A stretch of DNA of 64,000 bases. Origin: Chthonomonadales bacterium (lineage in GTDB: Bacteria; Armatimonadota; Chthonomonadetes; Chthonomonadales; CAJBBX01). The DNA is taken from assembly GCA_020849275.1 (NCBI GenBank), contig JADLGO010000021.1:1-64000 (forward strand), in the 5' to 3' direction. This document shows, one piece after another, positions 1-64,000 of the stretch. The translations under genes were made by a program, and so were the position numbers. Position 1 is the stretch's first letter; each line of letters begins with the position of its first letter. The notes below the pieces were generated by a model. The model searched no databases and was not told the origin of the DNA. It saw only the letters and a program-made list of their open reading frames with translations.

Positions 1-124
1 CGACAACATCACCATCACCGCGCAACTGCTCCAGCCGATCGCGATGGAGGAGGGCCTTCGCTTCGCCGTGCGCGAGGGCGGCCACACCGTCGGGGCCGGA
101 GTCGTCAGCAAAGTCGTGGAGTGA
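1..124 (+). CDS. tuf: Elongation factor Tu, C-terminal end (partial)
   Basis: The window opens inside this gene; about 40 C-terminal codons remain, in the frame starting at base 2 and ending with TGA at 122-124. The translated end ([20 protein letters not shown], then a [16 protein letters not shown]-type tail) is the conserved domain III end of EF-Tu, which delivers aminoacyl-tRNA to the ribosome. It lies only 6 nt before rpmG, which fits the common tuf-rpmG-secE-nusG order. Confidence 0.95.
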
Positions 125-130
125 CGCGAA

Positions 131-295
131 ATGGCACAGAAGGAAAACCGAATCATCATCACGATGGCCTGCACGGACTGCAGATCGCGCAACTACACGA
201 CGTCGAAGAATCGCGTCAAGCACCCGGACCGCCTGGAGTTGCGCAAGTTCTGCCCACCGTGCAGGAAGCACACGATGCACCGAGAAGCGAAATAG
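131..295 (+). CDS. rpmG: 50S ribosomal protein L33
   Basis: This is a 54-residue ribosomal protein of the large subunit. It has the two zinc-binding pairs of the C+ form of L33: CTDC near residues 14-17 and CPPC near residues 41-44, with the family's NYTTSKNR segment between them. The ATG at 131 gives the usual length. Zinc-free L33 paralogues are used under zinc shortage in some bacteria; only the zinc form is seen here. It sits between tuf and tRNA-Trp and is probably cotranscribed with them. Confidence 0.95.
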
Positions 296-360
296 CGTTT
301 GTTCTCGGCGAGACTGGTCGTGTCGGCGTGGCCCGCTGCCGACCATCCGCCGTGCAACGC

Positions 361-437
361 AGGGGTGTAGCTCAGTTGGCTAGAGCGTCCGCCTCCAAAG
401 TGGAAGGCCGCGGGTTCGAATCCTGCCACCCCTGCCA
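361..437 (+). tRNA. trnW: tRNA-Trp (anticodon CCA)
   Basis: The 77-nt sequence folds into a full cloverleaf. The acceptor stem is AGGGGTG/CACCCCT, the D stem GCTC/GAGC, and the anticodon stem TCCGC/GTGGA with one G-U pair. The loop CTCCAAA gives anticodon CCA, and the T arm contains GGTTCGAATCC. The 3' CCA is encoded at 435-437. A tRNA-Trp between rpmG and secE is a common arrangement. Confidence 0.97.
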
Positions 438-573
438 GTTCGCCCGACACCGACAGCGGAAGTCCAAGGCCGCGCGCGGCGCCTGGCTTCCGCTGTCAGG
501 CTGTCCGGCGCCGCGCGAAGGGGGTCGTGCGGCAGCCATGCGAGGCCGCCGGGCGACCGGCTGAGGAGCCAGA

Positions 574-786
574 ATGCCGACCAACGAGACCGCACCGATT
601 GCTCGGGGCCGCAGCTTTGTGCACGAGGTGATCGTCGAGCTGAAGAAGACGACGTGGCCGACGCCCAAGGAGTCTTGGCGGCTCACGACCGTGGTCATCC
701 TGGTGGTGATCGCCGTCGCCATCTACATCGGCGTGATCGACTACGCCCTGACAGCCATCACCCGCCACTTCGGGCTGCTGAAGTAG
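574..786 (+). CDS. secE: Preprotein translocase subunit SecE
   Basis: This 70-residue protein is the single-helix form of SecE that clamps SecY in the inner-membrane Sec channel. The N-terminal part carries the family motif EVIVELKKTTWPTPKES (residues about 18-34), followed by one hydrophobic span (about 40-60). Start ATG at 574 follows a GGAG at a normal distance. nusG starts 8 nt downstream, so the two are almost certainly cotranscribed. Confidence 0.95.
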   Translation: MPTNETAPIARGRSFVHEVIVELKKTTWPTPKESWRLTTVVILVVIAVAIYIGVIDYALTAITRHFGLLK

Positions 787-794
787 GGACGCCC

Positions 795-1325
795 ATGAGC
801 ATCCAGCGACACTGGTACGCCGTCCACACCTACTCCGGCCACGAAAACAAGGTCATGACCAACATCCTCCGCCAGGCGGAGGCGCGGAATCTGCGCAGCA
901 AGATCTTCGACATCAAGATCCCGACCGAGGTGGTTGTCGGCACACGCGCGGGCAAACGGACCGAAGTCAAGCGCAAGGTGTTCCCAGGCTACGTGCTCAT
1001 CGACATGGTGCTGGATGAGGACACCTGGTACCTGGTCAAATCGACCACCGGGGTCACGGGGTTTGTGAGCTCCGGCAGCAAGCCGGTCCCCCTCCAGGAG
1101 CGCGAGGTGCAGGCCATCCTGCACTCGGAGGAGGGTGTCAGCCAGAGGCCGAAGGTGCAGTGGAACCGCGGCGACGTCATCCGAGTGGTCTCGGGGCCGT
1201 TCTCCGACTTTACCGGAAAGGTGGAGGACGTGAACGCGGACAAGGAGAAGCTGAGGGTCTTCATCTCAATCTTCGGACGCGAGACCCCCGTCGAGCTCGA
1301 CTTCACCCAGGTAGAGAAAGCCTGA
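795..1325 (+). CDS. nusG: Transcription termination/antitermination protein NusG
   Basis: At 176 residues this has the normal NusG length. The NGN domain begins [11 protein letters not shown] and includes the signature FPGYVLIDM; the C-terminal KOW domain starts near residue 123 with [16 protein letters not shown]. NusG binds RNA polymerase and couples it to Rho or to the ribosome. ATG 795 is chosen over the long upstream open frame because the family alignment begins there. It is followed 71 nt later by rplK, the usual order. Confidence 0.96.
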
Positions 1326-1396
1326 CCCGTTCGAATGCGGCGGCGGGCGCCGGCGAGGCGCCGGGGCCGCCGCCATCCTGTGCTGGAGGCCTGCCC

Positions 1397-1819
1397 GTGG
1401 CAAAGAAAGTGACCGCCGTGGTCAAGCTGCAGATCCCGGCCGGCAAGGCGACCCCCGCCCCGCCGGTGGGGTCTACGCTCGGCCCCTACGGCATCAATAT
1501 GATGGAGTTCATCAAGACCTACAACGAGCGCACCGCCTCGCAGGCTGGCTCGATCGTTCCTGTCGAGATCACCATCTTCGAGGACCGTTCGTTCACGTTC
1601 GTCACGAAGACCCCGCCCGCCGCGGACCTGATCAAGAAGGCCGCGGGCATCTCGGCAGGCTCGGGGGTTCCCAACCGTGACAAGGTCGGTCGGCTGACGA
1701 TGGAGCAGGTGCGCGCCATCGCGGAGACGAAGATGCCCGACCTGAACGCCAACGACATTGAAGCGGCCATGCGAATCGTGATGGGCACGGCACGCTCGAT
1801 GGGAGTGACCATCCAGTAG
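1397..1819 (+). CDS. rplK: 50S ribosomal protein L11
   Basis: The 140-residue product matches L11 from end to end: it starts with [19 protein letters not shown], has the [10 protein letters not shown] segment and the C-terminal RNA-binding end GTARSMGV. L11 binds the GTPase-associated centre of 23S rRNA. The start is GTG at 1397, supported by GGAGG at 1385-1389; the open frame upstream of it overlaps nusG and is not coding. PrmA, which methylates L11, is encoded further along at about 19 kb. Confidence 0.95.
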
Positions 1820-1919
1820 CCGCCGAGGCGGCTCAGCCGCGCGCCCGGCCGGGATGGCCGGGGCGGAGGACCGTGGGAGGGGCGACCGCCCCGCACGCAC
1901 CACAGGAGGCACGAAGCAG

Positions 1920-2687
1920 ATGCCCGGACCGAAGATCTCCACCCGGCAGCGGCGCGAGCAGCGCATGGGCCGCGCGAAGCACAGCAAGCGCTACGCCGCC
2001 CTCGCCAGGCAGGTGAAGCCCGATGAGATGCTACCGCCCGAGGAGGCCATCGCTCGGGTGAAGCTACTGGCGACGGCCGCGTTCGACGAGACGGTCGAGG
2101 CGGCGATCAACCTGGGCGTGGACCCCAGGCACGGCGACCAGATGGTGCGCGGCACCGTGAACCTCCCGTTTGGCACCGGCAAGTCGCGCAAGGTGGCCGT
2201 GTTCGCTCGTGGCGAACGCGCGGACGACGCTCGCGCGGCGGGAGCCGACGAGGTGGGCGCCGAGGAGTTGGTCGAGCGCATTCAGAAGGGCTGGGCCGGT
2301 TGGACGCAGTTCGACCTGTTCGTCGCGGCGCCGGACATGATGCCGCTTGTCGGCCGGCTCGGATCCACGTTGAAGCAGAAGATGCCGAACCCGAAGGCTG
2401 GCACCGTGACGGCAAACGTGGGGCAGGTGGTGCGCGACATCAAGGGAGCGGCGCGCGCCGAGTACCGGGTCGAGAAGGCGGGGATCATCCACTGCCCGAT
2501 CGGCAAGGCGAGCTTCACCGCCGACCAGCTTCAGGCCAACCTGTTGACGCTCGTCAACGCCCTCGTAAAGGCGCGCCCGGCCGCGGCGAAGGGGCGCTAC
2601 CTGAAGAGGATCAGCCTTACCTCGACGATGGGGCCGAGCATCGGCGTGGATACCGCCACGGCACAGAAGAGCGCGGAGCGGGTCTGA
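1920..2687 (+). CDS. rplA: 50S ribosomal protein L1
   Basis: This 255-residue protein has the L1 landmarks: [15 protein letters not shown] near residues 80-95, the signature around [13 protein letters not shown], and the C-terminal [13 protein letters not shown]1 forms the mobile L1 stalk and often represses its own operon. ATG 1920 is preceded by AGGAGG 10 nt upstream; an internal ATG (1965) lacks this. The N-terminus is about 15 residues longer and more basic than many L1 proteins. rplJ and rplL, normally next, are absent here. Confidence 0.94.
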
Positions 2688-2730
2688 CTCGCGGCCCGTG
2701 CGCGCCGGCCAGGCGTCCGGCGTGATCGGC

Positions 2731-2769
2731 GGCCGCCCTCGGGAACACGGGGTCCCACGTGGGGCGGCC
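2731..2769. terminator. Possible terminator hairpin after rplA
   Basis: GGCCGCCC (2731-2738) can pair with GGGCGGCC (2762-2769) downstream of the rplA stop. There is no clear T-run, so termination is inferred from position only. The rest of 2688-2832 shows nothing else recognisable. Confidence 0.35.
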
Positions 2770-2832
2770 GCTCTGGCTTGCGGGGCGGCACTGCGTGCCG
2801 CCGGTTCGTGCGCCGAGAAGGGCACGGGAGAG

Positions 2833-2903
2833 CTGGGGGACCAGGATTCGAACCTGGGTTAACGGCTCCAAAGGCCGCTGTCCTGCCGCTGGACGATCCC
2901 CCA
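2833..2903 (-). tRNA. trnQ: tRNA-Gln (anticodon TTG)
   Basis: On the minus strand the sequence forms a cloverleaf with acceptor stem TGGGGGA/TCCCCCA, D stem GTCC/GGAC, anticodon stem GCGGC/GCCGT and loop CTTTGGA, giving anticodon TTG. The T arm contains GGTTCGAATCC. CCA is not encoded: the bases after the G discriminator read CTC, so CCA must be added by the nucleotidyltransferase. A sigma-70-like promoter lies just upstream. Confidence 0.95.
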
Positions 2904-2915
2904 TCGGGACGAACC

Positions 2916-2944
2916 ATTGTACCAGTGGGGTAGGGGAGCGTCAA
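2916..2944 (-). promoter_or_regulatory. Promoter of tRNA-Gln
   Basis: On the minus strand TTGACG (2944-2939) and TACAAT (2921-2916) are separated by 17 bp. The expected transcription start lies 5-7 nt before the tRNA 5' end, which fits a short-leader tRNA precursor. Confidence 0.75.
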
Positions 2945-2961
2945 GGAGCGCGGCCCGGATC

Positions 2962-4056
2962 TCAACCGCGCGAGTTGCGGATGTGGACGATGTCCCCGTC
3001 CCTCACCACGTACTCCTTGCCCTCCAACCGCATGGCCCCCGCAGCCTTCGCAGCGTCCCAACCCCCCGCCGCGCGGAAGCCGTCGAAGGGCATCACCTCG
3101 GCGCGGATGAACGTGCGGGCGATGTCCGTGTGGATCTTCTCAGCGGCTCCCAGCGCCGTCGTCCCAGCGCGGATGGTCCAGGCGCGCACCTCGTCCTCGC
3201 CCACCGTGAAGAAGCTCACGTAGCCCAGGGCAGCGTAGGCCGCGCGGATCAACCGGTCACGCGCGGGTTCCTCGATGCCCAGAGCCTCCAGGTACTCCCG
3301 CTCTTCATCCGGCCCCATCTGCGCCACCTCCATCTCCACGCGCGCGCAGAGCGCGATGAGCGGGAGGCCGCGTTCCGCGGCGAGGGAGCGCAGGGAAGCC
3401 AGGGCACCAGAGCCGGCCGTCCCGCCCTCCGACGTGTTGGCCACGAGGATCAGCGGCTTGGCGCTGACGAAGGCGAATGAGCGGACCGAACGCTCCTCCT
3501 CCTGACCGAGCGCCGCCGTGCGAGCCGGGCTGCCCGTCTCCAGGTGCTCCCGCAGGCGCCGCAGGACCTGGTGCTCGACCGCCTCCGAGGGCGTCTGCCG
3601 CTTCATCTGCCGGTTGCGCTCCAGTCGCTCAAGCCGGCCCTCGACGACGACCAGGTCGGCCAGAACGATCTCCTCCAGGATGCGCTCGGCGTCGCGCCGT
3701 GGGTCGTTGCCGCCGGGCGGCTCCGGAAGCGATGCGCTCTCGAACGCGCGCACCACGAGTACCAGCGCGTCCATGCCGCGAACACCGGTGAAGAAGTCCG
3801 TGCCGAAGCGGTGCTCGTCGTCGCGAGCCTCCACGCGCGCGCCGCCATCGGTCACCTCGATCGTGGCGGGCACCTGCTTCTTCGGGCTGCACACCTCGAC
3901 GGCAAACGTGAAGCGCGGGTCGGGCACCTCGACGACGCCCAGGTTGGTCTCGGCGGAGTGCGCCCCATACGCGTGCGTCGGGGCGTCCATGCGCGTGAGG
4001 GCATTGAACAGCGAGGTCTTCCCGGACCCCGGCAGGCCGACGATACCAACTCTCAT
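2962..4056 (-). CDS. Divergent YchF-family (DUF933/TGS) P-loop ATPase
   Basis: The 364-residue protein ends in an unmistakable YchF C-terminal (TGS/DUF933) domain: SFFTVGEDEVRAWTI and LEGKEYVVRDGDIVHIR. The N-terminal P-loop is GLPGSGKTS (residues 7-15) instead of the YchF GLPNVGKS, and the G3 region reads EVTDGGARVEARDD where YchF has DIAGLVxGAS. The G4 region is VANTSEG. It is therefore a paralogue of YchF, a ribosome-associated ATPase, with altered nucleotide chemistry. The start at 4056 overlaps the stop of the upstream small gene as ATGA, which implies translational coupling. Confidence 0.8.
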   Translation of the reverse strand: MRVGIVGLPGSGKTSLFNALTRMDAPTHAYGAHSAETNLGVVEVPDPRFTFAVEVCSPKKQVPATIEVTDGGARVEARDDEHRFGTDFFTGVRGMDALVLVVRAFESASLPEPPGGNDPRRDAERILEEIVLADLVVVEGRLERLERNRQMKRQTPSEAVEHQVLRRLREHLETGSPARTAALGQEEERSVRSFAFVSAKPLILVANTSEGGTAGSGALASLRSLAAERGLPLIALCARVEMEVAQMGPDEEREYLEALGIEEPARDRLIRAAYAALGYVSFFTVGEDEVRAWTIRAGTTALGAAEKIHTDIARTFIRAEVMPFDGFRAAGGWDAAKAAGAMRLEGKEYVVRDGDIVHIRNSRG

Positions 4057-4319
4057 CGCCGCTCTCTCGCGCTCGGCGCCGCCACGGCCGGTCCGGAGCC
4101 CGGATCCTGCTCGCTCGCCGCGGGTGCCGTCGCTGCGGTCGGCGTCGACCCGGGCATGGCCGCATGGCCCACCAGGTCCACGCGAACATCGACGCCGCGC
4201 CGCGTCCACGGGGCGTACCAGGCCGCCCAGGCGATGGCCGCGGTCAGGAGCGCCAGGAGGAATGCGCGGCGGAGAAACCAGCCGCGTTCGGTTGCGGGAT
4301 CGATGTGCCGGTGTCGCAT
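4053..4319 (-). CDS. Small single-span membrane protein, unknown
   Basis: The 88-residue product has one hydrophobic segment (AFLLALLTAAIAWAAWYAPW, residues about 19-38) after a short basic N-terminus, then a Pro/Ala-rich tail. No family is recognised. It is kept as a gene because its stop overlaps the ychF-like start (ATGA) and it lies 43 nt downstream of tatC on the same strand, so it fills the operon neatly. The tail could sit in the periplasm or cytoplasm. Confidence 0.55.
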   Translation of the reverse strand: MRHRHIDPATERGWFLRRAFLLALLTAAIAWAAWYAPWTRRGVDVRVDLVGHAAMPGSTPTAATAPAASEQDPGSGPAVAAPSARERR

Positions 4320-4362
4320 GGTTGGGTGCGCTCGGCGCCGCGAGAACGAGCGGAGGGAGGCG

Positions 4363-5166
4363 CTAGGCTCCGCCTGCGCGCTCTCGCTCCCTCCGGCGCT
4401 CGATCAGGCGGACGAGCCAGATGCTGCCCACGTAGAGCACGATCACGGGGATCGTCATCATCACCATGGTGAACGCGTCGTTGCTTGGTGTGACGACCGC
4501 GCCGAGGAGCGAGATCCCCACGATCGCGTACCGCCATGAGCGCACCATGCTCTGCGATTGCAGGATGCCCGCCCAGGCCAGGAACATCAGGACGACCGGA
4601 AGCTGGAAGACCAGGCCGAACGCGCCCATCAGCTTGAGGATGAAGAGCACGTAGGTCCTCGGGTTCTGGTAGAGCACGGCGCCGCCCGGGAACATGCGCA
4701 GGTAGCCCAGGAACCAGTCGATGGCGAAGCTGGCCAACCAGTACGAGAGCACGGCGCCCGAGACGAACAGGACCACGGAGAGTGGCGCGACAAACCGGAG
4801 CGGCCGGCGCTCCCGGGGCGTAAGCGCGGGGGCGATGAACCCCCACATCTCCATCGTGATCAGCGGCGACACGACGATCGCCCCGGCGATTACCGATATC
4901 TGCAGCACGACGAAGAAGGCCTCGGTGAAGTTGGGGAACGCGATGGTCCAGGTGGTCTTGCTCTCGACGAGGGCCTCGGCCATCGGGCGGAAGAGGAAGC
5001 CGTAGATGGGCTGGAACAGGAGATAGCATGCCGCCGCGCTCACGGCAAGGTAGAGCAGGCAGCGGACGATGCGCGTTCGGAGCTCGCCCAGGTGCTCGGT
5101 GAGCTCCATACGCTTCTCGTCGTAGCCGGGCTGATCGGAACCTGGCGGGCGCGACACGACTGCCAC
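4363..5166 (-). CDS. tatC: Sec-independent protein translocase TatC
   Basis: TatC is the receptor for twin-arginine signal peptides in the inner membrane. This 267-residue protein shows the family start MELTEHLGELRTRI (residues about 20-33), the conserved first-periplasmic-loop and TM2 residues around FTEAFFVVLQIS, and a hydrophobic profile consistent with six membrane spans. The later segment FGLVFQLPVVLMFLAWAGI is typical. No tatA or tatB lies in the window. The coding region is followed by a small membrane protein and the YchF-like gene in one leftward unit. Confidence 0.94.
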   Translation of the reverse strand: MAVVSRPPGSDQPGYDEKRMELTEHLGELRTRIVRCLLYLAVSAAACYLLFQPIYGFLFRPMAEALVESKTTWTIAFPNFTEAFFVVLQISVIAGAIVVSPLITMEMWGFIAPALTPRERRPLRFVAPLSVVLFVSGAVLSYWLASFAIDWFLGYLRMFPGGAVLYQNPRTYVLFILKLMGAFGLVFQLPVVLMFLAWAGILQSQSMVRSWRYAIVGISLLGAVVTPSNDAFTMVMMTIPVIVLYVGSIWLVRLIERRRERERAGGA

Positions 5167-5240
5167 TATCCTGAGTTCCTGTCACTGGATTGCCGCCGGC
5201 CGCGCGGGCAACGGCCGCCAGATCGGCTAGCGGCACAGGG

Positions 5241-5284
5241 CAGGCGGGGCGACACGCTATTATACCTCTGTGTCGCCCCGCCTG
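5241..5284. repeat. Perfect 15-bp inverted repeat carrying a TATAAT box
   Basis: CAGGCGGGGCGACAC (5241-5255) is repeated exactly in inverted form at 5270-5284, with a 14-base loop. The loop holds TATAAT on the minus strand (5264-5259), placed to be the -10 element of the tatC unit, about 90 nt upstream of its ATG. The -35 region is poor (GAAACA at 18 bp). It could be the terminator of the gene ending at 5339, an operator over the tatC promoter, or both. There is no T-run. Confidence 0.6.
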
Positions 5285-5338
5285 TTTCTCGGGTTCCGTG
5301 CCTGCCGCCTGCGCGCGGAGGACGCGGCCGCTCGGTCG

Positions 5339-6982
5339 TCAGCGGCTCGAAGCTGTTCGCGAGGGTGGCGTGCGCTTCAGCTCGGTGACCAGCGTGGACT
5401 TCAGCGTGATCTGGCTGGACGCCTGGGCCTGGCCGCTCGGCCGATAGGGGTTCATGCCGCCTCCCATGCCCGGCACCATGCCGGACGAGGAGCCCATCAT
5501 CGCCCCGGGACCCATCGCCCCGCTGCCCGGCATCATCAGTGAGCCGCCCGCCGGACGCCCCCGGCCCGTGTTGCGGCGGCCGGCGCCGCGGGATCCGGTC
5601 GTGGGGCCATAGCCGCCATAGGGGTTGCCGACGCCCGGGGGGCCGACCATGCCGGGTGCCGTCACGCCACCGCCGGAGCCTCGGGAGAGGCCGGGCGACA
5701 ACATCCCCATCGCGGCGGGACCGGTCGGCGGCATGCCGGGCGCCGCCGTGCGACCCATGCCGCCGCTACCCAGCATCGGCGGGGCGCCAGGGCCCATCGC
5801 GCCGCCAACATACGGATTGACGGCCTGCACCGTCTTGCCGGTCACCTCCAGCGTTCGGTCGATCTTCACGAGCGTGCCGGAGCGGTAGGCCAGGTAGATG
5901 TCGCGAGTGAACTTGAGGCGCGGGCTCTCGATCTCCGTCGTGCCGAAGACGATCGTCTTCTCCTTCGGCGCGCCGGAGTACTCCTGGTGAACCTTCGCCG
6001 TCGGATAGCCGTCCTGCCATTCCAGCCCCTCGAGCGTGGTCTTGACCGACACGCGCGGTTGCTTGTCGGGCGGGGTGCCGGGGATGTCGATCACGACGTT
6101 CGGCGTGGTCCAGGTATCGCCTACGCGAACGGCGTGCGTGGGCAGGATGGGCAGGTCGAGCGTGGCGCTAACGGGCAGCCCCAGCATCGCGAACTGGTCG
6201 AACGAGACCGTGCTGTTCTGGTAGTGCACGATGCCGCGAGGGTCGATCTCCTGGTAGAGCGATTTCGGCAGGTATTGCTCGGGATAGATCGTCTCCTGGC
6301 CCGCGCGGCGCACCGCCAGGCGGGTCAGGCGATTGCGGACGATGGCGCGCCCGTTGGAGTAGAGGTCCTCGACGGCCAGCAGGAGGTCGCTGTTCTGCCC
6401 GATGAGCTCCACGTCACCCGTCGCCTGCGCGCCCTGCGTGAGGCCGCCCACCACGGAGACCTCGCCCGAGCGCGCATAGGTCCGGTTGCTGGCGTCCCGC
6501 CACTGGTAGCGCAGGCGAATGGCGCCGGGATCGGTTGTGATCTTGTTCGCCAGCGTCACGTGCACGGCGCTCGTCTCCAGCAGCTTCGAGCCGCCGGCCG
6601 CGCCCTTGGCCGGGCCGTAGAGGCGGGCCGTCACTACATGCTCGCCGTCCTTGGGCGCCTCCTCCTTGACGCTACCTCGCACGCGCACCGGCGACTTCGT
6701 GTTCCACTGGAACTCGAACATCTGGCCGGGCTTCGCCCGAGCGCGCTGCGCGGCTGTGGGGGAGAGGGCTACGCGGAACTGATCATCGATGGCGAACGAC
6801 ACGTAGCCGCCTTCAGGGATACTGGCGATCGGCACTCGGACCGGCACTTTCTCGCGAACCGTGGCCCCGTCCGGCGGGTATCTAATGCTAAATGGGGCGG
6901 TGTTCTGGCCATGCGCGCGTCCACCCGCAAGGCCGAGCAGCACAAGGCTGCCGGTAAGCGCGGCCAACGATCGCAGATGCAT
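5339..6982 (-). CDS. Secreted protein with Gly/Met/Pro-rich C-terminal region, unknown
   Basis: The 547-residue protein begins with a signal peptide (LAALTGSLVLLGLAGGRAHG, cleavage near residue 25). Residues 26 to about 390 form a beta-rich folded part of unknown family. Residues about 390-530 are low complexity, dominated by Gly, Met and Pro (repeated MG/PGM/GPG units), and the last 20 are basic. Its ATG is preceded by AGGAGG at a normal distance, and a promoter lies 40-70 nt upstream, back to back with the WD40 gene. It may be an envelope or matrix protein; no enzymatic motif is seen. Confidence 0.75.
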   Translation of the reverse strand: MHLRSLAALTGSLVLLGLAGGRAHGQNTAPFSIRYPPDGATVREKVPVRVPIASIPEGGYVSFAIDDQFRVALSPTAAQRARAKPGQMFEFQWNTKSPVRVRGSVKEEAPKDGEHVVTARLYGPAKGAAGGSKLLETSAVHVTLANKITTDPGAIRLRYQWRDASNRTYARSGEVSVVGGLTQGAQATGDVELIGQNSDLLLAVEDLYSNGRAIVRNRLTRLAVRRAGQETIYPEQYLPKSLYQEIDPRGIVHYQNSTVSFDQFAMLGLPVSATLDLPILPTHAVRVGDTWTTPNVVIDIPGTPPDKQPRVSVKTTLEGLEWQDGYPTAKVHQEYSGAPKEKTIVFGTTEIESPRLKFTRDIYLAYRSGTLVKIDRTLEVTGKTVQAVNPYVGGAMGPGAPPMLGSGGMGRTAAPGMPPTGPAAMGMLSPGLSRGSGGGVTAPGMVGPPGVGNPYGGYGPTTGSRGAGRRNTGRGRPAGGSLMMPGSGAMGPGAMMGSSSGMVPGMGGGMNPYRPSGQAQASSQITLKSTLVTELKRTPPSRTASSR

Positions 6983-7021
6983 GGACGACTCCCTCCTGAA
7001 GTGGCTTGGCGTCTGGGGTCA

Positions 7022-7050
7022 AGTGTAGCACAGCGCCCTCGGAAAGTCAA
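7022..7050 (-). promoter_or_regulatory. Promoter of the Gly/Met-rich secreted protein gene
   Basis: Minus-strand TTGACT (7050-7045), 17 bp, TACACT (7027-7022). The predicted start lies about 33 nt before the ATG at 6982. Confidence 0.75.
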
Positions 7051-7066
7051 AGGGCGCGCGGATACG

Positions 7067-7096
7067 TTGACAGTTGACGCGCGGTTCATGTACACT
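7067..7096 (+). promoter_or_regulatory. Promoter of the WD40 lipoprotein gene
   Basis: TTGACA (7067-7072), 18 bp, TACACT (7091-7096). It points away from the minus-strand promoter at 7022-7050, with 16 bp between the two -35 boxes, so both could be served by one regulator. Confidence 0.75.
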
Positions 7097-7254
7097 TTAG
7101 ACGCCAGCCGTACGTCCGGCGTTACCGCCCCGTGTCGACGTCATTCCATAGCTGTGCGGAGCCCGGCCGCTCGCGCTCCGCTCCCTGCGGGCTCCTGCCA
7201 GCGCCCGCCCGGCGCCCGCGCCCTTCTGCCGGAGCGCCAGGAGATGCCCGTACC

Positions 7255-8217
7255 GTGTCGCGCCCAGTCGCCCGCTTCGCCGCCTGTCTTTTCCTGGCTG
7301 CCTGCGCCCCGGCGGCCCGGCCGGCGCAGGACGCCCCGCTCCCTAGCGTCGCAGTCGGATGCAGTGACCGAGACGTTCGAATCATCGGTCCCACCGGCAA
7401 GATCGTCCAGGATCTCCTTGCGCACGACACCGCCGTCTCGGCCGTCTCTTTCTCGCCGGACGGCAGGCGCGTTGTCTCCGCCAGCCTCGACAAGACCGTA
7501 AAGTTCTGGAACGCGGACGACGGCTCCCTGGAGAACAGCATCGACGCGCACGCCCAGGGGGTGCTGTGCATCGCACTGACGGCGGACGGACGCACGCTCG
7601 CGACGGGCGGAGCCGACGCCAGGGTGAAGACCTGGAACGCCTTCACGGGCAAGCTGCTTCACGACATCGCCGCCCATAGCCAGCCCGTGCGGGCGCTAGC
7701 GTGGAGTCCAGACAGCAAGATGCTGGCGTCCGGCGGCTCCGATCGGCTCGTGCAGGTGTGGCGTGCTGACGGGTCGCTCGCGGGCACCATGGTCGGCCAC
7801 GACGAGGCCGTGACGGCGTTGGCGTGGAGCCCGGACGGTCGCGTGCTGCTGTCGGCCTCCGCGGATGGGTACGTGAAGATGTGGAACGCGGCGGACCTCA
7901 GCCTGATGGCCCGCCAGCGCGCACACGACCGCGGCGTGGCGGCGATCGCCCTCTCGCCCGACGGCGCGGCGCTGGCGTCGGCGGGCGGCGACAGCCGGCT
8001 CAAGCTGTGGGCCATCGCGCCGACCGGCCTAACCGAGAAGGCCTCGATCATGCTGGAGAAGCCGGCCGTCGGCCTGGGGTGGAGCCGCGACGGGCGCATG
8101 CTCGTGTCGGCGGGGCCGGATAGGGCGGTGCGCTACTGGACGCCGGTGGGCCTGGCGGCGGCGGGTCGCGTCGAGGTGCCCTCCGCCGTCACCGCGTTGG
8201 CGGTGGGCGGCGGCTGA
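7255..8217 (+). CDS. WD40-repeat lipoprotein
   Basis: The GTG start at 7255 has CAGGAG 11 nt upstream and gives a 320-residue protein with a signal peptide ending in a lipobox (LAAC, near residue 16), so it is probably anchored in an envelope membrane. The rest is a run of about seven WD40 repeats; typical blades contain SFSPDGRRVVSASLDKTVKFWN and AWSPDGRVLLSASADGYVKMW. Such propellers are protein-binding platforms. Convergent with the BMP lipoprotein gene. Partner unknown. Confidence 0.85.
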   Translation: MSRPVARFAACLFLAACAPAARPAQDAPLPSVAVGCSDRDVRIIGPTGKIVQDLLAHDTAVSAVSFSPDGRRVVSASLDKTVKFWNADDGSLENSIDAHAQGVLCIALTADGRTLATGGADARVKTWNAFTGKLLHDIAAHSQPVRALAWSPDSKMLASGGSDRLVQVWRADGSLAGTMVGHDEAVTALAWSPDGRVLLSASADGYVKMWNAADLSLMARQRAHDRGVAAIALSPDGAALASAGGDSRLKLWAIAPTGLTEKASIMLEKPAVGLGWSRDGRMLVSAGPDRAVRYWTPVGLAAAGRVEVPSAVTALAVGGG

Positions 8218-8218
8218 C

Positions 8219-8250
8219 GCGGTGGCGCGGGGGCGCGGTGGCGCGGGGGC
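8219..8250 (+). repeat. Two perfect 16-bp tandem repeats
   Basis: GCGGTGGCGCGGGGGC occurs twice head to tail (8219-8234 and 8235-8250), starting over the WD40 gene's stop codon region, and a degenerate GC-rich continuation runs to about 8275. It fills the space between two convergent genes; no function can be assigned. Confidence 0.8.
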
Positions 8251-8296
8251 GCGGCGCGAGCGGGGGCGCGGTCGTTGGCGCCTTGCGTGTGGGGCG

Positions 8297-9346
8297 TCAG
8301 ACCTTCGGCGGAACGAAGTTCTGTACCTCCTCCTCCGTCTTCGGGACCGCGACGCGGCCCGCCGCGACCTCCCTGGTCAGGCGGTCGAGCGCATCCAGCA
8401 CGTGCTGCGGCACATCCTTGCGAGTGTACCGCATCGGTGAAAGACGCACGGCGCCCTCGCGCACGCCGAGCACGTGGTCGCCCCTCTGCCAGCGGCCCTC
8501 GGCCAGCGCCTTCACCGTGTCGAACACGGCCGTGTCCACGCCCTTCATCACGCTCGTCAGCACGCGACCCGGGTGCTCCTCGTCCTGGTCCCTGTCAACG
8601 CCGATGGCGTAGTAGCCCGGCCCCTTCTCCGCGGCCGCGTCCAGCACCCCGAGGCCCGCCTTGCCGGTAGCATGGAACACGATGTCCGCGCCCTGCGCGT
8701 ACTCCAGCAGGGCCAGCTCCTTGCCCTTCGCCACGTCGGTCCAGCCGCCCACGTACTTCACGATCACGCGGACGTCCGGCCGGGCGGTCCGCGCGCCAGC
8801 GCGGTAGCCGCACTCGAACTTCTTGATCAGCGGCCCCTCGACTCCGCCGACGAACCCCAGGCCCCCCGTCTTCGTCATTCGCCCGGCGAGGTAGCCGGCC
8901 AGGAAGGCGCCCTCCTCCTCGCGGAACTTGAGCGCCGCGCAGTTGGGCAGGTTCGGCGCGCTGCCATCGATGATGGCAAACTTCACTTCCGGGTAGCGGG
9001 GAGCCACCTCGGCGAGGGCATCCTCCATCAGGTAGCCGACGGCGAACACGAGCCTGGGCCCCTGTTCGGCGAGGATGCTCAGGTTGGTCTCGTAGTCGCT
9101 CTGCTCCTTGCTCTCGAGGTACTCGATCCTGGCCTTGAGCTCCTCGCGCGCGCGGTTCAGTCCGGCCCACGCCGACGCGTTGAACGAGCGGTCGTCGATC
9201 CCGCCCGCGTCGGTCACCATGCCGGCCCAGACGGCCGGCTCGCCGGGCGGAGCGGCCTCGCGGGCCGTCCGGGCGTCGCGCCCCGCGCAGCCGCCCAGGA
9301 GAAGCGCGCCGGCGAGCAGGGCGTAGACGCGACGTGGTCTCGCCAT
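8297..9346 (-). CDS. BMP-family solute-binding lipoprotein (nucleoside ABC type)
   Basis: The 349-residue protein has a lipobox (LLGGC, cysteine near residue 20) and the Med/PnrA fold seen in purine-nucleoside ABC importers. Motifs include VTDAGGIDDRSFNASAW, GFVGGVEGPLIKKFECGYRAG and the IGVDRDQDEEHPGRVLTSV segment. It should deliver a nucleoside-like ligand to a membrane ABC transporter, but no permease or ATPase lies nearby. It starts 3 nt after the lpdA stop and is thus in the lpdA unit. Confidence 0.9.
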   Translation of the reverse strand: MARPRRVYALLAGALLLGGCAGRDARTAREAAPPGEPAVWAGMVTDAGGIDDRSFNASAWAGLNRAREELKARIEYLESKEQSDYETNLSILAEQGPRLVFAVGYLMEDALAEVAPRYPEVKFAIIDGSAPNLPNCAALKFREEEGAFLAGYLAGRMTKTGGLGFVGGVEGPLIKKFECGYRAGARTARPDVRVIVKYVGGWTDVAKGKELALLEYAQGADIVFHATGKAGLGVLDAAAEKGPGYYAIGVDRDQDEEHPGRVLTSVMKGVDTAVFDTVKALAEGRWQRGDHVLGVREGAVRLSPMRYTRKDVPQHVLDALDRLTREVAAGRVAVPKTEEEVQNFVPPKV

Positions 9347-9349
9347 CGC

Positions 9350-10768
9350 CTACGCTCGCGGCTTGTGGATCGCCTCGCCCTTCACGTCGAGCGAGGCCTC
9401 CAGGATGGCTTCCGCGAGCGTCGGGTGCGCGTGCACCATCGTCATCAGCTCCTCCACCGTGGCCTCGAGCTTGATGGCGGCGACGGCCTCGTGGATCAGG
9501 TCGGAGGCGTGGGGCCCCACGATGTGGACGCCGAGGATCTCGCCATACTTGCGCTCGGCGACCACCTTCACGAGCCCTTCCTGCTCGTCCATGGCCATCG
9601 CCTTGCCCAGCGGGCGGAACGGGTACTTGCCGACCGCCACATCGTAGCCGGCCTCGCGCGCCTCCTTCTCGGACTGCCCGACTGTGGCAAGCTCCGGCTC
9701 CGTGAAGACCGGCGACGGGATGGCGCGGTAGTCCATCGTTGTGTCGAGGCCCATCGCGTTCTCGGCGGCGACGACCCCCTGGTGCGAGGCGACATGAGCA
9801 AGGAGGAACTTGCCGGTGACGTCGCCCAGGGCGTAGATGCCCGCTACGTTCGTGCGCATGTGCTCGTCAACGGTGATTCCGCTTCGCGTGTACTGCACTC
9901 CGACGGCGTCCAACCCGATGTCCGCCATGACGGCGCGGCGACCGGCGCCGACCAGGATCACGTCGGCCCCGAGCGTCTGCTCGCCCTTCTCGCCTGCAAC
10001 CGTCACGGTGAAGCCGTCCGCCCCGCGCTGCACGCCGGTCACCTTGCTGGAGAGGTGGAACTTGATGCCCTGACGCGTGAGGCTCTTGCGGAGCTCGGAC
10101 GCGACGTCGGAGTCCGCAAGCGGCAGGACCTCGGGCATCATCTCCACTACCTCGCACCTGGCGCCGAGGCCGTTGAAGATGTAGGCGAACTCGAGTCCGA
10201 CGGCGCCCGCCCCGATGATGAGCATCCGGCCCGGCACGGAGGGTGCGCCGACCGCCTCGTTGCTCGTCCAGACGCCCTCGCCCTCGAGGCCGGGGATGGG
10301 CGGGATCACCGGCTCGCCACCCGTGGCGATCAGGATGCTGCGGGTGGCGATGATCTCTTTGGAGCCGTCTTCGGCGGTGACCTCGACCTGGTTGGGTGCG
10401 GTGATGCGTGCGACGCCGACGACCTTGCGCACGTGGTTGGACTTCAGGAGCGTCTCGACGCCGCCACGCAGCGTGGTCACGATCTTCGTCTTGCGTTCCA
10501 TGATCTTGGCGAAGTCGTAGCCGACCTCGCCGGTCAGGACGCCGAGTCGAGCGGCCGAGCGAGCGGCCTGAAGGCGCTCGACACTGCCGATGATGGCCTT
10601 CGTCGGGATACAGCCCCAGTTCAGGCAGACGCCGCCCCAGTTCTTCGCGCCCTTCTCCACGCAGACGGTCTTCGCGCCGATCTGGGCCGCGCGGATGGCC
10701 GCGACGTAGCCTCCGGGCCCAGACCCGATGACCACGACGTCGGCATCAAAGGTACCCGCCTGAGACAT
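9350..10768 (-). CDS. lpdA: Dihydrolipoyl dehydrogenase
   Basis: This FAD enzyme reoxidises dihydrolipoamide in 2-oxoacid dehydrogenase or glycine-cleavage complexes. The 472-residue form starts MSQAGTFDADVVVIGSGPGG (FAD site), carries the redox-active disulfide GGVCLNWGCIPTK (near residues 41-53), the NAD site GAGAVGLEFA and the C-terminal HAHPTLAEAI histidine motif. ATG 10768 follows GGAGGTGGAGGAG. An in-frame ATG at 10897 also follows AGGAGG and would add 43 residues; the family starts at 10768. No E1/E2 genes are in the window. Confidence 0.93.
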   Translation of the reverse strand: MSQAGTFDADVVVIGSGPGGYVAAIRAAQIGAKTVCVEKGAKNWGGVCLNWGCIPTKAIIGSVERLQAARSAARLGVLTGEVGYDFAKIMERKTKIVTTLRGGVETLLKSNHVRKVVGVARITAPNQVEVTAEDGSKEIIATRSILIATGGEPVIPPIPGLEGEGVWTSNEAVGAPSVPGRMLIIGAGAVGLEFAYIFNGLGARCEVVEMMPEVLPLADSDVASELRKSLTRQGIKFHLSSKVTGVQRGADGFTVTVAGEKGEQTLGADVILVGAGRRAVMADIGLDAVGVQYTRSGITVDEHMRTNVAGIYALGDVTGKFLLAHVASHQGVVAAENAMGLDTTMDYRAIPSPVFTEPELATVGQSEKEAREAGYDVAVGKYPFRPLGKAMAMDEQEGLVKVVAERKYGEILGVHIVGPHASDLIHEAVAAIKLEATVEELMTMVHAHPTLAEAILEASLDVKGEAIHKPRA

Positions 10769-10961
10769 GTGCTCCTCCACCTCCTCGTCGATCCGTGCGC
10801 GCGTCGCGGCCCGGGCCGGCGCCAACGCGGCGCGCGACGAAGGGCGCGCCGACGGCTCGGCCAGAACGGGCGCTCCGGACCTGATGTCGCCGGTCATCGT
10901 TCCCTCCTAACGCACATCTCAGCGCCCGGCGAAGGGATCGCGCGCCGGTCCGACCGACCGC

Positions 10962-10991
10962 ATTGTAGCACACGCGCGAGAGGGCTGGCAA
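10962..10991 (-). promoter_or_regulatory. Promoter of lpdA
   Basis: Minus-strand TTGCCA (10991-10986), 18 bp, TACAAT (10967-10962). It lies upstream of both possible lpdA starts. Confidence 0.75.
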
Positions 10992-11041
10992 CGACGTTCG
11001 CCCGGCCTCGATGCCCGCCCGGAGGCCGTGTCTGGAGGGGG

Positions 11042-11071
11042 TTGCACTTGGCCGCGCGCGTGGAGTATACT
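11042..11071 (+). promoter_or_regulatory. Heat-shock operon promoter of groESL
   Basis: TTGCAC (11042-11047), 18 bp, TATACT (11066-11071). The CIRCE element begins 8 nt after the -10 box, so the repressor would cover the transcription start. Confidence 0.8.
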
Positions 11072-11079
11072 GCCTGCCG

Positions 11080-11106
11080 TTAGCACTCACCGTGTATGAG
11101 TGCCAG
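11080..11106 (+). promoter_or_regulatory. CIRCE operator (HrcA binding site)
   Basis: TTAGCACTC, nine bases, GAGTGCCAG matches the CIRCE consensus TTAGCACTC-N9-GAGTGCTAA in 16 of 18 arm positions. It implies HrcA repression of groESL, released on heat shock. hrcA itself is not in the window, and the dnaK unit shows no such element. Confidence 0.92.
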
Positions 11107-11260
11107 TGTTGGCAGGGTTGGCCGCCTGCGACGGGGCCGCGCGACGCGGCCCGTCTGCGTGGTGCGATGGGGCTCGCGGCGGCCCGCGTGCCAGGGAGTC
11201 ATCCACGCGCGGCGGCGCGCCAGCAGCCGGCGCGCAACAACTTCGGGAGGCAGATCGACA

Positions 11261-13191
<1,931 letters not shown>

Positions 13192-13221
13192 TCGCCCATC
13201 GACCACGGTTGAGCGCACGCG

Positions 13222-13251
13222 CGGCGGGCCGGGGACTTCCCCGGCCCGCCG
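13222..13251. terminator. Terminator hairpin between groEL and plsY
   Basis: A 13-bp perfect GC stem (CGGCGGGCCGGGG/CCCCGGCCCGCCG) with loop ACTT lies between two convergent genes, 31 nt past the groEL stop and 17 nt past the plsY stop. It can serve both directions. No long T-run follows. Confidence 0.65.
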
Positions 13252-13267
13252 TTGGCGTCTGCCCTGG

Positions 13268-13873
13268 CTACCCGGCTGGGGGCGGCTTGCGGCGGATGCT
13301 GCTCTCGGTGCCGGCGCGCAGGCGCGCCACATTGGCGCGGTGCTTCGCGAGGGCGTAGGTCCCGGCGGCGAGGCCGAGCCCGAGGCGGACCCAGTCGCCG
13401 GGGTAGAAGAGCCAACTCAGCGGAGCCAGCGCCGCGGCGGCCGCCATCGAGCCCACCGAGACATACCCCGACGCGGCCAACGCCACGCTCCACAGCAGGA
13501 ACGCGCCGACCGCCACCTTCCAGCTTACGCCGATGAGCACGCCCAGGCTCGTCGCCACGCCCTTGCCGCCCCGGAAGCCCAGGAACGGCGAAGCGCCGTG
13601 CCCGAGGATCGCGGCGAGCCCGGCGGCGACCTGCCAGCCAGCGGCCAGGCCGAGCGCGGAGGCAGCGACCGGCGGCGCCAACCCCTTGAGCACGTCGAGC
13701 CCCAGGCAGGCGATGCCCGCCGGCTTGCCCGCCACCCGGAACACGTTGGTGGCACCAATGTTGCCGCTTCCGTGCTCGCGCACGTCGACGCGGGCGAGCC
13801 AGCGCGCGACCAGGATGCCGAAGGGGATGCTGCCGAGCAGATAGCTGCCGGCCAGCAGCAGCGCGAGGGTCAC
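13268..13873 (-). CDS. plsY: Glycerol-3-phosphate acyltransferase PlsY
   Basis: PlsY transfers the acyl group of acyl-phosphate to glycerol 3-phosphate, the first step of phospholipid synthesis, in the inner membrane. The 201-residue protein has the family motifs GSIPFGILVAR (residues about 14-24), GSGNIGATNVFR (about 36-47) and FLGFRGGKGVATSLG, within roughly five membrane spans. The start is GTG at 13873, 48 nt after glnE. Confidence 0.94.
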   Translation of the reverse strand: MTLALLLAGSYLLGSIPFGILVARWLARVDVREHGSGNIGATNVFRVAGKPAGIACLGLDVLKGLAPPVAASALGLAAGWQVAAGLAAILGHGASPFLGFRGGKGVATSLGVLIGVSWKVAVGAFLLWSVALAASGYVSVGSMAAAAALAPLSWLFYPGDWVRLGLGLAAGTYALAKHRANVARLRAGTESSIRRKPPPAG

Positions 13874-13921
13874 GCGCGCTCGCTCCGTGGAGCGGACGAT
13901 GGAGCTCGCCGGCCCCGGCCT

Positions 13922-16900
13922 TCACCTTCCATAGAACAGCCTCTCCACCACGATTCGCGTCTCGCGCATCCGCTCGGCGAATCGGCGCCTGAAGGCATCC
14001 TCCGCCGCCTCGCCGGCCGCGCCCACGGCGCCGGTACCCACGGCGAGGGCGCGAAGCCGCCGCGCATCGTCCGGCAGTACCTCGGTGGGGATGTCGCCCA
14101 GCAGGGCCAGGCGGTTGCGCAGACGCGTCCACTCCTCATAGGTGGCGGCAAGCCGGGAAGCGTCCGGACCGGGCAGGGCGCCTGCGCGTCCCAGGGCGCG
14201 CAGCGCGGGCGCGGTGCCTGTGACGCGCGCCGTCGGGTGGTCGGCGCCCACGCGCATTTGCCAGAGTTGCGCCGTGAACTCGATGTCGCTCAGGCCGCCG
14301 TGGCCCAGCTTGATGTCGGTGTCGCGCTCTCCCGGCTTAAGTCGCTCCTGCTCGATGCGGCGCTTCATCTGGCGGATCTCCTCCACGCGCTCCTCTTCGA
14401 GCGGGCCCCGGTAGAGCGTCTCCTCCACGGTCGCCATGTACTCGGCGCCGGTTCGGACGTCGCCGGCCACGAGGCGCGCCTTCGTCAGCACCTGGCGCTC
14501 CCAGGTCTCGGCGCCCTCCGCGTAGTGGCGTCGGTAGTCCTCCACCGGCCGCGCGAGCGCGCCGAAGCGGCCCTCCGGCCGCAGCCGCGCGTCGATCTCG
14601 ACGGGCGCGCCGCGCGTTCGCAGCTCCTGGCCGGCCGCCAGAAGCGTCTCGGCCGCCGTGGTGGCCGCAGCGAAGCCCGCGTCCATGACGCCCGGAGCCG
14701 AGCCCGCGCCCCCGCGAAAGACCAGGACGACATCCCAGTCGGAGCCGTAGCTGAGCTCCTGACCCCCCAGCTTGCCCAGGCCGACGAGCGCGAGCGAGGC
14801 GAGGGTGTCGCGGGCGGCCGCTTCCCGGTGGCGGGCGGCCGCCCGGCGCGTCGCGAACGCCAGCAGCGCATGCAGCACGGCCTCGGCCATCGCGGTGAGC
14901 TCCTCGCACACGCCGAGCGCGCTCGTCTCTCCCCAGGTGTCGCGCGCGCCGATGCGCAGCCGCTCGCGCTGCACATAGCCGGCGACCGCGGACCAGAACG
15001 CCTCGTCCTCCTCCGGCTCGGCGCCATGACCGCGCGGCAGCCGCGCTTCGAGCTCCCGCCGCGCCTCCTCTGATCGCTTCGGCGCCGGATCGATCACCTC
15101 CTCGCTGACGAGCAGATCCAGCCACTCGAGGCGCCGGGTGAGCGCGACGATGAGGGGCGGGCTGCCCGCGGCCAGGCGGGCGAGGCGGTCCAGCAGGTCC
15201 GGAGCGTCCGCCAGCGAGCGGTAGAGCTCGGCTCGGTTGGGCATGGCGATCGCGAGCGAGTCCAGGCCTGCCAGCGCGGCATCCGGGTCGCCGGTGCGGG
15301 CGCAGGCGGCGACGAGCACTCCCGCAAGCTGCACGAAGCGCTCGCTGGCCTCCGGGCGCGCGCGCCCGTAGTCTCCACCCTCCACGGCGCCCCGCGCGAT
15401 CGCGACGGCGCGGTCCGGGTCGCGGAAGCCCCGATCACGCAGATCGGCCACGAGCGCCTCGCGCGCGCTGGGCGAGTCGATGGCTGTAAGGAGGTCGGCG
15501 AGCCGGTCGGGCCCTCTCGGCGGCGGCGCCTCCCCCGGTCGGAACAGGCGCTCGAATAGCTCGCGCACACGGTGCGTGCGCCGGCGATAGTCCGCGTCGA
15601 ACGTCACCACGTCCGGATAGCCGAGCCTCCGAGCGAGGAGACGGCGCTCGTCGGAGCGGGTGGGCAGCGCCTGCGTCTGCAGTTCGTAGAGGATCTGCAG
15701 CCGGTGCTCCACCGTGCGAAGGAAGGCGTAGGCGTCGGCAAGCTCCGCGCTCTCGGTTCCGGAGAGCACGCCGACCTGCCGCAGCCTGGCGATGGCCTCC
15801 AGCGTGTTCGGCGTCCGGAGCATCGGGTCGCGCCCGCCGTGCTCGAGCTGGAGGAGCTGGACGGCGAACTCGATGTCGCGAATGCCGCCGCGGCCGACCT
15901 TGACGTTCGTGTCCGCGATCCCCTCCATCTCGGCCTTGCGCTCGATGCGCTGCTTGTTGCGCCGGATTGAGTCGAGGAACTCGGCCGCGGGCGTGCGGCG
16001 GTAGACGAACGGCTCCACCATGCGCACGAACGCTTCGCCCAGCACCGGATCGCCGGCGATGGCGCGCGCCTTGATCAGCGCCTGCCGCTCCCAGGGCTCG
16101 GCCCAGTTCTCGTAGTAGGCGCGGTAGGAGGAGAGCGTCCGCACCAGCGCGCCGAAGCGACCCTCGGGGCGCAGCCGCATGTCCACGCGGAACAGATGAC
16201 CGTTGTTCATGCGGCGCGACAGGCCATTGACGGTGGCCTCGGCGAGACCGTGCGCGACGTCGAGCGGCGGGCCGGGCGGCCCGTCGGCCTCGGCTTCGCA
16301 GCCGCACACGAACAGGAGGTCGATGTCGCTGGAGTAGTTGAGTTCGGCGCCGCCTAGCTTCCCCATGCCGATGACGGCGAAGGGCGCTGCGGCGACCGCG
16401 CCGCGCCGTTCGGCGATCTGTGCGCGCGCGATCTCATAGCACTTCTGCACGCACGCGTCGGCCAGATTGGAGAACTCGCGGGCCGTGGCGGGAAGGTCGG
16501 CCAGGCCCAGGATGTCGCGCGTACCGATCCGCAGCACCTCGCGCTGCCGAAAACGGCGCATGGCGTCCAGCCGCACGTCGGGGTGGGCAATGCCGTCCAC
16601 GAAGCGCGAGAGCTCGCCGTAGAGCTCGGCGGCCGACTTCGAGCCGCCGCGCACGCCGGGGTTGGCCAGGATCTCGAAGTACTCCGGGCTGCGGATCAGG
16701 ATGTCGGAGAAGAACTGGCTCACGCCGCACACGCTGAAGAAGATCCGCAACGCCGCCGGGTGGGCGAGAAGGTAGCGGAATTGCGTGTAGCGGCTGGTGA
16801 CCGAGGCGATCCAGCGCTCGAAGTTGTTCAGCGCGCGGTCGGGGTCCGGGCTCTCGCACACCGCGTCGAGGAGCGAGGGCAGGAGTTGTCCGACGTCCTC

Positions 16901-17008
16901 GTCCGTGACGCCCTGGCCCGCAAGCGAGCGCAGGATTCGCAGCGCGCGCTGCGGGTCGGCGAAGTCGCAGCCGGCCAGCGTCGTCTCGTTCAGCTCGTCA
17001 AGTGACAT
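13922..17008 (-). CDS. glnE: Bifunctional glutamine synthetase adenylyltransferase/deadenylase
   Basis: The 1028-residue protein has the duplicated nucleotidyltransferase layout of GlnE, which adds and removes AMP on glutamine synthetase according to nitrogen state. The N-terminal (deadenylylase) site is GMGKLGGAELNYSSDIDLLF near residues 215-235; the C-terminal (adenylylase) site is GLGKLGGQELSYGSDWDVVL near residues 745-765. Both keep the DxD metal pair. The start is set at 17008 (MSLDELNE); the 205 codons open upstream are antisense-like and overlap der. No glnB or glnA is nearby. Confidence 0.92.
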   Translation of the reverse strand: MSLDELNETTLAGCDFADPQRALRILRSLAGQGVTDEDVGQLLPSLLDAVCESPDPDRALNNFERWIASVTSRYTQFRYLLAHPAALRIFFSVCGVSQFFSDILIRSPEYFEILANPGVRGGSKSAAELYGELSRFVDGIAHPDVRLDAMRRFRQREVLRIGTRDILGLADLPATAREFSNLADACVQKCYEIARAQIAERRGAVAAAPFAVIGMGKLGGAELNYSSDIDLLFVCGCEAEADGPPGPPLDVAHGLAEATVNGLSRRMNNGHLFRVDMRLRPEGRFGALVRTLSSYRAYYENWAEPWERQALIKARAIAGDPVLGEAFVRMVEPFVYRRTPAAEFLDSIRRNKQRIERKAEMEGIADTNVKVGRGGIRDIEFAVQLLQLEHGGRDPMLRTPNTLEAIARLRQVGVLSGTESAELADAYAFLRTVEHRLQILYELQTQALPTRSDERRLLARRLGYPDVVTFDADYRRRTHRVRELFERLFRPGEAPPPRGPDRLADLLTAIDSPSAREALVADLRDRGFRDPDRAVAIARGAVEGGDYGRARPEASERFVQLAGVLVAACARTGDPDAALAGLDSLAIAMPNRAELYRSLADAPDLLDRLARLAAGSPPLIVALTRRLEWLDLLVSEEVIDPAPKRSEEARRELEARLPRGHGAEPEEDEAFWSAVAGYVQRERLRIGARDTWGETSALGVCEELTAMAEAVLHALLAFATRRAAARHREAAARDTLASLALVGLGKLGGQELSYGSDWDVVLVFRGGAGSAPGVMDAGFAAATTAAETLLAAGQELRTRGAPVEIDARLRPEGRFGALARPVEDYRRHYAEGAETWERQVLTKARLVAGDVRTGAEYMATVEETLYRGPLEEERVEEIRQMKRRIEQERLKPGERDTDIKLGHGGLSDIEFTAQLWQMRVGADHPTARVTGTAPALRALGRAGALPGPDASRLAATYEEWTRLRNRLALLGDIPTEVLPDDARRLRALAVGTGAVGAAGEAAEDAFRRRFAERMRETRIVVERLFYGR

Positions 17009-17037
17009 GGGTGTGCGCGCCGCCGAGGCGCCGAAGG

Positions 17038-18396
17038 CTACGTGCTCTGGCTGCCCCGAACGCTCTCCGCCTTGCGTGCCCGCAGCACGATGGGGGTGCC
17101 TTCGAGCGTGTAGGCGGCGCGGATGCGGTTCTCCAGGTAGCGCAGGTAAGAGAAGTGGAGCAGGTCCGGGTCGTTGACGAACATGAGCACGGTCGGTGGC
17201 TGCACGCGCGGCATCGTGGCGTAGTAGACGCGCAGCTCGCGGCCTTTCTCGGTGCGCGGGTGGTCCTCCACGGCATCGCGGACGATCCGGTTCAACTCGC
17301 CCGTCGGGATGCGATGCGCGTGGTTGGCGGCCGCGCCAAGCGCCGTATCGATCACCTCCGCGATACTGAAGCGCTCCTGGGCCGAGCAGAAGACTAGCGG
17401 GGCGTAGGAGAGGAACGGCAACTCCGCGCGTGCCCTCTCGGTGAAGCGCGCGATGAGCGTGCGGCCGGGCCGTTTGCCCTGCGCGATGCCCGGGTCGAGA
17501 AGGTCCCACTTGTTCACGGCGACGACGACGGCGCGGCCGGCCTCGTGCGCCAGGCCGGCAACGCGCTTGTCGCCGTCGGTCACGCCGTCGGCCGCGTCCA
17601 CCACGACCACGGCGACCTGGCATCGGTCGATGGCCGTCCTCGCGCGCAGGACCGTGTAGTACTCCACGCTGCCCTGAATCTTGCCGGCCCGCCGGATCCC
17701 GGCCGTATCGATCAGCAGGATGGGCTGCCCCTCGTGCTCAAGCCGCGTGTCGATGGCGTCGCGGGTGGTGCCGGGGATCGGGCTAACGATGGTGCGCTCC
17801 TCCCCGAGCACCGCGTTCGTGAGGGAGGACTTGCCCACGTTCGGCCGACCGATGATGGCCAGCCGAATGGTCTCCTCATCCTCCTCCTCCTCGACCGCGG
17901 CGGGCAGCGCCTCGACCAGCTCGTCCAGCAGGTCCGCGACGCCGTGACCGTGCACGGCCGAGACCGTGTGGACGTGGCCCATGCCAAGCTGGTAGAACTC
18001 GACGGCGTCGTGCGACTGGCGCGCCGTATCGGCCTTGTTCACCACGAGGAACACGGGAGTCGGCGATCCGCGGAGCGCGTCGGCGAGGTCGCGGTCGGCG
18101 GCCGTCATGCCGTCGGCAGCGTCACACACAAAGACGATGGCGTCCGCCTCGTCCATCGCGATGTGCGCCTGCTGTCGCACCTGGGCGATCAGGGGCTCGT
18201 GCTGATCGAGCACAATGCCGCCGGTGTCGATGACCGTGAAGGAGCGCCCTCGCCACTCGACCGGCGCGTACAGCCGGTCGCGCGTGATCCCGGGAGTGTC
18301 CTGCACGATCGCGACGCGCTTTCCGACCAGCCGGTTGAACAGCGTCGACTTCCCGACGTTGGGCCTGCCGACGACGGCGACGAGAGGGCTTGCCAA
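17038..18396 (-). CDS. der: Ribosome biogenesis GTPase Der (EngA)
   Basis: Der carries two tandem GTPase domains and a C-terminal KH-like domain and helps assemble the 50S subunit. Here the first P-loop is GRPNVGKST near the N-terminus and the second is GRPNVGKSS near residue 185, with NKAD and NKWD specificity motifs. The start is TTG at 18396, with AAGGGG 9 nt upstream; the in-frame ATG at 18450 lies inside the promoter and so cannot be used from it. Product 452 residues. glnE starts 29 nt after its stop. Confidence 0.95.
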
Positions 18397-18426
18397 GGCG
18401 GTACACCCCTTACTGTGCTGAGCTTG

Positions 18427-18455
18427 AGGATAGCACAGATCGCCGCGCATTACAA
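18427..18455 (-). promoter_or_regulatory. Promoter of der-glnE-plsY
   Basis: Minus-strand TTGTAA (18455-18450), 17 bp, TATCCT (18432-18427). The predicted start is about 25 nt before the TTG start codon of der. The promoter begins exactly where the rsmE-like remnant ends. Confidence 0.7.
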
Positions 18456-18660
18456 ACGAGCGGCGAGTGGTGCGTCCGGCGAGCGCCGTGGCGCACCAAG
18501 CCACCGCACGGACCAGGGGCCGGTGTGCGCGCCCCTGCCGTCCAGCACGCTCACTCCGTCTCCCGCGCGGCCGCAGCAGCGTGGCGAGGCGGCGGCGGTC
18601 GTTCCCGTCAAGGCCGATGGTCCACAGGCGGAGGCGTTCCGGGGCGACATAGGCGGGTCG
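18450..18660 (-). pseudogene. Remnant of rsmE (16S rRNA m3U1498 methyltransferase), N-terminal domain only
   Basis: Directly after prmA, where rsmE commonly sits, one frame reads [20 protein letters not shown] (after 18660), then [12 protein letters not shown]. The neighbouring frame continues [16 protein letters not shown] and WSVRWLGA before a TAA at 18450. Joined, they match the RsmE N-terminal PUA-like domain (pattern VPPERL - LDGxxxxHLxxVLRxRxGD - VLDGRG). The frame changes near 18570 and the catalytic SPOUT domain is missing, so the gene is broken and truncated. No start codon with a ribosome site is seen. An intact copy may exist elsewhere. Confidence 0.6.
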
Positions 18661-18678
18661 GACCGGGGGCGACGGAGC

Positions 18679-19569
18679 TCAGGAGACGGGTTCAGAGCGC
18701 GCGGGGTCTCCGGGGGCGCGGCAGATGAGCGCGCGCCAGTAGTCGTCCGCCATCACCTCCTCCGCCACGAGGCCCTGCGCGGCGTACGCGTCCACCACGC
18801 CCGGCAGGCCGTCCGCGACGATGCCACAACCGACGAACAGGCCCGCCGGCCGAAGACGCGGCGCCACGGCCGGCGCGAGCTCGATCAGCGTGTCGGAGAT
18901 GATGTTGGCGACGACGATGTCGCAAGCGCGAGCGGACCGATCGAATACCGCCGGATCCAGCACCGACACGACGGCGTCCAGGTTGTTCGCCTTCACGTTC
19001 GCCGCCGCCGTCTCGCGCGGGAGGCGGTCGATATCCGTGGCGAACACCCGCGCGGCGCCCAGTCGCGCCGCGGCGAGGGCGAGGATACCGGAGCCGGTGC
19101 CGATGTCGGCCACGACATCGCCCGGCCGCAGGCGCTGCTCGAGGACCGTCAGGCAGAGCCGGGTGGTGGGGTGCCCCCCGGTCCCGAAGGCCATGCCCGG
19201 GTCAAGCTCCACGACGACGCGCCCTGTTCCGGGAGGGGCGGCGACCCACGTTGGCTTGATCAGAAGGTGCTGGCCGACCTCGAGCGGCTGAAAGTGCTTG
19301 CGCCACTCGTTGGCCCAGTCCTCGTCATCGGCCAAGCGCAGGGAGACCTTACCGGCCGGGGCAAGGCCGGCCGCCGCGACGGCGTCCAGGCGCGCCGTCA
19401 GGCGGTCGAGGGCCTCCTGGAGCGTGTCGGAGACCGGCAGATGGCCGGTGAGCACGCGCGGGCCCTCGCCAGACACCGCCACGCCGTTGCTGCCGATGTC
19501 GATCAGCGCCTGGGCGACGGCGTCGGCGCTCTCGATCGGCGCCTCGACGCGTATCTCAGCCCAGCGCAC
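18679..19569 (-). CDS. prmA: Ribosomal protein L11 methyltransferase
   Basis: PrmA trimethylates lysines and the N-terminus of L11 using S-adenosylmethionine. The 296-residue protein has the substrate-side domain start MRWAEIRVEAP, the family segment DPGMAFGTGGHPTTRLCL, SAM motif I VADIGTGSGILALAAARLG and the catalytic-loop motif VVANIISD. Start GTG 19569, 24 nt after dnaJ, so it is in the dnaJ unit as in many bacteria. Its target L11 is encoded at 1397-1819. Confidence 0.94.
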   Translation of the reverse strand: MRWAEIRVEAPIESADAVAQALIDIGSNGVAVSGEGPRVLTGHLPVSDTLQEALDRLTARLDAVAAAGLAPAGKVSLRLADDEDWANEWRKHFQPLEVGQHLLIKPTWVAAPPGTGRVVVELDPGMAFGTGGHPTTRLCLTVLEQRLRPGDVVADIGTGSGILALAAARLGAARVFATDIDRLPRETAAANVKANNLDAVVSVLDPAVFDRSARACDIVVANIISDTLIELAPAVAPRLRPAGLFVGCGIVADGLPGVVDAYAAQGLVAEEVMADDYWRALICRAPGDPARSEPVS

Positions 19570-19593
19570 CGGCGCTCTTACGGGCGCGTGGGC

Positions 19594-20715
19594 TCACCGG
19601 TCGCCTCCGAAGAGGCGGCCGAGGAACCCCTTCTCCTGTGGCGCTTCCGGGTTCTCTCCGCAGCTGCGAGCGAACTGCTGGAGCAGGTGCTTCTGGTCGG
19701 CCGTGAGGCGCGTGGGCACATCGACGCGGACGAGGACGTACTCGTGGCCGCGGCCGCGGCCGCTGATGTCCGGCACGCCCCGGTCGCGCAGGCGGAAGGA
19801 GGATCCGCTCTGCGTTCCCTCCGGAATGTCGATGTTGTCCTCGCCGCTAATCGTGGGTACGGCAATCTGGCCGCCGAGAGCCGCGCGCGCGAAGCTGATC
19901 GGTACCTCACAGTAGAGGTCGTTGCCGCGTCGCTCGAACACCTCGTGCGGTTTCACGTGGACGACGACGTAGAGGTCGCCCGGGTCGCCGCCGCGCAAGC
20001 CGGCGTCGCCCTCGCCGTGCAGGCGGATGCGCGATCCGGTGTCGACTCCGGCGGGCACCCGCAGGGAGCGTTCGCGCGTCTTGCGCAGGCGCCCCGCGCC
20101 GGAGCACTGCGGGCACGGGCTCACCACCACGCGCCCCTCGCCGCGGCAGCGGCCGCACGTGGTGCTCGTCTGAAAGGTGCCCAGCAGCGTGTTCTGCGTG
20201 TGGCGCACCTGGCCCGCGCCGCGGCATGTGGGGCAGACCTCGGCCTGCGTGCCGGGGCGGGCGCCGGTGCCCGAGCAGACTTCACAGCTCTCCAGGCGAG
20301 CGTAGCGCACCGTCTTCTGCGTGCCGAGGACGGCCTCCTCGAGCGTGACCTCGAGATCCTGACGCAGGTCGTCGCCGCGCTCTGCAGCGGCGGGGCCGCC
20401 TCCGGCACGCTGCCCGGCGCCAAAGAACATGTCGAAGATGTCGCCGAACGGAGCGCCCCCGAAGCCCATATCGGCCGAGCCCGGGCCGCCGTTGAGGCCC
20501 TCGTGCCCGTACCGGTCGTAGGTGCGCCGGCGCGCATCGTCGCTGAGCACCTCGTAGGCCTCGTTGATCTGCTTGAAGCGGGCCTCGGCGTCCGACTGCT
20601 TGTTCACGTCGGGATGGTAGCGACGGGCCAGGTTGCGGTAGGCACGTTTGATCTCCTCGGAACTGGCCGTCCGGGAGATGCCCAGCACTTCGTAGTAGTC
20701 TCGCTTGTCGGTCAT
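19594..20715 (-). CDS. dnaJ: Chaperone DnaJ
   Basis: This is a type I Hsp40 of 373 residues that delivers substrates to DnaK and stimulates its ATPase. It has an N-terminal J domain with the HPD motif ([10 protein letters not shown], near residues 30-39), a short Gly-rich stretch, and four CxxCxGxG zinc repeats ([32 protein letters not shown]) around residues 140-205, then the substrate-binding beta domains. It follows dnaK by 88 nt. Confidence 0.97.
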
Positions 20716-20803
20716 GGGTCGTGGTCTGGTACGGCGGTGTCGTGCGTTCCCGAGGGGCCGCCGGAGCGCGGCGCAAGCCGCAACGGGCGGATGCCGACCC
20801 TCG

Positions 20804-22645
20804 CTAGCCGGGATCGCCGGCGCCGGCCGTCTGGTCGGCCCGGGCGTTCATATCGTCGACGGCGCTGCGGACGGCGTCTTCCGGGCTCGGGGGGGCCTCG
20901 CCGGCGCCCTCGGCAGGCGAGGCGGCGGCCTCGGCCTCCAATCGGTACAGCGCGGCCGCCAGCGCTTCGGAGGCTTCGCGAGCGCTGGAGCCACCGTCCG
21001 CCGCGAGGGCGGCCCGGAGCGCGTCGGCTGCGCTCCTCACACTCTCTACGGTGGCGGGAGCCGCGCGGTGCCCTCGGTCGCGCAGCGCGCGCTCGGCGCC
21101 CTCGAGCACGGACTCGGCGCGGTTGCGCGCCTCCAGGCCCTCGCGTCGCGCGCGATCCTCGTCGGCGTGGCTCTGCGCGTCCTGGATCATGCGATCGATC
21201 TCATCGGCGGAGAGGCCCGTGGAGGAGGTGATGGCAACGCGCTGCTCGTTACCGGTCGCGGTGTCCTTTGCCGAAACGTGGACGATGCCGTTGACGTCGA
21301 TGTCGAACGTGACCGCGACCTTCGGGGCGCCGCGCGGGGCGGGCGGTATGCCCGTGAGCTGAAAGGTGGCCAGCGCCTTGTTGTAGGCGGCGATCTCGCG
21401 CTCGCCCTGAAAGACCTTGATCTCCACGGTGCGCTGCCGGTCACTGGCCGTCGTGAACATCTGCGTGGCGCTCGTGGGGATGGTCGTGTTGCGCTCAATG
21501 ATCCGCGACATGACGCCGCCAAGCGTCTCGATGCCGAGACTGAGCGGGGTCACGTCGAGCAGAAGCATGTCGCGGACCTCGCCCGAGAGCACTCCGGCCT
21601 GAATCGCAGCCCCGGCGGCGACGACCTCGTCCGGGTTCACGCCGCGATATGGGTCTTTGCCGAACACGCGGCGGGCGAGTTCCTGCACGGCGGGCATGCG
21701 CGTCGAGCCTCCCACCAGCAGCACGCGCTCGATCTGTGCCGGCTCCAGGCGGGCGTCGGCCATCGCCTGCCGCGTGGGAGCCACCATCCTCTCCAGGAGG
21801 TCGCCGGTCATCGACTCGAACGCGGCGCGCGTCAGGTTGGCGTCGAGGTGCGCCGGGCCGTCCGGCGTCGATGACAGGAAGGGCAGGTTCACGTTGGTCG
21901 TGACGACGCTGGAGAGCTCGACCTTCGCCTTCTCGGCCGCCTCTCGGAGCCGCTGCATCGCCATGCGGTCTCGGCGCAGATCGACCTGGTGTTCCTTGCG
22001 GAACTCGTCGGTCAGCCACTCGACGACGCGGTTGTCCCAGTCGTCGCCACCCAGGTACGTGTCGCCATTGGTCGCCTTGACCTCGAACACGCCCTCGTCC
22101 AGCTCGAGGATAGAGACATCGAATGTGCCTCCCCCCAGGTCCCACACGAGGAGGGTCTGCATCCCCTCGCGGTCGAGGCCGTAGGCGAGCGCGGCGGCGG
22201 TGGGCTCATTGATGATGCGCAGCACCTCCAGCCCCGCGATGGTGCCGGCGTCCTTGGTCGCCTGCCGCTGCGCGTCCGAGAAGTAGGCCGGAACCGTGAC
22301 GACCGCCTGGGCCACCTTCTCGCCCAGGTAGGCCTCCGCGTCAGCCTTCAGCTTCTGAAGGACCATCGCGGAGATCTCCTGCGGTGTGTACTGGGTACCG
22401 TCAATAGAGACCTTGTACTCCTTGCCCATCTGCCGCTTGATGCTCGCAATGGTGCGGTCGGGGTTGGAGATGGCCTGTCGCTTGGCAAGCTGGCCCACGA
22501 GCCGCTCGCCTGCCTTCGTGAACCCGACCACCGACGGGCAGAGTCGGCCTCCCTCGGCGAGCGGGATGATGGTCGGCTCGGAGCCCTCCATCACGGCGAC
22601 CACCGAGTTGGTCGTCCCGAGGTCGATCCCTACCGTCCTGGGCAT
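20804..22645 (-). CDS. dnaK: Chaperone DnaK (Hsp70)
   Basis: The 613-residue protein has all Hsp70 signatures: [13 protein letters not shown] near the start, [14 protein letters not shown] and [14 protein letters not shown] in the ATPase domain, then the substrate-binding domain ([19 protein letters not shown]). The C-terminal lid is unusually rich in Ala/Glu and ends GAGDPG without the common EEVxD-like acidic tail. grpE is not adjacent. It follows rpoZ in one unit. Confidence 0.97.
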
Positions 22646-22699
22646 GGGGTACCTTCCACCGCGGCGCCGCGGACGGCGCGGCGCGCCGAGCCGCGGCCG

Positions 22700-23278
22700 T
22701 CAGGTCTCATCGACATCGGCGGCATCCCCTGAGTCCGTGCGTTCCCCGGCCTCCTCGCTCTCGTCGACCTCCCCCAGCGCCTCGCTCTCGTCGTCGTCCT
22801 CATCGGCTGCCAGGGCATAGGCCACGTCGTCCGTTTCGCTCTCCTCGTGCTCCACCTCGTCCGAAGCGTCGTTCTCGTCGCTTGCCTCGAGTGCCTCCTC
22901 CTCGCCCTCCTCCTCGTCGAGGTCGTGCTCCTCTTCCGCCTCAAAGGCGGTCTCGACCTTGGCACGGGAGCGCAGCGCTCGACGCACGGCGGCCGAGCGC
23001 GTCGGCGCGGTCTCGTCATCGAGCGACGTCCCGACCAGGCCGGTCAGCACGGGGCCAGATGACGTCGCGGAGGGCGGAGCCTCGGGCTCGCCGACCTGCA
23101 CGGGAAGGATCTGGCCGCTCGCGATCTCCTCCAGGGCCACGGTTAGCGAGTTGGTGGAGCGTGACTCGACGAAGGGACGCGCCCTCTCCTTGATCTGCCG
23201 AGCGCGCTTGGCCGCAACGATGACGAGCGCGTACTTGCTGCCCAGCGCATCAAGCTTATCGGGAGCGGGATAGATCAT
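22700..23278 (-). CDS. rpoZ: RNA polymerase omega subunit with long acidic tail
   Basis: The first 65 residues match omega: IYPAPDKLDALGSKYALVIV, then AAKRARQIKERARP and the SLTVALEEIASGQI helix. Omega helps assemble RNA polymerase and forms a ppGpp site in some bacteria. Residues about 110-192 are an extremely acidic, low-complexity tail of Glu, Asp, Ala and Ser, more than doubling the usual length. The ATG at 23278 has AAGGAG upstream and is the only good start. Confidence 0.85.
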   Translation of the reverse strand: MIYPAPDKLDALGSKYALVIVAAKRARQIKERARPFVESRSTNSLTVALEEIASGQILPVQVGEPEAPPSATSSGPVLTGLVGTSLDDETAPTRSAAVRRALRSRAKVETAFEAEEEHDLDEEEGEEEALEASDENDASDEVEHEESETDDVAYALAADEDDDESEALGEVDESEEAGERTDSGDAADVDET

Positions 23279-23375
23279 GCAGCTCTCCTTGGTGTGCCCG
23301 TTGGTGCGGCGATGGGCGTTCGGACCGCGGCAGGCGCGCCGATACGACGGTCCCGCAGCCCTGGGGCCAGAGTGT

Positions 23376-23404
23376 ATTATGGGCAATGGCCGTGCCAAAG
23401 TCAA
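23376..23404 (-). promoter_or_regulatory. Promoter of rpoZ-dnaK-dnaJ-prmA
   Basis: Minus-strand TTGACT (23404-23399), 17 bp, CATAAT (23381-23376). It leaves a leader of about 90 nt before rpoZ. No CIRCE element is visible, so dnaK may be controlled differently from groESL. Confidence 0.75.
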
Positions 23405-23547
23405 GGCCGCGCCCCGCGGCGCGCGGCGCCGAGCCGCGAGCGAATGCTGGGTGACGGAGGCCAGCGCGCGCGCCGATAATGGTGCATCGGGCGTGCGGGA
23501 GCCGGCCAGGCGGCCCCGCGCGCACAACAAGCGCAGGCAACCGCGGT

Positions 23548-25626
23548 ATGGCCATCGCCGACCCCGACCTCCGAACCGCCGCTTTCGACGGTACCTCCGT
23601 AGGCGTCGACTACGCAGCCTATCTAGGGCAGCATGACGTTGTCTACGGCGTGCCGCCACGCGCCGGCGAGCAGGCCATGCCGATCGGCGACGGCGACCTC
23701 GGCGCGATGATGTGGTGTCCCGAGGGTGAGGTCCGGTTCCAGTTCAACAAGAGCGATCTCTGGTTCGATAGCCCGTACTTCCGGGCCGAGGCGCCCCGCA
23801 CGCGTGACCTGCTCTCGGCGGGCGCGCTCGCCATCGTGGCCGACCCGGCGCCGACCGATCAGCCCATCCGATTCGAGCAGCGGCTCAACCTCTATCACGG
23901 CCTCGTCTCACTAGAGTCGGACGCGCGCGAGGGTGCCTGCTCCGTGCAGGCCTGGGCGGCCGCCACCGGCGGTGTCATATGCATCCAGTACCGCGACTGC
24001 ATCCTGCTCGGCAAGAGCCGCAGCGTGCAGGTGCGGTCGTTCCGCAACGGCCACCCATTCGCCATCGGCGACTACATCGGGGTCCTCGAGAGCCTTCCCG
24101 GTCTGCGTTTCGCGTTCGTCGTGCGGCTCCTCGGAGCGCATCCGCGCGCCGGTTGGCGCGACAGCCGAACCCCTCAGTTCGACCTGACCTCCACGCGTGG
24201 GGTCACATTCACGCTGCTTGCCACGGTGGCTGTTACCGAGCCGGGCGGGGACCCCATCAGTGCCGCCAAGGCCCGCCTCGACGCGGCCTGCCGCACCGGC
24301 GTGGAGCACCTGCTTCGCGATCATCGCATCCACTGGCGGGCCTTCTGGCGCAAGTCGTTCCTCCGCCTCTCCTCTCCGGACGGCGTGGCCAAGTACGTCG
24401 AGAACCTCTGGTATGTCTACCTCTACCAACTCGCGTCGAGCTCGCGGGGCATGGTCCCGCCGCTGCCGTCGTGCGGCCTGTGGTCCACCAGCGGCTCCGG
24501 GGCTGCTGGCGGGGCGATCTACCGCCTCGATGAGGTGCGCACCGTCTACTGGCCCACCTTCGCGGCGAACCACCTGGAGTTGCTCTTCGCCTACGACGGC
24601 GCGCTGGCCGCGCTGCTGGGCTCGCTGGAGCGGCGCACCGCGGAGGACCTGGGAATCCCCGGGCTTCGCGTGCCGCCCGCCATGTCCCATGCCGGGGAGG
24701 AGATGCAGCCCGGGAGCGAGGAGGAGCGGATCTCGCTCGGGCTCGAGTGCGCGCTGCCGCTCTGGTGGTGCTGGGAGTACGCGCGCGAGCGCGATATGCT
24801 CCGGCATCGGACCTACCCGCTGCTGCGCGAGGTGGTGCGCTACTACCTCGGGTATGCTGTCTGCAAGGGTACAGGAGGTCGGAGCGGTTGGCTCGCCCTG
24901 CCACCCGGCGACCGCGCCGCCCTCCGGCGGGCACTGGCGCTCCTGCTGGAGGCCAGCGAGGAGTTGGAGGAAGACGAGGAGCTGCGCGGCGCCTGGGCCG
25001 CGGCGCTGGTGGAGCTTGGCGAGGGCGAGCACGAGGCCGACTGGCCGACCGCGATGATGCTTCTCGCGCGCCAGGGGCGTGGCAGCGCGCTGGCTGGCGC
25101 GCTCGCCGAGATGGTGGAGCGCTACCAGCTCTATCCACAGGGCTTCTGCGGCGACCGGGCCGGGCACCCCGACCAGCCCGAGCAGGGCTTCGCGATGGAG
25201 CCGCTCGCCCTGATCGCCGGCGCGCTCAACGAGATGCTCGTGCACACGCGGGACGGCATCATTCAGACCTTCCCGGCACTGCCGCCGGGCTGGGAAGCGG
25301 CCTTCATGCTGCGCACGCCCGGCGGCGCGCGCGTGATGGCCGAGAGCACGGGCGGAATCACCTCATGGGTGGCGATTGAGAGCCTGGTGGGCGCCCGGCT
25401 TCGCATTGCGAGCCCCTGGGAAGCGGCGACTGCGAGGGTGACGGATGGCAGGACGCGTGTACTGCAGACCGACGCGCCGTGTCTGGATTTCCCCGCCACG
25501 GCGGCGCACGTATACGTCGTCGAGCGGGCCGACCGCTCGCTCTACCGCACGTCGCGTCTGCGTCTCCGCGGGGCGCGCAGTCGCGAGGCCCGCGCGCTCG
25601 GGGCCCGCCGCATCGGCCTCCCCTGA
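23548..25626 (+). CDS. GH95-like glycoside hydrolase
   Basis: The 692-residue protein resembles GH95 and DUF5703-type proteins: an N-terminal beta-sandwich with GEQAMPIGDGDLGAMMW and FQFNKSDLWFDSP (residues about 30-75), then a helical catalytic barrel with the YVENLWYVYLYQLASSSRG helix and SHAGEEMQPG loop. GH95 enzymes release L-fucose or galactose; the substrate here cannot be told, and catalytic residues were not confirmed. There is no signal peptide. ATG 23548 is the likeliest start but has only a weak ribosome site; 23479 is an alternative. It is followed at 18 nt by a DUF192 gene. Confidence 0.7.
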   Translation: MAIADPDLRTAAFDGTSVGVDYAAYLGQHDVVYGVPPRAGEQAMPIGDGDLGAMMWCPEGEVRFQFNKSDLWFDSPYFRAEAPRTRDLLSAGALAIVADPAPTDQPIRFEQRLNLYHGLVSLESDAREGACSVQAWAAATGGVICIQYRDCILLGKSRSVQVRSFRNGHPFAIGDYIGVLESLPGLRFAFVVRLLGAHPRAGWRDSRTPQFDLTSTRGVTFTLLATVAVTEPGGDPISAAKARLDAACRTGVEHLLRDHRIHWRAFWRKSFLRLSSPDGVAKYVENLWYVYLYQLASSSRGMVPPLPSCGLWSTSGSGAAGGAIYRLDEVRTVYWPTFAANHLELLFAYDGALAALLGSLERRTAEDLGIPGLRVPPAMSHAGEEMQPGSEEERISLGLECALPLWWCWEYARERDMLRHRTYPLLREVVRYYLGYAVCKGTGGRSGWLALPPGDRAALRRALALLLEASEELEEDEELRGAWAAALVELGEGEHEADWPTAMMLLARQGRGSALAGALAEMVERYQLYPQGFCGDRAGHPDQPEQGFAMEPLALIAGALNEMLVHTRDGIIQTFPALPPGWEAAFMLRTPGGARVMAESTGGITSWVAIESLVGARLRIASPWEAATARVTDGRTRVLQTDAPCLDFPATAAHVYVVERADRSLYRTSRLRLRGARSREARALGARRIGLP

Positions 25627-25644
25627 CTGCTCGCGCTGCGGCCC

Positions 25645-26028
25645 GTGAGCGCCGGCCCGGCGGTCCATACGCTCCGACGAGCGGCCACGGGCGAGGTGTT
25701 GGCCGCGAGGGTCGTCCGCCCCGCGAGCCTGGCTGGTCGGGCGCTCGGGTTGCTGGCCCGGCGCGCGGTGCCGCCTGGCGAGGGCATGTGGCTCTGTCCG
25801 TGCAATGGCGTGCACACGCTCGGCATGCGCGCCACGCTCGACGTGATCTACCTCAACCGCGACCTGCGGGTCCTTCGCGTCGTCATCGGCCTCGGGCCAA
25901 ACCGCGTCTGCCTTCCCGTCCTCGGCGCGCACAGCGTGGTGGAGCTCGGCGCCGGCACGCTCCGACCGGGCGAGCTTGGGCCCGGGATCGCGGTCACCCT
26001 CGAGCTCGCGGAGGGTCATGGCGGCTGA
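25645..26028 (+). CDS. DUF192 family protein
   Basis: The 127-residue product has the DUF192 core: an LAGRALGLLAR opening, then GMWLCPCNGVHTLGMRATLDVIYL and a C-terminal VVELGAGT segment. The family is widespread and poorly characterised. Many members carry signal peptides but this one does not, and its two cysteines (CPC) near residue 51 are notable. The start is GTG at 25645. It is probably cotranscribed with the glycosidase and ends 16 nt from the convergent ABC exporter gene. Confidence 0.8.
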   Translation: MSAGPAVHTLRRAATGEVLAARVVRPASLAGRALGLLARRAVPPGEGMWLCPCNGVHTLGMRATLDVIYLNRDLRVLRVVIGLGPNRVCLPVLGAHSVVELGAGTLRPGELGPGIAVTLELAEGHGG

Positions 26029-26044
26029 TGGCGGAGGGCGGCCA

Positions 26045-27916
26045 TCAGCATGACACGCCCGTCGCGCTGGACCGCTCGTCGGGCGGCGGCCCACCCCCGG
26101 CGAACTGGTGGTCGTGGAGGCGAGCGTAGAAGCCGCGCCGTGCCAGCAGCTCCTCGTGCGTTCCGCGCTCGATCACCTCGCCCTGGTCGATCACCAGGAT
26201 CTCGTCGGCGTCCCGAACGGTGCTCAGGCGATGGGCGATCACCAGGCTCGTGCGGCCAGCCATCAGGCGCGCCATCGCCTGCTGAATGTGCTTCTCGGTA
26301 CGTGTGTCGACGCTGCTGGTCGCCTCATCGAGGATGAGCACTGCGGGGTCCGCGAGGATGGCGCGCGCGATGGCGATCAGCTGGCGCTGACCGTGGCTGA
26401 GGTTCGAGGCTCGTTCCGAGAGCAGGGAGTCGTAGCCGTGGGGCAGACGGTGGATGAACTGGTCGGCGTTGGCGAGCACGGCGGCCGCGATCACCTCCTC
26501 GTCCGTGGCATCGAGTCGGCCGTAGCGGATGTTGTCGCGGATGGTGCCCGAGAACAGGTAGGTGTCCTGCAGCACGATGCCGAGCTGGCGGCGCAGGTCC
26601 TCCCTGCGGACGTGTCGGATGTCGATCCCGTCCACCCGGATCTCGCCGGCGTCGATGTCGTAGAAGCGCGTCAGCAGGTTGACGATGGTTGTCTTCCCGG
26701 CGCCTGTCGGGCCCACCAGGGCGATCAACTGCCCGGGCCGCGCGTGCAGGTCAACGTCGCGGAGCACGGTCACCTTGCCATCGTAAGAGAAGCTGACTCC
26801 GCGCAGCTCGACCTCCCCGCGCAGACGCGGCAACGGGACGGAATCCTCGCGGTCACGTTCGGGCGTCTCGTCCAGCACCTCGAAGACGCGCTCGGCTCCC
26901 GCCATGGCGGCCTGGATCGCGTTGTAGAGGCTGGCGATCTCGTTGAGCGGCCGGCCAAACTGGCGGCTGTAGCTAATGAACCCCGCGACGGTGCCGACGG
27001 TGGCGAGGGAGTGCGCGGCGAGGACGCCGCCGAGCCCTGCGACGATAGCCAGGCTCAGGTTGTTGCTGCCGTTCATCAGCGGCCCGACGAGGCCGGCGTA
27101 GGTCTGTGCGCGCGTGGCGGCGGCGCGAAGCTCCGCGTTGGCGGCGTCGAAGCCCTCCAGCGCGGCGGCCTCGCGATGGTAGGCCTTCACGACGCGCTGG
27201 CCGGAGACCGTCTCCTCGATCAGGCCGTTGAGAGCGCCGAGCGCCGCCTGCTGGCCGCGGAAGGCATCGCGCGTGCGCCGCGCGATCCATCGGTTCATCA
27301 GGAGCGTGCTGAGAACAACCGCCGAGATGCTCACCGCGGCCAGCCGAGCGTTCAGCACGAGCATCGCCGCCGCCACGCCGACCATGCTGAGCACGCCGGA
27401 GACGATCTGCGTGACGCTGTCGGCGAGGACCATGTTGATGTTCTCGACGTCGTTGGTCAGGCGGCTCATGAGGTCGCCGTGCGCGCGTTGATCGAGGAAC
27501 CGCAGCGGTAGCTGCTGAAGCCTGACGGCCAGGTCCGCGCGGATCGCCCGGACCGTGCGCTGCGAGGCGCCGGCCATCACGTAGCCCTGGAGCCAGGCGA
27601 GCAGCGCGGCCGCAGCGTAGACGGCGAGCATGAGTGCGCTGATGGCCGCGAGGCGCCGCATGTCACCCGGCAGGATGCCCTGGTCGACGGCGCGGCTCAG
27701 CAGGAACGGCCCGAGCAGGCTGAGGCCGGCGCCGAGGGCCACCATCGCGGCGGTAGCCACCAGTGCCCGCCGCTCCCGCGCCAGGTACCCCCAGAGCCGC
27801 TGGAGGGTGCCGCGGGCGTCGCGCGCTCGCTCGCCCCGGCCCAGCCGATGTTGGCCCGGGCCGTGCCGGCCCATGATCGGCGGGTCGGCGTCCGCCTGCG
27901 CCCTACCCGCCACCAA
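26045..27916 (-). CDS. ABC exporter, half-transporter with catalytic NBD
   Basis: The 623-residue protein has a six-helix export domain (residues about 50-350) and a C-terminal ATPase domain: Walker A GPTGAGKTT, signature LSHGQ in place of LSGGQ, Walker B VLILDEATSSVD with the catalytic Glu, and switch His in VIAHRLS. It starts at TTG 27916 (GGGAGG 7 nt upstream) or GTG 27913, overlapping the stop of the partner gene by 14 nt. With that partner it forms a heterodimeric exporter of the TM287/288 type; the substrate (drug, lipid or peptide) is unknown. Confidence 0.9.
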   Translation of the reverse strand: MVAGRAQADADPPIMGRHGPGQHRLGRGERARDARGTLQRLWGYLARERRALVATAAMVALGAGLSLLGPFLLSRAVDQGILPGDMRRLAAISALMLAVYAAAALLAWLQGYVMAGASQRTVRAIRADLAVRLQQLPLRFLDQRAHGDLMSRLTNDVENINMVLADSVTQIVSGVLSMVGVAAAMLVLNARLAAVSISAVVLSTLLMNRWIARRTRDAFRGQQAALGALNGLIEETVSGQRVVKAYHREAAALEGFDAANAELRAAATRAQTYAGLVGPLMNGSNNLSLAIVAGLGGVLAAHSLATVGTVAGFISYSRQFGRPLNEIASLYNAIQAAMAGAERVFEVLDETPERDREDSVPLPRLRGEVELRGVSFSYDGKVTVLRDVDLHARPGQLIALVGPTGAGKTTIVNLLTRFYDIDAGEIRVDGIDIRHVRREDLRRQLGIVLQDTYLFSGTIRDNIRYGRLDATDEEVIAAAVLANADQFIHRLPHGYDSLLSERASNLSHGQRQLIAIARAILADPAVLILDEATSSVDTRTEKHIQQAMARLMAGRTSLVIAHRLSTVRDADEILVIDQGEVIERGTHEELLARRGFYARLHDHQFAGGGPPPDERSSATGVSC

Positions 27917-29651
27917 GGTCGCGCCTCCCCGTGTCTACCTGCGACTCGTAGATCCCGCGGTAGATCTCGCTCGCCGCGAGTAGATCAGCATGGCGGCCCA
28001 TGGCCGCGATGCGGCCGTCTTCCAGCACCAGGACGCGATCGGCCGACCGGACGGCGCTGATGCGCTGCGCCACGACGAGGCACGTGCGCGTGCCGCGGAG
28101 GCTCGCGAGCGCCTCCTGAATCCGTGCCTCGGTGGCAACGTCGACGGCGCTCGTGCAGTCGTCCAGGACCAGCACGTCGGCGCCGGTGAGCAATGCCCGC
28201 GCGATGGCGATGCGCTGCCTCTGGCCGCCGGAGAGGTTAACGCCCCGCTGCCCGAGCTCCGTGGCGTAGCCATCGGGCAACTCGCGGATGAACTCGTCCG
28301 CCTGCGCCATCGCCGCCGCTCGCTCGACCTCCTCGTCGGTGGCGTCGGGCCGCCCATGGCGGATGTTGTCACGGATGGTCCCGCTGAACAGGATCGCTTC
28401 CTGGAGCCCGACGGCGATCGCCCGCCGCATCTCGTCGTCCGACAGGTCCCGCACGTCCACGCCGCCGATCGTCACGCGTCCGGCGCTGGCATCATAGAAG
28501 CGAGCCGCCAGACTCACGAGGGTGGACTTGCCCGCGCCGGTCGCGCCAAGAATGGCGACCATCTCGCCCGGCTCGACGGCGAAGGTGATGTCCTTGAGCA
28601 CCGGGTCGCCATCCGCGCCACCATAGGCGAATCGCACGCCCTCAAAGGCGACTCGCGCCCTGCCCGCGCTGGCCGGCCGGCTCACGGGGGCCACTGGCGA
28701 CTGGACGTCCGGGACGCTGCTCAGCACCTCGAGCAGGCGCTGTGCCGACGCCTCCGCCCGTGAGACGCGAAGCACCAGCATGCTGACCATCATGAGCGAC
28801 ACGAGCGTCTGCATCAGGTAGTTGATGAACGCGATCACCTGGCCCACATGCAGGTCGCCGCGCTCCGTCTGCACTCCCCCGAGCCAGAGCGCCCCGACGA
28901 CTCCGGCGTTCACGAGGAGCATCATCGAGGGCATCGTGACGGCGCTTACCCGCGTGGCCCGGATGTTCTGCGCCGTGAGGCGCTCGTTGGCGTCCCCGAA
29001 GCGCCTTAGCTCGTGCCCTTCGCGCGCGAACGCCCTGACGACACGCACGCCGGCCAGGCTTTCCTGGAGCACCGTGTTGAGGGTGTCGAGGCGGCGCTGC
29101 ACCTCGCCGAACATGGGATAGGTCACGCGGACGACGACGACGATGACGGCCAGGACCACAGGGATCAATGCCAGGAAGAGCACCGCCAGGCGGGGGCTGG
29201 TGAGGACCGCCATGATGAGGCTGCCGACGAGCATCAACGGCACACGCACCAGAATGCGCAGGAGGAGCATGACCACCTCCTGCACCTGCGCCACGTCGCT
29301 CGTCAGACGAGTGACCAGCGCGCCGGTGCCCAGGCGGTCCAGGTTGCCGAACGAGAGTGCCTGCACCTGCGCGAACACGGCCCGCCGCAGGTCGGTCCCG
29401 AAGCCCTGCGCGGCGAGGACGGCATAGACCGTGCAGCCGGCGCCGCCGGCGATGCCGATGGCCGCGAGCCCGACCATGACGAGGCCCGTGTGCGCGGCGA
29501 GGACCGCGTCGCCGCGCGCGATGCCCTCGTCGACGATGCGCTGCACCATCCGCGGCTGCAGCAGGTCCATCGTCACCTCAAGCGCCATCAGTGCCGGCGC
29601 GAGCAGCGCCCAGCGCCGGTATGGCCGCAGAAACCGCGCGAGAGCCAACAT
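27903..29651 (-). CDS. ABC exporter, half-transporter with degenerate NBD
   Basis: The 582-residue protein has six membrane helices and an ATPase domain with Walker A GATGAGKST and canonical signature LSGGQ. The Walker B reads VLVLDDCTSAVD: the catalytic Glu is Asp, the mark of the degenerate site in heterodimeric exporters, and the switch histidine position reads VVAQRIS, with Gln. The partner downstream keeps both residues. Start ATG 29651 is chosen because the family begins just before TM1; GTG 29720 is possible. Confidence 0.9.
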   Translation of the reverse strand: MLALARFLRPYRRWALLAPALMALEVTMDLLQPRMVQRIVDEGIARGDAVLAAHTGLVMVGLAAIGIAGGAGCTVYAVLAAQGFGTDLRRAVFAQVQALSFGNLDRLGTGALVTRLTSDVAQVQEVVMLLLRILVRVPLMLVGSLIMAVLTSPRLAVLFLALIPVVLAVIVVVVRVTYPMFGEVQRRLDTLNTVLQESLAGVRVVRAFAREGHELRRFGDANERLTAQNIRATRVSAVTMPSMMLLVNAGVVGALWLGGVQTERGDLHVGQVIAFINYLMQTLVSLMMVSMLVLRVSRAEASAQRLLEVLSSVPDVQSPVAPVSRPASAGRARVAFEGVRFAYGGADGDPVLKDITFAVEPGEMVAILGATGAGKSTLVSLAARFYDASAGRVTIGGVDVRDLSDDEMRRAIAVGLQEAILFSGTIRDNIRHGRPDATDEEVERAAAMAQADEFIRELPDGYATELGQRGVNLSGGQRQRIAIARALLTGADVLVLDDCTSAVDVATEARIQEALASLRGTRTCLVVAQRISAVRSADRVLVLEDGRIAAMGRHADLLAASEIYRGIYESQVDTGRRDLGGG

Positions 29652-29728
29652 GCCGCCCGCCGGATCCGGACAGGACCCGGCGTTCGAGCGCCTCGGCGCC
29701 GGCGCCGCGCCCTCGCGCACCAGGGAGG

Positions 29729-30178
29729 CTACGCCCCCTCCGCCTTGCGGCGGATCGCCTGCATCTGCGCCTCGAGGTTGGCGTCCATTTTCTTGCGGAT
29801 CAGCGCCTGGATCATCGGACCAACCAGCGGCACGTGGAACTCATAGTCGAGCACCGACTCGAAGCGAGTTGCGCCGTCCTCAGCCGCGAACCGCCACCAA
29901 CCGGACATGCTGTCAAGGTCGCCCTTGAGCATCCGGAAATCGTCGCGATGGCGGTCGGCGTCCCAGACGTCCTCCTGCGTCCACCGTACCGTCATTTTGA
30001 ACTCCCGGATCAGTCCCACCCATTCCGTCACAGTGCGGTTGCCGTCCTCGCTGCGCTCGAGGACGGTGAGCGACTGCAGATCCTCCATAAACTCGGGAAA
30101 CGAGTCCACGTCACGCGCGATCGCGTAGACCTTCGCCACGGGCGCCCGAACGAGGACGGCCTTCTCGATGCGAGGCAT
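29729..30178 (-). CDS. SRPBCC-family (coenzyme Q-binding/cyclase-like) protein
   Basis: The 149-residue protein has the START/SRPBCC pattern of the Coq10/aromatase group: an N-terminal IEKAVLVRAPVAKVYAIARD strand-helix, then FPEFMEDLQSLTVLE and a long C-terminal helix (VGPMIQALIRKKMDANLEAQ). Such proteins bind a hydrophobic ligand such as a quinone or lipid. GGGAGA precedes the ATG at 30178. It lies 77 nt before the ABC exporter pair on the same strand, so a link to lipid or quinone handling is possible but unproven. Confidence 0.8.
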   Translation of the reverse strand: MPRIEKAVLVRAPVAKVYAIARDVDSFPEFMEDLQSLTVLERSEDGNRTVTEWVGLIREFKMTVRWTQEDVWDADRHRDDFRMLKGDLDSMSGWWRFAAEDGATRFESVLDYEFHVPLVGPMIQALIRKKMDANLEAQMQAIRRKAEGA

Positions 30179-30396
30179 CTGTTCTCCCTCCGCCGATCTG
30201 TCGCGCCGAGTTTCGTCGGGGCCGCGCTCCATACCTCCGCCGGCCGTCGGTCGGCCCACGCCGGGCTCGCCGCTGGGGGGCCGGTCGGCAGGTGATCGGC
30301 CGGCGGATGTCCAAAGGCAACCGGGCGCCCGCCCGCCGGCGCGGCGGGACGGAGCGCGATGCGCGTCGGAGTGGCCCACCATGGGATGGACGCGCC

Positions 30397-30425
30397 TTGA
30401 CAGCCACCGGGGCCCGCGCTATACT
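30397..30425 (+). promoter_or_regulatory. Promoter of the zinc-ribbon/L7/L12-like gene
   Basis: TTGACA (30397-30402), 17 bp, TATACT (30420-30425), one mismatch from the sigma-70 consensus. The leader is about 60 nt. Confidence 0.85.
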
Positions 30426-30492
30426 TGGAAATCGAGGCGAAACCGCTCGCGACGCGGGTCTTCCGCCCCGCCGCCGCTTCCGGGAGGGTCCG

Positions 30493-31248
30493 ATGGCGCC
30501 GTCAGTCACCACGCGGTCCGACGTGCTCGAGCGTGAGTACGACGCAGGCATGACGCTCCTCATACGCGGAAGCGTCGCCACCGCGCTCGGGGCGTTGGGC
30601 GTGTGGCTGTTTCGCCTCTTCGATCTCTGGCCTCTGATGTATCTATTCGGGGCCGTGATGGGGATCGGCGTCGTTACGGCGGGCTGGGGCGCCCTCCGCA
30701 TGGCGCGCGCGCGCAGTCTCCCCGCCGTCACCTTCCACTGCCCCTACTGCGACCACCCCATGAGCTTCCTTGCCGAGCCGACCGAAGACTTCGATTGCGA
30801 GAGGTGCCATCGGCGGGTCTACTTCGAGGATGGCAAGCCCGTGCCGGTCCACACCATCACGTGTACCGTGTGCAAGGCGGAGCACAGGGTCTCGGAGAAG
30901 GTCACCACCTACACCTGCGACCGGTGCAACCGCGCTCTGAAGCTCGTCGACCCGAAGGACCCCCAGGCCATCGTGGCGGAGAAGACCGACGTCCTCCAGA
31001 ACTACGACGTCCTGCTCACCCAGGCGGGTCGGAGCCCGAACGACGTGGCGATGGCGCTGCAGTCGTTGCTTGTGTGCAACCTGCGCGACGCGCGCAAGCA
31101 GATGGAGTCGCTGCCGCTCACCGTCACGCGCAACGTGGCGGAGCGCAAGGCCGACGCCATCCGTCGTCGCCTACGCGAGCTCGGGGCCACCGCCGTAATC
31201 CGCCCGACCGTGGACGATCAGGCTCCCGCCAGTGGCCGCCGCACCTGA
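30493..31248 (+). CDS. Two-span membrane protein with zinc ribbons and an L7/L12-like C-terminal domain
   Basis: The 251-residue protein opens with two hydrophobic spans (about residues 20-65). A cytoplasmic part then has four CxxC pairs: CPYC, CERC, CTVC and CDRC (residues about 84-145), enough for two zinc ribbons. The C-terminal 70 residues (YDVLLTQAG, then NLRDARKQMESLPLTV and AERKADAIRRRLRELGATA) follow the pattern of the ribosomal L7/L12 C-terminal domain, which recruits translation GTPases. No named family with this order is known to me. GGGAGG precedes the ATG at 30493. A glutaredoxin gene follows 30 nt later. Confidence 0.75.
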   Translation: MAPSVTTRSDVLEREYDAGMTLLIRGSVATALGALGVWLFRLFDLWPLMYLFGAVMGIGVVTAGWGALRMARARSLPAVTFHCPYCDHPMSFLAEPTEDFDCERCHRRVYFEDGKPVPVHTITCTVCKAEHRVSEKVTTYTCDRCNRALKLVDPKDPQAIVAEKTDVLQNYDVLLTQAGRSPNDVAMALQSLLVCNLRDARKQMESLPLTVTRNVAERKADAIRRRLRELGATAVIRPTVDDQAPASGRRT

Positions 31249-31278
31249 AGCAGCGAAGCTACGGAGGATCGCGCGCGC

Positions 31279-31539
31279 TTGCCTCGGACCGTTGTCGCCT
31301 ACGTGACCGCCTGGTGCCCGGACTGCACTCGATCCCGCCGCGTGCTGAAGCAGGCGGGCGTCGCCTTCGAGGAGATCGACATAGAGCGCGTGCCGGGCGC
31401 CGAGGATGCCATGCGCCGCCTCAATGGCGGCCGTGGCAAGGTGCCGACCATCCAGATCGATGGCCGGGTCCTCGTCGAGCCGAACGACGATGAGCTTCGA
31501 GCGGCGATCCGGTTCCGGATCGGCGGCGACGCCGCCTGA
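31279..31539 (+). CDS. Glutaredoxin-like protein
   Basis: The 86-residue thioredoxin-fold protein has the active site WCPDC (residues about 12-16), the cis-proline segment KVPTIQIDG and a C-terminal helix, as in small glutaredoxin/NrdH/mycoredoxin proteins. CPDC rather than CPYC suggests use with low-molecular thiols other than glutathione or with thioredoxin reductase. The start is TTG with CGGAGGA 10-12 nt upstream. It is in the same transcription unit as the zinc-ribbon protein, whose CxxC pairs are possible redox targets. Confidence 0.85.
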   Translation: MPRTVVAYVTAWCPDCTRSRRVLKQAGVAFEEIDIERVPGAEDAMRRLNGGRGKVPTIQIDGRVLVEPNDDELRAAIRFRIGGDAA

Positions 31540-31711
31540 GCCGCCGGCCCGTGCGTGCCCCCCGGCGACGTCCCGGCCGGAGCGCTCGATCGCCAGTAGC
31601 CCCGGCGCCGGCCACGCGCCGGATCGACCCTCTCCCGCGACGGGCGCGACGCCTGCAGGCACGGAGGCGGAGCGCCTGCCCGCGCGGCGCGAGGGCTGCC
31701 CGCCGGGCGCG

Positions 31712-31747
31712 GCAACGGGCCACCGACTCCGGTCGGCGGCCCGTTGC
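31712..31747. terminator. Strong hairpin between convergent genes
   Basis: A 16-bp stem with one mismatch (31712-31727 against 31732-31747) and loop TCCG lies 35 nt past the stop of the minus-strand gene at 31783 and 170 nt past the glutaredoxin stop. It probably ends transcription of the pseudopilin unit. No T-run. The remaining bases of 31540-31782 show no gene. Confidence 0.55.
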
Positions 31748-31782
31748 ACGACACCTCGATTCGCGGCGAGCGTCGCGGTCGG

Positions 31783-32073
31783 CTACTGCCCGCCAGCGAC
31801 TCCGCCAGTGCCCACCGCCGGAGGAGCGCCACCGGTGCCCACTGCGGGACTGGCCCCGCCGGAGCCGGGTTGCGGCATCGCCGAGCCGTAGGGGCCGGGC
31901 TGGACGCCGGAGCCGGGCGGCGGCTGATAGTCGCTCGCCCGGCCCTGGTTCTTGGGCGGTGGGGCGTCGATGCCGCGGGGAGTGAAGGCAAGCTTCCAGC
32001 CAATGAGGCCGATGACGACGACGGCGACCACCGCGATCACGACGGCGACGACGGGGCTGATCTGTTGCTTCAT
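31783..32073 (-). CDS. Small membrane-anchored Pro/Gly-rich protein, unknown
   Basis: The 96-residue protein has one strongly hydrophobic N-terminal helix (VVAVVIAVVAVVVIGLIG, residues about 8-25) and a proline/glycine-rich tail ending with two near-identical PAVGTGG units. Its ATG is 69 nt after the pseudopilin stop on the same strand. Function unknown; similar anchored tails often follow pseudopilin genes in this phylum (inference). Confidence 0.6.
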   Translation of the reverse strand: MKQQISPVVAVVIAVVAVVVIGLIGWKLAFTPRGIDAPPPKNQGRASDYQPPPGSGVQPGPYGSAMPQPGSGGASPAVGTGGAPPAVGTGGVAGGQ

Positions 32074-32142
32074 GCGCTGCTCGCTGCTACGGAGTGCTCG
32101 CCGGGCCGCTTGCGCGACCCGGCGAGCGCGTCACGGTACGGC

Positions 32143-32913
32143 TCAGGGCTCGGTGCAGCCAGGGTAGACGATCGGGCGCTGCACGCACCGCTGAGCGTTG
32201 CCGCCCCATGCATAGGCGCGGTAGCTGACGATGGCATCCTGGGCCATGAACTTGGCGTGGCCGTCGGCATACAGGATGTTCGGGCCGCCGTGCTGCTGCT
32301 GCCACGGACCCCAGTTCAGCCAGCGGATCCGGCTCATGCCATCCTGGTCCTTCGGGGTGGGGCCGCCGTTGTCCCAGTCGTTGTAGATGCCGCTCGAAAA
32401 GCCCTCGATGACCATCGAGACCTTCGCGGGCCCTTCCGCCGCGTTACCGAGGCTGGCGAGCTTGGTGAACCCGTTGTTCGAGTTGTACATGAACTCGTTG
32501 TACATGTACGACATGCCGCAGTTCTCGTGCTCGCACTGGTTCTGATCACGCCAATCGTCCCAGCGGCCCGACTCGCTCTGGCTCGGGCACTGGTAGATCT
32601 GCTGGTTCTTCATATACGGAGGAAGAACGATGCGGAAAACTCCCTGCCAGTCGCCATGCGGTGTGTACCACGCCTGGAAGGGCCAGCAGTTGGGGCACGA
32701 GCCGAACGGGATTCCCGGCAGCTTCTCGTCGTAGTCCTGGGCGTACATCAGGAAGCCCAGGCCGAGCTGCTTGACGTTGCTGAGGCAAGAGGTCTTGCGC
32801 GCCGCTTCGCGGGCGCGAGCGAACACGGGGAAGAGGATAGCAGCGAGGATCGCGATGATTGCGATCACGACGAGAAGCTCGATCAGGGTGAAGGCGCGCG
32901 CATCTCTGCGCAT
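32143..32913 (-). CDS. Type II pseudopilin-like protein (N-methylation motif, H-X9-DG)
   Basis: The 256-residue protein has a prepilin peptidase site and N-terminal helix: [20 protein letters not shown], continuing [20 protein letters not shown]. Cleavage should fall before the F of FTLIE, with Glu at +5. The C-terminal part contains the [15 protein letters not shown] motif (H-X9-DG) of proteins that are highly multiplied in Armatimonadota and Planctomycetota. ATG 32913 follows AAAGGAGA. It is probably assembled at or displayed on the envelope. The promoter lies about 200 nt upstream, an unusually long leader. Confidence 0.9.
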
Positions 32914-33119
32914 CTCGGTCTCTCCTTTCGTCACTCTGACGACGGATCGCGGACAGGCCGTCGTGCCCAACCGTACCAGGGGCGGCCGCGCGGCAGGCTA
33001 CACACGGGCCCATGGCCCGATGGTCAAGGGCGGGCTGCCCACTCTGTTTGCGCGGACGTATCGAAGTCGGACGCTCACGCTCAATGGGTGTGGTTGGCGG
33101 CGGGGCTGCCAGCACGTAC

Positions 33120-33148
33120 AGCATACGATGTCCTGACGGCGTTGTCAA
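33120..33148 (-). promoter_or_regulatory. Promoter of the pseudopilin unit
   Basis: Minus-strand TTGACA (33148-33143), 17 bp, TATGCT (33125-33120). The predicted leader to the ATG at 32913 is about 200 nt and holds no clear reading frame. Confidence 0.75.
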
Positions 33149-33222
33149 GGGCGCGCGCCAAACTGCGCGGAACGGCCGTGGCTCCGCGTCAGTCCCGCCC
33201 GTCCAGCGCCGAGGGGTCCGTC

Positions 33223-33250
33223 CCGCCCGGCACCGGGCCGGGCCGGGCGG
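33223..33250. terminator. Hairpin downstream of the double zinc-ribbon gene
   Basis: CCGCCCGGC (33223-33231) pairs perfectly with GCCGGGCGG (33242-33250), 30 nt after the stop of the minus-strand gene at 33280. There is no T-run. Confidence 0.5.
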
Positions 33251-33279
33251 TGAATGCCTGCGTCCGGGGAGGACACGCC

Positions 33280-35145
33280 CTACTCATCCAGCTTTCGGAA
33301 CATGTCCGCGATGTACCAGCCGATCACGCCGGCGAAGATGAGCCACTGTGTGACCAGGTGGTGGGTCCAGTCACCGTTCGGGCCGGGAGGACTGAACGGT
33401 AAGAGGCTGCCGAAGAGCTGCGAGGGCTCCAGGCCGCGAGCCAGGTCAAGCGGCAGGCGGATGGCCGCGTACGACAGGAAGATGCCGACGATGGCGGGGT
33501 GCGCGTCCTGCTTCATCACGCAGACGGCGATATAGGCCGCGGCGCCGACGTAGGGCCCCAGGAGCAGCATGATCGGCAGCGCGAAGGCGAGATCGCCCAT
33601 CTCCTCGTGGGCGAACGGAACCACCCGCAGAAGCGGCATCGCCGCGCCGGCGGCCAGGTTGCCGAGTGCCAGGAACAGGAGGTACCAGTCCGGCAGGGCG
33701 TGCGTCGCCACGGCGAGCAAGATGACGCCGGCTGCCAGGCCGGCCAGGTAGACGCATACCTGCCGCATGAGCGTGGCGCGCTCGTCGAGGGTGTCTTCCT
33801 CCAGAACGAGGACCGCGCCGTCGGTGCTCTCCCCTGTATCGGCGTCGTAGTGCGCGCCAGAGATGGGGTCGAGCACCTTATCGCCGTAGTACTTGGACTT
33901 CTGGGCCTGGAACGAGCCAAGGGGGGGCGCGCCGGAGTGGTTCCTCGCGGCGGCGGCGGGCGCCGGCGCCACCGCAACGGGGGGAGGGGGCGTCGCCACA
34001 CCTGCGCGGCCGTCAACTCCACCACCAGTCTGTCGCGCGGCGGGCCGGGCTCCCTGGCGGCGCGGCGCGCCGTGGCGTGTGGACGTGACGACGGGCCCCT
34101 TGCCCGGGGCCGTTGCCGGGAGCGCGCGCAAGTCACGCCGGCACCAACTGCAGCGGTCGCTCGTCTCGCTCTCCATGCCGCACCAGCGGCAGAACCAGGT
34201 GCGGCCTCCGGCCTTCGGCACGGCCGTCGGTTGCGGAGTCAGGTGCCGGGGCGCGGGCGCGCCGCCAAGGTCGATCCGCCGCGCCTGCGAGCCGATCAGC
34301 GTGACGGGTTCCTCGTCATCCTCGGAAGGCGCCAGCGGCGAAAGGTCGAGGTGGAGGTCATCGACGTCGGGGGCCTCCACCGGCCCGGCCAGGTGGACCG
34401 GCCCCGGCCGGATCGGGGGTGGCTCCACGCGTGGTGGCTCCGCCCTGGGCGGCTCCATGCGGGGCGGCCCACCCGCGGACGCCCGACCTCCGGCATGCGG
34501 GGCCGCGGGTGGCGACGGAAGCTCGGGGACCGGCGGATCTTCCACCGCAGGCTCGGCCAGCGGCCGGGGCGGCGGCGCCTGGCGGGGGGCGGAGAGCGGC
34601 GCCCTGGCAAGCGGGATCGGCCCCGGGGCAGACGCCGCGGAGGGCGGCGCGGTCGGGCGGACTGGCTGCTCCGGAGCGGGCTGCGCTGGGCGTGACACCG
34701 GGATCACCGGCGGCGGCGTCGGGCCGGCCGGACGGCGAATCGGGATCGCCGCAAGGGAGGGGCCTTCGGCGGTTGGATGACGTGGGACCGGCGGAGGCGT
34801 CGGGCGCGCGGGCGTTGGCGGCGCCGGCCGCGACGTATCGGGCGCCGCACGCGGCAGAGGCGCGGGTGGGGGTGCGCTCCGCGCCGACGGCGGGTGCGCG
34901 ATGGACGGGCCGGGCGCCGCGAACGGCATCGGGCTCAGATCGTCGTCCAGGTCGTCCGCAAAGAACCCCCGCGCGCCGCCGCGATCCGGGGTACCGCTCG
35001 CCGGCCGCGGCTCGGGAGCCGGCGCGGCTTCCGGCTCCGCGACGGGCGCGGCGGCCGGAGGAGCGGCTGCGGAGGAAAACGGTCGACGGCACCAACTGCA
35101 GAGGTCGGTGGTCTCGCTTTCCAGTCCGCACCATTTACAGAACAT
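33280..35145 (-). CDS. Membrane protein with two zinc ribbons and a proline-rich linker, unknown
   Basis: The 621-residue protein starts with a zinc ribbon FCKWCGLESETTDLCSWCRR. Residues 25 to about 320 are Pro/Ala-rich and probably disordered. A near copy of the ribbon, FCRWCGMESETSDRCSWCRR, follows near residue 325, then another disordered stretch. After a KSKYYGDKVLDPISGAHYD segment come five or six membrane spans (about 470-621). No family is recognised. The soluble part probably faces the cytoplasm. ATG 35145 follows GAGGAGA and the zinc ribbon starts at once. Confidence 0.75.
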   Translation of the reverse strand: MFCKWCGLESETTDLCSWCRRPFSSAAAPPAAAPVAEPEAAPAPEPRPASGTPDRGGARGFFADDLDDDLSPMPFAAPGPSIAHPPSARSAPPPAPLPRAAPDTSRPAPPTPARPTPPPVPRHPTAEGPSLAAIPIRRPAGPTPPPVIPVSRPAQPAPEQPVRPTAPPSAASAPGPIPLARAPLSAPRQAPPPRPLAEPAVEDPPVPELPSPPAAPHAGGRASAGGPPRMEPPRAEPPRVEPPPIRPGPVHLAGPVEAPDVDDLHLDLSPLAPSEDDEEPVTLIGSQARRIDLGGAPAPRHLTPQPTAVPKAGGRTWFCRWCGMESETSDRCSWCRRDLRALPATAPGKGPVVTSTRHGAPRRQGARPAARQTGGGVDGRAGVATPPPPVAVAPAPAAAARNHSGAPPLGSFQAQKSKYYGDKVLDPISGAHYDADTGESTDGAVLVLEEDTLDERATLMRQVCVYLAGLAAGVILLAVATHALPDWYLLFLALGNLAAGAAMPLLRVVPFAHEEMGDLAFALPIMLLLGPYVGAAAYIAVCVMKQDAHPAIVGIFLSYAAIRLPLDLARGLEPSQLFGSLLPFSPPGPNGDWTHHLVTQWLIFAGVIGWYIADMFRKLDE

Positions 35146-35353
35146 GCACCGTCTCCTCGGCCTTCCTCCGCGGCACATCCCGCAGTCCACGGAGGGGGAC
35201 AGCGGGCTCAGGCTGGCTCGGTGTTTCGACAGCCAGACTCCGCTCTCCTGCGCTTGCCATCGCGGGTCGACACGTTGTGCGGATCCGGTTGTAGAGCGTC
35301 GCGGGCTCACGCGTAAGCGTGGGCTCAAAGGCCGCGGGCCGCCTGTGACGAAT

Positions 35354-35382
35354 ATTATAGCCCGCGTGCCGCGGAGTGTCAA
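35354..35382 (-). promoter_or_regulatory. Perfect-consensus sigma-70 promoter
   Basis: Minus-strand TTGACA (35382-35377), 17 bp, TATAAT (35359-35354): no mismatch in either hexamer or spacing. It drives the double zinc-ribbon gene through a leader of about 200 nt. Confidence 0.9.
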
Positions 35383-35504
35383 CGCAATGCGGCCCACGCT
35401 CGGCCACGCAGCCGCCCCGCTCGGCAGCGCCCACGGTGCTATTGTCGGCTCGCGAGGCCGCTCCGTTCCAATCGATCAGGTGCGGGCTCCGCCGGGCGGC
35501 AATC

Positions 35505-35533
35505 TTGTGTGCGGCGCCACCGTCTGCTATACT
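35505..35533 (+). promoter_or_regulatory. Promoter of the sugar ABC permease gene
   Basis: TTGTGT (35505-35510), 17 bp, TATACT (35528-35533), about 70 nt before the TTG start of the permease. Confidence 0.7.
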
Positions 35534-35608
35534 GCCCAACAGACAGGGGCCCCGTCCGCGGCCGGCCGCGCGCGCCACTGGGGGCCGCCGACCTGGAGAG
35601 CATGTCGC

Positions 35609-36733
35609 TTGAGCGCCCGTTCCACGCACCTGTCGCGCACGGCAGCCGCCGCGCTGCGCCCCTGGTTGAGCCTTGCCGTCGTCTGCGCCGGCTTCTCGCT
35701 CCATCCGGTCTTCCGCGGCACGTTCTGGACCGCCGACTACCTTCCGAACATCCTGCAGCAGGCCGCCACCAACATCATCCTGGCGGTCGGCATGACCTTC
35801 GTGATCCTGACCGGCGGCATCGACCTCTCCGTCGGATCGGTCCTGGCGCTCTGCGGGGTCGCGCTCGGCCTGACTGTCACCCAGGGACCCCCGCCGTTCC
35901 TGACCTATGCGATGGCGCTGCCCATCGGTGTCGGCGCCGCCGCCGCGCTCCGTCGGGTGGCGCCACGAACGCTGGAAGAGAGGGCGCGCATCTCCTGGAT
36001 CGGCGGGGTGGCGACCGCGCTGGCGGCCGGCGCCCTGCTCTCCCGCGGCCTTGCGGGCGGCGTGCGCCTGGAGTGGGCGATCCTCGCCGCGCTCGCGGTG
36101 GGGCTGTCCGTCGGAATACTCAACGGTCTGGTCACGACTTGCGGCGGGGTGCCGCCCTTTGTCACCACGCTCGGCACGCTGACCGCGGCGCGCGGCCTCA
36201 CCGTCTACGCTACCGGGGGAACCAGCGTCTCGGGGCTCCCACCTCGCCTGGGCGCGCTCGGCGAGGGAGCGCCACTGGTCGCCATCGCCTTCGCCGTAGT
36301 TATTGCTGGTATTGTGCTGCGCACGCGCACTCGCGCCGGCCGCTACATCGTGGCCATCGGCGGCAACGAGGAGGCGGCGCGCCTGACCGGAGTTGCCGTC
36401 GCGCGCTACACCACCCTGGCCTACGCGCTGTCGGGTCTGGCCGCGGCCATCGCGGCCGTCGTGCTGACCGCGAAGTTCCGTCTGGCCGATACCGGCGCCG
36501 GCACGAACGCGGAGCTGAACGCCATAGCCGCCGTCGTCATCGGCGGCACGAGCCTGAGCGGCGGGCAGGGCACGGTGATCGGCAGCCTGGTCGGCGCGCT
36601 CACGATCGCCGTGTTGAACGCCGGTCTTGTGCTCGTGGGGGTCCAGGACACCCTGCAGGGCGTCGTGATCGGCGCCGTGATCATCGTCACCGTGATGGTG
36701 GACCGGGCGCGGCGGGCGCCAGGCGCCCGCTAA
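35609..36733 (+). CDS. ABC transporter permease, ribose/RbsC type
   Basis: The 374-residue protein carries the hallmark LTGGIDLSVGSVLAL (residues about 67-81) of CUT2 sugar permeases and the coupling segment AIGGNEEAARLTGV. An extra hydrophilic stretch (about residues 110-135) separates two spans. Start TTG 35609 has GGAGAG upstream and matches the family N-terminus; the long open frame before it is not coding. It pairs with the binding protein downstream. The usual ATPase (RbsA) is not adjacent, so it must be encoded elsewhere. Confidence 0.9.
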   Translation: MSARSTHLSRTAAAALRPWLSLAVVCAGFSLHPVFRGTFWTADYLPNILQQAATNIILAVGMTFVILTGGIDLSVGSVLALCGVALGLTVTQGPPPFLTYAMALPIGVGAAAALRRVAPRTLEERARISWIGGVATALAAGALLSRGLAGGVRLEWAILAALAVGLSVGILNGLVTTCGGVPPFVTTLGTLTAARGLTVYATGGTSVSGLPPRLGALGEGAPLVAIAFAVVIAGIVLRTRTRAGRYIVAIGGNEEAARLTGVAVARYTTLAYALSGLAAAIAAVVLTAKFRLADTGAGTNAELNAIAAVVIGGTSLSGGQGTVIGSLVGALTIAVLNAGLVLVGVQDTLQGVVIGAVIIVTVMVDRARRAPGAR

Positions 36734-36781
36734 GGCGAGCGCAGCCCCACGCTCCGCCCGCCCAGATATAGGAGGATCGAC

Positions 36782-37804
36782 ATGCCGCGCATCCGTTTCA
36801 CGCCGCTGTGCGCCGCCGGCGCCCTCGCGTGCCTGCTTGCCGCCGGCTGCGGCAAGGAGCAAGCTCCACCGGCCCAGCCCTCGACGGCACCGGCCGCGAC
36901 GGCGCCCGCCGCTCAGCCGCTAACGGCCGCCGAGCTCGACGTAGCCCCCCGGCCGACGAAGCGGTACAAGCTTGCCCTCATCGTCAAGACGCGCAACAAC
37001 CCCTTCTTCGACCCGATGATTCGGGCCGCCGAGGAGCAGGCTCGGGCGCTCGGAGTCGACCTCGAGGTGCAGGCGCCGGCACAGGAGAGCGACAAGGAGC
37101 AGCAGTTCGCAATGGTTCAGAACGTGGCCGCCAGGAAGGTCGACGCCATCCTGGTGGCTCCGGCGGACTCCCGGGGCATCGTCCCCGCCCTGAAGCAGGC
37201 TCGCGACCACGGAATCCTGGTCGTGAACATCGACAACCGGGTCGACGGGCCGACCGCCAGCGCCGCCGGTCTCGACCTCGCCGGCTACGTGGGCGCCGAC
37301 AACGAGGAGGGCGGGCGGCTCGCCGGCCAGGAGATGGTGACGGCCCTCGGTGGCCACGGCAAGGTGGCGCTGCTGGAGGGCATTCGCGGCGCCGACAACG
37401 CCGAGGCGCGCAGACGCGGGTTCGAGCAAGCCGTCGAGGGCAAGTTGGACGTTGTGGCTCGCGACACGGCCGAGTGGGACACCGCGAAGGCCTACGCCAA
37501 GTTCCAGAGCATGCTGGCTGCCAACCCCGGCATCCAGGGTCTGTTCTGCGCCAACGACAAGATGGCGCTCGGCGCGATGAAGGCGATTCAGGAGGCCGGC
37601 AAGGCCGGCAAGGTGGTCGTGATCGGTTTCGACAACATCCCGGACGTCAGGCCCGCGCTCAAGGCCGGGCAGATGCGCGCCACCATCGAGCAGCACCCGG
37701 ACCTAATGGGTAAGTACGGCGTCCTTCTGGCCGTGGGCGTGCTAGAGAACCGCGTCCCGGCGGGACGCGAGTTCCTCGTGCCGCTCGATGTCGTTACGAA
37801 GTGA
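36782..37804 (+). CDS. Sugar-binding lipoprotein of an ABC importer (RbsB type)
   Basis: The 340-residue protein has a lipobox (LAAGC, Cys near residue 23), an Ala/Pro linker, and a type I periplasmic binding fold: KLALIVKTRNNPFFDPM, VDAILVAPADSRGIVPAL, the hinge motif NIDNRVDG and LFCANDKMALGAMKAI. Such proteins bind ribose, galactose, xylose or inositol; the exact ligand is unknown. AGGAGG precedes the ATG. It lies 48 nt after the permease. Confidence 0.92.
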   Translation: MPRIRFTPLCAAGALACLLAAGCGKEQAPPAQPSTAPAATAPAAQPLTAAELDVAPRPTKRYKLALIVKTRNNPFFDPMIRAAEEQARALGVDLEVQAPAQESDKEQQFAMVQNVAARKVDAILVAPADSRGIVPALKQARDHGILVVNIDNRVDGPTASAAGLDLAGYVGADNEEGGRLAGQEMVTALGGHGKVALLEGIRGADNAEARRRGFEQAVEGKLDVVARDTAEWDTAKAYAKFQSMLAANPGIQGLFCANDKMALGAMKAIQEAGKAGKVVVIGFDNIPDVRPALKAGQMRATIEQHPDLMGKYGVLLAVGVLENRVPAGREFLVPLDVVTK

Positions 37805-39427
37805 GAGTGGCCCGGCGGCTGCTCGCAGCGCGCCGTGGCAGGGCGGTCCTCGCGATGAGCGCGGCCCTGTCGGCGGCAGGCGCCCCGACTCTCGCTGCTG
37901 TGGGGCTACCGCAATCTCTACAACCCGTGCGTAGTGCGCGTGCCAGACCGGCGCTACCCCTGGCGGATGTGGCTGTTCGGATGGGCGGCCGGCAACCGCA
38001 ACCCGGGGTACGCCGGCGCGGACGCCGTCTACTGTGCGCGGTCGCGCGATCTCCCCGCCTGGGAGGTCTACGCGGGTGACGGTCAGTGGGATGCCGCGAT
38101 GCGGCCCGAGCACGACGACGACGGGCTCCCTCAGGCATCGGGTCGCCACACGCGCGACATCGGCGGCGGTGACGGCGCCCAGTCGGCTCGCCATGTCGCG
38201 GTCGGTCTCCCAGCCGCCGGCTATGGTCTCGAACAGGCCCGCGAACCAGGCCCGGTCACGGACACGCTGATGCGCCAGCACGTAGGCGCCCGCGGCGTAA
38301 CGGCGCGCGCGAGCGAGCTCGGCATCGGTCGGGGGCCGCTCGAGCACGGAGCGCACCGTCTGAAGCAGGGTTGCCTCCGGGTCGGCGCCGGTCCCGCCGT
38401 TCCGCTCTGCGCCGTACTCCACGAACGCGGCGAGGTGGCCGGGACCCGCAAGCGCGGGCATCTCGGCTCCCACCATGTAACCCACGCCTGAGTCGCCCCG
38501 CAGCGCGCGAAACAGGCGCGAGCTCTTTCCCTGCCCCAGGAGCGCCGTCAGGACCATCGCGGCGGGGTAGTCGGCCTCGCCGGCGGCGGGCGCCGGGTAG
38601 GCGGCCAGCACAAGAACCGTGGCGCCGGGGGCCCGCTCCGCGACGCGAGAGGGAGCCGCGTACCGCGGGGGCGGCGGGGTGTGCCGTCGGCGGCGAGAGC
38701 GCGGGGTCTCGAAGTCGATGAGTTGGTCGTCAACGATGCGGCGTGCGGACGCCGCATCGATCGCCCCGGCGATGGAGACGACGGTGTTCGCGGGCGCGAA
38801 CCGCTGAAGGTAGTGGCGCGCGACGGCGTCGCGCGTCACGCGGCGGAGCGTGGCGTCGGACCCATCGTAGCGCTGGGCGTAGGGGCCGCCCGCGTAGAGC
38901 GCGCGGCGCGCGGCCGCGAGGGCCCGCTCCAGGCGGTCGGTCTCGCCCGCGCGCGCCGCCGCCGACGCGCCGGCGCGCGCTGCGTCCACCGTGACCTCGT
39001 CGAAGACGGGGTGCTTGATGGCCTGGGCTAGCAGCCAGAAGGCGTCCGGGAACGCGTCGGGCGTCGTCACGCAACTCACCAGCACATAGTCGGGCTGCCA
39101 GGTAACCTCGATGCCACCGCCCAGGGCCAGGATGGAGCGCGAGACGGCCTCCCGGGTCAGGTTGTCATTGGCGCCGAAGAGGGAGCGCGCGAGCACCTGA
39201 CCGGTGGCCGCCTGGCCCTCCTCGCTCACGTTCGGCGCGCGAACGAACACGCAGGCCGCCACGAGGCCGCTCGCGGGCTCCGGCCGCACCAGGACGCGGG
39301 CCCCGTTCGCCAGCGTGAAGCGCGCCACGTCTTGCGGAGGCTGGCGGGCCGAGGATGCGCCAGCGCACACGAGCGCGAGTGCCGCGGCCGCGATCACCGC
39401 CGAGGCGCGTGCCAGTCCCGGCGTCAC
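37742..39427 (-). CDS. M16-family peptidase subunit without zinc motif, with abnormal C-terminal read-through
   Basis: The start is GTG at 39427, overlapping the upstream peptidase stop (GTGA). A signal peptide is followed by an M16 fold (LANGARVLVRPEP, LGGGIEVTWQPDYVLVS, LLGQGKSSRLFRALRG) that ends near residue 440 (REPVVVVLGP). The zinc motif HxxEH is replaced by EEGQAATGQVL, so this is the inactive partner of a two-gene M16 heterodimer. The remaining 115 or so residues are antisense to a broken plus-strand gene and to the end of the sugar-binding gene, and have no M16 similarity. Confidence 0.8.
   Translation of the reverse strand: MTPGLARASAVIAAAALALVCAGASSARQPPQDVARFTLANGARVLVRPEPASGLVAACVFVRAPNVSEEGQAATGQVLARSLFGANDNLTREAVSRSILALGGGIEVTWQPDYVLVSCVTTPDAFPDAFWLLAQAIKHPVFDEVTVDAARAGASAAARAGETDRLERALAAARRALYAGGPYAQRYDGSDATLRRVTRDAVARHYLQRFAPANTVVSIAGAIDAASARRIVDDQLIDFETPRSRRRRHTPPPPRYAAPSRVAERAPGATVLVLAAYPAPAAGEADYPAAMVLTALLGQGKSSRLFRALRGDSGVGYMVGAEMPALAGPGHLAAFVEYGAERNGGTGADPEATLLQTVRSVLERPPTDAELARARRYAAGAYVLAHQRVRDRAWFAGLFETIAGGWETDRDMASRLGAVTAADVARVATRCLREPVVVVLGPHRGIPLTVTRVDLPGGEIARPRTVDGVRAGVPRVAVAGRPSEQPHPPGVAPVWHAHYARVVEIAVAPQQRESGRLPPTGPRSSRGPPCHGALRAAAGPLSLRNDIERHEELASRRDAVL
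37859..38110 (+). pseudogene. Fragment of a glycosidase-like gene
   Basis: The plus-strand frame from 37859 (after a TGA) reads GYRNLYNPCVVRVPDRRYPW, then RMWLFGWAAGNRNPGYAGAD, AVYCARSRDLPAWEVYAGDG and QWDAAM, protein-like throughout and typical of the start of five-bladed propeller glycosidases that work on arabinan- or mannan-type sugars (family assignment tentative). It has no credible start, and from about 38110 the frame becomes antisense to the M16 gene. It is probably the stump of a gene cut by a rearrangement. Confidence 0.5.
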
Positions 39428-40728
39428 GGCGCGGTCTCGATGGCGTCGACCGCCCGCGCGGGGTCCAGGTAGCGCCTGGCGAACGCCTCCACGCCGGCCC
39501 GGCGGACCGCGGCCAGGCGCGAGGGGTACGAGAGATCGGCGACGGCGTCGCCAACGATGGCGGCCTCGCCGAGCGCTCGTGCCTGCCCGGCGCACGTCTC
39601 CGTATCGAGCAGAAACTGACCGGCCAGCCGGCGCTTCACGAAGGCCAGATCGCCATCGCCGAACTCGCCCGCGGCAAGTTGCCGCAGCGAGCTCATCACG
39701 GTCTCGCGCGCGGCCGCCAGATCGGCGGCGAGCCCCGACAGGGTAACCACGAACACCCCGCCGCTCGCGAGGGGCACGAAGTTGGCTCCCGCAAGGAGCG
39801 CTACCCCCCCCGCGCGAAGGGAGGCGTGCAACCGCCCGATGAAGGCATCCGCGAGCAGGCTGGCGGCCACGCTGGCGGCGGCCGCCCCGGCCGCATCGAT
39901 GCCGTCGGTCCTCATCCCGATGGCCAGCGCTCCCCGCGCTCCCGGCGGCAAGGAGGCCGGGGCAGCCGCCGCGCGGCCTGTCGGCCGGGGCGGCGCGGGG
40001 AGCGCGGCGCCGGGCTCCTGCCCGGCCCCCTGCCAGTCGCCCAGGAACCGATCGGCCAGGCGCAGCGCGTCAGCCGGCGCGATGTCGCCACAGAACACGG
40101 CGACGGTTCGCTCGGGACGGTAGAGGCGCCAATGAAAGGCGGCGATCTCGTCGCGCGGCATCCGGCGCACCTCCTCGGCGTTCCCGAGGATCGAGCGTCC
40201 GTAGCCGGTGGGCCCGAACAGCCCCGCGTACACACGGTCGACCGCGACGCGCGCCGCATCGCCTCGCGAGCGGGCCAGCTCGTCCAGGATGACCCCGCGC
40301 TCCTTCTCCACCTCGGGCGGCGGGAAACTCGCGCAGCGCACGGCGTCGCAGATCGCCGCCAGCGCGGGCTCGACGGCGCCGGAGGCAACCACGGCGTGGA
40401 TGTGGGCGGCGTCGCGCGTTGTGCCGGCGTTCACGAGTGCGCCGAGGTCCTCGATGGCGGCGTCCAGCTCGCCCGGCGCGCGCCGCGCCGTTCCCCGAAA
40501 CAGCAGATGCTCCAGGAAGTGCGCGGCGCCGCTCTCGCCGGGCGCTTGCCACGCCGACCCAGCCCGAACCCACACGTCAATGGCGACGAGTCCGCCTGAC
40601 GGCGCGTGCCGGGCGACCACGCTCACGCCGTTCGGCAGGGTCCGCGTGATCGCTGTGGGCGTCGGCTCCTGGGCCGGCGCCGAACGCGCGACCACGAGGA
40701 GCGCGGCCAGCGCGAGACCCGATGTCAT
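39424..40728 (-). CDS. M16-family zinc peptidase
   Basis: The 434-residue protein has a signal peptide (cleaved near residue 19) and the inverted zinc motif HFLEH (residues 70-74) followed by the distant Glu in EKERGVILDELARS, so it should be catalytically active in the periplasm. Other family marks are LPNGVSVVARHAPSGGLVAI and the DEIAAFHWRLYRPE segment. It overlaps the next M16 gene (GTGA) and the preceding lipoprotein gene (ATGA), implying coupled translation of all three. Confidence 0.92.
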   Translation of the reverse strand: MTSGLALAALLVVARSAPAQEPTPTAITRTLPNGVSVVARHAPSGGLVAIDVWVRAGSAWQAPGESGAAHFLEHLLFRGTARRAPGELDAAIEDLGALVNAGTTRDAAHIHAVVASGAVEPALAAICDAVRCASFPPPEVEKERGVILDELARSRGDAARVAVDRVYAGLFGPTGYGRSILGNAEEVRRMPRDEIAAFHWRLYRPERTVAVFCGDIAPADALRLADRFLGDWQGAGQEPGAALPAPPRPTGRAAAAPASLPPGARGALAIGMRTDGIDAAGAAAASVAASLLADAFIGRLHASLRAGGVALLAGANFVPLASGGVFVVTLSGLAADLAAARETVMSSLRQLAAGEFGDGDLAFVKRRLAGQFLLDTETCAGQARALGEAAIVGDAVADLSYPSRLAAVRRAGVEAFARRYLDPARAVDAIETAP

Positions 40729-41978
40729 AGACCGTCCTCGTACGCGATGCCCAGGGCGCCCTCCGCCGCACCAAGGTAGGCCGCCGCGCGATCTCCGGCA
40801 TCCCGAACGCGGCCGAGCCAGGACGGCGCGGCGGGCTGCGCCGTGGGCGGCGGCGCGGAGCGCGCCAATCGCCGCAGGGAGCGCCGGCGGAAGAAGGGAG
40901 CGGTACGCCCGGCTGCCTCCAGGGTGCCCTTCGCATCGCCGCGCGCGGCCAGCGTCTCGGCTACGGCTCCCCACGCCGGGTTGCGCGCCCACGGCTCCTC
41001 GAGGTGCTCGGCGATGCGTCGCGCCTCCGCCAGGTCGCCGCGGCGCGCAAGGCCGACAGCCACCGCGCTGAGCGCCACCTCAAGATCGCGCGCACGGCTG
41101 CTCCTCGCGGCAACGAGAGCGGCGCGCGAGTCGCCCGCCGCCGCGAGGCTCGCGGCCAGCGTGAGGGTTCGGAGGCCGGGGTCGCCAATCTGTCTGGCGG
41201 CGCTGCGCGCATCGGGCGCGCGGCCGGCCCTCCCATACGCGCGCGCGGCCTCGGCGATCGCGGTGTCGCGGGTACCCTCCGGCGCGCGCTCGACGGCCCT
41301 GGCCATCGCCATCGCGGCGTCGGCATCGCCCGCGGCCGCGCGCGCCGAAGCGCGCAGCGCGGACGCGATGCCCCGGCGCTCCGTAGGCAGCAACGGCTCC
41401 GTCAGCGCATCGGTTGCCCGCACGTCGCCGGCGGCGGCGCGAAAGCTCGCGGCGAGGACCAGGGTCGGATCGCGGGCTCCCTTCCCGCGCGACTCGGCAG
41501 TCGCCATCGCTCCGTCGGTATCGCCCAGCGAGGCCTGAACGGCGGCCACGCGAGCGAGCGCCTGCACACCCCCGCGCGCCGGCGTCGCCAGGGCGATCCG
41601 CCGCGCTCCCACGACCTCGCCGCGCCGCGCGCAGGCTTCGGCCACGTAGGATGCCGCCAGGGAGCGCGCCGCCTCCTCGCGCACGTCGCCTGCCGCCTGC
41701 TCGGCCGCTCGCAGCACGCGGCGAAGTCCGTTCGACTCGCCGGCGGCGCCGAAGCCCCAGGCTACCTGGGCGAGCAACTCGGCACGCGCCACCGGCTCCC
41801 CCATGCCGGCCGCCGCGTCCTCGGCGGCGCGCAATGCGGGCAGCGCGCGCGCGGCCGCCTCGGGCCTGGCGGTCCGTGGGGCATGCACGTGGGCGGGGCG
41901 GCGCGCGCACCCGGCCGCGAGCAGCAGTCCCGGCAGCGCGGTGCCCAACCGGAGGCGTCGGCGGCAGGGCGAGGTCAA
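40725..41978 (-). CDS. Alanine-rich helical-repeat lipoprotein, unknown
   Basis: The TTG start at 41978 has AAGGGGA upstream and gives a 417-residue protein with a lipobox (LLAAGC, Cys near residue 21). The rest is Ala/Arg-rich and built of repeating helix pairs about 33 residues long (for example LARVAAVQASLGDTDGAMAT and LAASLAAAGDSRAALVAARS), a TPR-like solenoid. It overlaps the active M16 gene as ATGA, so it may scaffold or present substrates to the peptidase pair. No enzymatic motif. Confidence 0.7.
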   Translation of the reverse strand: MTSPCRRRLRLGTALPGLLLAAGCARRPAHVHAPRTARPEAAARALPALRAAEDAAAGMGEPVARAELLAQVAWGFGAAGESNGLRRVLRAAEQAAGDVREEAARSLAASYVAEACARRGEVVGARRIALATPARGGVQALARVAAVQASLGDTDGAMATAESRGKGARDPTLVLAASFRAAAGDVRATDALTEPLLPTERRGIASALRASARAAAGDADAAMAMARAVERAPEGTRDTAIAEAARAYGRAGRAPDARSAARQIGDPGLRTLTLAASLAAAGDSRAALVAARSSRARDLEVALSAVAVGLARRGDLAEARRIAEHLEEPWARNPAWGAVAETLAARGDAKGTLEAAGRTAPFFRRRSLRRLARSAPPPTAQPAAPSWLGRVRDAGDRAAAYLGAAEGALGIAYEDGL

Positions 41979-42119
41979 GGCGGGTCCCCTTCGGCGCGAG
42001 ACGGTGCCTTGCCCCGCGCTCCGACCTGTTCGTGCAGCGCGTCGCCATTCCCTCCGGCCCAGGGCGAGCAGACGCGAAGGAACCCAGGGTCGGGCGGCGC
42101 CGTATTGAGCGGTAACTGG

Positions 42120-42240
42120 CGTGCGCACCTATCGAGGTGCGTGCCGGCTGTTAGAGGAGGATGACTCCAATGGACAGCACCGGTTAGCAGCTGGCCAACA
42201 GCGAGAACGCCCGGGCTCCTTCGGGAGCTCGGGCGTCTTC
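42120..42240 (+). other. Structured intergenic region with an 8-codon frame and a UUCG-loop hairpin
   Basis: On the plus strand there is a small hairpin (GCACC-TATC-GAGGTGC), then AGAGGAGG directly before an ATG at 42160 that opens an 8-codon frame (MTPMDSTG), then a 13-bp hairpin with loop TTCG (42207-42236). On the minus strand the last hairpin overlaps the end of the YpdA-like gene and is followed by TTCTC, so it may simply be that gene's terminator. The rest of 41979-42119 shows nothing recognisable. Confidence 0.4.
42207..42236. terminator. Hairpin with UUCG loop at the end of the YpdA-like gene
   Basis: ACGCCCGGGCTCC pairs with GGAGCTCGGGCGT (one mismatch) around loop TTCG. The very stable tetraloop and position just past the stop codon at 42239 support a terminator for the minus-strand unit. 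Confidence 0.6.
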
Positions 42241-43279
42241 ATGCGCAGCCTCGCAGCCGCTCGGCGATGCGCGCCACCACCGCGCGCGCCTGCTCGCGGC
42301 CCTTCACCACGACGTCGACCTCCTGCGCCGCCAGGGAGCCGGCCACGTAGATGCCCGGCCGCGTTGTCTCATAGGTGTCGGGGTGGGCGAGCGGCCGCCC
42401 GTCCGGCCCGCGCTCCAGTTGCATCGTCTCCAGGAACGCCGTGTCGGCGGTCTGGCCCAGCAGCGCGAAGATGAAGCGCGCCGGCACCTCGTAGGGTTCG
42501 CCCGTCCATCGGCAGGCCGCCGGATCGTACTCGATCGGGCATAGCCAGGCGCGCTCCGGCCGGACCTCGCGGACCGCAACGTCCACCCGCAGATCGATCT
42601 TGCCGTCCGCCACGGCGAGCTCCAGGTCGCGCACGACGAACGGCCGCAGATGGCTCTGATAAGGGACCGCCGGGCGCCGCATGGCGAGGGTGACGCGCGC
42701 GTGTGCCTCCGCGAGCGACAGGGCCGCGGTCACGGCCGAGTTGCCGCCGCCGACCACGAGAACGGGGTGCCCCAGGTATTCAGTCGGCTCAATGAACCTG
42801 CTGAGAACGTGTGGCAAGGAGGTGCCGGGGCAGTCAAGGAGTCGGGGGCGATCCCACACCCCGGTGGCGAGCGCGACGCAGCGTGTCGCGACGGTGCGCC
42901 CCGGCGTTCCGGTCGGCTCGCGACGCGTACGAATGCGGTACCCGCCGTCCAGCGGAGCCACCTGCATCACGCGCTCCCAGGTGGCCAGGTTCAGCCGCCT
43001 CGCCACCGCCACGCCGCGATAGTAGGCCAGGGCGTCCTCACGCGTCGGCTTGTCGCCGCCGCGCATCGGGAACGGCACGCCGCCGATGGCCATCTCATGG
43101 GGCGGCGAGAAGAACCGCAGCGTTTGCGGGTACTCGACGAACGAGTGGACCAGGCCGCGACGGTCGATGATCAGGTGGCTCAAGCCGCGATCCTGGGCCT
43201 CACACGCGGCGGCCAGTCCGGCGGGGCCGGCGCCCAGGATGACCAGATCGAAGGTGGAATCGAGCTGCCCGCTGCTCAT
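42239..43279 (-). CDS. YpdA-like FAD/NAD(P) disulfide reductase
   Basis: The 346-residue flavoprotein has an N-terminal FAD motif LVILGAGPAGLAAACEA and a second dinucleotide motif VLVVGGGNSAVTAALSLAEA, with the segment FFSPPHEMAIGGVPFP typical of YpdA, the bacillithiol-disulfide reductase, rather than of thioredoxin reductases (no CxxC active site). It ends with the GIYVAGSL motif at the FAD edge. With the CPDC glutaredoxin-like protein it hints at a non-glutathione thiol system. Start ATG 43279. Confidence 0.8.
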   Translation of the reverse strand: MSSGQLDSTFDLVILGAGPAGLAAACEAQDRGLSHLIIDRRGLVHSFVEYPQTLRFFSPPHEMAIGGVPFPMRGGDKPTREDALAYYRGVAVARRLNLATWERVMQVAPLDGGYRIRTRREPTGTPGRTVATRCVALATGVWDRPRLLDCPGTSLPHVLSRFIEPTEYLGHPVLVVGGGNSAVTAALSLAEAHARVTLAMRRPAVPYQSHLRPFVVRDLELAVADGKIDLRVDVAVREVRPERAWLCPIEYDPAACRWTGEPYEVPARFIFALLGQTADTAFLETMQLERGPDGRPLAHPDTYETTRPGIYVAGSLAAQEVDVVVKGREQARAVVARIAERLRGCA

Positions 43280-43555
43280 GGCGCGTCCCGCCAGGCGGGC
43301 AGGCGAACGCCGCGGGCGCGGCCGCAAGCCGTGCTCTGGCGCCCCGGCCGAGCGGGGGGGGCGCTCGGACTGCGCGTCTGGCTCGTGCGATGGGGGATCG
43401 TTACTGCGCTCGTCATCGGGTGCTTCGTCTACCTCTTCCGGTCGTTCCACGCGAGGGCGCGACCCGGCGTCGAGGTGCACGGACACCGACGCCGCGCCGC
43501 GAGGCTCCCCCGCGAGCGAGTGGAGGCCGGCTCGCCCCCGGGGCACACACGGCGC
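43280..43555. other. 276-bp interval with no confident gene
   Basis: A plus-strand frame contains a transmembrane-like stretch WGIVTALVIGCFVYLFRSF near 43390-43445 but lacks a convincing start with a ribosome site and runs into Arg-rich antisense sequence, so it is not called. No clear promoter was seen for the minus-strand YpdA-like gene. Confidence 0.4.
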
Positions 43556-44224
43556 TCAACCCGCCAGCCATCTGGCCGCCGGCAGGACCAGGATGCCGAA
43601 CGCCAGCCACTCGGCGGCCAGCGCGCCAGCGGCGAGCGCGTGCATCCATCGCGTCCGCCGCCGTGGCAGCGTCGCCAGACGCACCTCGCCGACCTCGTAC
43701 GCGAGCAGCGGGAAGATGCCGTAGATGCACGCGACAATGAGCGCGTACAACAGGCCGAGACCGGGCACGGCGAATATGCGCACGAAGACCTGCCCGACCT
43801 CCTCGACCATCACGCCGTAGACGCCCGCGGCTACGAAGAGCTCCCGCTTCGTGAAGGCGTAGCGCACGAGTAGCGCGGACCAGGTCCCGATGAGCATGCT
43901 GTAGTAGAGCACGCCGAAGGCGAGGCCTCGCGCGGGGTCGGGGCTCATCAGGACGCGCTTCTCCGGCGGCAACGCGAGGTTGTTCCAGATTGCGAACGCC
44001 TCCGTGAGCAGGCCGAACACGAAGCCCGGCGCCGCGAACGCCAGCCAGGGCTGCAGCCGGCTGACGAGGCGCCGCAGCGGCGCACGCGCCAGCCTGCCGA
44101 GGAACCACATCGCGAGCACGAGCAGCATGGGGCTGTCCGAGACGCCGATGAGCGTGCAAGCGACGCCGGCCACCCACATAGCGGCTGTCCGAGCGCGCGT
44201 TCGCCCCGCTCGCACCTCGCGCAT
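43556..44224 (-). CDS. Polytopic membrane protein, unknown
   Basis: The 222-residue protein has about six hydrophobic segments, including VLAMWFLGRLARA, WLAFAAPGFVFGLLTEAFAIW and LYALIVACIYGIFPLLAYEV. A Glu in the third (LLTEAF) and two in VMVEEVGQVF lie within membrane regions. No family is recognised. It begins 8 nt after the glycyl radical enzyme stop, so it is probably in that operon and might move its substrate or product. The start could also be ATG 44179. Confidence 0.65.
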   Translation of the reverse strand: MREVRAGRTRARTAAMWVAGVACTLIGVSDSPMLLVLAMWFLGRLARAPLRRLVSRLQPWLAFAAPGFVFGLLTEAFAIWNNLALPPEKRVLMSPDPARGLAFGVLYYSMLIGTWSALLVRYAFTKRELFVAAGVYGVMVEEVGQVFVRIFAVPGLGLLYALIVACIYGIFPLLAYEVGEVRLATLPRRRTRWMHALAAGALAAEWLAFGILVLPAARWLAG

Positions 44225-44232
44225 GGCCGCAC

Positions 44233-46395
44233 CTACGCGAAGCCGTGCTCCGTTCGCTCCAGGATGTCCTCCTGCACCGCGCGCTCGAGGCCCACGAAGT
44301 AGGCGGAGAAGCCGGAGACGCGCACCACGAGGCCGGCGTGTCGCTCTGGATGCTCCATCGCCTCGCGTAGCAGCGCGCGGTCGGCCGTGTTGAACTGAAG
44401 CTGCACGCCGCCCAGGTCGAAGCAGGTACGCACGAGCGCGGCGAGGGCCGCGAGGCCGTCCTCTCCGGCGAGCGCGCTCGGGTGGAACTTCATGTTCACC
44501 ACGTTGCCGCCGGGCGCTAGCCGGTAGTCGAGGCGCGCCACGGAGCGCGCCACGGCCGTCGGCCCCTGGCGATCGCGCCCGAAGGTGGGCGAGGCGGCGT
44601 CGCTCAGCGGCTCCCGCGCGCGCCGCCCGTCCGGGGTGGCCCCCACCTCGCGCCCCGACGAGACGTTCTGGACATTGGCGGCCATCAGCGCCCAGTAGCG
44701 CCCGCCGCGCGGCGTCCGTTGACCCAGGAGCTCACCGCCGAACGCGGCGGCCACGTCGGAGGCCAGCGCGTCCACCTGTTCGTCGTCGTTGCCGTACTTG
44801 GGCGCGTTCAGCGCGGCGCGCCGCAGCATCGGGTCCGCGCGCCAGTCGTCGTCGAGCGCCGCGATCAGCCGCTCGAGCGGCGCCCGCCGCTCCTCGTACA
44901 CGAGTCGCCTCGCCGCCATCAGCGCGTCAGCGGTGCTGCCGATGCCCATGCCCGCCACGCCGTGGTTGGCGGGATGGCGAGCGCCGCCGGCGCACACGTC
45001 CAGGCCGCGCTCGATGCAGTCGGAGGTCAACGCGCTCAGCAGCGGGCTCGTCAGGTCGTCGGCCCGCGCCTCGGCCTCCCGCTTCATCGCGTTCAGCACG
45101 TCGACGTGTGCGCGCAGCCCCGCCCGCATCTGCGCCAGGAACGCCTCGCGCAGGTCCGGCCAACTCGCCGGAGCCCGGGTGCGCGGACCGGCCTGCTCGC
45201 CAGTCAGACCGTCGCGGCCCCCGCGCAGCGCCAGGTCCACGCAGCGCAGGAGGTTGAAGCGGCTGTCGGCCCAGGGCGCCTGCCGACCGGGAATGAACAC
45301 CTCGATGCAGCCCACGAAGCAATAGTCGCGAGCCTCCTCGAGCGGATAGCCCTGCTCGACCAGCACGGGCACCTGCACGTCGTCGTTGAAGAGCGCCGGA
45401 AACCCGATGCCCGTGCGTATCGTCTCCCCACAGGCGCGGAGGAACTCCGGCGGCGTGCCGCGATGGATACGCGCGGTCAGGTTGGCGCCGGGCTGACCGA
45501 TCCGCATGGCGGCGCGAACGCAGCAGAAGCTCAGAGCGTTCGTGCCGTCGCTGCCCGCGGGTGTGAGGCCGCCGACGCACACGTTCTGGATGTCGCCACG
45601 GTGCGCGAGCTTGGCGAACAGGTGATCGAAGAGCGTCTGCGCCCCATCCGGCGTGAGCCGGCCGGCCGCCAGGTCCTCCTCGTAGAAGGGATGCAGGTAC
45701 TGGTCGACGCGTCCGAGCGCCATCGCGCCGCGGTCGTCGAGCTGGAGAGCGCAATGGGCGAGGAGCATGAGCTGCATCGCCTCGTGCAGGGTCCTGGGCG
45801 GCTCGGAGGCGAGCCGGCGCAGCATGGCGGCCTGGGCGAACAGGAGCTCGCTGTAGGGGCCGCCCGCTGCCGCCTCGCGCTCGCAGCGCTCCGCCCAGCG
45901 CGCCGCGTGCCGGGCCAGGCCCTCGATGGCCAGCGCTACGGAGCGAAGGAACGCGGCGCGCCGACCCGCCTCCTCGGCCCCGGAGCGCGCATCGGTGGCT
46001 CGCGCGACGGCCAGGGCGCGCGCCCGCATCCCGTTCAGCCCTTCGCGAAGCAGCGAGGCGTAGTCGGGCGCGGCGTGGTCGGCATGCGTTCCGAAGTGCC
46101 GGCCCCCGATGGAGGAGAGCACCTCGCGCGCCGCCGCCAGCTCGTCGCGCGGACCCTCCCCGGCCAGGCGGCCGAGGCCGGAGCCCACGAGGAGCTCGCC
46201 CGGGGTCAGCGGCAGGTCGCAGGTGTCCAGCACCGCATTCAGCGCCAACGCGCGGCGCACGGTCATCGGCTCCCCGGCGGTGGCGCCGAAAGACGCGGCG
46301 CGCCAGAGGGCGGCTATCGGGAACGTGCGCTCACTCTGCATCGCCAGAGTGCGTTCGGCGACGGCGCGCGCGGGCAGGAACGTCGGCAGGCTCAT
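44233..46395 (-). CDS. Glycyl radical enzyme (dehydratase/lyase type)
   Basis: The 720-residue protein has both catalytic elements: the thiyl Cys363 in GCIEVF with Glu two residues on (the CxE pattern of dehydratases and C-S or C-N lyases, unlike the CC of pyruvate formate-lyase) and the glycyl radical loop RVSGFSAYF with Gly695. The N-terminal part matches the PFL-like domain (LALNAVLDTCDLPLTPGELL). Strictly anaerobic chemistry is implied. An activase and an alcohol dehydrogenase are encoded just upstream. The substrate cannot be told; there are no microcompartment genes. Confidence 0.9.
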   Translation of the reverse strand: MSLPTFLPARAVAERTLAMQSERTFPIAALWRAASFGATAGEPMTVRRALALNAVLDTCDLPLTPGELLVGSGLGRLAGEGPRDELAAAREVLSSIGGRHFGTHADHAAPDYASLLREGLNGMRARALAVARATDARSGAEEAGRRAAFLRSVALAIEGLARHAARWAERCEREAAAGGPYSELLFAQAAMLRRLASEPPRTLHEAMQLMLLAHCALQLDDRGAMALGRVDQYLHPFYEEDLAAGRLTPDGAQTLFDHLFAKLAHRGDIQNVCVGGLTPAGSDGTNALSFCCVRAAMRIGQPGANLTARIHRGTPPEFLRACGETIRTGIGFPALFNDDVQVPVLVEQGYPLEEARDYCFVGCIEVFIPGRQAPWADSRFNLLRCVDLALRGGRDGLTGEQAGPRTRAPASWPDLREAFLAQMRAGLRAHVDVLNAMKREAEARADDLTSPLLSALTSDCIERGLDVCAGGARHPANHGVAGMGIGSTADALMAARRLVYEERRAPLERLIAALDDDWRADPMLRRAALNAPKYGNDDEQVDALASDVAAAFGGELLGQRTPRGGRYWALMAANVQNVSSGREVGATPDGRRAREPLSDAASPTFGRDRQGPTAVARSVARLDYRLAPGGNVVNMKFHPSALAGEDGLAALAALVRTCFDLGGVQLQFNTADRALLREAMEHPERHAGLVVRVSGFSAYFVGLERAVQEDILERTEHGFA

Positions 46396-46450
46396 GGGTC
46401 CCTTTCCGGCGCCGTCGTCGCGGCGCCTGACGATGCCGGAGGGCGCCGCG

Positions 46451-47560
46451 CTATGGCACTCGGGGCGCGCTCGCGAACACGGCCTTCACCGCGCGACCGC
46501 CTCGCACCGTCGCGATCGCTTCGTCGGCCTGGTCGATGGTGAACCGATGCGTCACGACGCGACGTACTGCATCCCACGCATGGCGGGAGCCCAGCAGCGC
46601 GTCGAAGTAGGCGCTCCGATCCTCCACGGTGAACTGGGCACTGCCGAACACCTGGAGCGCGTTGAACGTCACGAGGTGCGTCGGGATCTCGGTCGGTCCC
46701 CGGTCCGAGTACTGGCCGACCCACACCGCGCGACCCCGCGGACGCAACAGGGCAAGTCCCTCCGGCGCGGCGTTCGGGCTGCCCGTGCCCTCGATCACCA
46801 TATCGGCGCCGATCCCTCCCGTCGCGTCAAGCACGGCCTGCCTGCGCTCCTCGATCGTCGTGGTCCGGATGTCGAGCACCGCGTCCGCGCCGAGGGCGCG
46901 GGCGAGCTCCGCACGAAGCGGGTGGCTGCCCGAGAGGATGACGATGACCCTGGCGGCGCCGAGGAGGCCGGAGTGCAGCACGGCCCAGAGCCCGACGGGT
47001 CCGCCGCCCTGAACCACGATGGTCTCGCCCTGGCGCACGCCGCCAGCGTAGGCCAGGCCGCGCACAACCGTCGGGCCGGCGCAGAGGAACGCCGCGGCGA
47101 CATCGGTCGGCAGCTCGTCGGGGAGCCGGTGGAGGTAGCGAGCTGGGCACACGGTGCCCTCGGCGAACCCGCCGTGCAGGTGAGGCGGCTCGTCTGGCGT
47201 GCGCGTGTAGGTGAGGCTCTCGGCCAGGCGCAAACACGAGGCGGCTCCGCCTTCGCGGCAGAGACGACACGCGCCGCACGCCTCGATCACGTTCACCGCC
47301 ACCCGATCGCCCACGCTGACCGGCCGGCCCACGCAGTCCAGCGCGGGCCCGGCTCCGATCGCGCGCACCGCGCCAAGGAATTCGTGGCCCAGAATCATCG
47401 GGCCGTGGAACGCGATCGCGCCGTCCCAGATGTGCACGTCCGTGCCGCAGATCCCGGACGTCGCCAGGTCAACGACGGCGTGGCCCTCCGGCGGCGCCGG
47501 CACGGGATACTCGCGGACCTCAAACGGCCTTTGCGCCCCAACGAAGATGGCCGCGCGCAC
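46451..47560 (-). CDS. Zinc-dependent alcohol dehydrogenase (MDR family)
   Basis: The 369-residue protein has the catalytic zinc motifs GICGTDVH and GHEFLG, the structural zinc loop CGACRLCREGGAASC (residues about 95-109), and an NAD(P) Rossmann motif GGGPVGLWAV. It resembles sorbitol/threonine dehydrogenases. Placed between the activase and the glycyl radical enzyme, it probably makes or consumes the hydroxy or carbonyl compound used by that enzyme. Confidence 0.9.
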   Translation of the reverse strand: MRAAIFVGAQRPFEVREYPVPAPPEGHAVVDLATSGICGTDVHIWDGAIAFHGPMILGHEFLGAVRAIGAGPALDCVGRPVSVGDRVAVNVIEACGACRLCREGGAASCLRLAESLTYTRTPDEPPHLHGGFAEGTVCPARYLHRLPDELPTDVAAAFLCAGPTVVRGLAYAGGVRQGETIVVQGGGPVGLWAVLHSGLLGAARVIVILSGSHPLRAELARALGADAVLDIRTTTIEERRQAVLDATGGIGADMVIEGTGSPNAAPEGLALLRPRGRAVWVGQYSDRGPTEIPTHLVTFNALQVFGSAQFTVEDRSAYFDALLGSRHAWDAVRRVVTHRFTIDQADEAIATVRGGRAVKAVFASAPRVP

Positions 47561-47590
47561 ACGCCCCCTCCCTCTGCTGCCACGTCGCGC

Positions 47591-48517
47591 CTACGCGGCC
47601 CGGCAGGCGAACCCTTCCGCCCGCAGGCGCTCCAGCCAGGGCTGAACGTCAGCTTCCGTAGCCGCCGGAACGTCGGCCGGCATCGGCGCGGCGCGCCCAA
47701 GCGCGGCCCACTTGCCGGCGCCGAGCCGATGGTAGGGCATCAACTCTACCGGCGGCGGAACGGCCAGCGACCGGAGGAAGGAGACCAGCCCCTCAAGGAA
47801 CGCCGGCTCCGCGTTCTGCGTGGGCACCCACGGCACCCGAAGCCTCATTGGCCAGCCTGCCTCCGACATGCGGCTAACGTTCCTGTGTAGCCGCTCGGCG
47901 CGCACCCCCGTCACGGCCTCGTGCCGCGCGCTGTCGGTGTGCTTCAGGTCCACCAGGAACAGGTCGGTAACCTTGGCGACCCGCACGAGAGTCTCCCATG
48001 CGGCCCAGGCGGCCGTCTCGACGACGGTGTGCATTCGCTCCGCCCGCGCCTGCCGGAGCAGCGCGAGCGCGAACGCGGGCTGCGCCAGCGGCTCGCCGCC
48101 CGAGAGCGTCATCCCGCCGCCGGAGGTCGCGTAGAACGGCGCGTCGCGGCGCACGACGGCCATCACCGCATCGGCGGTCATGCGGCTGCCCACCATCTCG
48201 AGCGCGCCGGAAGGGCAGGCCGCCACGCACCGGCCGCAGCGTGCGCAGTCGTCCAGCATGAGTGCGTGGTCCTGCGCAGTCACCCGGTGGCAGCCGCGCT
48301 CACATGCCTCGGCGCAGCGCCCGCAATGCGCGCACAGGGCCAGCGACAGGCGAATCTGCGGGCGGGTCTCCCAGCCCTCCGGATTGTGGCACCAGGCGCA
48401 GCGAAGCGGACACCCCTTCAGGAAGACCGTTGTCCGGATTCCGGGCCCGTCGTGCAGCGAGAATCGCTGAATATCGAACACCCATCCCTTCGCCGTCACG
48501 TCGCGCCAGCCTCCCAT
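47591..48517 (-). CDS. Glycyl radical enzyme activase (radical SAM)
   Basis: The 308-residue protein starts with VFDIQRFSLHDGPGIRTTVF, then the radical SAM motif GCPLRCAWC (Cys36, 40, 43), and an inserted ferredoxin-like domain with two clusters (CAHCGRCAEAC and CARCGRCVAAC), as in activases of glycerol, choline and isethionate enzymes. GGEP follows in MTLSGGEPLAQP. It installs the radical on Gly695 of the enzyme encoded at 44233-46395. GTG 48499, with GGGAGG 10 nt upstream, may be the real start. Confidence 0.93.
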   Translation of the reverse strand: MGGWRDVTAKGWVFDIQRFSLHDGPGIRTTVFLKGCPLRCAWCHNPEGWETRPQIRLSLALCAHCGRCAEACERGCHRVTAQDHALMLDDCARCGRCVAACPSGALEMVGSRMTADAVMAVVRRDAPFYATSGGGMTLSGGEPLAQPAFALALLRQARAERMHTVVETAAWAAWETLVRVAKVTDLFLVDLKHTDSARHEAVTGVRAERLHRNVSRMSEAGWPMRLRVPWVPTQNAEPAFLEGLVSFLRSLAVPPPVELMPYHRLGAGKWAALGRAAPMPADVPAATEADVQPWLERLRAEGFACRAA

Positions 48518-48661
48518 TCCACCGTCATGTCACGACCACGTGCTCCTTTCGCGCCGCGAGGCGCCCCGAGCCGCCCTGCCGGGATCCGCCGTTCCCCGGC
48601 ACATGCTCGGACCCTGCTCTACGGTTCGGCCCGCCGCTCGAGCTTCCCTGCCGCGACGTCC

Positions 48662-50983
48662 TCAATCAATTCCGCCAATGCTTGGCCCCACCGACTGCCC
48701 GAACGCGCCCGTCGTGAACCGCTGCAGCACGGGGAGCGCCTTGATGCGCAACTCGAAGTAGATCTGCCGCTGCGACTGGTAGCCGAACGGGCTGTCGATG
48801 TAGGTGAGCGCGGCCTCCAGGCAGTGCAGGTCACGCACGATTCGCAGGTGGCGGCTCTCGAAGCGATTGAGGTACCCGTTGTACTGCATCAGCGCCATCA
48901 CGCGCCAGAGGCGGCCAATCGGCAGATCGAGGTAGCCATTCACCTGCGCGAACCGGTGGCGCCGCGGGTCATAGCGCGTGACCACGTCGAGCGCGAAGTC
49001 CTGCCGACCGCGCAGTCGCAGGTCGTTCGTCACGGCGAGGAAGCGACCGCCGTTCGGGTCGAACGTGAACAGGCTGCGGAGCCGGGCCCAGTCCACCGGA
49101 CGCACGAGCAGGTTGGCGGAGAGGGTTTGCCAGGGCGCGCTGATCCCGCCAAAGGCCGACTGCGCAAAGTCATAGCCCACGCGCGCGGTGAGCTGGACCC
49201 GCCGATCGTCGAGGAAGCCGACGTCGGCGTTGAGCGTGTGGTAGTTGCCGATCAGATCGAAGCGAAACGGCGTGCCGCCCTCGGGGCGCTGGTAGCTGTA
49301 GCTGAGGTTCAGCCCGGAGTGGCGCCCCCAGCGTTGGGTGAGCGTGCCATTTCCGCGCACCACGTACTGCGCGGCGCCCTCGCCGTAGAGCGACTGCTGA
49401 AACCCGGCGGTCAGGTTGAGGTCGGTGTTGGTCGTCAGGCGGTAGCGCAGCGATGAGACGTCGAGGCCGGCGACGAGCCGCTCGGTGCGCACCCTGGCGG
49501 CGGCCGTTCCCGCGCCGCCGCCCTCGCTGTAGCGTCCCACGGCGAGCGCCAGGTTGAGCGGCACGCGAGAGAGCCACCCGCCCGTGAACCGGTAGTTCGT
49601 GAGCGCGACCTCGGGCATCCGCTCCAGGCCTCCAAAGTAGGACTGCGCGGTCGAGCGGCCGACCGGCACGCTGCGGTTGGCGACTACCTGGAGGCTGTAG
49701 TTGTCGGCGCGGTAGTCGGCCTGGGCGCGCGTCGCGAGCTGCTCCGTGCGCTGCCCGGCCGCTCCGCTCGACGCGCTCTCGTACCGCGAGTAGTCGGCGG
49801 TCATGTTGAGCCGGCCGCGCGGGCCGAGGCGAATCCCCTGGCTCACGTTCGCGGTGTAGGAGGCGGTGGAGAAGCCGGAGGAGTGCGTGGACTGCCGGCC
49901 GACGTTCAGCGACGTTTCCAGCGCGCCACGCGCCAGCCGGTAGCCGAGCCGCGAGGAGAGGTTGCGTGTCCGCGGCAGGCCATAGTAGCTGTCCTCGTTG
50001 TAGCTCGCGTCGAGCGACACGTCCTGGCCGCCCCCGAGCAGGCGGCGGGCGTTCAGCCGCCCGGAGAGGTTTCGGCCGCTCGAGGTGGTCGGGATGGCGT
50101 ACAGGGCCAGCAGACCGGCGTCACGCGCCAGGTCCCAGGCCTGCTCCAGTCCCAGCCCGATGCCCTTCTTCTCCATCGCGTCGACGCGGTAGAGGCCGGG
50201 GGCGCGGTCGCTCAGCAGGTAGTTGAAGGCTGTTTTGGCGAACCATCCCTCCTCGTCGGACCGGCCCACGTACGGCGTGTAGCTGCGGCGGGCGAGCCGG
50301 CGGTCGAGCGGAATGATGAAGGTCGGTAGCGTGATCACGTGGCGGCCCCACAGCACGAAGGAGGCCCGCTTGAGCGTGACCGAGCGGCCCGGATCGACGC
50401 GGATGGCGCCCGCCTCGATCCGGTAGTCGGGCCGAGGGAGCTCGCACGTGGTGGCCGCCACGTCGGTTCCCAGGATGGCCTCGCGTCGCCGTCCGCTCAG
50501 GCTCTCCGCGGACAGGAAGAGCGGTGAGAGCAGGCGCCCCTGCAGGAACTGCGGCGTCAACGCGGTGCGCAGGTTCTCCACCGTGTACGCGCGCGTGCGG
50601 GGCGCGAACCGGATCGCGTCGCCCAGGAGACGCTGATCGCGGTACGTGAGGGTGGGGCTACCCGTGAAGACGAGCTCGGTGTCGACGTCGCCGTCGACCT
50701 GCCCGGCGGTCAGCACGTACTCGCCAACCGTGAAGGTCACGTTGCGCGCGTGGACGACCGAGCCGTCGATCTGTCCCTCGCCAAACGTGATCTCGGCGAT
50801 GCCGGTTCCGAGGCGCGGTCCGACCCCGCCGGCCTGCGCCGATGAGGGCGGCGGCAGCGTCTCCGGTGTGGGGGCCGGCCGTTCCGAGCCCGCCGCGCCC
50901 GGCTGCCGCGCCAGGGCGCCACCGCGCGCGCCGAGGGCCAGAGCTCCCGCGGCGAGCACGACGGCGAAGGCCGGGGGCCTCAC
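48662..50983 (-). CDS. lptD: LptD-like outer-membrane LPS assembly protein
   Basis: The GTG start at 50983 overlaps the lptF/G stop (GTGA) and gives 773 residues. A signal peptide (FAVVLAAGALALGARGGALA) and a Pro-rich linker precede an OstA-like domain (EITFGEGQIDGS, then RNVTFTVGEYVLTAGQVDGD) and a long beta-barrel domain with alternating strands to the C-terminus. LptD inserts lipopolysaccharide into the outer leaflet. The barrel is divergent from that of Proteobacteria. Context with the permease supports the call. Confidence 0.8.
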   Translation of the reverse strand: MRPPAFAVVLAAGALALGARGGALARQPGAAGSERPAPTPETLPPPSSAQAGGVGPRLGTGIAEITFGEGQIDGSVVHARNVTFTVGEYVLTAGQVDGDVDTELVFTGSPTLTYRDQRLLGDAIRFAPRTRAYTVENLRTALTPQFLQGRLLSPLFLSAESLSGRRREAILGTDVAATTCELPRPDYRIEAGAIRVDPGRSVTLKRASFVLWGRHVITLPTFIIPLDRRLARRSYTPYVGRSDEEGWFAKTAFNYLLSDRAPGLYRVDAMEKKGIGLGLEQAWDLARDAGLLALYAIPTTSSGRNLSGRLNARRLLGGGQDVSLDASYNEDSYYGLPRTRNLSSRLGYRLARGALETSLNVGRQSTHSSGFSTASYTANVSQGIRLGPRGRLNMTADYSRYESASSGAAGQRTEQLATRAQADYRADNYSLQVVANRSVPVGRSTAQSYFGGLERMPEVALTNYRFTGGWLSRVPLNLALAVGRYSEGGGAGTAAARVRTERLVAGLDVSSLRYRLTTNTDLNLTAGFQQSLYGEGAAQYVVRGNGTLTQRWGRHSGLNLSYSYQRPEGGTPFRFDLIGNYHTLNADVGFLDDRRVQLTARVGYDFAQSAFGGISAPWQTLSANLLVRPVDWARLRSLFTFDPNGGRFLAVTNDLRLRGRQDFALDVVTRYDPRRHRFAQVNGYLDLPIGRLWRVMALMQYNGYLNRFESRHLRIVRDLHCLEAALTYIDSPFGYQSQRQIYFELRIKALPVLQRFTTGAFGQSVGPSIGGID

Positions 50984-52086
50984 TCCTCTCTCCAGAGCGC
51001 GAACAGCCCGATCCCTGCGAAGAGCGCATTCTGGCCCCAGCCGGCGACGGCGGGCGGAAGGACGTTGGGGTACCTGGCGCCCAGGATCTTGGCGGCGAGG
51101 AGAGTGTTCCAGTAGACGAAGACGAGGATGATGGAGAGCAGCACACCCATGAAGCTGCCGGCGCGCGCAAACCGTAGCGACATCGGCGGGCACACAAGCG
51201 CGAAGACGAGACACGAGAAGGGGACCGAGAGCTTGAAGTGGTAGTCGAGCAGGTCTTGCGGGTTCACCCAGCCCGCGCGGCGCTCGTCCGCGATGCGCCG
51301 GCCGAGTTCCGACCAGGTCGAGGTGGCCGACTGCGAGTAGAGAGGAAGCTGAAGGTAGATCAGGTTGAAGGTGCGCTCGGCCAGTCGGAAGGGGATCTCG
51401 AGCTGGTCGGCGTGGGTGTAGGTCTCGCGGCGGCCCGCGTCCTCGTATGCGTGGACGCTGGCGTCGTAGAGCGTCCATACCCCGTCGGCGTAGGCGGCGC
51501 GCGGCGCCACGATCACCGTGGGCGTGGGCTGCGCGCTGCGCGCGGCGAGCATGGTCACGTCGTAGAGTAGCGCGCGGCCGCCCTCGAGCGCCATCCGGCC
51601 GATGTAGACGGTGTACTTGCGGTCCGGTGACTGGACGACCTGACGCTCCCTGGGCGCCAGGAACGGCATCGAGCGCGAAAGTTGGCTCATGGTGCGCTCG
51701 TACTGGCGCGTGGCCCAGGGCACCACCCGTTCGCCGAAGGCGAAGTCGCCCATGCTCAAGAGCAGTCCGGCGGACCAGATGGGCAGGAAGATGCGCCGCA
51801 GGCTGATGCCGGAGGCGCGCATGACGGTGATCTCGCTGTCGCGCGCCAGGCGGCTGACGGCCAGCGACGCGGCGATCGCCGTCGCCACGGGCATGGTGAG
51901 GCTAACGAGGTACGGGAGGAAATAGAAGGCGATGCGCGCGACCCCCTGCGCGGGGATCCGATAGTTCAGAAAGGTGTCGGCGTTGTTGTAGAGGACCGTT
52001 CCGGTCAGCATGAGCACGACTGCGCCCTGGCCTATCAGGAACGGGACGATCATCTCGCGCGCCATGTAGAGGTCGATCCGTTTCAT
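50980..52086 (-). CDS. LptF/LptG-family LPS export permease
   Basis: The 368-residue protein starts KRIDLYMAREMIVPFLIGQG, with TM1, then TM2-3 (RIAFYFLPYLVSLTMPVATA), the coupling helix SLAVSRLARDSEITVMRASG and SLRRIFLPI, a periplasmic beta-jellyroll (about 130-260) and three C-terminal spans. It forms the inner-membrane part of the Lpt bridge with an LptB ATPase. Only one such gene is present here, so F and G may be encoded separately or act as a homodimer. The start codon lies 7 nt after a TATAAT box. Confidence 0.88.
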   Translation of the reverse strand: MKRIDLYMAREMIVPFLIGQGAVVLMLTGTVLYNNADTFLNYRIPAQGVARIAFYFLPYLVSLTMPVATAIAASLAVSRLARDSEITVMRASGISLRRIFLPIWSAGLLLSMGDFAFGERVVPWATRQYERTMSQLSRSMPFLAPRERQVVQSPDRKYTVYIGRMALEGGRALLYDVTMLAARSAQPTPTVIVAPRAAYADGVWTLYDASVHAYEDAGRRETYTHADQLEIPFRLAERTFNLIYLQLPLYSQSATSTWSELGRRIADERRAGWVNPQDLLDYHFKLSVPFSCLVFALVCPPMSLRFARAGSFMGVLLSIILVFVYWNTLLAAKILGARYPNVLPPAVAGWGQNALFAGIGLFALWREE

Positions 52087-52093
52087 CAGCCAG

Positions 52094-52122
52094 ATTATAA
52101 CACCGCCTGCCCGCGCGGTAAA
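52094..52122 (-). promoter_or_regulatory. Promoter of lptF/G-lptD, predicted leaderless
   Basis: Minus-strand TTTACC (52122-52117), 17 bp, TATAAT (52099-52094). Only 7 nt separate the -10 box from the ATG at 52086, so the transcript should start at or next to the start codon. No ribosome site precedes the ATG. Confidence 0.75.
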
Positions 52123-52191
52123 CGGGCGCTGCCATCGGCCTCCGCACCCGCAGTCCCGCACAATCGCCGGCAGGCTCCGCCGCCGATCCAC

Positions 52192-52636
52192 GGCATATTC
52201 CAGGCGGATGGTTCCGGTTCGTCACAGGCGACGCGCAGCGCAGGCAATGCAGCGCGCGTGCGCCGACCGGGTCATCCCGCGGAAGTCGCGACGTCTGCCG
52301 CTCGGTACCGAGCGGGGGGGCCAGACGGCGCGGCGGGGTGATGGCTGGCGGTGCGCGCGACGCGCGTGCAATTCCACGCACGCGCTCTAGCGCCCCGGGC
52401 GCCGGGTCGTGGGGCCGTTCCGGTTTCAGCAGGTGAAATCGGCGGCGTGGACGCCGGTGCGTGGGCGGCTGGCGGCTGTGCCGCTGCACGCCGGCCGGCC
52501 GCTGCCATCACCCTCTCCTCCGCCCAGTCTCCCCCGGTACTCCTGATGGCGCTTCCCCCTCCGCATATGGAATGACTCTGCGTGCCAGGGTGCGCCGCCA
52601 GGCGCGGGCGCCCAGTTTCGGCACGGAGGCATCGTC
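52192..52636. other. Long intergenic region between divergent genes
   Basis: About 450 bp of GC-rich DNA between the lptF/G promoter and the haem-sensor gene. Reading frames in it are Arg/Ala/Pro-rich and lack start signals. A CACGGAGG-type ribosome site appears at 52623-52630 just before the GTG at 52637. No promoter of good quality, repeat or RNA gene was recognised. Confidence 0.5.
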
Positions 52637-54118
52637 GTGTCTGCGCCCGGCTTCGCTCGCGCCCTCTGGGTCCGCGTGCTGACCGTACCGATCGCCGTCT
52701 TCCTGCTCGGGATGCTCGTGCCCGGCGCAGTCGCTTACTCGCTGCTCGGACGGCTGGCGGAGCGCGAGAGTTACGAGAAGGCCGCCTCAGTCTTTGGCGT
52801 GCTGGAGGCCGTCCGCCAGGCGCCGGCGGGCTCCCGTGTTGGCGGATGCCAGGCCGCGCTCGGCGCGGCGCGTTCTCAGCAACGCTCGGGGTCGGAGGTG
52901 CCCTTCCGCTACCGTCTCGTCTCGCTGACGGCTGTCCGCGAGGACGCTCGTCCCGACCGCTACGAGCAGCAACTCCTGGCGACCTTCGCGGCCGATCCAC
53001 GCCTGCGCCGAGTGCAGGAGGAGGTTCGGCTTAACGGCGAGCGCACTCGCGTCGTGGCGGCCCCGGTCGTGGCCGAAGGCGCGGCCTGCGTGCGCTGCCA
53101 CGGCGCCCGCGGCGGATGGCGCCCTGGGGCGGTAGTCGGCGCCTCCGTCCTCTACCTTCCCGCCGGCTTCACCTACGCGCAGAGTCAGCGGGTGTTCCGG
53201 GTCACCGTGACCCTTGTGGCGATCCTGTGCGCGCTCGGCGCCGCCGCGCTCGCCCGGCAGGTCCACGTGCTGGTCGCGGCTCCGGCACGCGATCTGTTCA
53301 GCGCCAGCCAGGCGATCCGCCGCGGCGACTGGTCCGCGCGCTTCCCGGCGGTCGGGCACACCGAACTCACGGCGCTGGCCGCCTCGGTCCAGGAGACGAC
53401 CCGCTGGCTGCGGGAGCGCGTGGCGCAGGAGGAGAAGCTACGCGCGATGTTCCAGCAGTTCGTTCCGGCCTCGGTCGCCGCGCGTGCCCTCGGGCGTGAC
53501 GCCGAGGAAGCGCTTGCTGGTGCGCGCCACCCGGTCACCGTCATGGCGGTCAACGTCCGCAACTTCCGGCTTCTCATGGATCACCTGCCGCCCGCGCAGA
53601 CCGTCAGCACGCTGAACGAGTTCTTCAGCCAGGTCAACGCGGCCATCGTCGAGCACCGGGGCATCGTCAGCAAGTACCTGGGCGACACGGTGCTCGCCAT
53701 CTTCGGCATGCCCCTGGGCAACGATGGCCATGCCCTCGACGCCGTGCGCGCCGCCCTGGCCATCCCGCGCGCGCTTCACGACATGTACCTGCAGCTCGAT
53801 GAGGACCACGACTGGCAACTCGGCGTCGGCATCGGCATCGCCACGGGCGAGCCGATCGTGGGCTACTTCGGATCGGAGGAGCATCGCGAGTACGCGGTGC
53901 TCGGCGAGGCGGTGGCCGAGGCCGCCTGGCTGGAGAGCCTGAGCAAAAGCGTGCCGGAGGAGGACACCATCGTGATCTCGGAGCGGACCTACCGCGAGGT
54001 GATGTCGGATGTGCACGTGCACGACCTCGGGGAGAAGGTGACCCCCTCCGGCGCGACCGTCCACGCCTTCGTGGTGCAGGGGCTTCGCACAGAAGCGCGG
54101 ACGGCGCTGGCGAGCTGA
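52637..54118 (+). CDS. Membrane haem-sensor protein with degenerate class III cyclase domain
   Basis: The 493-residue protein has TM1 (residues about 13-35), a periplasmic DUF3365/Tll0287-like domain with a c-type haem motif CVRCH (151-155), TM2 (about 187-207), a HAMP domain (about 208-262) and a class III nucleotidyl cyclase domain (298-460). In the cyclase the first metal Asp is Asn306, Asp350 remains (KYLGDTVLAIFG), and the transition-state Asn and Arg are Ala427 and Trp431. It is therefore probably not an active cyclase but a signalling domain. GTG start. Confidence 0.85.
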   Translation: MSAPGFARALWVRVLTVPIAVFLLGMLVPGAVAYSLLGRLAERESYEKAASVFGVLEAVRQAPAGSRVGGCQAALGAARSQQRSGSEVPFRYRLVSLTAVREDARPDRYEQQLLATFAADPRLRRVQEEVRLNGERTRVVAAPVVAEGAACVRCHGARGGWRPGAVVGASVLYLPAGFTYAQSQRVFRVTVTLVAILCALGAAALARQVHVLVAAPARDLFSASQAIRRGDWSARFPAVGHTELTALAASVQETTRWLRERVAQEEKLRAMFQQFVPASVAARALGRDAEEALAGARHPVTVMAVNVRNFRLLMDHLPPAQTVSTLNEFFSQVNAAIVEHRGIVSKYLGDTVLAIFGMPLGNDGHALDAVRAALAIPRALHDMYLQLDEDHDWQLGVGIGIATGEPIVGYFGSEEHREYAVLGEAVAEAAWLESLSKSVPEEDTIVISERTYREVMSDVHVHDLGEKVTPSGATVHAFVVQGLRTEARTALAS

Positions 54119-54298
54119 TGCGAACGAACCGGTAGGGTTGCGCGCAGCGCCCTGGTGGAACGCATGGAACAAGCGGACAGGGATCCCGACAGGGCTCCCA
54201 GGCGACGGTCGGCTCCCGTGATGGCCTGAGCGTTCGGGAGCGGTCCATGCGGCGCTCCGCCCCGTCCCCGGCGGCGGCGCGCGCGATCCAGAGGCACT

Positions 54299-54892
54299 GT
54301 GAACATGAATAGCCCCTCTCCAGCAGACGCGCTGGACGCACGACGACGCAGGCTTGATGAGTTGTTCGCCGACCAACCGTATCTCTCTGCAACGATGAGA
54401 GCCGCGCAGATGCACGCTCGCAGCCACGATGCGGCCCCCCCGTTCACGATCCCGGTGGTGCCCGGCGACGATGTGGCCCGCAGGGTACCCGAGTCGCGCG
54501 CCGGCGGCGCCCCGGCTCCCACGTTGCTCTCGCGCTGCCTGGACATGGTGCCCGGGCCGACGGCGCCGACCCGCGCGCCTCAGCCGGCGCCCGTCCCGGC
54601 GGCGGCCCCGGCACCCGTGGCGCGCGCGCTCGCGGTGCCCGACGAGGGTGCCCTCTACCTGGGCCTTACCGTCGACACGCGCCAGAGCCCCGCCGAGGTG
54701 CGCGTCGTGCCGATCTCCGGCCACACCGCGCCGGACGTGATGACGCCGCGGGAGGCGGCGGAGTATCTCCGCTTCGGCGAGAGCACGGTGCGGCAGTGGG
54801 CCCGCCTGGGGCGCCTGCCCGGGATCCGTATTGGCGGCCGGCTGCGCTTTCGCCGGCAGGCTCTCCTGAAGTGGCTTGCGGACCAGGAGTAG
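54299..54892 (+). CDS. Helix-turn-helix (excisionase-type) DNA-binding protein with disordered linker
   Basis: The 197-residue protein ends in a MerR/excisionase-like domain of about 50 residues: MTPREAAEYLRFGESTVRQW, then ARLGRLPGIRIGGRLRFRR, the HTH_17 pattern. The N-terminal 145 residues have a short helical start (DARRRRLDELFADQPY), a Pro/Ala linker and a small beta segment LYLGLTVDTRQSPAEVRVVP. No phage genes are near, so it is more likely a chromosomal regulator. Start GTG 54299 or ATG 54305. Confidence 0.75.
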   Translation: MNMNSPSPADALDARRRRLDELFADQPYLSATMRAAQMHARSHDAAPPFTIPVVPGDDVARRVPESRAGGAPAPTLLSRCLDMVPGPTAPTRAPQPAPVPAAAPAPVARALAVPDEGALYLGLTVDTRQSPAEVRVVPISGHTAPDVMTPREAAEYLRFGESTVRQWARLGRLPGIRIGGRLRFRRQALLKWLADQE

Positions 54893-54927
54893 TCGCCGGC
54901 AGCCGGTCGGCCGCATCTCCCATGGGC

Positions 54928-54959
54928 GGCGCGGGGGCCCCAAGCGGGGCCCCCGCGCC
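54928..54959. terminator. Terminator hairpin after the HTH gene
   Basis: A perfect 14-bp stem (GGCGCGGGGGCCCC/GGGGCCCCCGCGCC) with loop AAGC, followed by GTTGTG, 36 nt past the HTH gene's stop. Confidence 0.65.
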
Positions 54960-54996
54960 GTTGTGCGCCATCACGGCCCAGGGCGGGGACGCCGGG

Positions 54997-55002
54997 TATA
55001 AT
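54997..55002 (+). promoter_or_regulatory. Probable -10 box of gpmA
   Basis: TATAAT at 54997-55002 lies 47 nt before the gpmA ATG. No good -35 hexamer is seen at 16-18 bp, so activation or an extended element may be needed. Confidence 0.5.
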
Positions 55003-55049
55003 GCGGCCGACGCCGCCTGCCGGGCGCCACACCATCGAGGTCAACGCGA

Positions 55050-55676
55050 ATGGCGAAACTGATACTTCTGCGTCACGGGGAGTCCACCTGGAACAAGGAG
55101 AACCGCTTCACCGGCTGGATGGACGTGCCGCTGAGCGAGCAGGGGGAGCGCGAGGCCGCCGCGGCCGGGGAGCGCATGCGCGACGTGCGCATCGACGAGG
55201 TCTTTACCTCTGTGTTGAAGCGGGCGATCGACACGACAACCATCGCCCTGGAATCTGCTGGCCAGCCGAACGCGCCGATCCGCTACGACAGCGCCATCAA
55301 CGAGCGCATGTACGGCGATCTCCAGGGCCTCAACAAGGCGGATACCGCCCGCAGGTTCGGCGACGAGCAGGTGAAGCTCTGGCGCCGCGGCTACGACATC
55401 GCCCCTCCGAACGGCGAGAGCCTCAAGGACACCGCCGAGCGCGCGCTTCCCTACTTCCACGAGACCATCATGCCCGAGGTGCTCTCTGGCAGGAACGTGC
55501 TCGTATCGGCGCACGGCAACAGCCTGCGCGCGATCGTGATGGACCTGGATGGCCTGACGCGCGAGCAGGTCCTCGAGCTGAACATCCCCAACGGCATCCC
55601 GATCGTGTACGAGATCGCCGCCGACGGTAAGGTGGTCGACAAGCAGGAGCTGACGGGCCAGGCGGAGGTCGCGTGA
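55050..55676 (+). CDS. gpmA: 2,3-bisphosphoglycerate-dependent phosphoglycerate mutase
   Basis: The 208-residue enzyme interconverts 3- and 2-phosphoglycerate in glycolysis. The catalytic histidine is in LILLRHGESTWN (residue 9), with the family segments NRFTGWMDVPLSEQGEREA, SVLKRAIDTT, NERMYGDLQGLNK and the second His in VLVSAHGNSLRAI. It is about 35 residues shorter at the end than the enteric enzyme, a common short form. GAGG lies 10 nt before the ATG. Confidence 0.95.
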   Translation: MAKLILLRHGESTWNKENRFTGWMDVPLSEQGEREAAAAGERMRDVRIDEVFTSVLKRAIDTTTIALESAGQPNAPIRYDSAINERMYGDLQGLNKADTARRFGDEQVKLWRRGYDIAPPNGESLKDTAERALPYFHETIMPEVLSGRNVLVSAHGNSLRAIVMDLDGLTREQVLELNIPNGIPIVYEIAADGKVVDKQELTGQAEVA

Positions 55677-55774
55677 GCGGAACAAGTGGCTCCCACGAGT
55701 GCGTCCGGGGCGGTGATGAGGCACGAGGCCCGCTCCGGTAGCAGCCTCTCGGCGTCGACCCCTCGCCAGCGCCC

Positions 55775-56761
55775 TCAGTAGACGACCGCCTGCGCCTGTC
55801 CGGACCTGGCCGAGCGATAGGCCGCTTCGGCCACCGCGATCTGTGGCACGAGCTGCTCCGGGCGCACGGCCAGCTCCGCGCGCCCCGCCAGGACGTCGGC
55901 CACGTTCTGGTAGAAGCTCCGCCATTCCCCCTTGAGCAGCGGCACCGACACGTCGGCCTCCACGGAGCCGAGGGTCGTGCGAACCTGGAGCGGCCTCTCG
56001 AAGTCGTCCGCCCGCAGCGCGCCACGGTCGCCGATGACATACCAGCGGGACATCGGAAGCTTGTTGAGGTAGCCGATGACCGTCACCGCGGTGGTGCCGT
56101 CGGCGAACGCGACCGAGCAGTGGATGTAGTCTTCCACGGTCGCCGTCGAGCCTCGCCGGTGGTGCGTGAAGGCGTAGACGCGTTCGGGGCGGGCGCCCAC
56201 GAGTTGGAGGGTCTGGTCCAGGGTGTGGGCTCCCCAGTCGTAGAGCCAGCCGCCCATCTGGTCGCGGTCCTGCCGCCATCCGCCAGGGCTGCCGTGGTAG
56301 GTCACGCACGACTCGATGTGGTAGGGCTTGCCGATCAGCCCGTCGGCGATCACCTGGCGCACGGTGAGGAAGTCGGAGTCCCAGCGGCGGTTGTGGAAGG
56401 TGGAGAGGAGCGTGCCGGATCGATCGCGCGCCGCGATCATCTGGCGGGCCTCACGCACCGTCAGGCACATCGCCTTGTCCGTGATGACGTGCTTGCCGGC
56501 GTCCAGCGCCGCCACCGCGAGCTCGGCGTGCGTGCTGTGCGGCGTCACGATGGACACGCCGTCCACGTCGGGGTCGGCCAGCATCCTGGCGCAGTCCGGC
56601 CAGGTCCGGACCCCGGGCAGGTCGCGCTCGGCCCGCTCGGTCTGCGCGGCGCTCACGTCGCACACACCGTAGACCGAGAGCCCCTCCACCTCGTTGATCA
56701 GCCGGGCGTGGTGCGCCCCCATCCCATAGCCAACGACCACCCACCGGGCTCCCGATGTCAC
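55775..56761 (-). CDS. Gfo/Idh/MocA-family oxidoreductase
   Basis: The 328-residue protein has the N-terminal Rossmann motif VVVGYGMGAHHARLI, the family segment GKHVITDKAMCLTVREARQM (EKP replaced by DKA) and the C-terminal substrate domain with GGWLYDWGAHTLDQTLQLVG, whose Asp and His fit the catalytic pair. These enzymes act on sugars, inositols or related ring alcohols with NAD(P). It starts 27 nt after larB; some nickel-pincer or sugar-acid pathways could connect them, but this is only positional. Confidence 0.88.
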   Translation of the reverse strand: MTSGARWVVVGYGMGAHHARLINEVEGLSVYGVCDVSAAQTERAERDLPGVRTWPDCARMLADPDVDGVSIVTPHSTHAELAVAALDAGKHVITDKAMCLTVREARQMIAARDRSGTLLSTFHNRRWDSDFLTVRQVIADGLIGKPYHIESCVTYHGSPGGWRQDRDQMGGWLYDWGAHTLDQTLQLVGARPERVYAFTHHRRGSTATVEDYIHCSVAFADGTTAVTVIGYLNKLPMSRWYVIGDRGALRADDFERPLQVRTTLGSVEADVSVPLLKGEWRSFYQNVADVLAGRAELAVRPEQLVPQIAVAEAAYRSARSGQAQAVVY

Positions 56762-56788
56762 GCGCCTGCCCTCCGCGGCAGCGGCACG

Positions 56789-57589
56789 TCACACCGTGTT
56801 CACCAGGTGTGCGTAGTAGCCGCCGCCGAACCCGTTGTCGATGTTCATCACGGCCACGCCCGTGGCGCACGAGTTCAGCATGGTGAGCAGGGCGGCCAGG
56901 CCGTGGAAGCTCGCTCCGTAGCCGACGCTCGTCGGCACGGCGACGACCGGGCGGCTCACGAGCCCACCCACCACGGAGACCAGCGCTCCCTCCATGCCGG
57001 CAACCACCACGATCACGCTCGCGCGGAACAGGCGCTCGCGCTGGTCCAGCAGCCGGTGCAGCCCCGCCACGCCTACGTCGTAGAGCCGCTCAACCGGAGA
57101 GCCCATTTCGTCGGCCGTGACCGCCGCCTCCTCCGCCACCGGCACGTCTGCCGTGCCCGCGGAGACCACGAGCACCGTCCCGCGCACCTCCCTACCCGTG
57201 GCCGAGACACCCTCGACTTCGCCCACCGCCTGACGGGCTCCTGCCCCGGGCTCTTCGCCGGGGACGACCACGATGCGCGCCGCCTCGTGGTAGCGGGCGG
57301 CGGGGAAGCGCTCGCGGATGGCGGCGGCCAGCGCCGGCTCTGCACGCGTGGCGAGCACCCGCGCGCTGCGCGCCGCGAGGCGCTCGGCGATCGCGAGAAC
57401 CTGCTCGGTGGATTTGCCCGGGCAGAAGATGACCTCCGGGAAACCGGTCCGCAGCGCGCGGTGGTGGTCGAGACGGGCGAAGCCGATGTCCTCGTACGGC
57501 AGGTCGCGGAGCTGGTCCATCGCGGTGTCGACCGAGGCGACACCCGCGCGCACTGATTCCAGCAGTCCCCGAAGCCGCACCAAGTCCAT
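56789..57589 (-). CDS. larB: LarB, pyridinium-3,5-biscarboxylic acid mononucleotide synthase
   Basis: LarB carboxylates and hydrolyses nicotinic acid adenine dinucleotide in the first step of nickel-pincer nucleotide synthesis. The 266-residue protein has the LarB N-terminus (LRGLLESVRAGVASVDTAM), the GFPEVIFCPGKSTEQVLAI segment, and the PurE-like domain with VVSAGTADVPVAEEA and PTSVGYGASFHGLAALLTML. ATG 57589 shares one base with the larE stop (TGATG), so translation is coupled. The upstream part of the open frame overlaps larE and is not coding. Confidence 0.93.
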   Translation of the reverse strand: MDLVRLRGLLESVRAGVASVDTAMDQLRDLPYEDIGFARLDHHRALRTGFPEVIFCPGKSTEQVLAIAERLAARSARVLATRAEPALAAAIRERFPAARYHEAARIVVVPGEEPGAGARQAVGEVEGVSATGREVRGTVLVVSAGTADVPVAEEAAVTADEMGSPVERLYDVGVAGLHRLLDQRERLFRASVIVVVAGMEGALVSVVGGLVSRPVVAVPTSVGYGASFHGLAALLTMLNSCATGVAVMNIDNGFGGGYYAHLVNTV

Positions 57590-58467
57590 CAGGCGGTCCG
57601 AATGGAGTCGGCCCGGATGAGCGGGCGCGATCGCAGCGCGTCGTTCATCTTGCCTGATCGGAACCCCTCGAGATCGACGGTCACGTAGAAGTAGCCTGCC
57701 TCCCGGAAACCGGAGTTGATCGCTTCGCGGTGCTCGACGATGCGCGCGATGTCGCGCGGCTCCACCTCGATGCGGCAGACGGCGCCGTGGTGGCGTACGC
57801 GAAACTGCCGGAAGCCCAGCTCGCGCAGGAGGCGCTCGCACGCGTCGACCCGCGCCAGGAGCTCGGCCGTGATCTCGGTGCCGTAGGGAAAGCGCGACGA
57901 CAGGCAGGCGAAGGAGGGCTTGTCCCAGTTCGAGAGCCCCAGGTGGCGGGCAAGGGCGCGGATGTCCTCCTTGCCGATGCCGGCCTCGCGCAGCGGGCTC
58001 CGCACGCCGAGCTCCTCGCCGGCGCGCATGCCTGGTCGATGGTCACCCACGTCATCGGCGTGCGAGCCATCCGCCATCCACCGGATGCCGCGCTCACGCG
58101 CCACGTCAGTCAGCACGCCGAATAACTCGGTCTTGCAGTGGTAGCAGCGGTCGGGGTTGTTGACCCGGAAGTGCTCGTTGGCCAGCTCGTGGGTCCGGAC
58201 GAGCACCACCTCGGCCCCCATCTCGTCCGCCACGCGCTGCGCCTGCTCGATCTCGCCGGCAGGAAACGCCTCCGAGTCGCCAACGACGGCGACGGCGCGC
58301 GGGCCGAGCACGTCGCAGGCCACCCTAAGGAGGAGCGTGCTGTCGACGCCGCCGGAGAAGCCGACGACGACCTCGCCCATGTCGCGCAGGATGGCCCGCA
58401 GGCGCTCATACCGCTCGGCGAGGGCGAGCGAGAGCGTCCCGTCGACCTCGCGTGCCGTGCTCTGCAT
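57589..58467 (-). CDS. larE: LarE, ATP-dependent sulfur transferase for the nickel-pincer cofactor
   Basis: LarE adenylates the LarB product and adds sulfur to give the bisthiocarboxylic acid. The 292-residue protein has the PP-loop VVGFSGGVDST (residues 34-44), an RCYHCK pair (Cys108, Cys111) and the segment FACLSSRFPYG with Cys188. Conserved cysteines fit the family, either as a sacrificial sulfur donor or a cluster site. ATG 58467 follows AAAGGA. larC, the nickel-inserting step, and larA are not in the window. Confidence 0.93.
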   Translation of the reverse strand: MQSTAREVDGTLSLALAERYERLRAILRDMGEVVVGFSGGVDSTLLLRVACDVLGPRAVAVVGDSEAFPAGEIEQAQRVADEMGAEVVLVRTHELANEHFRVNNPDRCYHCKTELFGVLTDVARERGIRWMADGSHADDVGDHRPGMRAGEELGVRSPLREAGIGKEDIRALARHLGLSNWDKPSFACLSSRFPYGTEITAELLARVDACERLLRELGFRQFRVRHHGAVCRIEVEPRDIARIVEHREAINSGFREAGYFYVTVDLEGFRSGKMNDALRSRPLIRADSIRTA

Positions 58468-58501
58468 TCGGGTTCCTTTCCGCGCCGTGGCGCCGGACGA
58501 C

Positions 58502-58550
58502 AAAACGCCATCGCACCGCCGCGCCCTTCTGGGCGCGCGCTCCGATGGCG
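58502..58550 (-). promoter_or_regulatory. Terminator-like hairpin in the larE leader (possible attenuator)
   Basis: On the minus strand CGCCATCG (58550-58543) pairs with CGATGGCG (58513-58506), enclosing GCGCCC/GGGCGC, and TTTTG follows at once. It lies about 65 nt after the predicted transcription start and 35 nt before the larE ATG, so it can stop transcription before the genes. A competing fold was not established. Confidence 0.55.
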
Positions 58551-58622
58551 CTCCTCGTGCGTCAGGACATCGGCACGCCGGACCGCGTGCCCGGGCCGCC
58601 TTCGTGGCGGCATCGCGTTCGC

Positions 58623-58651
58623 ATTATAGCAGCCGGCCGCAGGAACGGCAA
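58623..58651 (-). promoter_or_regulatory. Promoter of larE-larB
   Basis: Minus-strand TTGCCG (58651-58646), 17 bp, TATAAT (58628-58623). The leader to larE is about 150 nt and can form several hairpins. Confidence 0.8.
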
Positions 58652-58718
58652 GCGGCCCCGCACAACCTATACGCCAGCGCGCCAAGAGCAGTTCGGGCGC
58701 GACGAGGTGCTGGCGCGC

Positions 58719-61439
58719 ATGGCACGAGAGTGGACCCCCAACCAGAGCGCGGCGATCGAGGAGATGGAGCGCGATGTCTGCGTGGCCGCGGGGGCCGGCT
58801 CCGGCAAGACCGGCGTCCTCGTGGAGCGCTTCATCCGCATCGTCCGAGAGAGCGCCGCCGGGCGTCTCCCCGCATCGCTGTCGACGGGCGTCGGCGGTAT
58901 CCTCGTGATCACCTTCACCGAGAAGGCCACCCGCGAGATGAAGGAGCGCATCGTCTGCGAGCTCGAGCGGGCCGGCCTTGCCGAGGAGCGCCGCCAGATC
59001 GAGACGGCCTACATCTCCACCATTCACGGCCTCTGCTCGCGCTTGCTCAAGGAGAACCCCTTCGAGGCCGGCGTCGACCCGCAGTTCCGGGTTCTGGAGG
59101 AGAACGAGGCGCGCCGTCTGCTCCGGGAGGCCTTCGAGCGCGTGGTGGAGCGCGGCTTCCGCGACGACGACGAGCAGATCGTGGAGCTGGCGGCCGCCGC
59201 GCAGAACGAGCGCGTGTTCGGCCTGGACGGCGGCGACCCGCTCGCGGCGCTCGCCGCGGCCGTCGAGGGCGTGCTCGCGGCGCTGCGAGGCGCTGGCCGG
59301 CGGATGGCGGAGCTCGATGACGCCCTGACCACGGGCCCCAAGGGCGCTAGCGAGAGGTCGCTGGCCCCCGTTCTGGCGTGGGTCGCTCCCATGTTCGAGG
59401 AGGTCCGTCGCTGCGCTGCGGGGGCGGCCGCCCTGCCCGGCAGTGGGTACTCCGCGGCGGAGCCCGCGCGTCGCCGCCTGGCCGACATCGCGGCCGCGCT
59501 GCCCCGCCCCGCCGAGCCCGACATCGACCGGATCGTCGAGGCGGTCGGGCTGGTCAAGGAAGCCGGCGCGCGCGCCGCGGGTATGGGCCGGAGGCGTGCC
59601 GGCCTTTCGGACGACGACGCCGCGCTCGACTCCCTCCTGGTCCGCCTCCGCCAGGCCGCCGAGAGCGGCGCCGCGCTGCAGGGCGTCAGCCGCGAGCGTG
59701 AGGAGCAGGCCGCCCTGCTCTGCCATCGCTTCGCGGTCGCCGTCGCGCGAACCTGGCGCGACTACGCCGTCGCGAAGCGCGCGGCTGGCGTGCTCGACAA
59801 CGACGATCTGCAGGCCGAGGCCGTGCGCCTGCTCGATGAGCGCCCCGAGGTGCGTCGCCGCTGCCGGGCGCGGTTCCGCTGGCTGCTCGTGGATGAGTTT
59901 CAGGACACGAACTCCCTCCAGATGCGGCTCGTCTCGCTGCTGCACGAGCCGAGCTTCGGCGGCCCTGAAGAGGCGCCCAACCGCCTCTTCATAGTCGGCG
60001 ACGCCCAGCAGTCCATCTACGCGTTCCGTAACGCGGAGCCTCGGCTGTTCCGCGACCTGGAGAGGTTGCACCGCGGCGAGGCGTCGCGCTCGCACGTGAC
60101 GATGGCCGACAACTTCCGCGCGCGTCCCGAGGTGCTGGCGCTGGTGAACCACCTCTTCGGCCGCATCTGGCGCGGCGAGGGGGTCGCCTTCACGCCTTTG
60201 CGGCCGATGGCATCGTACGCGCCCAAGGAGGAGCCCTCGATCGAGTTGATGGTCGGCGCGGCGGCGCCGCGCGGCGAGGCGGTCGCCGCCGAGGCCGACG
60301 CGATCGCGGGGCGCATCGCCGATATGGTCCGTGGCCAACGCCCGACGGTCACGGCGAAGGAGAGCCCGCGCGCCGGTGAGCCGATCCGCTTCGGCGATGT
60401 AGCGGTGCTGATGCGCACGCTCTCGCACATCGAGACCTATGAGCGGGCGTTCGCGCGGGCAGGGATCCCGTACTTCGTGGTGGGCGGCGGCCGCGGCTAC
60501 TACGCGCGCTTCGAGATCCGCGATGTGCTCAACGTGCTCACGGTGCTGGACGCGCCGCTCGACGACGTCGCCCTGGTGGCCACCCTGCGGTCCCCTCTGG
60601 TCGGCCTGGAGATCACGACGATCCACGCGCTCGCGCGGCACGCGCGCGAGGCCGCCGGCAAGGGCGCCCGCGCGCTCTACCCGGCCATCCCTTCGTTCTG
60701 CGGCGCCGGTCAGGGCCCGCTGGAGGACCTGGCGGCGCTCGCCGCGTTTCACGCGCTCATGGAGGGTCTGCGCCGCGAGGAGGACCGGCTCCCGGTCGGG
60801 ATGCTCCTGGAGCGTATCGTGGCCGCCACGGACTACGACGCGCGCCTTCTCGTGCGCCCGAACGGGCGGCGCAGGCTCGCCAACCTGCGCAAGCTACTCC
60901 AGATGGCGCATGCCGAGCCCCGCCACGGCGTCACGCCGTTCGTGCGGCGCTTGCGTGAGCTGGAGAAGATCTCGGAGCGCGAGGGGGACGCGCCGACCGA
61001 GGAGGAGGCCGCCAACGTGGTGCGGCTCATCACCATCCACAAGGCGAAGGGCCTTGAGTTCCCGGTGGTCTTCCTGGCCGACATGTCGCGCGGCCTGCGC
61101 CATCTCGAGCGCGGCATCTTCGTCTGCGACCCCGCCGCGCTCGCGTTTGGGTGCAAGCTGGCGGACTACGCCTCCGCCGCGCATCGCGCCATCGCGCGCA
61201 GACGCGAGCAGCGCGATGCGGAAGAGGCCAATCGCGTTCTGTACGTCGCGCTGACGCGCGCCCGCGAGCACCTCGTCCTCTGCGGCTCGCCGCGCGGGCG
61301 GCCGGGCGCGCCGACCTGGGCCGATATCGTCTTCTCAACTCTGGGCGTTCTGGGCCCGCCGTCGGCGCCGGAAGTGCGCCGCGTCGCCGACATCGACATC
61401 CGCGTGACCGCGATCACGCATGGAGAGAGCGCCGCATGA
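58719..61439 (+). CDS. UvrD/AddA-like superfamily 1 helicase lacking the nuclease domain
   Basis: The 906-residue protein has the helicase motifs in order: TPNQSAAI (Q), AAGAGSGKTGVLVER (Walker A, residues about 22-36), ISTIHGLCSRLL, LLVDEFQDTNSLQM (motif II), VGDAQQSIYAFRNA (III), VRLITIHKAKGLEFPVVFL (V) and VLYVALTRAREHLVL (VI). It aligns best with AddA, but ends soon after motif VI, so the C-terminal RecB-type nuclease is missing. No addB is adjacent. Start ATG 58719 (GAGG upstream). It overlaps the next gene by ATGA. Confidence 0.85.
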   Translation: MAREWTPNQSAAIEEMERDVCVAAGAGSGKTGVLVERFIRIVRESAAGRLPASLSTGVGGILVITFTEKATREMKERIVCELERAGLAEERRQIETAYISTIHGLCSRLLKENPFEAGVDPQFRVLEENEARRLLREAFERVVERGFRDDDEQIVELAAAAQNERVFGLDGGDPLAALAAAVEGVLAALRGAGRRMAELDDALTTGPKGASERSLAPVLAWVAPMFEEVRRCAAGAAALPGSGYSAAEPARRRLADIAAALPRPAEPDIDRIVEAVGLVKEAGARAAGMGRRRAGLSDDDAALDSLLVRLRQAAESGAALQGVSREREEQAALLCHRFAVAVARTWRDYAVAKRAAGVLDNDDLQAEAVRLLDERPEVRRRCRARFRWLLVDEFQDTNSLQMRLVSLLHEPSFGGPEEAPNRLFIVGDAQQSIYAFRNAEPRLFRDLERLHRGEASRSHVTMADNFRARPEVLALVNHLFGRIWRGEGVAFTPLRPMASYAPKEEPSIELMVGAAAPRGEAVAAEADAIAGRIADMVRGQRPTVTAKESPRAGEPIRFGDVAVLMRTLSHIETYERAFARAGIPYFVVGGGRGYYARFEIRDVLNVLTVLDAPLDDVALVATLRSPLVGLEITTIHALARHAREAAGKGARALYPAIPSFCGAGQGPLEDLAALAAFHALMEGLRREEDRLPVGMLLERIVAATDYDARLLVRPNGRRRLANLRKLLQMAHAEPRHGVTPFVRRLRELEKISEREGDAPTEEEAANVVRLITIHKAKGLEFPVVFLADMSRGLRHLERGIFVCDPAALAFGCKLADYASAAHRAIARRREQRDAEEANRVLYVALTRAREHLVLCGSPRGRPGAPTWADIVFSTLGVLGPPSAPEVRRVADIDIRVTAITHGESAA

Positions 61440-62344
61440 CTTCGGTCGTCGTAGCCGCCGTGGCGGCCGTCCTCGTCGGAATGCAGCCGATTGGCGCCGT
61501 CGCCCCGGACGCCACCCTCGTTCTGGCCGCTGACGCCTCCGCGCCGCTCGACTCGATGCTCGACCGGCTCGCCGAGGCCGACGCTGTCTTCGTCGGCGAG
61601 GAGCACGACCACGCGCTCGGCCACGCGCTGGAACTCCGGATCCTGGCCGGGTTGGCGGCGCGCTGCCCGCGCCTCGCCCTCTCCCTGGAGATGTTCGAGC
61701 GCGACGTGCAGCTTGTGCTCGACGAGTACCTGGCCGGTGCGATCTCCGAATCGGCCTTCCTGGCCGCCGCCAGGCCCTGGCCCAACTACAAGGCCGACTA
61801 CCGACCGCTCGTGGAGTTCTGCCGCGAACGGCGCCTGCCGGTGATCGCGGCGAACACGCCCAGGCGCTACGTGAGCGCCGTTGGCAAGGGCGGCCAGCAG
61901 GCGCTGGCGGCGCTGCCTCGCGGCTCGCGGGCCTTCCTGCCGCCGCTGCCCTACCGCATGGACCTGCCCAGCGGTTACGAGGCGGCGCTCGACGGCATCT
62001 TCGCGCAGTCGCATGGCTCGCCCGGCGGCGCCGGCGGGCCCTCGGCGGGCAACATGAAGCAGGCCCAGGCGCTCTGGGACTGCGGCATGGCCGACTCGAT
62101 TCGCCGATTCCAGCGTGTGCATCGCGGCACGGCGGTGGTGCAGATCAACGGAGCCATGCACAGCGACCACGGCTGGGGCGCCGTGGACCGCCTGCGGCGC
62201 ATCGCGCCGCGTCTTCGCATCGCGGTAGTCAGCATCAAGCGCGACCCGGCCTACCCGGCGGTCGACGCGGCGGCATACCGCGGCGTGGCCGATTTCGTGG
62301 TGCTTACGCCGCCGGACGCATCGCCGACCCACCCCGCCCGCTGA
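61436..62344 (+). CDS. ChaN-family (DUF399) haem-binding-type protein
   Basis: The 302-residue protein has a signal peptide (VVAAVAAVLVGMQPIGAVA) and the ChaN/DUF399 core: DAVFVGEEHDHALGHALELR, LALSLEMFERDVQLVLDEY, the RPWPNYKADYRPLVEF segment and a C-terminal VVQINGAMHSDHGWGAVDRL. ChaN proteins bind stacked haems and are linked to iron or haem uptake. ATG 61436 overlaps the helicase stop, so it is translationally coupled to an unrelated-looking gene. Probably periplasmic. Confidence 0.85.
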   Translation: MTSVVVAAVAAVLVGMQPIGAVAPDATLVLAADASAPLDSMLDRLAEADAVFVGEEHDHALGHALELRILAGLAARCPRLALSLEMFERDVQLVLDEYLAGAISESAFLAAARPWPNYKADYRPLVEFCRERRLPVIAANTPRRYVSAVGKGGQQALAALPRGSRAFLPPLPYRMDLPSGYEAALDGIFAQSHGSPGGAGGPSAGNMKQAQALWDCGMADSIRRFQRVHRGTAVVQINGAMHSDHGWGAVDRLRRIAPRLRIAVVSIKRDPAYPAVDAAAYRGVADFVVLTPPDASPTHPAR

Positions 62345-62395
62345 GGGGTGCCCACGGTTCGCGGCGCGCCTCGACGCCGCGAGGCCGCCGGAACC

Positions 62396-62425
62396 TTGAC
62401 AGCGTTCGGGCACGTAGGCTACACT
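62396..62425 (+). promoter_or_regulatory. Promoter of lysA
   Basis: TTGACA (62396-62401), 18 bp, TACACT (62420-62425), about 75 nt before the chosen lysA start. Confidence 0.75.
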
Positions 62426-62507
62426 GAGCCCACGCGCTGCCGGTCGCCCAGCGATGCGGCGGCTTTTCCTTGGCTACCGCGGTTCGGCAAGGCGAGTCAA
62501 CCAATTC

Positions 62508-63890
62508 ATGCTGCTCGGCACCCAGCGCGTTAACGAGGCCGGTCACCTTGAGATCGGCGGATGCGACACCGTCCGGCTCGCCCAGGAGTTCGGCACCCCG
62601 CTGTACGTGATGGACGAGGTCCTGATCCGCGCGAACTGCCGTGGCTACGCGGCCGCATTCGAGGCGCGCTATCCGCGCAACTCCATCTGCTACGCCAGCA
62701 AAGCCTTCCTGTGCGCCGCGATGTGCCACCTGGTTGAGCAGGAGGGCCTCAACCTCGACGTCGCCTCGCTCGGCGAGCTCTACACGGCGCTCGAAGCCGG
62801 ATTCCCGCCAGGCCGCATCAACCTGCACGGCAACAACAAGTCGCTGGCGGAGCTGGAGATGGCCGTGACGTCGGGCGTCGCCCACGTCGTCCTCGACAGC
62901 TTCCACGAGATCGAGATGCTGGAGGCCGTGGCCCGCGAGGCTGGCACGAGCGTCGACGTGCTTGTGCGCTGCACGCCGGGGGTCGACCCCGACACGCACC
63001 GCGCCATCAGCACCGGGCAGGCGGACACGAAGTTTGGCTTCAACATCTCCGACGGCTCCGCCCTCGAGGCCGTGCGCCGCGTGGTCCGCTCCTCGGGAAT
63101 GCGCCTCGATGGGATCCACTTCCACGTGGGTTCCCAGCTTCTGGACACGCACGCGCACGAGGACGCCCTCGTGGAGGCGGTGGGCTTGATGGCCGCCATC
63201 CGCGAGGAGACGGGCGCCACGTGCGACATCCTGAACATTGGCGGGGGGCTGGGCGTGCGCTATCGCTCCACCCACCGCCCGCCGAGCCTCGGCGAGTTCG
63301 CCGAGGCCGTGTGTGGGCGGCTGACCTCCGCCCTGCGCCTGGCCGGCCTGCCGCCGCCCGTCCTGCAACAGGAGCCCGGCCGCGCCATCGTGGGAGAGGC
63401 CGGCACGACGCTCTACACCGTCGGCGCCATCAAGACGGTTCCCATCCTCGATCCGCCCGGCCAGCGCACCTACGTCGCCGTGGATGGCGGCCTCTCCGAC
63501 AACCCGCGGCCGCAGATGTATGGCGCAGAGTACGAGGTGGTCGCCGCGGACCGCGTGAACGAGCCGCGCGACACGGTGGTGACGATCGCGGGTAAGCACT
63601 GCGAGACCGACGTGCTCGTCTGGAACGCGCGCTGCGCCCGGCTGGAGCCCGGCGCCGTGTTGGCCGTGCAGACAACGGGCGCCTACAACCACGCGATGGC
63701 GAGCAACTACAACCGCTTCCTTCGTCCGGCCGTCGTGCTCGTGGCCGACGGCGTGGCGGACCTGATCGTGGAGCGCGAGACGCTCCCGGATCTCGTTCGT
63801 CGTGACCGCGTACCCGCAAGACTACGCCGAGGCGCGCATCCTGGCGGGCTGGCGCCGGCTACACCCGTTGGCAGCCCACCGCCCGCGTAA
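62508..63890 (+). CDS. lysA: Diaminopimelate decarboxylase
   Basis: LysA makes L-lysine from meso-diaminopimelate with pyridoxal phosphate. The 460-residue protein has the PLP lysine in ICYASKAFLCAAM (near residue 63), the HGNNKSLAELEMA segment, HFHVGSQ, the phosphate-binding NIGGGLGVRY, QQEPGRAIVGEAGT and the catalytic KHCETDVL. Start ATG 62508 (MLLGTQRVNEAGHLEIGG) matches the family; ATG 62454 would add 18 residues. The last 25 residues (Arg/Pro/Gly-rich) are longer than usual. Confidence 0.94.
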   Translation: MLLGTQRVNEAGHLEIGGCDTVRLAQEFGTPLYVMDEVLIRANCRGYAAAFEARYPRNSICYASKAFLCAAMCHLVEQEGLNLDVASLGELYTALEAGFPPGRINLHGNNKSLAELEMAVTSGVAHVVLDSFHEIEMLEAVAREAGTSVDVLVRCTPGVDPDTHRAISTGQADTKFGFNISDGSALEAVRRVVRSSGMRLDGIHFHVGSQLLDTHAHEDALVEAVGLMAAIREETGATCDILNIGGGLGVRYRSTHRPPSLGEFAEAVCGRLTSALRLAGLPPPVLQQEPGRAIVGEAGTTLYTVGAIKTVPILDPPGQRTYVAVDGGLSDNPRPQMYGAEYEVVAADRVNEPRDTVVTIAGKHCETDVLVWNARCARLEPGAVLAVQTTGAYNHAMASNYNRFLRPAVVLVADGVADLIVERETLPDLVRRDRVPARLRRGAHPGGLAPATPVGSPPPA

Positions 63891-63896
63891 GGACAC

Positions 63897-64000
63897 ATGA
63901 CTGACCTGCTGAGCAACTTCAACCTGAACGACTTCATCATCACGATGTCGGTCCTGATCGTCGCGATCACGGTGCACGAGTTCGCGCACGCCTTCACGGC
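63897..64000 (+). CDS. Site-2-protease-like M50 metallopeptidase (partial)
   Basis: Only the first 34 codons are in the window. The start ATG at 63897 has AAGGA upstream and lies 6 nt after lysA. The product begins TDLLSNFNLNDFIITMSVLI and reaches the zinc motif HEFAH in a membrane helix, as in short M50 (SpoIVFB/YdfG-like, FtsH-unrelated) rhomboid-neighbour peptidases that cut within the membrane. Confidence 0.85.
   Translation, partial: MTDLLSNFNLNDFIITMSVLIVAITVHEFAHAFT

Follow-up and report, generated by a model that had tools for sequence, protein, structure and literature searches.

A conserved receptor with a class III cyclase domain predicted to be inactive, and its neighbour genes, in the Chthonomonadales

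The locus raises the question of what a membrane receptor can signal when its output domain has the fold of a class III cyclase and has lost key catalytic residues. The receptor is encoded in the window, which here means the whole stretch of 64,000 nucleotides that was analysed. It belongs to a 4.8 Mb genome, 99.9% complete, from the order Chthonomonadales of the Armatimonadota. A first-pass annotation, made from the sequence of the window, had described the protein as a haem-sensing receptor whose cyclase domain has lost key catalytic residues and probably no longer functions as an enzyme.

Architecture and catalytic positions of the receptor

The receptor gene and its parts are located as follows.

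52637..54118, forward strand: receptor gene, 493 aa (open reading frame, Pfam, orthologues)
52757..53161, forward strand: periplasmic Tll0287-like sensor (PF11845, sCache_heme), residues 41-175 (Pfam)
53087..53101, forward strand: CVRCH, predicted c-type haem attachment site, residues 151-155 (HMM alignment; missing from three orthologues)
53273..53410, forward strand: HAMP, residues 213-258 (sub-threshold Pfam match here; alignment)
53525..54034, forward strand: predicted class III cyclase-fold domain (pseudo-cyclase), approximately residues 297-466 (PF00211, structure model, Foldseek)
53552..53554, forward strand: Asn306 (AAC), in place of the first metal-binding Asp (codon and alignment)
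53684..53686, forward strand: Asp350 (GAC), the second metal-binding Asp, kept (codon and alignment)
53906..53929, forward strand: Glu424, Ala427 and Trp431, at the positions of the base-specifying Asp and the transition-state Asn and Arg (codon and alignment)
54035..54115, forward strand: C-terminal tail, residues 467-493, much of it absent from other cyclases

The order of the domains is a first transmembrane helix, the periplasmic Tll0287-like domain, a second transmembrane helix, HAMP, a linker, the pseudo-cyclase and a conserved C-terminal tail. The reading frame opens with GTG, and a GGAGG about 7 nt upstream is a plausible ribosome-binding site. Hydrophobic segments near residues 9-38 and 185-205 flank the periplasmic domain, which matches PF11845 with an E-value of 7e-13 (49.7 bits against a cut-off of 24.1), while residues 298-466 match Guanylate_cyc, PF00211, with an E-value of 8e-14 (52.1 bits against a cut-off of 21.9). 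Coordinates, Pfam matches and hydrophobicity therefore agree with the first-pass placement of CVRCH in a periplasmic domain between two membrane spans, followed by HAMP and a class III cyclase fold. The HAMP part of this architecture comes from a match at residues 215-253 that is below the cut-off in the window receptor (17.6 against 25 bits), together with a match above the cut-off in the orthologue G011. The full-length AlphaFold model of the receptor is unusable (pLDDT 51), and the evidence for the fold is that of the cyclase part modelled alone (pLDDT 76.7, pTM 0.79). In a Foldseek search, the best solved-structure matches of this model were CyaB, Cya2 and CyaC, and a class III fold is predicted for the domain.

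Two features define a class III cyclase as an enzyme: two metal-binding Asp residues, and a transition-state Asn with a transition-state Arg. In the window receptor, the first is represented by Asn306 and Asp350 and the second by Ala427 (GCC) and Trp431 (TGG), and at codon level these are exactly the three substitutions and the one retained residue that the first-pass annotation had read. Position 306 is Asn in all four orthologues, the window receptor included, and Asp in each of the 39 other cyclase domains of the phylum that were compared; position 350 is Asp in all four. The transition-state Asn column holds A, V, L and L in the window, G011, G006 and G007, respectively, and the Arg column holds W, W, N and N, where the 39 other cyclases invariably have Arg. 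The metal Asp and both transition-state residues are missing from every orthologue, so that the losses are a conserved property of the receptor. The alignment columns are unambiguous against the 39 other cyclases, and catalytic residues at shifted positions were not found.

At the base site, position 346 stays basic (K/K/R/R) and position 424 stays acidic (E/D/D/D) in the four orthologues. In the window receptor Lys346 is kept, and Glu424 is a change at the base-specifying Asp, a position that varies widely among active relatives. The Thr that follows the FxxFT loop has become Arg or Lys in all four (position 311), which means that the triphosphate site is changed. Taken as a whole, the residue pattern makes it very likely that the domain has no cyclase activity. 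Because neither of the two defining features holds in this protein, the window receptor is a class III cyclase by fold and not by enzyme criteria.

A separate group of ten cyclase domains in related genomes (L009, L010 and L012-L019) keeps the metal Asps and the Arg and has Val at the transition-state Asn (TVVVSARLQ). Their base site is non-acidic, several read as long membrane proteins, and they are possibly non-standard cyclases.

Orthologues, constraint and the sensor domain

The full-length receptor was found in four of 12 genomes of the same family: the window genome, G011 (52% identity), and G006 and G007 (43%). A search of 291 genomes of the phylum added cyclase-domain relatives only. 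Among genome contigs, a scan with the single protein gave no match, and an alignment-based scan returned the three orthologues and one distant cyanobacterial cyclase. A tblastn search of plasmids gave cyclase-domain matches only, none of which covered 80% of the query. In a tree of 43 domains, the four receptors are monophyletic with a support of 100/100 on a long stem (1.34), and the window receptor is sister to the other three (94/73). The long-branch neighbour L046 leaves this monophyly unaffected. This shows a single origin for the catalytic losses of the four receptors.

Conservation is unevenly spread along the protein. When the window receptor is compared with those of the other genera, the sensor is 16-33% identical, HAMP 45-56%, the linker 63-73%, the cyclase domain 58-67% and the C-terminal tail 55%; between genera in general, the tail has 55-66% identity. 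The G006/G007 pair has a synonymous distance of 0.36 for the gene as a whole. In this pair dN/dS is highest in the sensor (0.135) and falls to 0.026 in the linker, 0.021 in the cyclase domain, 0.018 in HAMP and 0 in the tail. In an orthologue set of four sequences, two of them nearly identical, the residues that are invariant in the receptors and rare in active relatives map to the linker, the surroundings of the former active site, W393, H416 and the tail. Few parts of the receptor are under tighter constraint than the dead cyclase domain, whereas the sensor is labile.

It is clear from this that the receptor is a retained pseudo-cyclase under strong purifying selection. A decaying gene on its way to loss would also have lost catalytic residues and might also be present in only four of the 12 family genomes, but the intact frame in four genomes and a dN/dS of 0.02 on the dead domain refute such a reading. 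With the domain so tightly constrained, decay is as good as ruled out.

The variable part of the receptor is the one that carries the predicted haem site. An HMM was made from 11 further PF11845 proteins of the phylum, with the window protein left out; aligned to it, CVRCH falls on the CxxCH of the family, a motif that is 99% conserved among sCache_heme proteins (PMC12889525). Alignment found no CxxCH in the receptors of G011, G006 and G007. The whole haem segment is missing from the G011 receptor, and G006 and G007 carry an unrelated stretch at that place. Against PF11845, the G011 orthologue scores 19.7 bits, below the cut-off of 24.1, and G006 gives no match; the G011 sensor still scores as a relative of PF11845 proteins. 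Taken with the conservation of CxxCH across the family (PMC12889525), this makes a loss of haem in the relatives more likely than a gain in the window receptor.

Membership of the Tll0287-like/sCache_heme family and the presence of cytochrome c assembly genes in the genome support, as a prediction, a c-type haem in the window receptor. Such genes are also present in G006 and G007, even though their receptors are without CxxCH. G011 (L049, L053), which is 97% complete, is the only one of 31 genomes of the class with no detectable PF01578 cytochrome c assembly gene. The description of the protein as a haem-sensing receptor can thus be retained, as a prediction, for the window species; as a general function it fails, since CxxCH is missing from the other three orthologues and haem sensing is therefore not what has been conserved.

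sCache_heme domains fused to signalling modules are reported to behave as NO sensors, and stand-alone members as redox proteins (PMC12889525). The NO-sensing subgroup (cluster 2) is marked by a signalling fusion together with the lack of an axial Cys. In the window receptor the domain is fused to a signalling module. Cys71, a possible axial haem ligand, lies near the position of the axial Cys of stand-alone sCache_heme members but out of register with it in the alignment. A sequence search of the PDB with the sensor alone returned nothing meaningful, the sole match being a viral polymerase (E 0.26).

Neighbouring genes and a shared motif

Downstream of the receptor, the following features were located.

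54305..54892, forward strand: HTH_17 (excisionase/BldC-like) protein, 195 aa, with the N-terminal motif RRRRLDELFADQPYLSATMRA (Pfam, NCBIfam, co-conserved)
54341..54421, forward strand: N-terminal motif of the HTH protein, common to a small protein downstream of an ExeA-like ATPase
55050..55676, forward strand: gpmA-like phosphoglycerate mutase (assigned to its family by sequence; the following gene at all four loci)

The receptor, the HTH_17 protein and the gpmA-like gene are adjacent in this order in all four loci. The HTH protein is assigned with 58.5 bits to PF12728 (cut-off 27) and with 51.9 to TIGR01764 (cut-off 28.8). In G001 and G029 the gpmA gene is present although the receptor is not, which weakens the case for it as part of the system; it is probably a mere neighbour. 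Upstream of the receptor lies a divergent LptF/LptG-type permease gene in the window (50980-52191, reverse strand), a metK-like gene in G011 and a ParA-like ATPase in G006 and G007. A long frame that follows the permease gene in the window (48662-51478, reverse strand) looks like an outer-membrane LptD-like protein and has no significant Pfam match.

The motif of the HTH protein, RR[RK]LD[DE]LF..QP[YF]LSATM[KR]A, was found at 54341-54421 of the window, at L050:1880-2254 and at G000:C15:35629-35769. It also opens a small protein, with no Pfam match, whose gene directly follows that of an ExeA-like ATPase and precedes that of a ParA-like ATPase. These three genes lie directly upstream of the receptor in G006 and G007, and in the window genome they are at contig C15:34752-36773. 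In six of the 291 phylum genomes the motif is present: twice in each of the four receptor genomes, and once each in G005 and G029, where there is no receptor. Its co-occurrence with the receptor has a hypergeometric probability of 5e-8 in the phylum and 0.01 within the family, values that are not corrected for kinship.

An orthologue of the ExeA-like ATPase is found in all six motif genomes, with 70-81% identity between genera, and one of the ParA-like ATPase in five of them, with 66-68% identity. For this reason the ExeA-like ATPase would be the better candidate for the target of the motif. The motif has the look of a peptide for docking or for activating an ATPase, in a module not described so far. 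Two genera encode a protein of 620-704 aa immediately before the ExeA-like ATPase (L107:6813-8675 on contig C15 of G000, and L051:1021-3135 in G007), and the G000 copy has no Pfam or NCBIfam match.

A possible signalling mode and its relation to known systems

The reading preferred here is a signal-gated docking receptor in which selection has kept the dead cyclase, with the co-encoded HTH_17 protein as the likeliest partner; as a whole, it is given an even chance of being correct. The periplasmic domain would change state, probably with a c-linked haem in the window species and haem-free in its relatives. The change would then travel through HAMP and the linker and reach a dimer of the pseudo-cyclase, which would make no cAMP or cGMP and whose change of shape would bind or release a partner. 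This part, a signal that runs through HAMP to a dimer that binds or releases a partner, is judged probable. That the partner is the HTH_17 DNA-binding protein is evenly poised; adjacency of the two genes does not prove contact. By its N-terminal motif, the HTH_17 protein may in turn connect to the ExeA-like ATPase, and usually also to the ParA-like one, coded in the same genomes. More tentative is a wider system, not described so far, in which the pseudo-cyclase anchors the HTH protein and the motif engages the ExeA-like ATPase, the ParA-like ATPase or both, with no second messenger. It is rather doubtful, and if true would let an extracytoplasmic signal act on spatial or assembly control. The earlier suggestion of a pseudo-cyclase with a binding or partner role is in line with losses common to all orthologues in a strongly constrained domain, and stands as a prediction.

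The same domain could instead sense nucleotides, binding ATP or GTP without turnover through Lys/Arg346, Asp/Glu424 and Asp350, so that the nucleotide level, alone or together with the periplasmic signal, would set its state. These residues remain in all four receptors, position 424 staying acidic despite its wide variation in active relatives, and some residual nucleotide binding, or a very weak activity, may have survived. The first metal Asp is lost, however, and position 311 is Arg or Lys throughout, and nucleotide sensing is considered unlikely. Catalysis by relocated or substituted residues is a far smaller chance, even though 'dead' enzymes sometimes turn out to be active and Asp350 and the base-site residues are kept: the relevant loops hold no shifted Asp, Asn or Arg in the alignment, and positions 427 and 431 carry different substitutions in different genera, which is unlike a new catalytic set.

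Class III cyclases are dimeric. Besides the receptor, the genome encodes three PF00211 domains, among them one (L001) with the metal Asps, Asn and Arg intact, and the receptor might act as a dominant-negative subunit that switches off an active cyclase of the cell in a heterodimer. In the active site of these enzymes, the metal Asps come from one chain and the Asn/Arg pair from its partner. In a heterodimer with an active chain, one site would lack the first metal Asp and the other the Asn/Arg pair, and we infer that such pairing cannot rescue activity. HAMP together with the linker speaks for homodimers, the Tll0287-HAMP architecture is absent from the three other cyclases and no cyclase gene lies within the conserved neighbourhood, which leaves a dominant-negative role improbable. 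A haem/NO or redox receptor in which the haem is central and the output unimportant would be consistent with the intact CVRCH, the 99% conservation of CxxCH in the family (PMC12889525) and the cytochrome c assembly genes of the window genome. This reading is already disfavoured by the orthologues, three of which are without CxxCH, with G011 also lacking a detectable cytochrome c assembly gene, and by an output conserved far better than the input; it too has little probability. The docking receptor is thus kept as the working reading.

The first-pass annotation had noted that a redox- or NO-sensing input with a non-catalytic output would be unusual. The combination of sCache_heme, HAMP and Guanylate_cyc is already among the known architectures (PMC12889525, figure 2), so that the arrangement itself is not novel; the conserved dead cyclase with partner genes is what remains unusual. 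The surprise is a conserved dead output with its own partner gene, and not a lineage-specific haem sensor. Literature searches on bacterial pseudo-cyclases found no account of a bacterial class III cyclase receptor as a pseudo-enzyme that is both dedicated and conserved. The present case combines orthologues in several genera, selection on the dead domain, a haem-losing sensor and a conserved partner gene. It offers a natural test of whether signalling by a class III fold can do without a cyclic nucleotide, and cautions against labelling genes of this kind adenylate or guanylate cyclases.

Among known systems, the sCache_heme (DUF3365/Tll0287-like, PF11845) receptors (PMC12889525) share the periplasmic CxxCH domain, the two transmembrane helices and HAMP, and differ in that the output is dead here and the haem site is lost in three orthologues. 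CyaB (3r5g), Cya2 (2w01) and CyaC (1wc1) have the same fold (Foldseek E about 1e-14, TM-score to the target about 0.8) and the same motif register, but the first metal Asp and the transition-state Asn and Arg are missing in all four receptors. For the associated proteins, the ExeA-like P0007 matches the ExeA/XrtA-associated ATPases (TIGR03015) over its whole length with 137 bits against a cut-off of 324, and is a relative only; the ParA-like P0006 matches ParA/AAA_31; and, HTH_17 apart, the proteins that share the motif have no match in Pfam. Non-catalytic GGDEF/EAL receptors and pseudokinases keep a degenerate enzyme domain as a regulated binding module. They come from other enzyme families than the class III cyclase domain of this receptor.
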